Source of the DNA: an uncultured Sphingorhabdus sp.
Lineage (GTDB): Bacteria > Pseudomonadota > Alphaproteobacteria > Sphingomonadales > Sphingomonadaceae
Assembly: GCA_937944295.1 (NCBI GenBank)
Contig: CALDZL010000029.1
Location: 1-35,540 of the forward strand
DNA length: 35,540 nucleotides
Direction: 5' to 3'
Shown here: positions 1-35,540 of the stretch, in pieces
Numbering within the stretch: position 1 is the stretch's first letter
Layout of the letters: every line of letters begins with the position of its first letter
Made by a program: the position numbers and the translations under genes
Notes under the pieces: generated by a model
Databases searched by the model: none
The model's input: the letters and a program-made list of their open reading frames with translations, nothing else
What the model was told of the DNA's origin: nothing

Positions 1-64
1 AAGCAATCTCACCAACCCCAAGAATGCACCCTCTCCCAAAGGTGTAATTGTTACGTAGCAAATA

Positions 65-790
65 TTATTGCGCTGGTCCACCCTGCGCTTGCGATGTTTT
101 TGATTTATCTGCAAATTTTACTGGATTAGAACTTTGTGACATGAAAGATAATGGATTTACTGGCTCACCCGCTACGCGCACTTCATAATGGAGATGGCTA
201 CCCGTTGAACGGCCCGTAGAACCCATCAAACCAATAATATCACCTTTTTTAACACGCATATTTGCTGATACTTTTAGTCGAGACATATGACCATAGCGTG
301 TAGTGATACCGTTACCATGATCAATTTCAATAAATTTACCATAACTCCCAAACCATTTTGATATCTTAACAAAACCATCAGCCGTTGCATAAATAGGCGT
401 TCCAACGGGTCCACGTATGTCTAAACCTTTATGGTTCTTACGACGTCCACGAAATGGATCTGTACGATACCCATAGTAACTTGAAATATCGACCTTGGTA
501 ACGGGGTCGATTGATGGAATCGATAGGCTCATTGTTGGCGCTATATTGCCACCCCATGAAGAATGCAGTGCTTGGAACTTAGGATCAGTGCTCGCAGCGT
601 TGCTTGGTATTTTCTTGTCAATTTTTGTCTCAACGCGAACATCAGTATGTGCAGTAGTAGAAGATGCTCCAGAGTCTGCCATAGCTGGTGTATGTACTAT
701 CGATAATGCGCTTACAGCAATTGCTATATTGCAAGTGATTTTAGAAATTTTCTGACGGCATATACTCAGCAACCCAATACTCAAACTCAT
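65..790 (-). CDS. M23-family (LytM-type) metallopeptidase, secreted
   Basis: Predicted periplasmic zinc endopeptidase or amidase activator acting on peptidoglycan cross-links. Counting from the start chosen here (241 aa), the zinc-site pattern is present: H120-x3-D124 in NHKGLDI, then H168 in YGHM, and H199-x-H201 in SHLHYEV, so the domain appears catalytically intact. An N-terminal hydrophobic segment ending near TPAMADSG is a signal peptide. The reading frame is open further up to 889, but the ATG at 790 has a good ribosome site (AAGGTGG, 8 bases upstream) and gives a proper signal peptide, whereas the longer form would overlap the upstream gene. It is the last gene of the minus-strand run tgt-glnE-bcp-DUF455, separated by 88 bases. 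There is no LysM or coiled-coil domain, so the exact role (hydrolase or EnvC-like activator) is not clear. Confidence 0.88.
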   Translation of the reverse strand: MSLSIGLLSICRQKISKITCNIAIAVSALSIVHTPAMADSGASSTTAHTDVRVETKIDKKIPSNAASTDPKFQALHSSWGGNIAPTMSLSIPSIDPVTKVDISSYYGYRTDPFRGRRKNHKGLDIRGPVGTPIYATADGFVKISKWFGSYGKFIEIDHGNGITTRYGHMSRLKVSANMRVKKGDIIGLMGSTGRSTGSHLHYEVRVAGEPVNPLSFMSQSSNPVKFADKSKTSQAQGGPAQ

Positions 791-878
791 TACATATACC
801 ACCTTATAGTAATTATTTATATTTATAAGAGAATCACTATCCCTCGCCCTGTGTTGAATATGTAAAATCCATTCACAT

Positions 879-1673
879 TTAATTGGCAAGGGGCATGTAG
901 TAATCGCGGGTTAAACCGGCTTTTTGACGCGCTGAGTCGTTAAATGGAGCCTTCAAAGAACCTCTAAAGTACCTTGTAACAAGAGTTTTCCAATAGTCTT
1001 CGGACTTTATATCCATTTCGTGAGCGCGCGATTCGAACCATTTTGTTCCAACACCAACATGCCGAATCTCATCTGTATAAATGCGTGTCAAAATTTTTGC
1101 GCTAACTTGGTCATCCTGCGCTGAAAAACGTTCCACCATAGCAGGTGTAACATCCAATCCGCGCGCCTCTAATACCATGGGGACCACAGCTAGCCTTGCC
1201 GCAGCATTCTCTCTTGTTTCATAGGCTGCTTGCCAAAGGCCGTCATGCGCAGGCAAAGCACCATAATGGCTGCCCAATTGTTTAAGCCGTCTATCTATCA
1301 AGGCAAAATGCAAGGCCTCATCGGCCGCCACCGACATCCAATCATCAATATATTCTGGCGGAAATAATGCGCCAAAACGTCCCGCTACATCTAGTGCCAA
1401 ATCAATCGCTACAAATTCAATATGAGCCAAAGAATGTAAGATTGCGATACGCATCTTGAGCGAACCGCCTTTTTTACGCTTTGGCATTTTGGTTGCAGAT
1501 ATAAGTTCTGGCTTTTCAGGGCGTCCTGGAACATCGGGCATGTCCACATCAAACTTATGTTCCAATCGGCCTAGCCGCCAATCACGAGCAGCTTTTCGCG
1601 CCAGCATGATTTTTTCAAAAGGCTCTGTCGCTACCAATGCATTGCGGCACATTACTGCAATGCTCGTCATCAC
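879..1673 (-). CDS. DUF455 ferritin-like domain protein
   Basis: Matches the DUF455 family of ferritin-like, probably di-iron, helical-bundle proteins of unknown function. The likely metal ligands are visible in four helices: the HSLAHIEF segment (E and H), DEALHF, the EARGLD segment, and DEIRHV. There is no signal peptide, so it is probably cytosolic. The first possible start is a GTG at 1673 whose sequence overlaps the bcp stop as GTGA; an ATG lies one codon later at 1670 and overlaps the stop as TGATG. Either arrangement implies translational coupling to the peroxiredoxin gene bcp. That coupling suggests, as inference only, a role in iron or peroxide handling. Family assignment is firm; function is not known. 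Confidence 0.85.
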   Translation of the reverse strand: MMTSIAVMCRNALVATEPFEKIMLARKAARDWRLGRLEHKFDVDMPDVPGRPEKPELISATKMPKRKKGGSLKMRIAILHSLAHIEFVAIDLALDVAGRFGALFPPEYIDDWMSVAADEALHFALIDRRLKQLGSHYGALPAHDGLWQAAYETRENAAARLAVVPMVLEARGLDVTPAMVERFSAQDDQVSAKILTRIYTDEIRHVGVGTKWFESRAHEMDIKSEDYWKTLVTRYFRGSLKAPFNDSARQKAGLTRDYYMPLAN

Positions 1674-2125
1674 AATGCTTGCGCTGCCTCTAAGACAGCC
1701 TCAACATGGCCTTTCACTCTCACCTTGCGCCAGACTTGCAATAATTTTCCATCATTACCGAACAAAAATGTAGCGCGCTCAATACCCATATATTTTTTAC
1801 CATACATATTTTTTTCCACCCAGACGCCCATTTGTTCGCACAAATCGCTTTCTTCATCAGATAATAGTGTAACCGATAAATCATATTTGGCTTTAAACTT
1901 TGCTAGTTTTGCTGGCTTATCTTTGCTCACACCTATGATAGTATAACCCAATTTCTGAAATGCATTGTTATGCTCGGTAAACCCCTGCCCTTCTTTAGTA
2001 CAGCCTGGGGTATCGGCACGCGGATAAAAATAAAGAATGAGCGGCGTATCATATTGATCGCTTTGCACAGCATTATCATCACTATCAATCATTGCCACCG
2101 ACGGTATTTTTGTCCCTAACTCCAT
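1670..2125 (-). CDS. bcp: Peroxiredoxin of the Bcp/PrxQ type
   Basis: Thiol peroxidase that reduces hydrogen peroxide and organic or lipid hydroperoxides in the cytosol, usually recycled by thioredoxin. The 151-aa length is typical. The peroxidatic cysteine is C42 in YPRADTPGCT. The resolving cysteine that E. coli Bcp carries five residues later (TPGCTxxxxC) is absent here (TPGCTKEGQG); instead a cysteine at position 96 (SDLCEQMG) lies in the helix used by the other PrxQ subgroup, so an atypical two-Cys mechanism of the C42-C96 type is expected. The gene starts 23 bases after glnE and overlaps the next gene, so it is probably co-transcribed with both. Confidence 0.93.
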   Translation of the reverse strand: MELGTKIPSVAMIDSDDNAVQSDQYDTPLILYFYPRADTPGCTKEGQGFTEHNNAFQKLGYTIIGVSKDKPAKLAKFKAKYDLSVTLLSDEESDLCEQMGVWVEKNMYGKKYMGIERATFLFGNDGKLLQVWRKVRVKGHVEAVLEAAQAL

Positions 2126-2148
2126 ATTTCAATCCTATCCTTAAATCT

Positions 2149-4821
2149 TTATCTATCTTCTGAAAATAATTTTGCCCATTCACTTTTAACGATACCCTGG
2201 AATATCTCTAATTGTTTTTGCAGGTCATTCCAACATTTATACCCCAAATTATCAGCCATTAATTGCTGCGCTGCATTACTCATATTTCCTAGATCAGGGC
2301 ATATTAAACGCAATAATATCAGCATATCACTCATCATTTCATACGCTTCTATAAAATTAGCGGGTAGTAAAGCATCAGCGCACAGATATTCTATTGATGT
2401 TCCAATATTTGGGTCTGACCCCTTGCGATGATGCAGTTGCAGGGCATGGACGATAAATTCTATATCGATCAAACCACCTTTAATATTCTTAACATCAAGC
2501 GCGCTAATCGCGGGTTTGTGCACATCCATTTCGCGCCGCATCGCTGCGATCGTGCTATATTGTGACGGACGTTTTACCCCAAGCACATTGGCAATGATAG
2601 ACTTTATGTGGTTATCCGAAACTCGCGATCCAAATATGAGTCGCGCCCGCGTGAGCGCCATATGTTCCCACGTCCAAGCATTTTCATGTTGATATTTTTC
2701 AAAGCTATCAACAGAAACACTCAACAAACCTTGGCTGCCTGAAGGCCGAAGCCTAGTATCGATTTCATAGAACGCTCCCGACATAGTTGGCAAACTTAGC
2801 GCAGCGATAATCCGTTGGGCAAGACGATTAAAATATTGGGTCGCACCCAATGGCCGATCACCATCCGATTGAGACGAAAAATCGCCTGTAAATAGAAATA
2901 TTATATCCAAATCAGAGGCATGGGTAAGCATTCTACCGCCAAAACGTCCTAATGCGATAATAAGCAATTCCCCACCATCGACACTGCCATGTGTTTTTTC
3001 AAACTCCCTAATAGCGGCATTGCTTAATTTATGAATTGCGGCTTCTGCTAGAGCGGAATAAGCGCAGGCAGCTTGATACGGATTGCAGCGTCCTTCAATA
3101 AGCTGAACGCCGATAGCAAATCTTTTTTCCGATATGAAATTCTGTACCGCGTCGAGTATCATTTGATAATCTAAATGCGTATCAAAATATTCTTCCATCT
3201 GCGATAATATAATATCGCATTCATCTACTATTTGATAATTTGCGCTATCTATAACACCATCGAGCAATGCAGCATTGTGCCCCAAAGCATCGGCTAATGT
3301 TGGCGCATAGCTTAATATGTTGCCCAATAGTACAAACATTGCAGGACGGTTTTGAAGCAAATGAAAGAAATTAATCGCACTAGGTAATTTCTCTAATATA
3401 CGGTCCAATCGGACCAGTGATTTTTGCGGATCTGGTGAAACAGCCAAATTTGTTAAAATAGCAGGTAGAATAGCTTCAAAAGATTCTATCGCTGCTTGGC
3501 TTCTTAATGCGCGATATTTACCGCTACGCCAATATTGAATTAAATGCATCGCTTCTTTATCATAGCCCAACGTATCAAGCTGTTCGATAAGCGGCATACC
3601 TTCTTCTGCTAGACTTAATTTCTCTTCTTCATCTTGCACCAATGAGTCATAAATTAAGCGTATAGAAGTAATTATCATATCTAATGATGATAGCAGCTCT
3701 TGTGCGCTATCTAGGCCATGCAGCCTTGCTACATTATCCAGTGCATCTTGCGATAATGGCAGTTCATGCGTTTGCCGATCATCCACCATTTGTAACCTAT
3801 GCTCGATAGTGCGTAAATATGTGTAACCATCAGATAGGGTTTGGGCATCTTCATTCTCTATATGGCCATTTTCACCTAATAAGCGCATCGCAATGCGTGT
3901 ATCAGAAACCCGCAAAGCGGCATTACGTCCACCATGAATAAGTTGATGCGCTTGAGCAAAAAATTCACATTCTCTGATACCGCCACGACCGCGCTTAAGG
4001 TCATAACCCATTCCGAGCGTCTGCCCCTTAGAATAATGGTCACGAATATTTTGACTCATTTTCCGAATATTATCAATTTGGCCATAATCTAATGACCTGC
4101 GCCAGATAAAACTATCAATGCTTTTTAAAAAATATTGCCCTAATTCGATATCACCAGCGGCGGCACGTGATCGGATAAAAGCCGCCTGTTCCCATGCTAA
4201 AGCGCTACTTTCATAATGGCTTATTGCAGCATCTACGCTAATCACTACAGGTGTAATTTCCGATGCTGGGCGCAGACGCATATCGACCCGAAACACATAA
4301 TCATATGCGGTACGTTCATTCAATAATGCGATAATATATTTGCCCATACGGACCGCAATTTTTGCGTGATCAAGCGTTTTATCATTCACCAAAGTTTCTG
4401 GATTATATATAAATATTGGATCAATATCTGATGAATAATTTAACTCGCGCCCACCATGTTTACCCAGCGCTATTACAGCAAAACCGCGATTTTCCTGATT
4501 TGGTAAATATTCATCAAAAGCAGCTTGAATCGCTATATCCAGAGCATGATCAGCAAAATCTGACAAGGTGCGCGTCACTTGCCTTAAATCCCATTGCCCC
4601 GAGAGGTCAGCAATAGCAACACATAGAGCCAAGGCAGATCGTTGCTTGCGTAATTGCTCGCCAATATCGTACGCCTGTATAGACAAGGATGCATCCACAG
4701 CCTTATCAATATCCCCCGAATGCAAAAGTTCAACTATCGCTGGATTTTTGAAAATTAATTTTGCCAAAAAGGGGCTATGTCTCTCTGCTCTTTCTAGCGC
4801 TTCTTTTACTCGATCATTCAT
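2149..4821 (-). CDS. glnE: Bifunctional glutamine synthetase adenylyltransferase/deadenylylase
   Basis: Controls glutamine synthetase by attaching AMP to, or phosphorolytically removing it from, a tyrosine on each subunit, in response to PII and glutamine. The 890-aa protein has the expected two nucleotidyltransferase halves: the N-terminal deadenylylase with [15 protein letters not shown] at residues 120-134, and the C-terminal adenylylase with [15 protein letters not shown] near residue 620. Each has the G-G and D-x-D metal-binding pattern. The ATG overlaps the tgt stop as ATGA, so the two are coupled. Its PII partner gene (glnK) lies about 4 kb away in the same window under a nitrogen-type promoter, but in a separate transcription unit. 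Confidence 0.97.
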
Positions 4822-5957
4822 GATTTTAGGTAATTACGGCGAAACTCAGAGGTAAATTCACTAAATTTTTGCTGTGCTATTGCACTGCGCATAGCTGCCA
4901 TCAAGCTTTGATAAAAATGTAAATTATGCTGAGTCATCAACATTGCGCCCAATATCTCTCCCGAACGGATGAGATGATGAATATAGGCACGACTCCATTG
5001 AGTACAAACGGGGCAATTACAGCTCTGATCAATCGGACCTTGGTCTTCACTAAATTTAGCATTGCGAATATTGATCGCTCCATGCCATGTGAAAGCCTGC
5101 CCATTGCGGCCTGAGCGCGTTGGCAAAACGCAATCAAACATATCAATACCGCGCTCCACTGCACCCACCAAATCATCAGGCTTACCAACGCCCATCAAAT
5201 AGCGCGGTTTATCCACTGGCAGTTGCGCTGGCGCATAATCCAATACGCCAAACATTGCCGCTTGCCCTTCGCCTACGGCAAGGCCGCCAACGGCATAGCC
5301 ATCAAAGCCAATGTCGATTAACGCCTCTGCGCTTTCTCCGCGTAATGTTTCATTTAAGGCTCCCTGTTGGATACCAAATAATGCCGCCCTATCAGCATGA
5401 TTGCCGCCAATCCCACCACTTGCATCAAAACCATTGCGCGAACGTTTGGCCCAGCGCATCGACATCGCCATACTGCGCGCGGCTGTATCATAATCAACAC
5501 CATTGGGCGTGCATTCATCAAATGCCATGACAATATCGGAATCAATGAGCCGCTGTATTTCCATCGAACGCTCGGGCGAGAGCATATGTTTGCTGCCGTC
5601 CAAATGGCTTTTAAATGCCACGCCTTCTTCGGTGATTTTGCGCAAGTCGGAGAGGCTCATAACCTGATAACCACCGCTATCGGTTAATATAGGGCGATCC
5701 CAGCCCATGAATTTATGCAGACCGCCCAATCGATTTAATTTTTCAGCCGTAGGGCGCAGCATAAGATGATAGGTATTCCCCAAAATTATATCGGCTCCCG
5801 TCGCGCTGACTTCGCTAGGACGCATAGCTTTAACTGTGGCCGCAGTCCCGACGGGCATGAAAGCAGGTGTTTCTATATCTCCGCGCAACATTTTGATGGT
5901 AGCAGAGCGCGCCTTTCCATCCTTATGCTTGATATTGAATGTGAATCTTTGTGTCAT
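4818..5957 (-). CDS. tgt: Queuine/preQ1 tRNA-guanine transglycosylase
   Basis: Exchanges guanine 34 in tRNAs with GUN anticodons for the queuosine precursor preQ1, in the cytosol. Landmarks: [13 protein letters not shown] containing the general acid/base aspartate, the [12 protein letters not shown] segment with the catalytic nucleophile aspartate (near residue 275), and the C-terminal zinc site CNCPVC with a downstream HH. The start at 5957 ([10 protein letters not shown]) gives 379 aa, the usual family length; the frame is open to 6017, but the extra residues do not look like family sequence. The gene is first in a minus-strand run that continues with glnE through a 4-base overlap. It is divergent from the DUF2282 lipoprotein gene beginning at 6110. 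Confidence 0.96.
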
Positions 5958-6047
5958 AAAATTACCATAACATTTCCACTGTAGAAATACAGCTTTGCAT
6001 AGTGAAACAATGAACATATAATAAAATGTGAAGCTAAATTTTTACCA

Positions 6048-6076
6048 TTGCTTATAAAAATATCGCATTGTAAGAT
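6048..6076 (+). promoter_or_regulatory. Possible sigma-70 promoter for the DUF2282 lipoprotein genes
   Basis: TTGCTT and TAAGAT are separated by 17 bases, about 34 bases upstream of the ATG at 6110. Each hexamer matches the consensus only partly, so this is a weak call. Confidence 0.25.
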
Positions 6077-6109
6077 ATATTAGCTAAGTTAATTTAATGG
6101 AGTGAAATA

Positions 6110-6463
6110 ATGAAAAAATATACTGGTATGGCTGGTGCTTTAATTGGTGCCGCTGCTTTGGCTGCTTGCGGCGGTGCATCAGATGCGCCTGCAGAAGGCG
6201 AAGCCTCAAACGACGCACCCGCAGAAGTTACACAAGCATCCGATGATGGCGCTAAAGAAAAATGCTACGGAATTTCTCTTGCTGAGAAGAATGATTGTGC
6301 AGCGGGTCCAGGCACTTCATGTGCTGGTACATCAACGGTTGATTATCAGGGCAATGCTTGGAAATATGTTCCTGCTGGTGAGTGTGAAAAATATGGTACC
6401 GAAACTGGTGAAGAATATACTCTTCCAGAAGGAAAGAAAGGTTCATTGCAACCAATCGCATAA
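6110..6463 (+). CDS. DUF2282 (bufferin-like) lipoprotein 1
   Basis: A 117-aa exported protein. The N-terminus has a lipobox, LAAC, with the lipid-acceptor cysteine at C20, followed by an acidic Ala/Glu/Asp-rich linker of about 30 residues. The domain from residue 50 onward matches DUF2282: KCYG (C52), NDCA (C63), SCAGTS (C71), [11 protein letters not shown] (C92). In the DUF2282 family the usual members are soluble periplasmic copper-buffering peptides (bufferins, BufA) whose cysteines are modified by a DUF692 (MNIO) enzyme with a DUF2063 partner. Here the anchor would be lipid, and no DUF692 or DUF2063 gene occurs anywhere in the window. A GGAG ribosome site precedes the ATG. A related gene follows 59 bases later. 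Family assignment is firm; metal binding and modification are inferred. Confidence 0.88.
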
Positions 6464-6522
6464 GATACATCATTTTATGAATGGTATTTGATTATTGGCA
6501 AACATCCTATTAAGGGGTTTTC

Positions 6523-6840
6523 ATGGTCAAAGACATTACAAATATAGCAAGCGTTCTCATCATCATGGGGGCGCTTGTTGCTTGTGGGGAGAGCGAGGAG
6601 GATATAGATTATAATATCGATGAACCCACAAGAAATATTCTGAGTCCTCAATTGTCTGATCGCGAGCAATGCTATGGCTTAGCCCTTGCTCAATTTAATG
6701 ATTGCGCAACGGCAAAATCACATTGCGCTGGCACGGCTAGCCTAGATTATCAGTCTGATCGTTGGAAATATGTTAAGCGCGATTCTTGCGAAGAAATGGG
6801 CGGATCACTGACATCAAAAAAAGACGAGCGTATTAAATAA
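6523..6840 (+). CDS. DUF2282 (bufferin-like) lipoprotein 2
   Basis: A 105-aa paralogue of the preceding gene. It has a signal sequence with a lipobox, LVAC (C21), then an acidic linker, then the same domain: QCYG (C50), NDCA (C61), HCAGTA (C68), WKYVKRDSCEEMGG (C89). All four family cysteines are retained, but the spacing between the second and third is one residue shorter than in the first copy. The two copies share only the C-terminal domain clearly; linkers and tails differ, which suggests an old duplication. An AAGGGG ribosome site lies before the ATG. It is probably co-transcribed with the first copy (59-base gap). As with the first, no maturation enzyme is adjacent. Confidence 0.85.
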   Translation: MVKDITNIASVLIIMGALVACGESEEDIDYNIDEPTRNILSPQLSDREQCYGLALAQFNDCATAKSHCAGTASLDYQSDRWKYVKRDSCEEMGGSLTSKKDERIK

Positions 6841-6903
6841 TATCTATAAAAATAATACTATTAAGCATTAACCTTTAGCATAGTTAAATTTATATGCTCT
6901 CAT

Positions 6904-6932
6904 AAAAAAGGGACCCAGCAATCGCTGAGCCC
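6904..6932 (-). terminator. Rho-independent terminator of glnK-amtB and the candidate sRNA
   Basis: Read on the minus strand, GGGCTCAGC pairs with GCTGGGTCCC around a GATT loop (one bulged base and one G-T pair), followed by six T residues. It lies about 75 bases beyond the amtB stop. Confidence 0.8.
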
Positions 6933-7000
6933 ATAGTTTTATGTTCGCGGGAGGAACATGTTGAGGCAATGGGTTAGGAGGGCAAACCCATTGCCAATCT
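6904..7000 (-). ncRNA. Candidate 3'-UTR small RNA with anti-Shine-Dalgarno loops, downstream of amtB
   Basis: On the minus strand, immediately after the amtB stop codon, there are three consecutive stem-loops. Hairpin 1 (6965-6995) has perfect 11-bp arms GGCAATGGGTT/AACCCATTGCC with loop TGCCCTCCT. Hairpin 2 (6941-6959) has 6-bp arms ATGTTC/GAACAT with loop CTCCCGC. Hairpin 3 is the terminator with a six-T tail. Both internal loops are pyrimidine-rich and complementary to Shine-Dalgarno sequences, a layout known from several alphaproteobacterial trans-acting sRNAs. It could be released from the amtB mRNA by processing or have its own promoter inside the end of amtB. It could also simply be a stabilising 3' UTR. 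Confidence 0.5.
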
Positions 7001-7008
7001 CTTAAGAC

Positions 7009-8316
7009 TTATCGGGTAAATTCGGGATAAGCTTCGACACCAACTTCAGTGATATCCATACCTTTCATCTCATCTTCTTCTGTTGGACGCAGGCCAATTG
7101 TATATTTCATAGCAATCCATACAATAGAGCTTGCAATGAATGTGAATATACCGATGGAAACTACGCCTAAGGCTTGCACGCCATAGGTTGCATCGCTATT
7201 TGATAAAGGAACAATCATAGTACCCCATATACCAGCCAATAAGTGGACTGGAATTGCACCAACAACATCATCGATTTTTAACTTGTCGAGCATAGGCACA
7301 GCGAAAACAACGATTACGCCGCCTACTGCACCGATTAAGACAGAAGTAGCAACAGTTGGTGCCAATGGCTCAGCTGTTATAGATACCAAGCCTGCCAATG
7401 CACCATTTAATACCATGGTGACATCAATTTTCTTGTACATAATCTGCGTCAAGATAATGGTAGCGACCACACCACCCGCAGCCGCCATATTGGTGTTTAC
7501 AAATATCTTTGAAACATCGCTGACATCGCCAATAGTGCCCATTGCCAATTGAGATGCACCGTTAAATCCAAACCAACCGAGCCAAAGAATGAAGGTACCC
7601 AATGTGGCGAGTGGTATGCTTGATCCAGGAAATACTTGGACTTTTCCATCAATATAACGGCCCAAGCGTGGTCCAAGGAAAATGGCACCTGCTAGCGCAG
7701 CCCAACCGCCAACGCTATGTACTAATGTAGAACCTGCGAAATCAGAGAAACCACGCTGGTCTAACCAGCCTGCACCCCATTCCCAGCTGCCTGTAATAGG
7801 ATATAAAAAACCTGTTAAAACAACGACAAAAATCATGAATGGCCAAAATTTAATACGCTCGGCCAGTGTACCAGATACAATAGAAGCCGTCGTCGCACAA
7901 AACACCATTTGGAAGAACCAATCAGAAGCTACAGAATAACCAGTCTCCGTATCAGCTTCACCAACGCCTTGCATGTCATAGATACCAAATGTTCCAATCC
8001 AACTGCTCACATCAGTATACATCAGATTATAGCCGGTAACCCAAAACATAAGGCCCGCAACAGAATAGAGGGCAATATTTTTAAGACTTTGCATTGATAC
8101 ATTTTTGGAACGTACCAGGCCAGCTTCTAACATTGCGAAACCAGCGGCCATCCACATGACCAAAAAACCGCCAATTAAAAATAATAAGGTATTTAGGATA
8201 TAGGCTGTACCACCAGAAACTAACTCTGCTGATGGTGCCGCTTCTTGTGCAAAGGCAGGGACTGTCGTCAAAAATGACGCCCCAACTGCTCCTGCAATTT
8301 TCATTAAATTATTCAT
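7009..8316 (-). CDS. amtB: Ammonium transporter AmtB
   Basis: Inner-membrane ammonium channel, trimeric in its family and closed by unmodified PII protein. The 435-aa product has a cleavable signal peptide (ending TVPAFAQ) and about 11 membrane helices. The conserved pore pair is present: the first twin histidine in FAGSTLVHSVGG, the second in IPVHLLAGIWG, with the structural aspartate in SDFAGS. The start at 8316 (MNNLMKIAG) is preceded by AGGGAA at good spacing; an open frame extends to 8367 but lacks support. The gene lies 63 bases after glnK and should be driven by the same sigma-54 promoter. The transcript ends in a strong terminator at 6904-6932. Confidence 0.97.
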   Translation of the reverse strand: MNNLMKIAGAVGASFLTTVPAFAQEAAPSAELVSGGTAYILNTLLFLIGGFLVMWMAAGFAMLEAGLVRSKNVSMQSLKNIALYSVAGLMFWVTGYNLMYTDVSSWIGTFGIYDMQGVGEADTETGYSVASDWFFQMVFCATTASIVSGTLAERIKFWPFMIFVVVLTGFLYPITGSWEWGAGWLDQRGFSDFAGSTLVHSVGGWAALAGAIFLGPRLGRYIDGKVQVFPGSSIPLATLGTFILWLGWFGFNGASQLAMGTIGDVSDVSKIFVNTNMAAAGGVVATIILTQIMYKKIDVTMVLNGALAGLVSITAEPLAPTVATSVLIGAVGGVIVVFAVPMLDKLKIDDVVGAIPVHLLAGIWGTMIVPLSNSDATYGVQALGVVSIGIFTFIASSIVWIAMKYTIGLRPTEEDEMKGMDITEVGVEAYPEFTR

Positions 8317-8379
8317 TTTATTTTCCCTGTAGATTAACCATTTTGGTATTTTCATTGTTTCAAACATCTGGCTCTTATT

Positions 8380-8718
8380 TTAGAGAGCTGCATCATTGGT
8401 ATCGCCAGTACGGATACGCGTGGCCCCTGCCAGATCAAATTCAAAGATTTTCCCATCACCAATAGATTCGCTATTCGCTGCGCTTCTGATGGCTTCACCA
8501 ACTTGTGGAACCAAATCATCACTGCACGCTATTTCAAGCTTAACCTTTGGCACCATATTGGTTGTATATTCTGCACCACGATAGGTTTCAGTTTGCCCTT
8601 TTTGGCGACCAAAGCCTTTTACTTCTGTAACGGTCATGCCTGATATCCCAATGCCCGTGAGAGCCTCGCGGACTGCATCTAATTTGTGCGGTTTAATTAT
8701 TGCTATGATATATTTCAT
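8380..8718 (-). CDS. glnK: PII nitrogen regulatory protein (GlnK type)
   Basis: Trimeric cytosolic signal protein that senses ATP/ADP and 2-oxoglutarate, binds AmtB, and acts on GlnE and NtrB; uridylylated under nitrogen limitation. The 112-aa length is standard. The T-loop TETYRGAEYTTNMVPK contains the uridylylated tyrosine at position 51, and the C-terminal PII signature IGDGKIFEFDL is intact. Two ATG codons stand in a row (8721 and 8718); the second is preferred because GGGG lies 5 bases before it. Placement next to amtB and under a sigma-54 promoter supports the GlnK rather than the GlnB name. Confidence 0.95.
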   Translation of the reverse strand: MKYIIAIIKPHKLDAVREALTGIGISGMTVTEVKGFGRQKGQTETYRGAEYTTNMVPKVKLEIACSDDLVPQVGEAIRSAANSESIGDGKIFEFDLAGATRIRTGDTNDAAL

Positions 8719-8755
8719 CATTACCCCATATTTTTGCTATTATTATCACTTACAT

Positions 8756-8771
8756 AGCAAAGGGCGTGCCA
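8756..8771 (-). promoter_or_regulatory. Sigma-54 promoter of glnK-amtB
   Basis: On the minus strand the sequence TGGCACG, 4 bases, TTGCT matches the RpoN consensus at every conserved position. It places the transcription start near 8745, about 27 bases before the glnK ATG. Confidence 0.9.
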
Positions 8772-8872
8772 GAAAATTAATCTATTTAAAACAATACTCT
8801 AAATAGTTAGCTATATATGAAATTAAGTAGCGTGATTAAAAAATAGACATTTGATAATAGCATTAAATTCTT

Positions 8873-8893
8873 ATTGCCTAAAAATTAGGCAAT
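8873..8893. promoter_or_regulatory. Candidate NtrC enhancer site
   Basis: A perfect dyad with 9-bp arms, ATTGCCTAA and TTAGGCAAT, around AAA. It contains TTGC-N11-GCAA, the pattern bound by NtrC. Its centre is about 138 bases upstream of the predicted sigma-54 start of glnK, a usual enhancer distance. It could also act as a weak terminator for the patatin gene ending at 8911, although no T-run follows it. Confidence 0.6.
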
Positions 8894-8910
8894 TCATATT
8901 GGCTATAATT

Positions 8911-9717
8911 TTATAATGCTAAAATATCGGTTACTATATTATCTACCGATTGCCGTCCAATAGCGATAAGTTCATCTGCGAAAGTAAAATTTTGCATATC
9001 ATAATTACCGATCCTAGGCGTAATAAGAACATCAGGAGGATCTTGCTTGAGCAAAGCTTTGCTTAAATTGCGCAGAGAAAGGCTAACATAAGCTCTAACA
9101 ACCTTCATACTATTGGGGTCTTTGGCGCGATCACTATCCACCCCCATTGCTCTAGCGCGATTGATATAATCGCCTTGCAGGTTAACCCCCACACAAGGAC
9201 AATCGGGTGCCAATTCACGCGCTGCCGAGATAGGTACAGGCATGACTGCACCGCCATCCGCTAACAATTGCCCATTAATATTCACAGGCTTAAATATACC
9301 AGGCAAGGATATGGAAGCCCTTATGGCGGGTATAATGGAACCCTTAGTAGAGATTACTGCCTCACCAGTTGCCAAATCAGCCGCCACAGTTGATATTGGC
9401 ATTGACAAATCTTCAAAGCAAGCATCACCAAAGTAAGAGTATAATTCTTTTTCAATGGTCCTCGCGCCAATAATCCCGCCGCGTCTAAAGCTGGGGTCCA
9501 TAAAGCGCAACATTGTACGAAAATTAGTTCCGCGCGCCAAATCTTCAAAATTATCCAAATTATTGGTTGCATAAGCCGCCGCCGCCACAGCCCCGATAGA
9601 CGTTCCCGAAATAGCAGCAATTTCTATACCCACATCATCAAGCGCTCTTAATACACCTATGTGCGTCCAGCCTAAACCCGCACCACCGCCCAAAGCCAAG
9701 GTAATTTTTAGGCTCAT
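8911..9717 (-). CDS. Patatin-like phospholipase
   Basis: Serine acyl hydrolase with a Ser-Asp dyad, predicted to cleave phospholipids or other acyl esters. In the 268-aa protein the oxyanion loop GGGAGLGWTHIG is at residues 10-21, the nucleophile is S40 in GTSIG, and the catalytic aspartate is D154 in ADGG. It lacks a signal peptide and resembles the short RssA/YchK-type cytosolic members. Its ATG overlaps the stop of the upstream DUF2007 gene as ATGA. It is the last gene of the tldD run. The substrate is unknown. Confidence 0.9.
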   Translation of the reverse strand: MSLKITLALGGGAGLGWTHIGVLRALDDVGIEIAAISGTSIGAVAAAAYATNNLDNFEDLARGTNFRTMLRFMDPSFRRGGIIGARTIEKELYSYFGDACFEDLSMPISTVAADLATGEAVISTKGSIIPAIRASISLPGIFKPVNINGQLLADGGAVMPVPISAARELAPDCPCVGVNLQGDYINRARAMGVDSDRAKDPNSMKVVRAYVSLSLRNLSKALLKQDPPDVLITPRIGNYDMQNFTFADELIAIGRQSVDNIVTDILAL

Positions 9718-9986
9718 CTGCGCGAACCGCTTTCCATATCGTCAATACTCTGTGAATTTTGACACGCTTCGTCAATTTCAGTTTCGTTAAGAGACTCAGC
9801 CAATATTGCACGTGCCTCCTCTATATCCTCAGGCAATATCATCAACCGAGCATGCAAATGGGCGCCATCTGCGATATTCATAGAGCCGTCAAATACCATG
9901 GTTTCAATACCAAAAGATAATAATCGGGTTCGGTTAATCTCTGCCTCCATAGAAGTAAAATATCGTGCTAATTCAACGAGAGACAC
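9714..9986 (-). CDS. DUF2007-type small protein
   Basis: About 90 aa, resembling DUF2007, annotated as a putative signal-transducing domain of unknown function. The characteristic N-terminus VELARYFTSMEAEINRTRLLSFGIE is followed by a strand-rich segment (VFDGS, LHARLMILPEDIEEARAIL) and an acidic tail. The GTG at 9986 is chosen because AAGGG lies 6 bases before it; a TTG at 9992, overlapping the upstream stop, is the alternative but has the AAGGG directly against it. It is coupled at both ends: the stop overlaps the patatin start, and its own beginning overlaps the end of the PNP-oxidase-like gene. Confidence 0.75.
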   Translation of the reverse strand: MSLVELARYFTSMEAEINRTRLLSFGIETMVFDGSMNIADGAHLHARLMILPEDIEEARAILAESLNETEIDEACQNSQSIDDMESGSRR

Positions 9987-9988
9987 TC

Positions 9989-10567
9989 TCAACCCTTACT
10001 TTCTGAACCAAAATAGCGCGTTGGTGGTTTTTGCGGCAAACCATCAATACTGGTTAGTTGCAATTCATATTTAGCTAGCCATTCGCGTCTATCGATATTA
10101 TCATGTGCTTTAGTCAGCGTAGAACGCTCTCGCTGCAATTCCATATGCGGCACACCCCAACCGCAGCTGGTTTGTACAGTATCAACCATAATATTAAAAA
10201 TTTGCCGTGTTCCAGGCAATATATCAAAATTGGATGCCAAATCATCCCATTCAGTATCATCAGGCATGACCGATTTTGCTTTACCGTAGATACGCAATAT
10301 CAATGCAGGGCTCTGAAAATTACAGAACATTATCGTAATACGGCCTTTGTCAGCCTGCTGCGCATTAATATGCGCCTGTGTTTCATTGCCAGATCCACCA
10401 AGATCAAGATAAGCAACACGCTTTTGACCCAAAATACGAAATACATCATATCCTTTAGGCGATAAGTTGACGCGTCCATCACTGGCCGCCGTTGATACAA
10501 AAAATACGGGCTGCCCTGCTATAAATGCACGATGCTTGTCATTAATTGTATCGAAAAACTCTGCCAT
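9989..10567 (-). CDS. Pyridoxamine 5'-phosphate oxidase-like flavoprotein
   Basis: A 192-aa member of the split-barrel FMN-binding family, by sequence close to the general stress/flavin-binding group rather than to true PdxH. Visible landmarks are the FVSTAASDGRVNLSPKGYD segment, the YLDLGGSGNETQAHI strand-loop that usually contacts FMN, and the RIYGKAKSV strand. PdxH would need a C-terminal WxxxRLxxR signature, which is absent. It starts 3 bases after the tldD stop and overlaps the following gene, so all four genes form one operon. The reaction is unknown; a flavin- or F420-like reductase is possible. Confidence 0.82.
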   Translation of the reverse strand: MAEFFDTINDKHRAFIAGQPVFFVSTAASDGRVNLSPKGYDVFRILGQKRVAYLDLGGSGNETQAHINAQQADKGRITIMFCNFQSPALILRIYGKAKSVMPDDTEWDDLASNFDILPGTRQIFNIMVDTVQTSCGWGVPHMELQRERSTLTKAHDNIDRREWLAKYELQLTSIDGLPQKPPTRYFGSESKG

Positions 10568-10570
10568 ATA

Positions 10571-11995
10571 TTAAGCGGTGCCTCCTACCGTTAGACCATC
10601 AACCAATAATGTCGGCTGACCAACGCCTGCTGGAACGCTTTGCCCTGCTTTACCGCAAACACCAATACCTTCATCAAGCTCCATATCATTGCCGATACCA
10701 ACCACTTTATTCATCGCCGTAGGGCCATCGCCAATCAATGTGGCGCCTTTGATGGGATCCCCCAATTTACCATCTTTAATTTTATAAGCTTCGGTGCAAG
10801 AAAAAACAAATTTCCCTGATACAATATCAACCTGACCGCCGCCAAAGCTTCTAGCAAATATGCCATTTTTAACACGCGATAAAAGTTCTACAGGGTCATC
10901 TTTACCGCTACGCATAAATGTGTTGGTCATACGCGGCATTGGCGCATGGGCATAGGATTGACGGCGGCCATTGCCCGTAGGCTCAACGCCCATCAAACGC
11001 GCATTCATGCGATCTTGCATATAATTGCGTAATATTCCGTCTTCTATCAGGATGTTCTCCTGAGTCGGTGTACCTTCATCATCAATCGATAGAGAGCCGC
11101 GCCTATCATGGATTGCACCATCATCAACCACGGTAACACCCTTAGCAGCCACCTGCTGCCCTATCTTACCCGAAAAAGCACTGGTGCCCTTACGATTGAA
11201 ATCTCCTTCTAAACCATGACCCACAGCCTCGTGCAACAAAACCCCTGGCCAGCCAGGACCCAGTAGCACCGTCATATCACCTGCTGGGGCGGCGACCGAA
11301 CGCAAATTAACCTGCGCCTGTTCATAAGCCATATCAATGGCGCGCTCCCATTGTTCGCGTTCAAACAATTTACCATATATATAGCGTCCGCCCATGCCAT
11401 AATTACCTGACTCGCGCCGGCCATTTTCTTCCATCACAATCGACACATTGAGCCGTACTAGAGGCCGAATGTCAGTAGCAACAAAACCATCTGCTCTTAC
11501 AATCTCAATAACGCTCCAGCTTCCAGATAAACCAACAGATACTTGCGCAATTCGGGGGTCGCGCGCCCTAGCGGCTGCATCAATATCCTCGCAGAGCTTT
11601 ACCTTATCAGCAAAAGGGACCAGCGCAAGCGGGCTGTCTTCGGTGTAGAGATGCCTATTATTTTTTCGCGGTGCTGGCGCAGGATCATTAATCCGAGGGT
11701 CAAGTAGGTTAAGCGTTTGCGCTGCACGGTTTATAGCGGCTTCGCTAATTTCATTGGCATGTGAAAATCCCGTCATTTCGCCCGAGACGCCACGCAGGCC
11801 AAACCCAGAATCGGTTGAGTAGTCAGCCGTCTTTAGACGCCCGTCATCAAAACCAAAGGACTCCGTAGCGCTATATTGCAAATATAGCTCACCATCCTCG
11901 CAATTGGACAATGCTTTTTTGACAGCGCGCTGCGCACCATCAGGGTCCAGCAAATTGGGTTGATATAAAAATGAACGAGGATCAGAAAATGTCAT
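10571..11995 (-). CDS. tldD: Metalloprotease TldD
   Basis: Subunit of the TldD/TldE (PmbA) zinc protease that degrades unfolded peptides and matures some modified peptides such as microcins. The 474-aa length is typical. The zinc motif HEAVGH lies near residue 255 in LLHEAVGHGLEGDFNRKG, and the C-terminal segment with GxxVxIxxGKFxFxCTEAY-type residues is present. The TldE partner is not in the window, as is common when it is encoded elsewhere. It is the first gene of an operon with the PNP-oxidase-like, DUF2007 and patatin genes. A 29-base imperfect palindrome lies about 40 bases upstream of its ATG. Confidence 0.96.
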   Translation of the reverse strand: MTFSDPRSFLYQPNLLDPDGAQRAVKKALSNCEDGELYLQYSATESFGFDDGRLKTADYSTDSGFGLRGVSGEMTGFSHANEISEAAINRAAQTLNLLDPRINDPAPAPRKNNRHLYTEDSPLALVPFADKVKLCEDIDAAARARDPRIAQVSVGLSGSWSVIEIVRADGFVATDIRPLVRLNVSIVMEENGRRESGNYGMGGRYIYGKLFEREQWERAIDMAYEQAQVNLRSVAAPAGDMTVLLGPGWPGVLLHEAVGHGLEGDFNRKGTSAFSGKIGQQVAAKGVTVVDDGAIHDRRGSLSIDDEGTPTQENILIEDGILRNYMQDRMNARLMGVEPTGNGRRQSYAHAPMPRMTNTFMRSGKDDPVELLSRVKNGIFARSFGGGQVDIVSGKFVFSCTEAYKIKDGKLGDPIKGATLIGDGPTAMNKVVGIGNDMELDEGIGVCGKAGQSVPAGVGQPTLLVDGLTVGGTA

Positions 11996-12034
11996 TTAAC
12001 CAATATAAGGCATTTATCGCATAGCGAAAGATAT

Positions 12035-12063
12035 ATTGTCTAAATTTTATAAAATTGGACAAT
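12035..12063. repeat. Imperfect palindrome upstream of tldD
   Basis: ATTGTC and GACAAT bracket AATTTT and AAAATT arms with one mismatch/indel. On the minus strand the outer part also reads as TTGTCC, 16 bases, GACAAT, a poor sigma-70 promoter for tldD. It sits between the end of the zinc-finger gene and tldD, and could be an operator, a promoter element or an AT-rich terminator. Confidence 0.4.
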
Positions 12064-12067
12064 AAAC

Positions 12068-12253
12068 TCAGCCTTGATCGGCTGATCCACCCTTTAATAT
12101 AAACTTACGGTCACAATATCCGCATTCGGCATAGCCTTTTTCATCAATCTCTAACCAGATTTTCGGATGCCCCAATGCTGCTGGCACATCGCCGCTTCCA
12201 TCGCAAGAAATGCGCTTATCTTTTACGATTATTGTTTCGCTCTCATTCGTCAT
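12068..12253 (-). CDS. CHCC-type zinc-finger protein (NDUFS6-like)
   Basis: A 61-aa protein with the zf-CHCC pattern C17, H29, C44, C47 (ISCDGSG, LGHPKIWLEID, ECGYCDRKF). This family is homologous to the zinc-binding domain of the complex I accessory subunit NDUFS6, and is widespread in alphaproteobacteria. The cysteines and the histidine needed for one zinc ion are all present. It lies 72 bases upstream of tldD on the same strand. A role in respiratory complex I assembly is known for the eukaryotic relative; for this protein it is inference. Confidence 0.87.
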   Translation of the reverse strand: MTNESETIIVKDKRISCDGSGDVPAALGHPKIWLEIDEKGYAECGYCDRKFILKGGSADQG

Positions 12254-12309
12254 ATTTATTAGTTAGCAAAGCCATTTACATTGCGCAACTCACCATGGGC
12301 AATAAAAGA

Positions 12310-12870
12310 TTAATTATATTCTACAGTTACTTCATAACTGCCATTATAAACGCCTGCCGCTTGTGAAGGTTCCACACGCAACAGTGCGCTAACAAATACA
12401 GATAAATTACCGCTACTATCAACATTGCGAGAAGATATACGTCCCCCCCCATTATTGAGACGAAATGTATTAATCCGCATAATATCACCCGCACTATTCT
12501 GAAGATTAATATTTCGCGGTAGACTTATTTGTACTGAAGTGAGAGGATCAGCCGTAATGGTAAACTCTGCTCTTTGCACGGTTCCACCAGCTAATCTGGC
12601 ATCACCACTACGCACTATGGCTGCATTAATGCCACGCCTGATCCGTACTGTCGATTGAACCGTGCCAGGAACAATACGACCAAAGTTCATATCGCTCTGG
12701 TTCGTAACCGTCAAAGGCGTCAATACCCTTGTCGATGCAGGCAAAGTTTGCTGAGCATATGCAGAGTTAGACATCATAGTCAGAACTATGAATAACCCAC
12801 TCAATATCCTTACACACAGTCTATGAAACTTATTATACGAATCGGCTTTTATATGTTTATTCTGTCCCAT
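12310..12870 (-). CDS. DUF4402 secreted protein
   Basis: A 186-aa exported protein. A basic N-region is followed by a hydrophobic stretch (ILSGLFIVLTMMSNSAYA) and a likely cleavage after AYA. The rest is beta-rich, with the DUF4402 start (LTPLTVTNQSDMNFGRIVPG) and the family's closing YNGSYEVTVEYN. DUF4402 proteins are thought to be immunoglobulin-like pilin or surface-fibre-type subunits, but there is no usher or chaperone gene here, so it stands alone. No clear ribosome site precedes the ATG at 12870. It is divergent from the ABC ATPase gene. Confidence 0.8.
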   Translation of the reverse strand: MGQNKHIKADSYNKFHRLCVRILSGLFIVLTMMSNSAYAQQTLPASTRVLTPLTVTNQSDMNFGRIVPGTVQSTVRIRRGINAAIVRSGDARLAGGTVQRAEFTITADPLTSVQISLPRNINLQNSAGDIMRINTFRLNNGGGRISSRNVDSSGNLSVFVSALLRVEPSQAAGVYNGSYEVTVEYN

Positions 12871-13013
12871 GCATAATTTGATAGTGTAAGATGCGTTATT
12901 AGCGGCATAATGGCTATGGTTAACGATAATTAACTATCATCATTGCTACATCAAAACGAAATTCTAACAGCAAATGATTGCACCCTACCAAATGCTTATG
13001 TAGATGCTGTGAC

Positions 13014-13934
13014 ATGACCGAAAACGCAATCTCCATTCAAAGTCTCTCTAAAATCTATACAGGCGACAAGCAAGCATTAGACAATGTAAGTTTCAATGTT
13101 GAGCGCGGTAGTATATTTGGGTTACTCGGACCTAATGGAGCTGGAAAATCAACATTGATCAACACTTTGGCGGGCTTGGTCAAAAAAACCAGTGGTACAG
13201 CCAGCATTTGGGGCTTTGACATTGATGCCAATCCGCGCAATGCAAAGGCGAATATCGGCATAGTCCCACAAGAAATAATGTTTGACCCCTTTTTTACACC
13301 GCGCGAGTCCTTGGAATTGCAAGCGGGCCTCTATGGCGTTCCTAAATCGCAGCGTCGTTCTATGGAACTGCTCAAAGCCGTACGCCTTGACGATAAAGCT
13401 GATGCCTATGCACGTACTTTATCAGGTGGCATGAAAAGACGCCTCTTAGTGGCTAAAGCTATGGTACATTCTCCGCCTGTTATCATATTGGATGAACCAA
13501 CAGCTGGCGTGGATATCGAATTGCGCCAACAATTATGGGAATATGTGGTTGATCTCAATAAACAAGGCGTCACTGTTGTGCTCACCACCCATTATTTGGA
13601 AGAAGCCGAACAATTATGCGACCGCATAGCCATTATCAATCATGGAAAATTAATCACCAATAAACCGACCAAAGAATTGATCAACATGGCACGGGAAAAG
13701 GTTGTACAGCTCACGCTTGAAAATGATATTGTCGAAACACCGTCTCACAATGCTTTTGAAAAAGTCGAAATGATTGCAGCTAATATATTAGAGATCACCT
13801 ACAACAAGGATAAAATGAATGCAGGTGAAGTGCTAAGCATCATCCAATCCATGGGGCTTAATATTATTGATGTGACCACCAAAGAGGCGGATTTAGAAGA
13901 TGTATTCTTGAGCTTAACGAGCAACGTAGTGTGA
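13014..13934 (+). CDS. ABC transporter ATP-binding protein (ABC-2 exporter type)
   Basis: A 306-aa ATPase of the YadG/CcmA-like group that normally works with an ABC-2 membrane permease. Walker A is GPNGAGKST (39-47), the signature LSGGM (136-140), Walker B VIILDEPT (156-163), and the H-loop LTTHYLEEAEQ. The last 80 residues form the C-terminal domain usual for this group. The ATG at 13014 is chosen over an upstream TTG (12978), whose extra cysteine-rich residues do not fit the family. No permease gene is adjacent: the stop overlaps the nadB start as GTGA, so nadB sits where the permease would be expected. Substrate unknown. Confidence 0.92.
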   Translation: MTENAISIQSLSKIYTGDKQALDNVSFNVERGSIFGLLGPNGAGKSTLINTLAGLVKKTSGTASIWGFDIDANPRNAKANIGIVPQEIMFDPFFTPRESLELQAGLYGVPKSQRRSMELLKAVRLDDKADAYARTLSGGMKRRLLVAKAMVHSPPVIILDEPTAGVDIELRQQLWEYVVDLNKQGVTVVLTTHYLEEAEQLCDRIAIINHGKLITNKPTKELINMAREKVVQLTLENDIVETPSHNAFEKVEMIAANILEITYNKDKMNAGEVLSIIQSMGLNIIDVTTKEADLEDVFLSLTSNVV

Positions 13935-15517
13935 ATTTCGATGTCATCATCATTGGCTCTGGCGCTGCGGGGTTAACTGCCGCAATTTCCTTGGCCGAAA
14001 AGCATAAGGTCTTGGTGCTCGCTAAAGGGTCATTAACGGGCGGGTCAACTGCATGGGCGCAAGGCGGCATAGCGGCGGTGCTGGATGCGGGCGATACATT
14101 TAAAAATCATATCGATGATACGATGGTCGCAGGATCGGGATTAAACCGCCGCGAAACGGTCGAATTTGTCATTGAAAATGCACCCGATGCAATTGAGCGT
14201 CTGACCCAAATGGGCGTGCCGTTCAATAAGGATGAAGATGCGTTGCACCTTACCCGCGAAGGCGGCCATTCGCATCGCCGTATCGTCCATGTTGATGATG
14301 CAACAGGATGGGCCGTACAAGAGGCTTTACTCAACACTGCCAAGGCACATTCCAATATCACTCTACAACCGCAGCGCGCAGCAATTGATCTCATTACAGG
14401 TAAACATGAAGAAAGATACTCAGGCGCAGGCCATGTCTGGGGCGTTTATGCACTCAATCAAGAAAGTGGTAGTGTCGAAACCTATACCGCCAAGGCCACT
14501 ATATTAGCCAGCGGCGGCGCTGGGCGGTGCTACCTCTTTTCTACGGCTCCGCGCGGTGCAACGGGTGATGGCATAGCGATGGCGTGGCGCGCGGGCGCAC
14601 GCGTTTCCAATATGGAGATGATGCAATTTCATCCTACCTGCCTCTATAATCATGAGGTTAAAAATTTTCTTATTACCGAGGCGGTGCGCGGCGAAGGCGG
14701 TCATCTTAAAATACCCGATGGGTTTCCAGGCGGCGGTACGCGCTATATGCCCGCTGTGGACAGGCGCGAAGAATTAGCCCCGCGCGATATAGTGGCGCGG
14801 GCTAATGATCATGAGATTAAGCGCCTTGGTCTCGACTATGTTCATCTTGATATAAGTCATAAAAACCCCGATTTTGTGCGTTCTCATTTCCCCAATATTT
14901 ATGAAAAACTAATGGGTCTTGGTATTGATATGACACAAAATCCAATACCCGTGGTCCCTGCTCAGCATTACACCTGCGGCGGCGTGTTAATTGATCTGAA
15001 TGGTCGCACCGATTTACCTGGATTATATGCAGCAGGTGAAGTGTCCGAGAGCGGCCTGCACGGAGCCAATCGTCTTGCATCCAATAGCTTGCTAGAATGT
15101 TTTGTATTTGGCGATGCAGCAGCCAAAGACATTATGGCACGATGGGAAGAACTAGATGACGTTCCTACCATTCGTCCATGGGATGAAAGCCGCGTAACCG
15201 ATAGCGACGAAGAAGTCATCATCAAACAAAATTGGACAGAGATTCGCCGCTTCATGTGGAATTATGTGGGTATAGTCCGAACGACCAAAAGGCTACAACG
15301 TGCACAAAACCGTATCGATATGCTCAAACAGGAAATCGCCGATTATTATTCACACTTTCGTGTCACGACTGACTTAATAGAATTGCGCAATTTGCTGCAA
15401 ACATCCGAGCTTATTGTGCGCAGCGCATTAGAGCGCAAAGAGAGTCGCGGCCTCCATTATAACACCGACTATCCTGATTTCATTGATGAAGTGCGCGATA
15501 CTATCTTGGTGCCATAA
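13931..15517 (+). CDS. nadB: L-aspartate oxidase
   Basis: FAD-dependent enzyme that oxidises L-aspartate to iminoaspartate, the first step of NAD synthesis, with NadA as partner. The 528-aa protein begins with the dinucleotide-binding loop (VIIIGSGAAGLTAA), followed by the family segments GGSTAWAQGGIAAV, MQFHPTCLYN, AVRGEGGHL, APRDIVARA, HYTCGGV and GLHGANRLASNSLLE, the last being typical of NadB rather than succinate dehydrogenase. It starts with GTG, overlapping the ABC ATPase stop by four bases. nadA and nadC are not in the window. A convergent gene ends 12 bases beyond its stop. Confidence 0.95.
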   Translation: MNFDVIIIGSGAAGLTAAISLAEKHKVLVLAKGSLTGGSTAWAQGGIAAVLDAGDTFKNHIDDTMVAGSGLNRRETVEFVIENAPDAIERLTQMGVPFNKDEDALHLTREGGHSHRRIVHVDDATGWAVQEALLNTAKAHSNITLQPQRAAIDLITGKHEERYSGAGHVWGVYALNQESGSVETYTAKATILASGGAGRCYLFSTAPRGATGDGIAMAWRAGARVSNMEMMQFHPTCLYNHEVKNFLITEAVRGEGGHLKIPDGFPGGGTRYMPAVDRREELAPRDIVARANDHEIKRLGLDYVHLDISHKNPDFVRSHFPNIYEKLMGLGIDMTQNPIPVVPAQHYTCGGVLIDLNGRTDLPGLYAAGEVSESGLHGANRLASNSLLECFVFGDAAAKDIMARWEELDDVPTIRPWDESRVTDSDEEVIIKQNWTEIRRFMWNYVGIVRTTKRLQRAQNRIDMLKQEIADYYSHFRVTTDLIELRNLLQTSELIVRSALERKESRGLHYNTDYPDFIDEVRDTILVP

Positions 15518-15528
15518 CAGTAGATATT

Positions 15529-16848
15529 TTAATTTTCAATTTGACCTTTAAAATCAAGCAAGACGCTGTCGATATTTTCATCAATAGCCCAGCGAGCGAG
15601 TGGCTGCCAATAAAAACTCGGGTCAATCCGCAACTTATGCTTAGAATAAACACTAAGGCGACTATTCCCATTGGCCAATGGAGTGATTTTAAACTTGGTT
15701 TCTTGAGTATCAAAATAACCATTTAAATGCGGGGCATGAACATCACGATAAGGACTCATTTCTTCCATCGCAGGTGGTTGTATTATCATCTTTATGGCCA
15801 ATAGTTTATTAGGCAGCCATTCAGTAACAATTGCTTTTGATTGTCCCGTTGAAAAATGGCCTTTAACCTCTGAACCAACACCTTTACTGAGGAAATCAAT
15901 TTTCATCGGATAGGCCAAACCAGAAACATTTATTAAAAAACTAGACTTATCATTGTAATGGTCATTGGCAATAACATCCCAGATATTTTGTGGCGATGCT
16001 TCTATTTCTATATGGTGCTCAGATGAAATAGGTAATTCAGGCGGAATTACACTTTCAAATATAAATATTAATGGCAAGGCGGCGATACTATATAATGGAT
16101 TGCCCACTTTGTTTTTCTCTATAGCATATCCACGGCCTAAAGAACCACCCATTATAGCCATTATAGCCGCCAATGGTGCCGCCAAAATAATGCACATTAA
16201 TCCCTCTAATGCCAGCATCAATAGAGCAAAACATCCCAATAGACCCGAGAGAATAACTACATTAGCTGATTTTGCCGCACTCAAATCTCTGCCACGATTT
16301 GTGATATATGCCGTTACCATCCCTGATAAGAATGGAGTCATTACAAACAACCCCCAACCATAGGCACCCAATGTGAGTGCCGAAATCGCTACTGCAATAA
16401 TTATAATAAAAGCCCCAGAAAATAAACCAATTATAACATGTGATGCGCCTGATTTATTATCTTCAACATCTGCATCTACTTCTTTAAACTTCGGCAATAC
16501 TGCTATAATAATCACAATAATAATTTGTATAGTGGGGAGCATAGCAAATGATGCGAGATAATGGCCTCGGTGTGACCAATTTGCTTTTTGATAGGAAAAG
16601 ATAGCCAGCAAACCAATGGAAATCAGTGTTAATGCAAAGCCAATGGCGGCATGAATTGGGCTTATATTTGGCAATAGCGCTAAAACCCTATTTGGAAAAA
16701 GCCAAAACCAAATATCAAAAACAAGCTTAGAACTAGCATAGGCATAGCTAGCAATCACGAACATATATTGCGCGCCTATCAATAGACTTACCAATATAAT
16801 ATATTGGAATGGCGATAACTCTTTGTCAAATTTAAGAAACTTAAACAT
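15529..16848 (-). CDS. Multi-pass membrane protein fused to a SRPBCC (START-like) domain
   Basis: 439 aa, not assigned to a named family. Residues 1 to about 280 hold roughly eight hydrophobic segments; the first third resembles small DUF805-like membrane proteins only loosely. From about residue 280 (ELPISSEHHIEIEASPQNIWDVIAND) the sequence has the start of a SRPBCC lipid/ligand-binding fold: a strand, then the xxxVWxxIxD-type helix, a GSEVKGHF strand, the LAIKMI strand, and a long C-terminal helix (FYWQPLARWAIDENIDSVL). The ATG overlaps the desaturase stop by 8 bases, so the two genes are coupled. With an ArsR-type regulator divergent from the operon, a lipid-related role is plausible. The fusion is the odd point. 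Confidence 0.75.
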   Translation of the reverse strand: MFKFLKFDKELSPFQYIILVSLLIGAQYMFVIASYAYASSKLVFDIWFWLFPNRVLALLPNISPIHAAIGFALTLISIGLLAIFSYQKANWSHRGHYLASFAMLPTIQIIIVIIIAVLPKFKEVDADVEDNKSGASHVIIGLFSGAFIIIIAVAISALTLGAYGWGLFVMTPFLSGMVTAYITNRGRDLSAAKSANVVILSGLLGCFALLMLALEGLMCIILAAPLAAIMAIMGGSLGRGYAIEKNKVGNPLYSIAALPLIFIFESVIPPELPISSEHHIEIEASPQNIWDVIANDHYNDKSSFLINVSGLAYPMKIDFLSKGVGSEVKGHFSTGQSKAIVTEWLPNKLLAIKMIIQPPAMEEMSPYRDVHAPHLNGYFDTQETKFKITPLANGNSRLSVYSKHKLRIDPSFYWQPLARWAIDENIDSVLLDFKGQIEN

Positions 16849-17827
16849 CGCTTGCTTTCATAGCCTCTATAGACTTTGGTTCATTGTTACACGATACGGC
16901 TCTAAGATTATTACGATGCGGTAATGTGTCGGGTGTGTTGACATTCCATGCTAATCTAAAGTGCTGTAATAATATTATAAATCGATACCCCCAATCGCTC
17001 TGTCCTGGATATAAACCTATTTTAGCAGAAGCAGGATAGGCATGATGATTGTTATGCCATGCTTCTCCCATCGTTGGTATTGCCGCCCAAGGAACATTAT
17101 AAGCTTGCACACCTGCATCTTGAACTATCCAGCTTTGCGGACCATGCCGATGGGCTAGATAACCAACCAGCCAATGTCCATGATTGGCAATGGCTATACG
17201 CACAGCAACGCCCCAAATAACCCACTCAAGACCACCTATAGCATAAAAGATCATTGCAATAGGCAATTGCTGCCATCGCCACCTTCGCTCTAACCATTGG
17301 TAAAAAGAATCTTCACCAGCAGATTTTAAATCAAACTGTGGTGCATCCTCTAAATCTATTCTACAATAAATCTGCCACCAAGCATCACGCAAAGGCTTAT
17401 TTTGATGAGAAAAATAGGGATGGCAATCAGACTGTCGCTGCGCCCAATCTCGCAAATCATGCGTTCGCATAATTCCAAATGGTCCCGCCATACCGACCCA
17501 AGCACCGAACCAAACCAAAACTCTTTCTAACCATTGTGGGCATTCAAAACTATTGTGAATCAATTTACGATGATAACCAACGCTGTGGCCCAGTAATAGA
17601 GCAACTCCAGTGGTACAAATAAAGAGCACAAATGCAGTCCATGAAAAATAGAATATTCCGCCAGTAATAGAAATAATCAGCATCGTAGCATTCCAGAGCA
17701 GGCTGTTTATATCAAGCCGCACTCTACCATATCTGGGGTCGCCACCACTATTTTCGACCAAATAATTAACTGCATGGGGATCAGAATAATCGCAGTGTAA
17801 TATAATTTTGCTTTTTACGTCGTCCAT
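16841..17827 (-). CDS. Membrane fatty-acid (acyl-CoA type) desaturase
   Basis: 328-aa di-iron membrane desaturase that would introduce a double bond into acyl chains of membrane lipids. Histidine clusters are present: HSVGYHRKLIH (H81, H86, H91), the HDLRDW...HPYF region (H123, H136), and the third box HNNHH (258-262). Two hydrophobic hairpins surround them. The ATG at 17827 has AGAGG TAGGT upstream; a TTG at 17884 would lie inside the promoter -35 element and is rejected. Its gene is directly followed by, and overlaps, the membrane/SRPBCC gene, and is divergent from an ArsR-type regulator. Substrate (acyl-CoA, acyl-ACP or phospholipid) cannot be read from the sequence. Confidence 0.9.
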   Translation of the reverse strand: MDDVKSKIILHCDYSDPHAVNYLVENSGGDPRYGRVRLDINSLLWNATMLIISITGGIFYFSWTAFVLFICTTGVALLLGHSVGYHRKLIHNSFECPQWLERVLVWFGAWVGMAGPFGIMRTHDLRDWAQRQSDCHPYFSHQNKPLRDAWWQIYCRIDLEDAPQFDLKSAGEDSFYQWLERRWRWQQLPIAMIFYAIGGLEWVIWGVAVRIAIANHGHWLVGYLAHRHGPQSWIVQDAGVQAYNVPWAAIPTMGEAWHNNHHAYPASAKIGLYPGQSDWGYRFIILLQHFRLAWNVNTPDTLPHRNNLRAVSCNNEPKSIEAMKASDV

Positions 17828-17841
17828 ACCTACCTCTTTGG

Positions 17842-17865
17842 TTAAGTATATAAGAAATATCTTAA
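17842..17865. promoter_or_regulatory. Inverted repeat overlapping the desaturase -10, candidate ArsR-family operator
   Basis: TTAAG and CTTAA bracket inner ATAT and ATAT elements (one base offset). The repeat covers the -10 of the desaturase promoter, a typical position for a repressor. The neighbouring regulator at 17912 is the obvious candidate to bind it. Confidence 0.45.
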
Positions 17866-17884
17866 ACATTTTTCCTCTTGTCAA
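17856..17884 (-). promoter_or_regulatory. Sigma-70 promoter of the desaturase operon
   Basis: On the minus strand TTGACA, 17 bases, GATATT; the -35 is a perfect match. It predicts a start near 17850 and a leader of about 23 bases before the ATG at 17827. Confidence 0.6.
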
Positions 17885-17906
17885 GTGTTTAATTTATTCC
17901 TTAAAT
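17878..17906 (+). promoter_or_regulatory. Sigma-70 promoter of the ArsR-type regulator
   Basis: TTGTCA, 17 bases, TTAAAT on the plus strand. Its -35 overlaps the -35 of the divergent desaturase promoter in the same bases. The predicted start falls at or beside the ATG at 17912, which would make the transcript leaderless. Confidence 0.45.
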
Positions 17907-17911
17907 AAAGG

Positions 17912-18223
17912 ATGCAAAAAATTTTTCAGGCCCTCGCCTCAACCCCACGCCGCAAGATATTGGCATATTTATCCGATACGCAGTTAAACGCAGGAGAAAT
18001 AGCAATGCGCTTTGAAATGAGCAAATCAGCAGTTTCTCAGCATTTAACTATATTAGAGAATGCTGGTTTGATTGAATCAGAGAAAAAAGGACAATTTATA
18101 TATTACCGTCTCTTGCCCGACAATATTGCTAATGTTCTCAATAGTTATTTACAAGAGGTTTGCCCCGTATCCAAACCTCTGAAAAAAGAATCCCAATCAA
18201 TCATCAGTAAAGAAACAAAATGA
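17912..18223 (+). CDS. ArsR/SdpR-type winged-helix regulator
   Basis: 103-aa DNA-binding repressor. The N-terminal start MQKIFQALASTPRRKILAYL and the helix-turn-helix segment NAGEIAMRFEMSKSAVSQHLTILENAGLIESEKKGQFIYYRL are classic for the ArsR superfamily. No CxC metal motif is present in the recognition-helix region, so a metal-sensing role is unlikely; it resembles the SdpR autorepressor branch, often paired with SRPBCC or membrane genes. It faces the desaturase operon across 84 bases. AAGG lies directly against the ATG, too close for a normal ribosome site. Confidence 0.88.
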   Translation: MQKIFQALASTPRRKILAYLSDTQLNAGEIAMRFEMSKSAVSQHLTILENAGLIESEKKGQFIYYRLLPDNIANVLNSYLQEVCPVSKPLKKESQSIISKETK

Positions 18224-18227
18224 CCAT

Positions 18228-18257
18228 AAAAAAGCCCAGCGCAATGGCCGGGCTTTT
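18228..18257. terminator. Bidirectional rho-independent terminator
   Basis: AAAAGCCC pairs with GGGCTTTT, extended by two more pairs past a mismatch, with a 6-base loop. A/T runs flank both sides, so it can serve both the ArsR-type gene (plus) and the convergent protease gene (minus). Confidence 0.8.
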
Positions 18258-18278
18258 CAAACCTTATATTTATATAGA

Positions 18279-19775
18279 TTAGCCGCCGAGGCGCACCGTA
18301 ATATAACGTAATTCACCGCCGCGACGACGCACGCCGAGCAACGCGTTTTTACGGCCTAATTTCTTAACCTCATTGATTTGCGTGGCTAATTCTGCGGCAC
18401 TAGTTACCGATTTATAATTTACTGAGCTGATAATATCAGCACGGCGTAATCCAGCTTGCGCAGCAGGTCCGCGCCCTGCAATCTCTATAACCACGCCTTC
18501 AACATCATCATCAGCTCTAATCGCCCTAGAAATATCGGGCGTCAGTGGAATAACTCTGATGCCAAGAGCTTCACGAATAATTTGCGCATTGCTGCTGTCT
18601 GTTTCAGGCTTTTCTTCAAACTCTTTTTCTTCATCAGGGTTAAAATCAGATTGCGCCAATTTCTCTTCTGGCGGACGCTTACCTACAGTCACCGTTAATT
18701 TTTGCGGACTGCCTTTGCGCAATAGTTCGACAGGAATCTTTGTTCCTGGTTTAATATTGGCAATGATAAAAGATAATGTTTGATCAGGTTTAACCTCTAA
18801 ACCATTGATTTTGGTGATAATATCACCTGCTTTAATACCTGCTTTATCAGCAGCATCACCTTTACGGACCACTTGAATAATTTCGCCACGATTTTTTTCT
18901 AAACCAATGGCTTCTGCCGTCGCTTCATCAACAGCATCAATACCAACACCCAAATACCCCCGTTCAACGCGTTCACCTTTTTTCAGCGCTTCGATAACGG
19001 GAACAGCTTCCTCTGATGGAATAGCAAAATTAATGCCAATATTAGCGGCCACCGGCGATATTAGACGATTATTGATGCCAACCACTTTGCCTTCTAAGTT
19101 AAACAATGGTCCGCCGCTATTTCCGCGATTAATAGCAGTGTCGGTTTGGATGAAGCGATCATATGCACCGCCCGCACCAATATTACGTTGTAATGCTGAC
19201 ACGATACCTGCCGTTACTGTGCTACCAAGACCAAGGGGGTTACCTATAGCAATCACCCAATCACCCACGCGCGATGTTGGATTACTCTCTAATTCTACAT
19301 AACGAAGATTGGTCTCATCAATTTTAAGAAGCGCAAGATCAGATTGCTCATCACGGCCAATAATTTCTGCCGTATATTCTTTACCATTTGCAAATATAAC
19401 CGTAACTTCGTCAACAACGGTTTGACCACGTGGTCCACTGGCAATAACATGATTATTTGTTACAATTAAACCATCGGCTGATATGACAAAACCAGAGCCG
19501 CCACTAACTTGTTCGCGCGTTTGCGGCGGGCTACGGCCAAAAAATGAACTTCCGCCACCTACTGTTACTTCTTTTTTTGTGCGAATATTGACCACAGAAG
19601 GCTGCAATGCCTCTGTCAAATCGGCGAAACTATCGGGTGCTCCGCCTGGGGCTTTACCCGAATAGGAAACAGGGGATGTATTCACAGCTTGAGCGGTAAC
19701 ACTATTGCCATTTACCAAAGCAAAAGCACTTCCCGTTAGTAAAAGAGCTGCTGTAAAACTATAAGCGTAACGCAC
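18279..19775 (-). CDS. Do-like periplasmic serine protease with two PDZ domains
   Basis: DegP/MucD-type protease or chaperone for misfolded envelope proteins. With the GTG start at 19775 (498 aa) the protein has a signal peptide (AYSFTAALLLTGSAFA), a trypsin-like domain with the triad H in VTNNHVIASG (about 110), D in SDLALLKID (about 140) and S in NRGNSGGPLF (about 220), and two PDZ domains (the YLGVGIDAV...GDIITKING region and the LGIRVIPLT...RADIISSVN region). The frame is open to a TTG at 19817, but AGAGGA lies 9 bases before the GTG. It follows hflK-hflC on the same strand after about 180 bases, a neighbourhood common in alphaproteobacteria. degP/mucD naming is not decidable here. Confidence 0.93.
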   Translation of the reverse strand: MRYAYSFTAALLLTGSAFALVNGNSVTAQAVNTSPVSYSGKAPGGAPDSFADLTEALQPSVVNIRTKKEVTVGGGSSFFGRSPPQTREQVSGGSGFVISADGLIVTNNHVIASGPRGQTVVDEVTVIFANGKEYTAEIIGRDEQSDLALLKIDETNLRYVELESNPTSRVGDWVIAIGNPLGLGSTVTAGIVSALQRNIGAGGAYDRFIQTDTAINRGNSGGPLFNLEGKVVGINNRLISPVAANIGINFAIPSEEAVPVIEALKKGERVERGYLGVGIDAVDEATAEAIGLEKNRGEIIQVVRKGDAADKAGIKAGDIITKINGLEVKPDQTLSFIIANIKPGTKIPVELLRKGSPQKLTVTVGKRPPEEKLAQSDFNPDEEKEFEEKPETDSSNAQIIREALGIRVIPLTPDISRAIRADDDVEGVVIEIAGRGPAAQAGLRRADIISSVNYKSVTSAAELATQINEVKKLGRKNALLGVRRRGGELRYITVRLGG

Positions 19776-19842
19776 TATTTTGATTCCTCTCAAATTAATT
19801 TTAACATCAAAACTCAAATTATTTCATATGTATAATATGTGT

Positions 19843-19856
19843 ATTAAAGCTTTAAT
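19843..19856. repeat. 14-bp perfect palindrome upstream of the Do-like protease
   Basis: ATTAAAGCTTTAAT is its own reverse complement, and lies about 70 bases upstream of the protease GTG, in the AT-rich gap after hflC. It may be an operator, but AT-rich palindromes of this size can occur by chance. Confidence 0.3.
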
Positions 19857-19955
19857 TTACAAGTTTCATAATGATGTTTCTATTCTGAATATTGCTTGAA
19901 TAATATTTAAAATATCTGTTCATTAACTATTGCTCTATTCACGCCTCATCATAAA

Positions 19956-20804
19956 TTAACGCGCATTTTGGAACTTACGCAGATAATCGCTATTCGGTGA
20001 TAATACAAAATTAGTTTCACCTTGGCCTTCGCCTTTTCGGAAAGTTGTACGATAAGATTCCATAGCACGGTAGAAATCATAAAATTCAGGATCTTTACCA
20101 TAACTCTCTGCATAAACACGGGCGGCTTCAGCTTCCGCATCAGCGCGAATGATTTGCGCTTCTTTGCGGCCTTCGGCTTCGATGGTAGCACGTTCTTGTT
20201 CTCTGGCAGATCGCATACGACCATAAGCGGATTGAAGCGGTGTTCCTTGCGGTAAATCCGCGCGCTTAATACGCACATCAATCACCTCGGCACCATATCT
20301 GGCGGCTTCAAGATTCAGTTGCTGTTGAATATTCGCCATAATCTGGCCGCGCTCAGCACTAAGCATCGTTGCAAATGACCGCTTGCCCAATTCGTTACGC
20401 ACCGATGATCCCAATGTCTCACCTAGCCGTAAAATCACCGATTCCTCGGTTCGCAATGTTTTGAACATTTTAACGGGGTCTATAATACGAAAACGTGCAA
20501 AAGCATCGACTTGAACTTGCAATTGGTCTGTTGAGAGAACCTCTTGAGGTTCCATCTGTAGGTTAAGAACCCGTTTGTCAATAAATTGCACCTGATCAAC
20601 AAATGGAATACGAAAATGTAGCCCTGCATCGGTCGAACCAAATGCTCTGTCTTTTTTATACTGATTAACAGGATATTTCACCTTACCATAGCTTGTGACA
20701 ATGGCTTGGTCTGTTTCTGCTACTGTGTAAGCGGACATACTACCCAATAACAGCAACCCAAAAGCGGCGGCCCCAATGGCAATGGGGTTTTTAAACATAT
20801 TCAT
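19956..20804 (-). CDS. hflC: Protease modulator HflC
   Basis: 282-aa SPFH/stomatin-type membrane protein that, with HflK, forms a cage around FtsH and modulates its protease activity. One N-terminal membrane segment (PIAIGAAAFGLLLLGSMSAYTV) is followed by the SPFH domain in the periplasm (ETDQAIVTSYGKVKY, LHFRIPFVDQV) and a helical region rich in Glu/Ala/Arg (RSAREQERATIEAEGRKEA). It begins 1 base after hflK stops, so the two are one operon. The C-terminal residues NSDYLRKFQNAR are as in the family. Confidence 0.96.
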   Translation of the reverse strand: MNMFKNPIAIGAAAFGLLLLGSMSAYTVAETDQAIVTSYGKVKYPVNQYKKDRAFGSTDAGLHFRIPFVDQVQFIDKRVLNLQMEPQEVLSTDQLQVQVDAFARFRIIDPVKMFKTLRTEESVILRLGETLGSSVRNELGKRSFATMLSAERGQIMANIQQQLNLEAARYGAEVIDVRIKRADLPQGTPLQSAYGRMRSAREQERATIEAEGRKEAQIIRADAEAEAARVYAESYGKDPEFYDFYRAMESYRTTFRKGEGQGETNFVLSPNSDYLRKFQNAR

Positions 20805-20805
20805 A

Positions 20806-21939
20806 TCAATTCCCCTCCGATGTGACTTCTATTGGTTTTGCGGATTGCTGCGCAGCTTTATCAACGCGGCGTTTAATCTCTGGAAGCGGCAGAAATGGCG
20901 TTACATTATCAGTCTCTAATATCGTTTTATCGACATTGGCCAATATACTCTCCATTGTTTCATAATAGAGACGGCGGCGCGTGACTCTAGGGGCAAGCGC
21001 ATATTGTTCATATATGCGATCAAATTGTGCAGTATCACCAAGCGCACGCTCGGTGACTTGGCGTGAATATTTACGAGCTTCATTAAGCGCCGCCTCTTTA
21101 TTTTGTTTCGCAGCATTCACAGCATTAAAGGCCTCACGAACTTCTGCTGGCGCAGCAGCTTGCTGAATATCAATACTTTGAATGAAAATCCCGCTATTAT
21201 ATTCATCCAATATTTTTTGCATACGATCGCGAACATCTGCCTGAATAGCGGCTCTTCCAGGACCGATAGCCTGGATCAAATCAAAATTAGCAATGGCAGC
21301 ACGCATCGCACTTTCGGCCACTTCTGACACAGAAGAGGTTGGACTTTCCAATTGGAATAGAAAGAGAGAGGGGTCGCCGACCTGCCAACGCACATTATAG
21401 GCCATGTTAATGACATTTTGATCGCGCGTGAGAATGAGGTTTTCTCTACTCCCAGCACCACTACCTTCGGAATTAGCCCCATTATCAGAATTTAAGGTTC
21501 CAATAGTGATTGTACGCACTTCATTCGTATTTACTTTTTGTACATTTTGAATCGGGTAAGGCGCGGTTATAGAGACACCAGAGCCAATTGTGTGCGAATA
21601 GCGGCCAAACGTCGTCACTACGCCGCTCTCTGCTGGTTCAAGGCGGTGGATACTCGTCCAAAACACCCACAAAACCAAAAGTGCAATAATAGCTAATGGC
21701 CATAATGGCTTGCCATTAGGACGGGTAGGCAATCCTCCACCAAAGCCACTTCCGCCACCGCGAAATAATTCCTCTAAAGAGGGTTTCTTGCCCTTTGAAC
21801 GAATGGGTTCTACATTATCAGCATCCCAGGGATTGGATGGCTTGCCATTGGAGCCCCTACCATTTGATCCATTACCATTGTCCCAAGGACCACTCATGGC
21901 CGATATAAGGCCTCTGATTTGAAAAAATTTATTACTCAT
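20806..21939 (-). CDS. hflK: Protease modulator HflK
   Basis: SPFH protein partner of HflC in the FtsH-regulating membrane complex. The N-terminus is Gly/Asn/Ser-rich (GPWDNGNGSNGRGSNG), typical for HflK, followed by one membrane helix (LWPLAIIALLVLWVFWTSIH), the SPFH domain (SGVVTTFGRY, NVRWQVGDPSLFLF) and a helical tail. The start is uncertain: the ATG at 21939 has AAAGGA close upstream (378 aa), while the ATG at 21897 (MSGPWDNG) matches many relatives but has only a distant AGAGG. The frame continues to 21981 without support. It is divergent from mrp, with about 70 bases between starts. Confidence 0.93.
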   Translation of the reverse strand: MSNKFFQIRGLISAMSGPWDNGNGSNGRGSNGKPSNPWDADNVEPIRSKGKKPSLEELFRGGGSGFGGGLPTRPNGKPLWPLAIIALLVLWVFWTSIHRLEPAESGVVTTFGRYSHTIGSGVSITAPYPIQNVQKVNTNEVRTITIGTLNSDNGANSEGSGAGSRENLILTRDQNVINMAYNVRWQVGDPSLFLFQLESPTSSVSEVAESAMRAAIANFDLIQAIGPGRAAIQADVRDRMQKILDEYNSGIFIQSIDIQQAAAPAEVREAFNAVNAAKQNKEAALNEARKYSRQVTERALGDTAQFDRIYEQYALAPRVTRRRLYYETMESILANVDKTILETDNVTPFLPLPEIKRRVDKAAQQSAKPIEVTSEGN

Positions 21940-22010
21940 TATTCCTTTATAGTGATGAGTCATACAGAAAAACAGTGTCAATCATCGGAAACTGTCTCTA
22001 TTTCATCGAA

Positions 22011-22973
22011 ATGAATCAAATAAATGACATAGAAGAGGCATTATCGAGCCTTACAAATGGCCGTTACAGCGGATTAAAGCTCAAAGAGGGCCGTATATCC
22101 TTTATTTTAGATATTGGCGGGTTAAGCTCTGGTCTGGCCAATATAATGTTAAAGGATAGCGATTCGCTGTGCCGATCCTTTGATGGGGTTGATGATGTGC
22201 GAATCATTCAAACCTCTGAGCGTGTAAACCGAAACCTCATTGCCATAGCTAGCGGTAAAGGCGGCGTTGGCAAATCAACATTGTCGACGAACTTGGCAGT
22301 AGCGATGCAGCGTGCTGGCAGAAATGTCGGTCTTGTTGATGCCGATATATACGGACCTTCACAAACAAGGCTATTGGATGCTGAGGATATCAAACCTGAA
22401 TCGATCACCAAACAGCTAATCCCAGTGATGAGCAAATATCACATACCATTTTTATCGATGGGTCAATTGGTCAAATCAGGCCAGGCCATCGCATGGCGCG
22501 GACCTATGGCAGGCAACGCCCTAAACCAATTAATTGATGGCAAGTGGCAGGATATAGAAGATCTAATATTAGATTTACCGCCAGGGACTGGAGATGTTCA
22601 ATTATCTATGGTGCAAAAACATAAGCCAATGGGTGCTGTCATTATTTCTACGCCGCAAGATTTAGCCTTAATCGATGCAACCCGAGCGATAAATTTCTTT
22701 GATGCGGCGAAAGTACCGATCATAGGTTTGGTCGAAAATATGGCAGGCTATGTCTGTCCCAATTGCGGTGAGCTTAGCAATCCATTTGGTAGCGGTGGAG
22801 CAGAAGCTGCTGCCAAACAATTAGATATTGATTTTTTGGGACGTATTCCACTCGACATGAGTATTAGACAATTAAGCGATGCTGGCCATCCCCCGGCGCT
22901 AGACGATAGCATCATTGCGAAAAATTTTGCTACAATCGCAAAAAAGATTAGCGATTGGGTCGATAATCAGTAA
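22011..22973 (+). CDS. mrp: Iron-sulfur cluster carrier Mrp/ApbC
   Basis: P-loop ATPase that binds and passes on [4Fe-4S] clusters. The 320-aa form from the ATG at 22011 has a short, degenerate DUF59-like N-domain, the deviant Walker A GKGGVGKST (82-90), DADIYGPS, the DLPPGTGD switch, and the cluster-ligand pair CPNC (C249, C252). A GTG at 21975 would add 12 residues but lacks a ribosome site. It is divergent from hflK, a usual alphaproteobacterial layout, and is followed after 9 bases by the molybdopterin oxidoreductase gene. Confidence 0.94.
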   Translation: MNQINDIEEALSSLTNGRYSGLKLKEGRISFILDIGGLSSGLANIMLKDSDSLCRSFDGVDDVRIIQTSERVNRNLIAIASGKGGVGKSTLSTNLAVAMQRAGRNVGLVDADIYGPSQTRLLDAEDIKPESITKQLIPVMSKYHIPFLSMGQLVKSGQAIAWRGPMAGNALNQLIDGKWQDIEDLILDLPPGTGDVQLSMVQKHKPMGAVIISTPQDLALIDATRAINFFDAAKVPIIGLVENMAGYVCPNCGELSNPFGSGGAEAAAKQLDIDFLGRIPLDMSIRQLSDAGHPPALDDSIIAKNFATIAKKISDWVDNQ

Positions 22974-22982
22974 CATCATCTT

Positions 22983-25289
22983 ATGCAGCAAAATAAAACC
23001 TCATTTGGCACTAGAACCTCTAGCGAGAGCGAAACCAAGAAAGGAATCTCTCGGCGTTCCTTAATTGTCGGTGGCGGCATTGGAATTGGATTGATTATAG
23101 GCTGGGGATTATGGCCACGAGAATATGCCATAACTCTACAAGCTGCTAAGGGTGAACATGTTTTTAGCAATTGGATCAAAATTGCCGAGGATGGTAAAAT
23201 CATTGTCGCGATCCCGCAAAGCGAGATGGGACAAGGCAGTTACAGCCTCTTAGCGCAGATAATTGCTGGCGAATTAGGAGCAGACTGGCGCACAATCGCT
23301 ATTCAGCCTGCGAATACAAGCCCCCTATTTGCCAATCATCTTGTGGCCAAAGAATGGTTGCCTGCTATCACCCCCGATGGCTGGGATATAGAGAAACTTG
23401 GTTCATGGGGAGATTGGTCTGTTACGGAATATGCTAACCGATCGACCTTCATGGTTACCGCTGGCTCATCAACTCAAAGACAATTTGAACCTATAGCCCG
23501 AGAAGCTGCTGCAGCGGCACGTATGTTGCTATGTCAAGAGGCCGCCAAACGATGGAATGTTCCATGGGAAGATTGCGAGACACTGTCGGGTTTTGTGCGC
23601 TATGACAGTAAGACAATAGCTTTTTCTGCACTCGCAGCAGATGCAAGTAAAAATCAAATTATAGACCCGATTGCGCTACGTCCTATTGAAAATGACTTAC
23701 TCTACGGTCAAGAATTATCACGTCTAGACTTACCTGCCAAAGTTGATGGCAGCGCCAACTTCGCTGGGGATATAAGACTACCCGACATGGTATATGCATC
23801 AATCCGTGCTGGTCCACATGGTAACACCAAATTAAAATCTATAAATAAGGAAGGCACCTCACGCGTCCGAGATTTGATCGATATAATTACCCAAGACAAT
23901 TGGGTCGCCGCGATTGCAAGCAATTGGTGGGCTGCCAATAATGCGCTCGATAAATTAGCACCTACATATGAAACAAAGGGAGTTTTACCCGATAGCGATA
24001 CCATCGACGATGCATTTAATGCAGCATTAAATAGTGATGGATGGCAGCATTATGCGCGTGGTTCCGTAGAGGAGAGTTTTAAAAAATCCTCAAACACACG
24101 CATATTAAAGGGCGAATATCGTTCTAGTCCAGCAGTGCATGCCCCCATAGAGACACGAACTGCGACTGCTCTTTTTAGAGACGGCAGATTGCAATTATGG
24201 ATGAACAGTCAAGCCCCAGAAAATGCGCGCGAAGTTGCAGCGGAAGCAATAGATATCTCTATCAATAATGTCATTTTACATCCAATGTTTGGCGGCGGTA
24301 GTTTTGGTCGTAATATGGACAATCAAATCGCTGGGCAGGCCGCAATATTGGCAAGACATATTGAAAAACCAGTTCAGCTGATATGGTCTCGTGCCGAGGA
24401 CTTTATGCGTGATACTGTAAGAACCCCAGCCAAAGCACAATTAAGTGGAGCTATAGATGTTAATGGCCGACACAAGGGTTTGAAAGCATCTATAGCAATT
24501 GCATCTACCATGCGTGAACAGATGCTAAGATTGCGCGGAAGTAGCTCTTTAACGGCTATTAAAGACAGTGCACAAACATATGATCCATTGGCAATAGAGG
24601 GTTTCAAGCCCCCCTATGATATTCCCAATATTAGCATCACCCAACATCCTACTAAAATTGATATACCAACGGGCAGATGGCGCGGCAATGGCCATGTCTT
24701 TTCATGTTTTTGTATTGAGTCTTTTATTGATGAACTGGCACATGCTGCTGGCATTGAACCGCTGTCTTATCGCATGCAAATGCTTGTCAATCAAACGCGC
24801 CTTGCACGATGTTTAACCAATGTCGCCAAAATAGCCAGTTGGGACGGCGGCGTGGAAGGTAGCGGAAAAGGGATTGCATGCCATAGCATGCGCGGTAGCC
24901 ATATTGCGATCATCGTCGAAGCCCAGAGCGGTGAAAAAGGCATAAGGGTTCGCCGCATATCAGCAGCAGTGGATTGCGGGCGTATATTAAACCCTGCTAC
25001 TACACGTGCACAAATAGAAGGCGGCATCATTTTTGGGCTCGCTCAAGCAGTGGGGTCATCCGTCGGTTTCAGAGGTGGCATGCCGACCGCACGTCGTTTG
25101 CGCGATGTAAACCTGCCTACATTAGCCGATGTCCCAGAAATACAAGTTGAATTTATCCGCAGCCAAGAAGAAAGTGGCGGTATAGGAGAATTGGGCGTAC
25201 CAGCCGTTGCACCAGCCATTGGCAATGCCCTATTTTCAGCCAGCAAAGTTAGGCTGCGCGAATTGCCATTATTATCGCTCGGTTTATAA
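22983..25289 (+). CDS. Tat-exported molybdopterin-binding oxidoreductase subunit (IorB-like)
   Basis: 768-aa large subunit of the xanthine dehydrogenase/isoquinoline 1-oxidoreductase beta group, which binds the molybdenum cofactor and hydroxylates aldehydes or N-heterocycles. The N-terminus has a Tat-like motif SRRSLIVGG followed by a hydrophobic stretch, so export is likely. Family segments include SEMGQGSYSLLAQIIAGELGA, GGGSFGRN, and the final IGELGVPAVAPAIGNAL, which carries the active-site glutamate. The usual partner, a small [2Fe-2S] subunit (IorA), is not adjacent. It follows mrp by 9 bases and has no clear ribosome site. The true substrate cannot be deduced. Confidence 0.88.
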   Translation: MQQNKTSFGTRTSSESETKKGISRRSLIVGGGIGIGLIIGWGLWPREYAITLQAAKGEHVFSNWIKIAEDGKIIVAIPQSEMGQGSYSLLAQIIAGELGADWRTIAIQPANTSPLFANHLVAKEWLPAITPDGWDIEKLGSWGDWSVTEYANRSTFMVTAGSSTQRQFEPIAREAAAAARMLLCQEAAKRWNVPWEDCETLSGFVRYDSKTIAFSALAADASKNQIIDPIALRPIENDLLYGQELSRLDLPAKVDGSANFAGDIRLPDMVYASIRAGPHGNTKLKSINKEGTSRVRDLIDIITQDNWVAAIASNWWAANNALDKLAPTYETKGVLPDSDTIDDAFNAALNSDGWQHYARGSVEESFKKSSNTRILKGEYRSSPAVHAPIETRTATALFRDGRLQLWMNSQAPENAREVAAEAIDISINNVILHPMFGGGSFGRNMDNQIAGQAAILARHIEKPVQLIWSRAEDFMRDTVRTPAKAQLSGAIDVNGRHKGLKASIAIASTMREQMLRLRGSSSLTAIKDSAQTYDPLAIEGFKPPYDIPNISITQHPTKIDIPTGRWRGNGHVFSCFCIESFIDELAHAAGIEPLSYRMQMLVNQTRLARCLTNVAKIASWDGGVEGSGKGIACHSMRGSHIAIIVEAQSGEKGIRVRRISAAVDCGRILNPATTRAQIEGGIIFGLAQAVGSSVGFRGGMPTARRLRDVNLPTLADVPEIQVEFIRSQEESGGIGELGVPAVAPAIGNALFSASKVRLRELPLLSLGL

Positions 25290-25326
25290 GGCCTACATTG
25301 ATAATAAAGCTTATTAAAGGATAATC

Positions 25327-26340
25327 ATGTCACAAACATCATCCCATTTCCCTACCGATCATCCGCCCGTACAAACGCCCAAAGTCGGTGTATTACTCAT
25401 CAACTTGGGAACGCCCGATGCACCAACGCCAAAGGCCGTAAAACGCTATTTGAAAGAATTTTTATCGGATCAACGCGTAGTCGAATTGCCCAAAATCCTA
25501 TGGCAACCTATTTTACGCGGTATCATCCTTAATACCCGTCCCAAAAAATCTGCCAAAGCCTATAGTAAAGTATGGACAAAAGATGGTTCTCCCTTGGCAT
25601 TTCATACCAAAGCGCAGGCAGAAATTTTAAACAGCCGTTTTGGTGACAATGTCATGGTCGATTATGCCATGCGCTACGGCAATCCATCGATAGAAAAACA
25701 AATCACCAAATTAAAAGAAGCGGGCTGCGTCCGGATATTTTTCGCGCCTATGTACCCGCAATATAGCGGTGCTACCACTGCGACCGTGCATGATAAAGCT
25801 TATGAAATATTCTCTAACATGCGTTGGCAACCTGCGGTGCGCACTTTGCCGCCTTATTATGATGATCCGCTGCATATTGAGGCGCTCAAGCAATCGGTTG
25901 AAGCAGGATTAGCAAAGCTTAACTTTGATCCCGATGCCATAATGATCAGCTTTCATGGTATGCCAGAAAGCACGCTTCACAAGGGTGACCCTTATCATTG
26001 CCATTGTCAGAAAACAGCGCGCTTATTATCGGAAGCTATGGGTCGCGAATTGACCATCTCTTTTCAATCACGCTTCGGTAAGGCCAAATGGTTGGAGCCT
26101 GCTACCGATACAATGTTGAAACGCCTTGCCTATGAAGGCAAAAGTAAAATTGCCATTTTCGCCCCTGGTTTTGCGGTAGATTGCGTTGAAACGCTCGAAG
26201 AATTGTGCATCGAAGGCAAAGAGATTTTCATGGAAGCGGGCGGTGAAAAATTTACCTATATACCTTGCCTTAACACGAGTGACATTGGCATGAATATGTT
26301 AGAGACAATAATCCACCGTGAATTGGCAGGCTGGATATAA
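25327..26340 (+). CDS. hemH: Ferrochelatase
   Basis: Inserts ferrous iron into protoporphyrin IX, the last step of haem synthesis, at the cytosolic face of the membrane. The 337-aa protein has the family's N-terminal VGVLLINLGTPDAP, FAPMYPQYSGATTA, catalytic H210 in ISFHGMPES, the metal-side glutamate in VETLEEL, and a C-terminal CLNTSD segment. The CHCQ residues inside the DPYHCHCQ segment are also typical of proteobacterial HemH. AAAGGA precedes the ATG at good distance. It stands alone between the IorB-like gene and phaB. Confidence 0.96.
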   Translation: MSQTSSHFPTDHPPVQTPKVGVLLINLGTPDAPTPKAVKRYLKEFLSDQRVVELPKILWQPILRGIILNTRPKKSAKAYSKVWTKDGSPLAFHTKAQAEILNSRFGDNVMVDYAMRYGNPSIEKQITKLKEAGCVRIFFAPMYPQYSGATTATVHDKAYEIFSNMRWQPAVRTLPPYYDDPLHIEALKQSVEAGLAKLNFDPDAIMISFHGMPESTLHKGDPYHCHCQKTARLLSEAMGRELTISFQSRFGKAKWLEPATDTMLKRLAYEGKSKIAIFAPGFAVDCVETLEELCIEGKEIFMEAGGEKFTYIPCLNTSDIGMNMLETIIHRELAGWI

Positions 26341-26384
26341 ACCAATAATATCCAACTTATATCTCTATTTACGTTGGCGGTAAC

Positions 26385-26413
26385 TTGCGAGAATCTGTAT
26401 TGCTAGGCATAAT
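26385..26413 (+). promoter_or_regulatory. Sigma-70 promoter of phaB
   Basis: TTGCGA, 17 bases, CATAAT, ending 27 bases before the GTG start. AAAGGAG then lies 7 bases before the start. Confidence 0.55.
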
Positions 26414-26440
26414 ATTTTCATACTCAAAAGGAGAATATTT

Positions 26441-27163
26441 GTGAGCAAAACGGCGATTGTAACAGGCGGTACCAGAGGTATTGGCGAAGCTATATCTTTA
26501 ATTTTACAAGAAAATGGTTTCACTGTCGCAGCCACCTATGCTGGCGATGATAAAAAAGCTGCTGAGTTCACGGAAAAAACAGGAATAGCAATCTATAAAT
26601 GGGATGTTGGTGACCATGATGCCTGTATCGCAGGATGCGCGAAAGTCGCAGAAGATTTGGGTCCTATCGGCGTTTTGATTAATAATGCAGGCATAACCCG
26701 CGACAATGTTATGAAGAAAATGAGCTTTGATGATTGGAACGAAGTCATCCGTGTTAATCTGGGTGGATGTTTCAATATGGCAAAAGCTTGTTTTCCAGCA
26801 ATGTGCGAACAAGGCTGGGGACGCATAGTCAACATTGGGTCAATCAATGGTCAAGGCGGGCAATATGGGCAAGTCAATTATGCCGCAGCTAAATCTGGCA
26901 TTCATGGTTTTACCAAAGCATTGGCACAAGAAGGCGCCAAAAAAGGCGTCACCGTCAATGCACTAGCACCTGGTTATATTGATACGGAAATGGTTGCCGC
27001 TGTGCCCGAGCAAGTATTAGAAAAAATCATTGCCAAAATCCCAATCGGCCGTTTGGGCCAAGCGCATGAAATTGCTAGGGGCGTGAAATTCCTATGCTCT
27101 GATGATGCAGCATTTGTGACAGGTTCTACCATTTCTATGAACGGCGGCCAACATATGTATTGA
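26441..27163 (+). CDS. phaB: Acetoacetyl-CoA reductase
   Basis: NADPH-dependent short-chain dehydrogenase reducing acetoacetyl-CoA to (R)-3-hydroxybutyryl-CoA, the monomer for polyhydroxybutyrate. In the 240-aa protein the cofactor loop is GGTRGIG (9-15), NNAG is at 81-84, and the catalytic residues are S134, Y147 and K151. The GQGGQYGQVNYAAAK stretch and the closing GSTISMNGGQHMY are typical of PhaB rather than FabG. It starts with GTG. phaC and a phasin are encoded some 4-6 kb away on the opposite strand, so the pathway is split in this window; phaA (thiolase) is not present. Confidence 0.95.
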   Translation: MSKTAIVTGGTRGIGEAISLILQENGFTVAATYAGDDKKAAEFTEKTGIAIYKWDVGDHDACIAGCAKVAEDLGPIGVLINNAGITRDNVMKKMSFDDWNEVIRVNLGGCFNMAKACFPAMCEQGWGRIVNIGSINGQGGQYGQVNYAAAKSGIHGFTKALAQEGAKKGVTVNALAPGYIDTEMVAAVPEQVLEKIIAKIPIGRLGQAHEIARGVKFLCSDDAAFVTGSTISMNGGQHMY

Positions 27164-27191
27164 TTAGGGGCACAGCACCCCCCCGATATTT

Positions 27192-27205
27192 GAAATAATT
27201 ATTTC
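27192..27205. repeat. 14-bp perfect palindrome upstream of the RHH gene
   Basis: GAAATAATTATTTC equals its reverse complement. It directly abuts the 10-bp inverted repeat that runs over the RHH start codon, giving two dyads in a row in the 74-base gap after phaB. Confidence 0.45.
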
Positions 27206-27241
27206 CCATAGCAGCGCGGCAATGCCATATAGCTGCTATGG
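27206..27241. promoter_or_regulatory. Inverted repeat covering the start codon of the RHH gene
   Basis: Perfect 10-bp arms CCATAGCAGC (27206-27215) and GCTGCTATGG (27232-27241) with a 16-base centre that itself contains GGC-AAT-GCC. The second arm includes the ATG at 27238. No ribosome site is seen. It may be an autoregulatory operator or an RNA hairpin blocking initiation. Confidence 0.55.
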
Positions 27242-27474
27242 ATTTATCTGATTACCATCCACCAGTTAAACGCTCGATCACCATCAATGGTCATCAAAGC
27301 TCTATAAGCCTAGAGCCGCTTTTTTGGGATATGCTCAAAAGTGAAGCCGCAAAGCGTGAAATAGCAATTAATGCTCTAGTCGCGGGAATAGACGCACAGC
27401 GCATCCAAAGCCCAACTCCGCCTGGGCTTGCTAGCGCCATCAGAGTTTGGTTGGTTTCAGAAAATCTCGTATAA
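27238..27474 (+). CDS. Ribbon-helix-helix domain protein
   Basis: 78-aa small protein with a predicted ribbon-helix-helix DNA-binding fold: strand VKRSITINGHQSSISLEP, helix FWDMLKSEAAKRE, turn IAINALVAGIDAQR. This is the form often annotated as a ribbon-helix-helix domain protein in sphingomonads. It has no toxin or antitoxin partner beside it: upstream is phaB, and the convergent gene ends one base beyond its stop. The start codon is inside a perfect inverted repeat and lacks a ribosome site, which suggests autoregulation or leaderless translation. Targets are unknown. Confidence 0.8.
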   Translation: MDLSDYHPPVKRSITINGHQSSISLEPLFWDMLKSEAAKREIAINALVAGIDAQRIQSPTPPGLASAIRVWLVSENLV

Positions 27475-27475
27475 G

Positions 27476-28393
27476 CTAATCTTGTTTTAAGACTTGTTTC
27501 TTTTTCTCAGCATCTAACACCTTTTGCCAAGGCGGCGCTGCATTTGAGGGCTTTAGACAAGGCTCAACCAATTTATACATTTTCTTCGCCCAATCATAAC
27601 CACGCCCGCCATTACTCTGATAATATGTTACATATTGTCCATCTTCATGCGAAGTTTTACTCTCTGGATCATCCTTACTCTGCGCCCTTACCAATACACC
27701 GTCGCCATCAGCCGTAATAATAATTTCATCTGGTAAACGTGGAGTTTTGCCATATAACCACCGCTCATATTTCTTATGCCAGATCACTTGCTTGTTTTGC
27801 GGCGGGAAGTTTACTAAATAATCTATTGCACCACTACATGATCTTAAATTTGCCTCACGCCACACTACCAATGGAATTAAATTTTTAGCCGTGTCTTCTA
27901 GAGAAGTTGGCATAGAGATTTGATCTGATAATTCTTTTACTTTTATTTGTTTCGGATCAAAACTAACTTCACGAATGACAGGTTCACAACTTTCATCTTC
28001 ATTATTTGCATTCGCATATTTTAGACATACCATATCGATCGCAAATGCCCATCCATTAGTAAATGAATGATAGTATTGCACATCAACCAAATTGGGAGTT
28101 TCAAAACTATCGAGGGTATATTCAAAACCGTCATCATAAATTTCAGGGTCTTCAAAATAATAATTCACATTAAAAATTAGTGCTTTGCGCCATGCTTGAT
28201 GGGCCCGATAATATTTATTAGCCCAAGCCTCATATAATTTATCATTTTCACATTCTTCTTCGCTAGCATCTTCTGCGCATTCAAAATCGTCGGGTAAATC
28301 TGCAGAATCGAATATATATTGTGCATGCGCGGGCAGGTTCAAACTAAGAGCGCTTAAAAATAAAGCGCATACTATTTTGATAATTACTGGCAT
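27476..28393 (-). CDS. Secreted protein of unknown function
   Basis: 305 aa, no family recognised. It begins with a clear signal peptide (IIKIVCALFLSALSLNLPAHA, cleavage before QYIFD), so the mature part is probably periplasmic. The mature N-terminus is acidic and carries cysteines in FECAEDASEEEC; further cysteines lie in MVCLKY, ESCEP, RSCSG and VEPCLKP, so several disulfides are possible. The C-terminus is lysine-rich. The ATG at 28393 has AGAGG 8 bases upstream, better than the GTG at 28402 that overlaps it. It follows murA by 44 bases on the same strand and may be co-transcribed. Its ribosome site is part of a perfect 6-bp hairpin. Confidence 0.75.
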   Translation of the reverse strand: MPVIIKIVCALFLSALSLNLPAHAQYIFDSADLPDDFECAEDASEEECENDKLYEAWANKYYRAHQAWRKALIFNVNYYFEDPEIYDDGFEYTLDSFETPNLVDVQYYHSFTNGWAFAIDMVCLKYANANNEDESCEPVIREVSFDPKQIKVKELSDQISMPTSLEDTAKNLIPLVVWREANLRSCSGAIDYLVNFPPQNKQVIWHKKYERWLYGKTPRLPDEIIITADGDGVLVRAQSKDDPESKTSHEDGQYVTYYQSNGGRGYDWAKKMYKLVEPCLKPSNAAPPWQKVLDAEKKKQVLKQD

Positions 28394-28400
28394 TGAATTC

Positions 28401-28416
28401 ACCTCTAAGAAGAGGT
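28401..28416 (-). promoter_or_regulatory. Hairpin enclosing the ribosome site of the secreted protein
   Basis: On the minus strand ACCTCT, TCTT loop, AGAGGT: perfect 6-bp arms, the second arm being the Shine-Dalgarno sequence 8 bases before the ATG at 28393. It could limit translation until it melts or is opened by ribosomes. Confidence 0.45.
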
Positions 28417-28437
28417 TGCCCGATATTTAGCGAAAAA

Positions 28438-29721
28438 TCAATCCGCGCCAACCCGTTCAATATCCGCACCTACAAGCTGTAATTTTTCTTCTAAGCGTTC
28501 ATAGCCACGATCTAAATGGTAAAGCCTGCTTACCTCGGTTTCGCCTTCTGCCACTAATCCTGCAATAACAAGGCTCATCGATGCGCGCAAATCGGTTGCC
28601 ATCACGGGCGCACCCGTTAATTTTTCAACGCCGCGCAAAATAGCAGTACGCCCCTTGGTTTCAATATCAGCCCCCATACGGCCCAGTTCAGACACATGCA
28701 TATAGCGGTTTTCAAAAATCGTTTCGGTCAGCACGCTTGCGCCATCCGCCATACATAACATCGCCATAAATTGTGCTTGCATATCGGTTGCAAAGCCTGG
28801 GTAAGGCGCGGTTTCCAGTGTCAGAGCTTGCAAAGGTCCATTGGCCTTCACGCGAATAGCATCGGCGCTTTCTTCCACCATAACACCCGCTGCGCGCAAC
28901 GCATCAACGGTGGCATCCATTTCGCTCATTTTTGCGCCAAGCAGCTCCACATCACCGCCCGTCATCGCCGCTGCGCAAGCATAGCTGCCCGCTTCGATAC
29001 GGTCCGACATCACACGGTATGTTGCACCATGCAGGCGGTCTTTGCCTTGGATGGTCAAATGCGATGTCCCAATTCCATCAATAGATGCGCCCATAGCAAC
29101 CAGAAGGTTGCACAGATCGACAATTTCTGGCTCGCGCGCTGCATTCTTAATCTCGCTGGTTCCATTGGCCAATACCGCCGCCATCACAACATTTTCGGTC
29201 GCGCCGACAGAGACTACTGGAAATGTATATGTACCGCCCGTAAGGCGGCCTTTGGGCGCGATGGCTTTTACATAACCTGCTGCCATTTCAATTTCGGCGC
29301 CTATGGCTTCAAGAGCTTTTAAATGCAGATCAATCGGACGATTACCTATCGCGCAACCTCCTGGCAGGCTTACCGTTGCTTCACCAGCGCGCGCCAGCAT
29401 TGGACCAAGAACCAAGATTGAAGCGCGCATTTTACGCACCAATTCATAAGGCGCAATGGTCGATGTTAACCGCGTTGCCGATAATGTCATCACACGGCCA
29501 AAATCCTCGGGCCGTGATCCCGCAATCATCGTTGAAATGCCAAATTGATTGAGCAAATGTTGGAACCCATCAATATCCGCAAGGCGCGGCAAATTGCGCA
29601 ATGTGAGCGGCTCATCGGTGAGCAGCGCACAAGGCAATAATGTCAGCGCGCTATTTTTTGCGCCAGAGATGGGAATTTTACCTTTTAATGGCTTGCCGCC
29701 GCGTACGAGAATCTTATCCAT
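28438..29721 (-). CDS. murA: UDP-N-acetylglucosamine 1-carboxyvinyltransferase
   Basis: Transfers enolpyruvate from PEP to UDP-GlcNAc, the first committed step of peptidoglycan synthesis, in the cytosol. The 427-aa protein shows the inside-out alpha/beta barrel hallmarks: [19 protein letters not shown] near residue 20, [16 protein letters not shown], the catalytic cysteine C123 in [13 protein letters not shown] (the fosfomycin target), and the closing [14 protein letters not shown]. The sequence is complete and ordinary. A 93-base gap separates it from clpS upstream. Confidence 0.97.
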
Positions 29722-29814
29722 CGAAACTGTTTAGCGGCATTTTTATTTCAAGCAAGCGACTGTTCAAATTGGTCGCTCAAACCATATGTAAAGAAGCGTA
29801 AAGATATACCGCGA

Positions 29815-30141
29815 TTAAGCCTTTTCGAGCGTACATTGCAGCGGATGGTCATTTTTTCGGGCAAAATCCATAACCTGCGTTACCTTTGTTTCCGCAACCT
29901 CATAGGTGAATATACCGCATACACCAAAGCCTTTTTGATGCACATGCAACATAACCCGTGTTGCTTCATCGGTATCCATTTGAAAAAATGAACGCAATAC
30001 ATGCACAACAAATTCCATCGGCGTATAATCATCATTAAGCAATAAAACCTTATATTGCTTAGGCTTAGCTGTTTTGGGCTTGGTGCGTGTAACAACACCA
30101 ACATCTGGATCATCGGGGTGATTATCATCCTCATCGCTCAT
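29815..30141 (-). CDS. clpS: ATP-dependent Clp protease adaptor ClpS
   Basis: Adaptor that delivers proteins with N-degron residues to ClpAP. The conserved core is complete: [24 protein letters not shown] forms the substrate pocket region, followed by [23 protein letters not shown] and the C-terminal [16 protein letters not shown]. The start is uncertain: the ATG at 30141 gives 108 aa with an acidic leader ([15 protein letters not shown]) resembling relatives; in-frame starts at 30189, 30225 and 30231 would lengthen it, and none has a clear ribosome site. clpA is not adjacent. Confidence 0.92.
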
Positions 30142-30287
30142 ACGTATCGGCAAATCACAACCATTGTCTTTGCTCGCAGCAATAGGCATGTCAGAAAATA
30201 ATGGTGATAGGCTTTTTTGATTCATTCGCATGTGATTGAAATAGGGCAAGATAGGGGATGGCTGCAAGAGGATATATTATATTTCAT

Positions 30288-30315
30288 AAAAAAGCCGCCC
30301 CCAGAGGAGACGGCT
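30288..30315 (-). terminator. Rho-independent terminator after the phasin gene
   Basis: On the minus strand AGCCGTCTCC pairs with GGGGGCGGCT over ten positions (two G-T pairs) around a TCT loop, followed by six T residues. It ends about 80-110 bases beyond the phasin stop. Confidence 0.85.
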
Positions 30316-30396
30316 ATATATCACTATTATATTCTAACTATAACCCAAGAGAGAAATAGGAGGAGAGAGGTTATGGATAGAATTAGCGAAAATGAA
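30288..30396 (-). ncRNA. Candidate 3'-UTR small RNA with a pyrimidine-rich loop, downstream of the phasin
   Basis: Read on the minus strand after the phasin stop, a hairpin with 6-bp arms ATAACC/GGTTAT (30340-30374; a seventh G-T pair is possible) presents a 23-base loop that is almost wholly C and T and contains CTCCTCCT, an anti-Shine-Dalgarno sequence. The terminator hairpin follows 25 bases later. The order, an anti-SD loop then a strong terminator, parallels the amtB 3' region. It may be a processed 3'-UTR sRNA or an untranslated tail without function. Confidence 0.4.
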
Positions 30397-31041
30397 TTAA
30401 GCAGCTTTCTTAAAAAAATCAGCCGCTACCGCCATACGATTTGACAAAGGTTGGAAAATATCGCTTGCTAATTTGATCATATCTTCAGAATTTTTTGATC
30501 CTTGTGAAACAAGCGTATCAAAACCCTTGCGCGCGATTTCGGTTTGCACTTGCACAAATTCCGTTGGGCTTTTGACAGCAGCCAATGATTTAACTGCTTT
30601 TTGTGTCTCACTAAAATTAGCCTTAGCATAAGCCAAATTTTCTTTCGCTAATTCTTGCGTACCCTTGGCAGCAATTTTACCACTTTCGGTTACTGCAGTA
30701 AGGTTTTCTTTTGTAAAGCTTCCTGTTTCGGCAAAAAGCTCACGGCCTTTTTCCGCAGCAACCGTTGCTTTTTCACGCATGTCGGCAAAAAAACTATTGG
30801 CGGTCTCTACTGTTTCTTTTGCTTTTTTATCACTTGCTTTGGTCATTTTCATTACTCCATTTTTTGGGGCAGCCTTTTTGCTGGCCGCTACATTTTTAAC
30901 GTCGACAATATTGGTAACAAGCTTATCACTGTCTTTTACAGGCTTGCCTTTTGCTTTTACACTAGACTTGCGAGCAACAGTTTTTGATGCAGTCGTAGTT
31001 TGCTTTGTCTTCTTTACCTTATCATTTTTTATGGTAGCCAT
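30397..31041 (-). CDS. Phasin family protein
   Basis: 214-aa granule-associated protein of polyhydroxyalkanoate storage (PF09361-type phasin). The N-terminal 60-65 residues are lysine/alanine/threonine-rich (KKTKQTT, KSSVKAKGKPVK, ASKKAAPK), like the DNA-binding tails of PhaF- or PhaM-type proteins. The rest is helical: ETANSFFADMREKATVAAEKGRELF, then ENLAYAKANFSETQKAVKSLAAVKSPTEFV with the usual FVQVQTEIARKGFD. The ATG at 31041 is set by AGAGG 7 bases upstream and by the promoter at 31072-31100, which rules out the longer frame to 31122. It follows phaC on the same strand and has its own regulated promoter. Confidence 0.9.
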   Translation of the reverse strand: MATIKNDKVKKTKQTTTASKTVARKSSVKAKGKPVKDSDKLVTNIVDVKNVAASKKAAPKNGVMKMTKASDKKAKETVETANSFFADMREKATVAAEKGRELFAETGSFTKENLTAVTESGKIAAKGTQELAKENLAYAKANFSETQKAVKSLAAVKSPTEFVQVQTEIARKGFDTLVSQGSKNSEDMIKLASDIFQPLSNRMAVAADFFKKAA

Positions 31042-31060
31042 TACTGTACCTCTATCGTTA

Positions 31061-31073
31061 TGCTGCAGTGCAA
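31061..31073. promoter_or_regulatory. PhaR-like operator overlapping the phasin -10 and start
   Basis: On the minus strand TTGCACTGCAGCA, containing CTGCAG and a TGC...GCA dyad. This resembles the TGC/GCA-rich sites bound by PhaR repressors at phasin promoters. It overlaps the -10 and predicted start, where a repressor would block transcription. Confidence 0.45.
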
Positions 31074-31100
31074 TATATAGAGGAGTATTGAGAATGTCAA
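31072..31100 (-). promoter_or_regulatory. Sigma-70 promoter of the phasin gene
   Basis: On the minus strand TTGACA, 17 bases, TATATT: a perfect -35 and a -10 with five of six matches. The start would be near 31065, about 24 bases before the ATG at 31041. Confidence 0.75.
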
Positions 31101-31107
31101 TAGCTTT

Positions 31108-31122
31108 TTGTGCAGCGCACAA
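31108..31122. promoter_or_regulatory. Second PhaR-like operator upstream of the phasin -35
   Basis: Perfect dyad TTGTGC-AGC-GCACAA just upstream of the -35 element, about 48 bases from the first operator (centre to centre). Together they bracket the promoter. Confidence 0.45.
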
Positions 31123-31206
31123 TAAATTTTATTTTGTTGCCATATATCTGTTATTTAATGATAATTAATAATAACGTTAAATATTATATCACTATAATAA
31201 TAAGTT

Positions 31207-32955
31207 TTATCGCATTTGCACATAACGGCCAGGTGCATCTTCTATTGCTGTCAAAATACCTTTTCCGGGTATGAAAGCCCCAGTAGCAGGCACTATTTTT
31301 GGATCTTGTTCTCGCAGCCATTCCAACCAATCAGGCCACCAGCTGCCTTTGGTTTCCGTTGCACCTGCTTTAAAATCATCCAATGTTTTTACGTCTTCAC
31401 TATCATTACGCCAATATTGATATTTACCCGTAGCAGGGTGATTCACCACACCAGCGATATGGCCCGACCCTGCAAGGATAAAGCGCAGGGGACCCGACAG
31501 ATGGTCGCGCAGTTTCCAAACACTTTTCGCGGGTGCAATATGGTCCTCGACTCCCGCTTGGATATAAGCAGGTGTTTTGATGCGCCTTAAATCAATGGGC
31601 GTTCCATCCACCGACAAATGATTGGGTATAACCAGCAGATTATCGCGATAGAGATCATTGATATAGCTTTTATGCCATGCGGCGGGCAAATTGGTCGTAT
31701 CCCCATTCCAATGCAGCAAATCAAAGGCCGGATAATCATTACCAAGCAGATAATTATTGACGACATAATTCCATATTAAATCTTTGCTACGCAACATATT
31801 AAATGCCATCGCCATTACGCGTCCATCGAGATAGCCATTGGATGAGAGCGCCTCCAATAACTTCACATGTTCATCAGTAGTGAAGGCTTTAAGGTCGCCC
31901 GCATCTTCAAAATCAACTTGCGTGGTGAAAAATGTTGCACTTTTCACTTTATCTTGCTCACCGCGGGCATGCAAAAGTGCAAGAGCAGCGTTTAATGTCG
32001 TCCCAGCAACGCAATAGCCTATGGTATGAACATTATTGACATCAAGCCCCGCCCTGATCGTATCGATGGCATCGATCTCCGCTTTGACATAATCATCCCA
32101 TATCACCTCAGCCATGCTGCTATCGGCTGATTTCCATGATACCATGAACACGGGAACACCCTGTTCCAAAGCCCATTTCACAAAACTTTTTTCTGCATCA
32201 AGGTCTAAAATATAATAGCGGTTTATCCATGGCGGAAAAATTACCAAAGGCGTTTTCAGCACTTTTTCCGTGAGTGGATGATATTGAATGAGCTGATATA
32301 GATCAGTCTCATGCACTATTTTACCAGCCGTTGTTGCGATATTCACGCCCAGTTTAAATGCATCTGGATCGGTATGGGTCAATTGCCCTTTACGCAAATC
32401 TCGGGCGGCATTTTCAAAGCCTTTTTGGATAGAGGCCCCTTTGGTCTCTATTGCTTTTTCAAAGACTTCAGGATTGGTTAGCGCAAAATTGCTAGGTGCC
32501 ATTGCATCAAATATTTGCTCGAACTGAAATTTTAATTTGTCTTTTTCACGCTGACCAATGCCGTCTTGCTGTTCTATCCATTTCTGGAGTTGATCGCTCA
32601 TAAAAAAATAACTTTGCCGCAAAGAAGCATAATAGGGATTATCTTCCCAAGCGTTATGCTTAAATCTTTTGTCACGGCGTGGCTGCGATGCAGCATTCCA
32701 TTCTTGGCTGGTTTTTGCAGCCATATCAGACCATATTTTCCAGAGGCCTTCTGACTGTTCGCTATTACCCCTATTAGCATCTATCATATTTTCAGGAAAA
32801 AATACTTTAGAATCAGAGGTATCAGGCATGTTTTCGGCTAGCTGATCAATAAATTGCGCCTGCAAACTCGCCATGCCCTGCATGTAATTATTGATATTCT
32901 CAAAAATATCTGCGCCCCCAAAAGAGGTATCTTTGCCAGATTTGTCATTTGTCAT
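31207..32955 (-). CDS. phaC: Class I polyhydroxyalkanoate synthase
   Basis: Polymerises (R)-3-hydroxyacyl-CoA into PHA at the granule surface. The 582-aa product has the lipase-like box with catalytic cysteine GYCVAG near residue 315, the catalytic aspartate in GVEDHIAPAKSVW, and the histidine in GSGHIAGVVN. The N-terminal half includes the conserved DLRKGQLTHTD and TPLVIFPPWINRYYILDL segments of class I enzymes. The ATG at 32955 (MTNDKSGK) has an AGAGAG sequence upstream; an ATG at 32985 is the alternative. The phasin gene follows on the same strand after 165 bases. The gene is divergent from the aminotransferase. Confidence 0.96.
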   Translation of the reverse strand: MTNDKSGKDTSFGGADIFENINNYMQGMASLQAQFIDQLAENMPDTSDSKVFFPENMIDANRGNSEQSEGLWKIWSDMAAKTSQEWNAASQPRRDKRFKHNAWEDNPYYASLRQSYFFMSDQLQKWIEQQDGIGQREKDKLKFQFEQIFDAMAPSNFALTNPEVFEKAIETKGASIQKGFENAARDLRKGQLTHTDPDAFKLGVNIATTAGKIVHETDLYQLIQYHPLTEKVLKTPLVIFPPWINRYYILDLDAEKSFVKWALEQGVPVFMVSWKSADSSMAEVIWDDYVKAEIDAIDTIRAGLDVNNVHTIGYCVAGTTLNAALALLHARGEQDKVKSATFFTTQVDFEDAGDLKAFTTDEHVKLLEALSSNGYLDGRVMAMAFNMLRSKDLIWNYVVNNYLLGNDYPAFDLLHWNGDTTNLPAAWHKSYINDLYRDNLLVIPNHLSVDGTPIDLRRIKTPAYIQAGVEDHIAPAKSVWKLRDHLSGPLRFILAGSGHIAGVVNHPATGKYQYWRNDSEDVKTLDDFKAGATETKGSWWPDWLEWLREQDPKIVPATGAFIPGKGILTAIEDAPGRYVQMR

Positions 32956-33186
32956 GCTCAAACTCTCTAAATCATGTATATACATACCAATAGCATTATT
33001 TTACATCTATGTGAGAGAATAAGCGCTTTAATAGTTTTCGGCAAATCAATATTTCTATCATAAAACACGAAAATGATGGACATTAGCTGCGTAAATAATC
33101 ATGAAGCTAGATAATGCTATAAATTTATATTATTATATCAATTAAAATGCTAATTTTATTATATTAAAAGATTGCCAGACATAAAT

Positions 33187-34374
33187 ATGCCTAGATTATC
33201 CCAAGATTTTTACCGTATCCGCCGTTTACCGCCTTATGTGTTTGCAGAAGTCAACGCCATGAAGGCCGAAGCACGGGCGCGCGGTGAAGATATTATTGAT
33301 TTGGGTATGGGCAATCCTGATGGTGCGCCTGCGCAACATGTTATCGACAAATTATCCGAAACCGCCAATAACCCTAATGCACACCGTTATAGCGCCTCAA
33401 AAGGCATAAAAGGTCTACGCAATGCGCAAGCGTCCTATTATAAACGCCGCTTCGAAGTTGATTTAGATGCCGATAGCGAAGTCATTGTAACATTAGGATC
33501 AAAAGAAGGCCTTGCAAATTTGGCCCAAGCCATAACCGCGCCAGGCGATGTCGTATTAGCCCCTAACCCAAGCTACCCCATCCACACATTTGGTTTTATC
33601 ATTGCAGGTGCTTCTATCCGCTCTATTCCAGCCGCGCCCGGCCCTGACTTTTTTACGCGCTTGGAATATGCCATGTCTTATTCTGTGCCAAAACCATCGG
33701 TGCTAGTAATGGGCTACCCATCGAATCCCACTGCCTATGTCGCCGATTTGGACTTTTATCAGAAGGTAGTAGATTTTGCGCGCGATCATGATTTGTGGGT
33801 GATTAGCGACTTGGCTTATGCTGAGATATATTATAGCGATAAGCCAACACCCTCAATCTTGCAAATAGAGGGAGCAAAAGATGTTGCGATTGAGTTCACG
33901 TCTATGTCCAAAACATATAGCATGCCCGGATGGCGTATGGGGTTTGCTGTTGGTAATCAAGATCTTGTCAGCGCCCTTACCCGCGTTAAGTCTTATTTGG
34001 ACTATGGTGCTTTCACGCCAATTCAAGTAGCGGCAACAGCAGCCCTCAATGGTCCGCAAGATATTATCGCTGACAATCGCGCACTTTATAAAGCACGCCG
34101 CGACGTCATGGTTGATAGTTTTGGGCGCGCAGGATGGGATATTCCATCACCAGAGGCGAGCATGTTTGCATGGGCCCCTATTCCAGAACAATATAGAGAA
34201 ATTGGCGCGATGGAATTTTCCAAACGCTTAATCGCTGAGGCTGGGGTCGCGGTCGCGCCTGGCGTTGGCTTTGGTGATGAGGGTGAGGGTTATGTCCGCC
34301 TCGCCCTGGTCGAGAATGAACAACGCATTCGCCAAGCAGCGCGCAACATCAAGAAGTTTTTATCAGAGGGATAG
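33187..34374 (+). CDS. alaC: Alanine-type aminotransferase (AlaC-like)
   Basis: PLP-dependent class I/II aminotransferase, probably converting pyruvate and glutamate to alanine and 2-oxoglutarate. The protein (395 aa from the ATG at 33187) begins with FYRIRRLPPYVFAEVNAMK and DLGMGNPDG, typical of AlaC. The PLP-binding region includes NPSYPIH, YPSNPTA, SDLAYAEIYY, and the lysine of SMSKTYSMPGWRMGF. The C-terminus includes VRLALVENEQRIRQAARNIKKFL. A TTG at 33172 in the same frame is the other possible start; neither has a strong ribosome site. The 230-base AT-rich gap to phaC must contain both divergent promoters, but no clear elements are seen. Confidence 0.9.
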   Translation: MPRLSQDFYRIRRLPPYVFAEVNAMKAEARARGEDIIDLGMGNPDGAPAQHVIDKLSETANNPNAHRYSASKGIKGLRNAQASYYKRRFEVDLDADSEVIVTLGSKEGLANLAQAITAPGDVVLAPNPSYPIHTFGFIIAGASIRSIPAAPGPDFFTRLEYAMSYSVPKPSVLVMGYPSNPTAYVADLDFYQKVVDFARDHDLWVISDLAYAEIYYSDKPTPSILQIEGAKDVAIEFTSMSKTYSMPGWRMGFAVGNQDLVSALTRVKSYLDYGAFTPIQVAATAALNGPQDIIADNRALYKARRDVMVDSFGRAGWDIPSPEASMFAWAPIPEQYREIGAMEFSKRLIAEAGVAVAPGVGFGDEGEGYVRLALVENEQRIRQAARNIKKFLSEG

Positions 34375-34467
34375 GCATCATCAAACAGGCCACACATCCA
34401 TAATGAATGTAATTATGCTTTAATCATACATACAATGCCTTACATTTTCATTTCATTGGAGATGGCT

Positions 34468-35160
34468 ATGGAAAAATTGCATATCAGTTGGATATCCTTT
34501 TCCAATCATAGCAATTTCCATAATATAGAAAATTTATCACGCTTTGGTTTTACAATTAATTGTTTATTTGCAGCAAATCACAAAAAAACATCCTTACTAT
34601 TAATCAGCAATGAAACGATTCATTGTAATAAAATAATGAAGATAATGATAGATATCCGCCATACCATGCCGCACATACCTGCTATATTCATTGGCCATTG
34701 CAGCAGCAATATTCGCGGTGAACTTCTGACAATAGGTATGGATGATGTTGTGTCTCCCAATATACAACCTATAGAATTATATGCACGCATCATTGGTCTG
34801 CATAAACGATATGATAAAGGTCTATATATTAGGAAAATTGGCGCTTTTCATATTGATTATTTGGATCGGAATATTTCATATGATGATATTCATATTCCTC
34901 TCAAACCGCGTGAATATCTGTTACTTGAATATTTGATTACCAATTCGCCAAAGCCTGTCTCGCGTACAAATATATTATATCATCTTTGGAATTGCAGGCA
35001 TGATCCTGGCACCAATAGTGTAGAAGTACATATCTGGAGGTTACGGCAAAAGATGATTGAATATGTACCGAATGCGCCGAAAATTCAGACTATTAAGAAT
35101 AGAGGTTATGCAATAGTCGTTCACAAGTATGTGCAAAAACTATCTCCAATATGGCTCTAA
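34468..35160 (+). CDS. OmpR-type winged-helix regulator with a degenerate receiver domain
   Basis: 230 aa. The C-terminal half (about 120-220) is a typical winged-helix transcriptional domain: PLKPREYLLLEYLITNSPKPVSRTNILYHLWNC, NSVEVHIWRLRQKM, and IQTIKNRGYAI. The N-terminal half has receiver-like ends (GMDDVV...IELYARIIGLHKR), but the phosphoacceptor position at the end of strand 3 reads LLLISNETI instead of an LLD pattern, and the usual lysine before strand-5 proline is replaced (VVSPNIQP). Phosphorylation-independent control is likely. The ATG at 34468 has GGAG 6 bases upstream; the frame is open from 34435. No sensor kinase lies beside it; an IS element follows. Confidence 0.83.
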   Translation: MEKLHISWISFSNHSNFHNIENLSRFGFTINCLFAANHKKTSLLLISNETIHCNKIMKIMIDIRHTMPHIPAIFIGHCSSNIRGELLTIGMDDVVSPNIQPIELYARIIGLHKRYDKGLYIRKIGAFHIDYLDRNISYDDIHIPLKPREYLLLEYLITNSPKPVSRTNILYHLWNCRHDPGTNSVEVHIWRLRQKMIEYVPNAPKIQTIKNRGYAIVVHKYVQKLSPIWL

Positions 35161-35219
35161 TTTGACTCATAGCAGAACTACGTCCTAAGTGGCTATTTGG
35201 ATGAGAGATAGGTAGTGTA

Positions 35220-35540
35220 TTAGTTTGAAATTTTCTTTTTATAAGGCCCTCTTTTTGTAGGCGTTGGGTTCATTTCGTCAACTTTCGATATTATGTCTTC
35301 TAATGACCATAGTGTATCAGTAATTCCAGCGGCCATAGCGGGGCTAACTTTCAATGTTTTGTGAATACGCGTAAAGTTATAAAACACAAAATAGATTGCA
35401 AGCGCATAGATATGATTATCAAGCTTCTTGCTAAATGCGTTTGTTAGACGTGTGAAACGGCGCATAGACATTCTCATTGTAAGATTGCTGCGCTCAACAT
35501 AGCTTGTTGATACGTGCTTAATATCTGGATCGCCTTCACG
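35220..35540 (-). CDS. IS1-like transposase, C-terminal part (runs off the window)
   Basis: The frame is open from the stop at 35220 to the window edge, so the gene is cut by the window rather than broken. The visible 106 residues include ERSNLTMRMSMRRFTRLTNAFSKKLDNH and YFVFYNFTRIHKTLKVSPAMAAGITDTLW, matching the C-terminus of IS1-type DDE transposases common in alphaproteobacteria; the HKTL region is near the last catalytic residue. The tail is lysine-rich. The element's right end should lie within 35161-35220, but no terminal inverted repeat can be confirmed without the other end. It sits 60 bases from the winged-helix regulator. Confidence 0.75.
   Translation of the reverse strand, partial: REGDPDIKHVSTSYVERSNLTMRMSMRRFTRLTNAFSKKLDNHIYALAIYFVFYNFTRIHKTLKVSPAMAAGITDTLWSLEDIISKVDEMNPTPTKRGPYKKKISN

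Follow-up and report, generated by a model that had tools for sequence, protein, structure and literature searches.

Directly behind the stop codon of an ammonium transporter gene, the window (the whole 35,540-nucleotide stretch of uncultured Sphingorhabdus DNA that was analysed) carries three hairpins, and the question that this locus raises is whether they merely end an operon mRNA or constitute an RNA with a function of its own. The first-pass annotation of this DNA had favored the second possibility. The RNA is very likely a nitrogen-linked small RNA, and the evidence for this is drawn from its structure, its covariation in relatives, its distribution with respect to amtB and its resemblance to known regulators.

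Structure and covariation of the RNA behind amtB

The three hairpins lie on the minus strand, the same strand as amtB, and the 11-pair hairpin, the 6-pair hairpin with its CTCCCGC loop and the terminator that had been read from the letters are all borne out by sequence and fold (Table 1). The 97-nt RNA folds at -37.8 kcal/mol, compared with -22.2 ± 3.5 kcal/mol in 200 dinucleotide shuffles (z -4.41), and, for the 97-nt RNA alone, one of these 200 shuffles folded equally well. Slightly longer stretches yielded a z of -4.15 on the minus strand versus -2.49 on the plus strand. Covariance-model matches to this RNA span 6906-7002. The operon that it ends is glnK-amtB, and its placement at the end of a sigma-54 operon, part of the initial proposal, is confirmed by a perfect promoter, TGGCACGCCCTTTGCT, which is the sole sigma-54 match in the window; five of 100 shuffles contained one. 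Beyond the terminator are two adjacent genes for DUF2282 proteins (6110-6463 and 6523-6840, plus strand), which are convergent with amtB and have the look of a tandem duplication. As these are on the opposite strand, the window RNA leads no downstream gene.

Table 1. Positions in the window of the RNA, its parts and the operon that it ends (SD, Shine-Dalgarno).
Feature	Position	Strand	Remarks
amtB, 'marine subtype' ammonium transporter (TIGR03644)	7009..8367	-	stop 7009-7011
glnK, P-II protein	8380..8721	-	
sigma-54 promoter TGGCACGCCCTTTGCT	8756..8771	-	perfect TGGCAC-N5-TTGCT
three-hairpin RNA (whole element)	6904..7000	-	fold z -4.41, model matches, covariation
hairpin 1, GGCAATGGGTT / AACCCATTGCC	6965..6995	-	11 perfect pairs
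hairpin 1 loop TGCCCTCCT	6976-6984	-	first anti-SD loop
hairpin 2, ATGTTC / GAACAT	6941..6959	-	6 perfect pairs
hairpin 2 loop CTCCCGC	6947-6953	-	second anti-SD loop
hairpin-2 core GTTCCTCCCGCGAAC	6943-6957	-	
intrinsic terminator common to operon and RNA	6904..6932	-	stem 6911-6932, 9 pairs, then TTTTTT

In an alignment of 44 RNAs from the genus that was made without structure, 96.0% of the cells pair, a value that is halved when the partners are shifted by one column. Changes on both sides are found in 16 of the 28 pairs, compared with 7.5 ± 1.7 in shuffles, none of 500 of which reaches 16. Across 81 sequences of the family, 24 of the 28 pairs covary (0/500 shuffles), with 443 both-side cells versus 116 ± 8 in shuffles, the cells being counts of sequences rather than of events in an alignment fitted to the model. 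For these reasons the comparison was repeated with MAFFT only on 26 sequences, where RNAalifold recovered the same three hairpins with both-side changes in 19 of the 28 pairs. Both-side changes affect 11 of the 12 pairs of hairpin 1 in the genus and all 12 in the family, as well as all ten pairs of helix 3, the terminator, in the family. Helix 3 is a terminator of the kind often found behind operons, but the notion that the region is no more than a terminator with hairpins formed by chance is refuted by the covariation in genus and family, the family-wide matches and the MAFFT/RNAalifold result, and has next to no probability given the 24 covarying pairs that none of 500 shuffles matched and a near-frozen core in 81 sequences.

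This core belongs to hairpin 2. Eleven of its 15 columns show no variation among the 81 sequences, two agree in 80, and one, with A or G, agrees in 77; the remaining position, in the loop, is C in 16/16 Sphingorhabdus sequences and T in 65/65 others. Two of the 81 sequences have short insertions upstream of the 3' arm of hairpin 2. In loop 1, 63 of the 81 have CTCC or CCTC and 18 have neither. To some extent, the constancy of hairpin 2 follows from how the sequences were collected, since the genus members were found by the core and the family members by a model derived from them. Stems 1 and 3 vary freely in the same 81 sequences while the core is nearly frozen, indicating that hairpin 2 is likely the working part of the RNA. 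Compensatory changes in the stems, which the first-pass annotation had suggested looking for, and the CU-rich loops of anti-Shine-Dalgarno type that it had noted are thus found in relatives, and the opposite outcome in relatives, stems without covariation and loops without conservation, was clearly not seen.

Distribution and independence from the parent gene

The RNA is present in 44 of 45 Sphingorhabdus genomes. Forty-three of these have a single, exact copy of the hairpin-2 core, GTTCCTCCCGCGNAC, and the 44th has it with one mismatch. The core was not found in the 45th (G012), the lone ammonium-transporter match of which (contig C287) has no RNA match nearby. In an initial sample of 61 genomes, 36 of 37 from the genus had the core versus one of 24 others, and a reversed control gave one match. 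A scan of named genomes for the core with ACT shortly downstream returned 50 stretches, 36 of them from sphingomonads, and it is precisely these 36, and none of the remaining 14, that are matched by model R2, a covariance model from 81 diverse sequences (16 of the 44 genus RNAs together with the family loci, minus L155, L235, L241-L244 and L246). The end of amtB lies just upstream of the core in 34 of the 36; L135 and L149, the remaining two, are cut off by contig ends 105 and 39 nt upstream of it. Within the genus, the RNA is found behind amtB in 42 of 43 loci, the exception (L084) being truncated by a contig end, and a classical AmtB C-terminus is encoded 59-213 nt upstream of the core in 30 of the 31 Sphingorhabdus loci tested.

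Beyond the genus, model R1, a covariance model from the 44 Sphingorhabdus RNAs, matches 211 of 298 Sphingomonadaceae genomes (E <= 0.1), and R2 matches 226 of the 298, in 83 of 96 genera (E <= 1e-5). For 13 of the 226, the best E falls between 1e-6 and 1e-5, and these are uncertain, as three genomes outside the family also reach 1e-5. In 71 loci outside the genus, 68 of 72 matches immediately follow an amtB encoded on their own strand, corresponding to 67 of 71 distinct places, since L155 and one copy in L239 are the same place; the 72 are what is left of 79 R1 matches once seven weak ones (<= 19.2 bits) are excluded. The exceptions are three weak matches (<30 bits) and L241, discussed below. 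Among the best model-search matches (L152-L186), amtB is found in 35 of 35 loci. The RNA model usually starts some 10-20 nt past the amtB match in the family loci, a distance measured from the end of a BLAST match and not always from the stop codon. Where glnK directly precedes amtB and enough upstream DNA is available, a sigma-54 consensus is located upstream of glnK in 48 of 53 family loci, by a somewhat looser pattern and with 14 further places lacking a usable glnK; four of the five misses resemble near-matches. A wider count of sigma-54 sites before any glnK (86 of 114) is less clean, as it includes glnK copies downstream of the RNA and loci of other families.

Some family genomes do without the RNA. 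Of the 20 R2-negative family genomes listed (52 further genomes are R2-negative), 16 have an ammonium transporter and four have none, indicating that amtB can do without the RNA. At 23 ammonium-transporter loci, mostly from R2-negative genomes, weak matches at the gene end (17-30 bits) that are largely terminator were found in seven. Among those loci that end in a plausible AmtB C-terminus, two from genomes without a model match, L308 (G131) and L311 (G078), still have CCTCC and a terminator downstream of amtB, and these tails are probably shortened or decayed forms of the RNA.

Thirteen amtB loci from other families of the order (L005-L017) yielded no R1 match at E <= 1, and 15 genomes outside the family match at E <= 0.1 in an order-wide search. 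In a class-wide search, 55 of 385 genomes match (E <= 0.001), 50 of them outside the family, with at most 36.5 bits in those listed; three of the 50 reach E <= 1e-5, indicating that matches near the threshold can be false. Of 25 outside-family loci examined, two (L257, L258) are at amtB ends and both are without the hairpin-2 core. At L258 (G713), from a different alphaproteobacterial family, amtB is followed by a hairpin whose loop reads CTCTCTCG and by a terminator, which may represent an analogue that lacks hairpin 2. A CU-rich stretch immediately downstream of the L016 amtB (G037:C173:3474-3541), from a different family of the order, gives a weak suhB match (25.3 bits) and may likewise be an analogue. 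Sixty viral contigs contain the core, and R2 scores them at 24.8 bits or less, about chance level by our own estimate.

The RNA is not bound to one type of transporter. The 'marine subtype' of AmtB is encoded in the window and in three relatives (86-96% identical), and classical AmtB in the rest of the genus examined. The two types are about 32% identical, and the RNA is found behind both, in each case with the genus-specific C in the loop. In L239 (G082:C4), there is a tandem arrangement of glnK-amtB-RNA-glnK-amtB-RNA-glnK, with one unit for each AmtB type; the two RNAs are 89% identical and are mutual best matches among the 81, which suggests that the RNA was copied or exchanged. L241 (2177-2298; G470:C1) harbors a second copy of the RNA (37.6 bits) that is behind a KdpD/KdpE-like pair rather than amtB, these being the best NCBIfam matches, below their cut-offs. 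Its hairpin 2 and terminator are intact, TTCAACGC repeats flank both sides, and it may have moved into another regulon. Given the two AmtB types, the tandem units and the kdpDE-like location, the RNA seems to be conserved in its own right and selected for itself.

These observations bear on a role in cis only, in which hairpins 1 and 2 and the terminator would stabilize the 3' end of the amtB mRNA without any target in trans. That 67 of 71 distinct places are amtB ends is consistent with such a role, and GC-rich stems ahead of a terminator could slow decay from the 3' end, but a stabilizer requires stems and not a near-invariant loop, and the RNA is alike behind two AmtB types and recurs behind the kdpDE-like genes of G470; we consider this explanation unlikely. 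A further-reaching view, which we offer tentatively and hold to be somewhat less than even in probability, is that the RNA is a portable regulatory tail, selected for itself, exchanged between AmtB types and occasionally relocated, as behind the kdpDE-like genes, and that it constitutes the main post-transcriptional arm of nitrogen control in sphingomonads. If so, different stresses could feed one set of targets.

Proposed mechanism

The RNA probably derives from the 3' end of amtB, is induced as a small RNA by nitrogen limitation and acts in trans by blocking the ribosome sites of other mRNAs. It would comprise about 100 nt, the 3' part of the sigma-54-dependent glnK-amtB mRNA, the transcription of which would be raised when ammonium is scarce, presumably under the control of NtrC. 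A cut immediately upstream of hairpin 1, for which RNase E is the probable enzyme, would release a short transcript that ends in the terminator and its U tail. The CU-rich loops, chiefly CUCC[U/C]GC of hairpin 2, would then pair with the Shine-Dalgarno regions of other mRNAs, possibly with the involvement of Hfq, and the resulting block of translation would couple nitrogen limitation to repression elsewhere. Individual steps of this kind have been described in other bacteria, which may serve as precedents: AbcR1/2 (PMC8844928) and NfeR1 (PMC10746234) of Sinorhizobium are reported to block Shine-Dalgarno sites with such loops, and in enterobacteria, RNase E is reported to free GlnZ from the glnA mRNA under nitrogen limitation (PMC9731577).

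With respect to the origin of the transcript, the 5' flank directly before hairpin 1 carries a conserved purine-purine-N-U-U in the 81 sequences. We take this flank to fit the RNase E motif. Synonymous variation at the 3' end of amtB does not drop in 29 Sphingorhabdus genes, and there is thus no sign of a promoter within this part of the gene, a test that bears on the gene and not on the spacer. In the absence of a sign of an internal promoter, and with a conserved 5' flank and a U-tailed terminator, release from the glnK-amtB mRNA is the simplest model. An sRNA with its own promoter in the spacer between amtB and the RNA, independent of sigma-54, is by comparison quite improbable. The spacers of the genus vary, with the core starting 59-213 nt past the stop, so that a promoter could fit in some species, and SuhB is a separately annotated, trans-encoded sRNA of 61 nt (PMC6563040). 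The short distances in the family, where the RNA model usually starts about 10-20 nt past the end of the amtB match, argue against such a promoter, as do the unconstrained synonymous sites near the end of amtB; a scan for E. coli-type promoters, from which alphaproteobacterial promoters may differ, found none just upstream.

Candidate targets were sought with the 11-nt complement of hairpin 2 before an ATG, which occurs at 80 places in 47 of 99 genomes, compared with 13 for the reversed control; some of the matches are the reverse strand of the RNA itself. Eleven of 30 loci examined lack a frame of 30 aa or more, and in the 19 with a frame, a small sample, no recurring gene was apparent by eye. 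This bears on the idea that hairpin 2 serves to dock a protein or another sRNA (as a sponge), its likeness to an anti-Shine-Dalgarno sequence being incidental. Both its stem and its loop are frozen, beyond what pairing with variable ribosome sites would need, and the small search did not yield a recurring extended target. The loops of hairpin 1, however, independently carry CTCC or CCTC in those 63 of 81 sequences, pointing to the same purine-rich partner, and we give the docking site little credence. If the RNA represses translation in trans, as we propose, its targets would be the mRNAs that sphingomonads silence once ammonium runs out, and anti-Shine-Dalgarno regulation as known from rhizobia would extend to an RNA excised from the tail of an operon.

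Comparison with known RNAs

Rfam 15 contains no family that reaches its gathering cut-off anywhere in the window or in 20 relative loci. The first-pass annotation had pointed to families such as ar7, ar14 and ar15. What stands of its interpretation is a conserved, covarying anti-Shine-Dalgarno RNA at the end of a sigma-54 operon; what does not is membership in ar15, ar14 or suhB, all of which score below cut-off, and for ar7, no match was reported in the scans of the window or the relative loci. At other loci (19), ar15, suhB, ar14, BjrC1505 and others match weakly and inconsistently. The RNA therefore resembles the RNAs with CU-rich loops in its build and belongs to none of them by the Rfam test, all scores being below the gathering cut-offs.

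The closest Rfam family in the window is ar15/AbcR (RF02345), which aligns with the RNA from end to end, including the terminator. It scores 22.7 bits there against a gathering cut-off of 40, and at best 26.9 bits in 19 loci, so that none of the 20 loci reaches gathering. None of 61 genomes has a match above cut-off, and at E <= 10, ar15 also matches 6 of 14 control genomes; this search omitted the window's own place, probably because stricter filters apply above 40 genomes. In the window's genome, ar15 scores best on C137 (16.9 bits), at a sequence that does not form hairpins of this kind. As in AbcR, there is an anti-Shine-Dalgarno sequence in loop 1, a second conserved one before the last hairpin, and a terminator. 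Unlike in AbcR, the second motif is within a hairpin of its own, 18 of 81 sequences have neither CTCC nor CCTC in loop 1, and there is a link to amtB and sigma-54.

NfeR1 is presumably a member of ar14 (RF02344). The ar14 model scores 29.3 bits against a cut-off of 58.8 in one of 19 loci, where it partially overlaps the RNA, and no ar14 match was reported in the window. Like the amtB RNA as proposed here, NfeR1 is described as a nitrogen-responsive alphaproteobacterial sRNA with anti-Shine-Dalgarno motifs, which represses ntrB (PMC10746234). It differs in having its own promoter, in being repressed by NtrC and in carrying three identical motifs (PMC8844928, PMC10746234). A parallel in origin is GlnZ, an sRNA reported to be released from the 3' end of an mRNA for nitrogen assimilation that sigma-54 and NtrC control (PMC9731577); the amtB RNA likewise lies at the tail of a nitrogen operon with a sigma-54 promoter and shares the operon's terminator. 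The parent gene is a different one, no common structure is claimed, and GlnZ is described as pairing far upstream of the translation initiation region of sucA (PMC9731577).

The amtB RNA is a real RNA family, apparently undescribed so far, and adds one that is absent from Rfam 15. Among the matches listed in the open-access literature, no titles or abstract openings describe an RNA at the tail of amtB, and very little was found there on small RNAs of sphingomonads. These are widespread pollutant degraders and fresh-water bacteria. With matches in three quarters of the sampled family genomes, its near-frozen seed and a recognizable promoter, the RNA offers a testable handle on them.

An Hfq-dependent sRNA, SuhB, is reported from the sphingomonad Sphingopyxis granuli (PMC6563040), and for mmgR, of the same Rfam family, activation by NtrC is stated in the title of a reference in PMC9170634. 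The model of this family, suhB (RF00519), gives at most 26.2 bits at the amtB RNA in 19 loci (20.9 bits in G022) against a cut-off of 41, and is matched above cut-off in 23 of 37 genomes. In the four genomes compared (G000, G006, G010 and G022), the best suhB match is away from the amtB RNA. The window's genome (G000) has two SuhB-like candidates, at C70:12569-12635 (32.0 bits) and C91:26211-26287 (30.7 bits), both below cut-off, with TCCTCCC and CTCTCC stretches ahead of a T-rich terminator.
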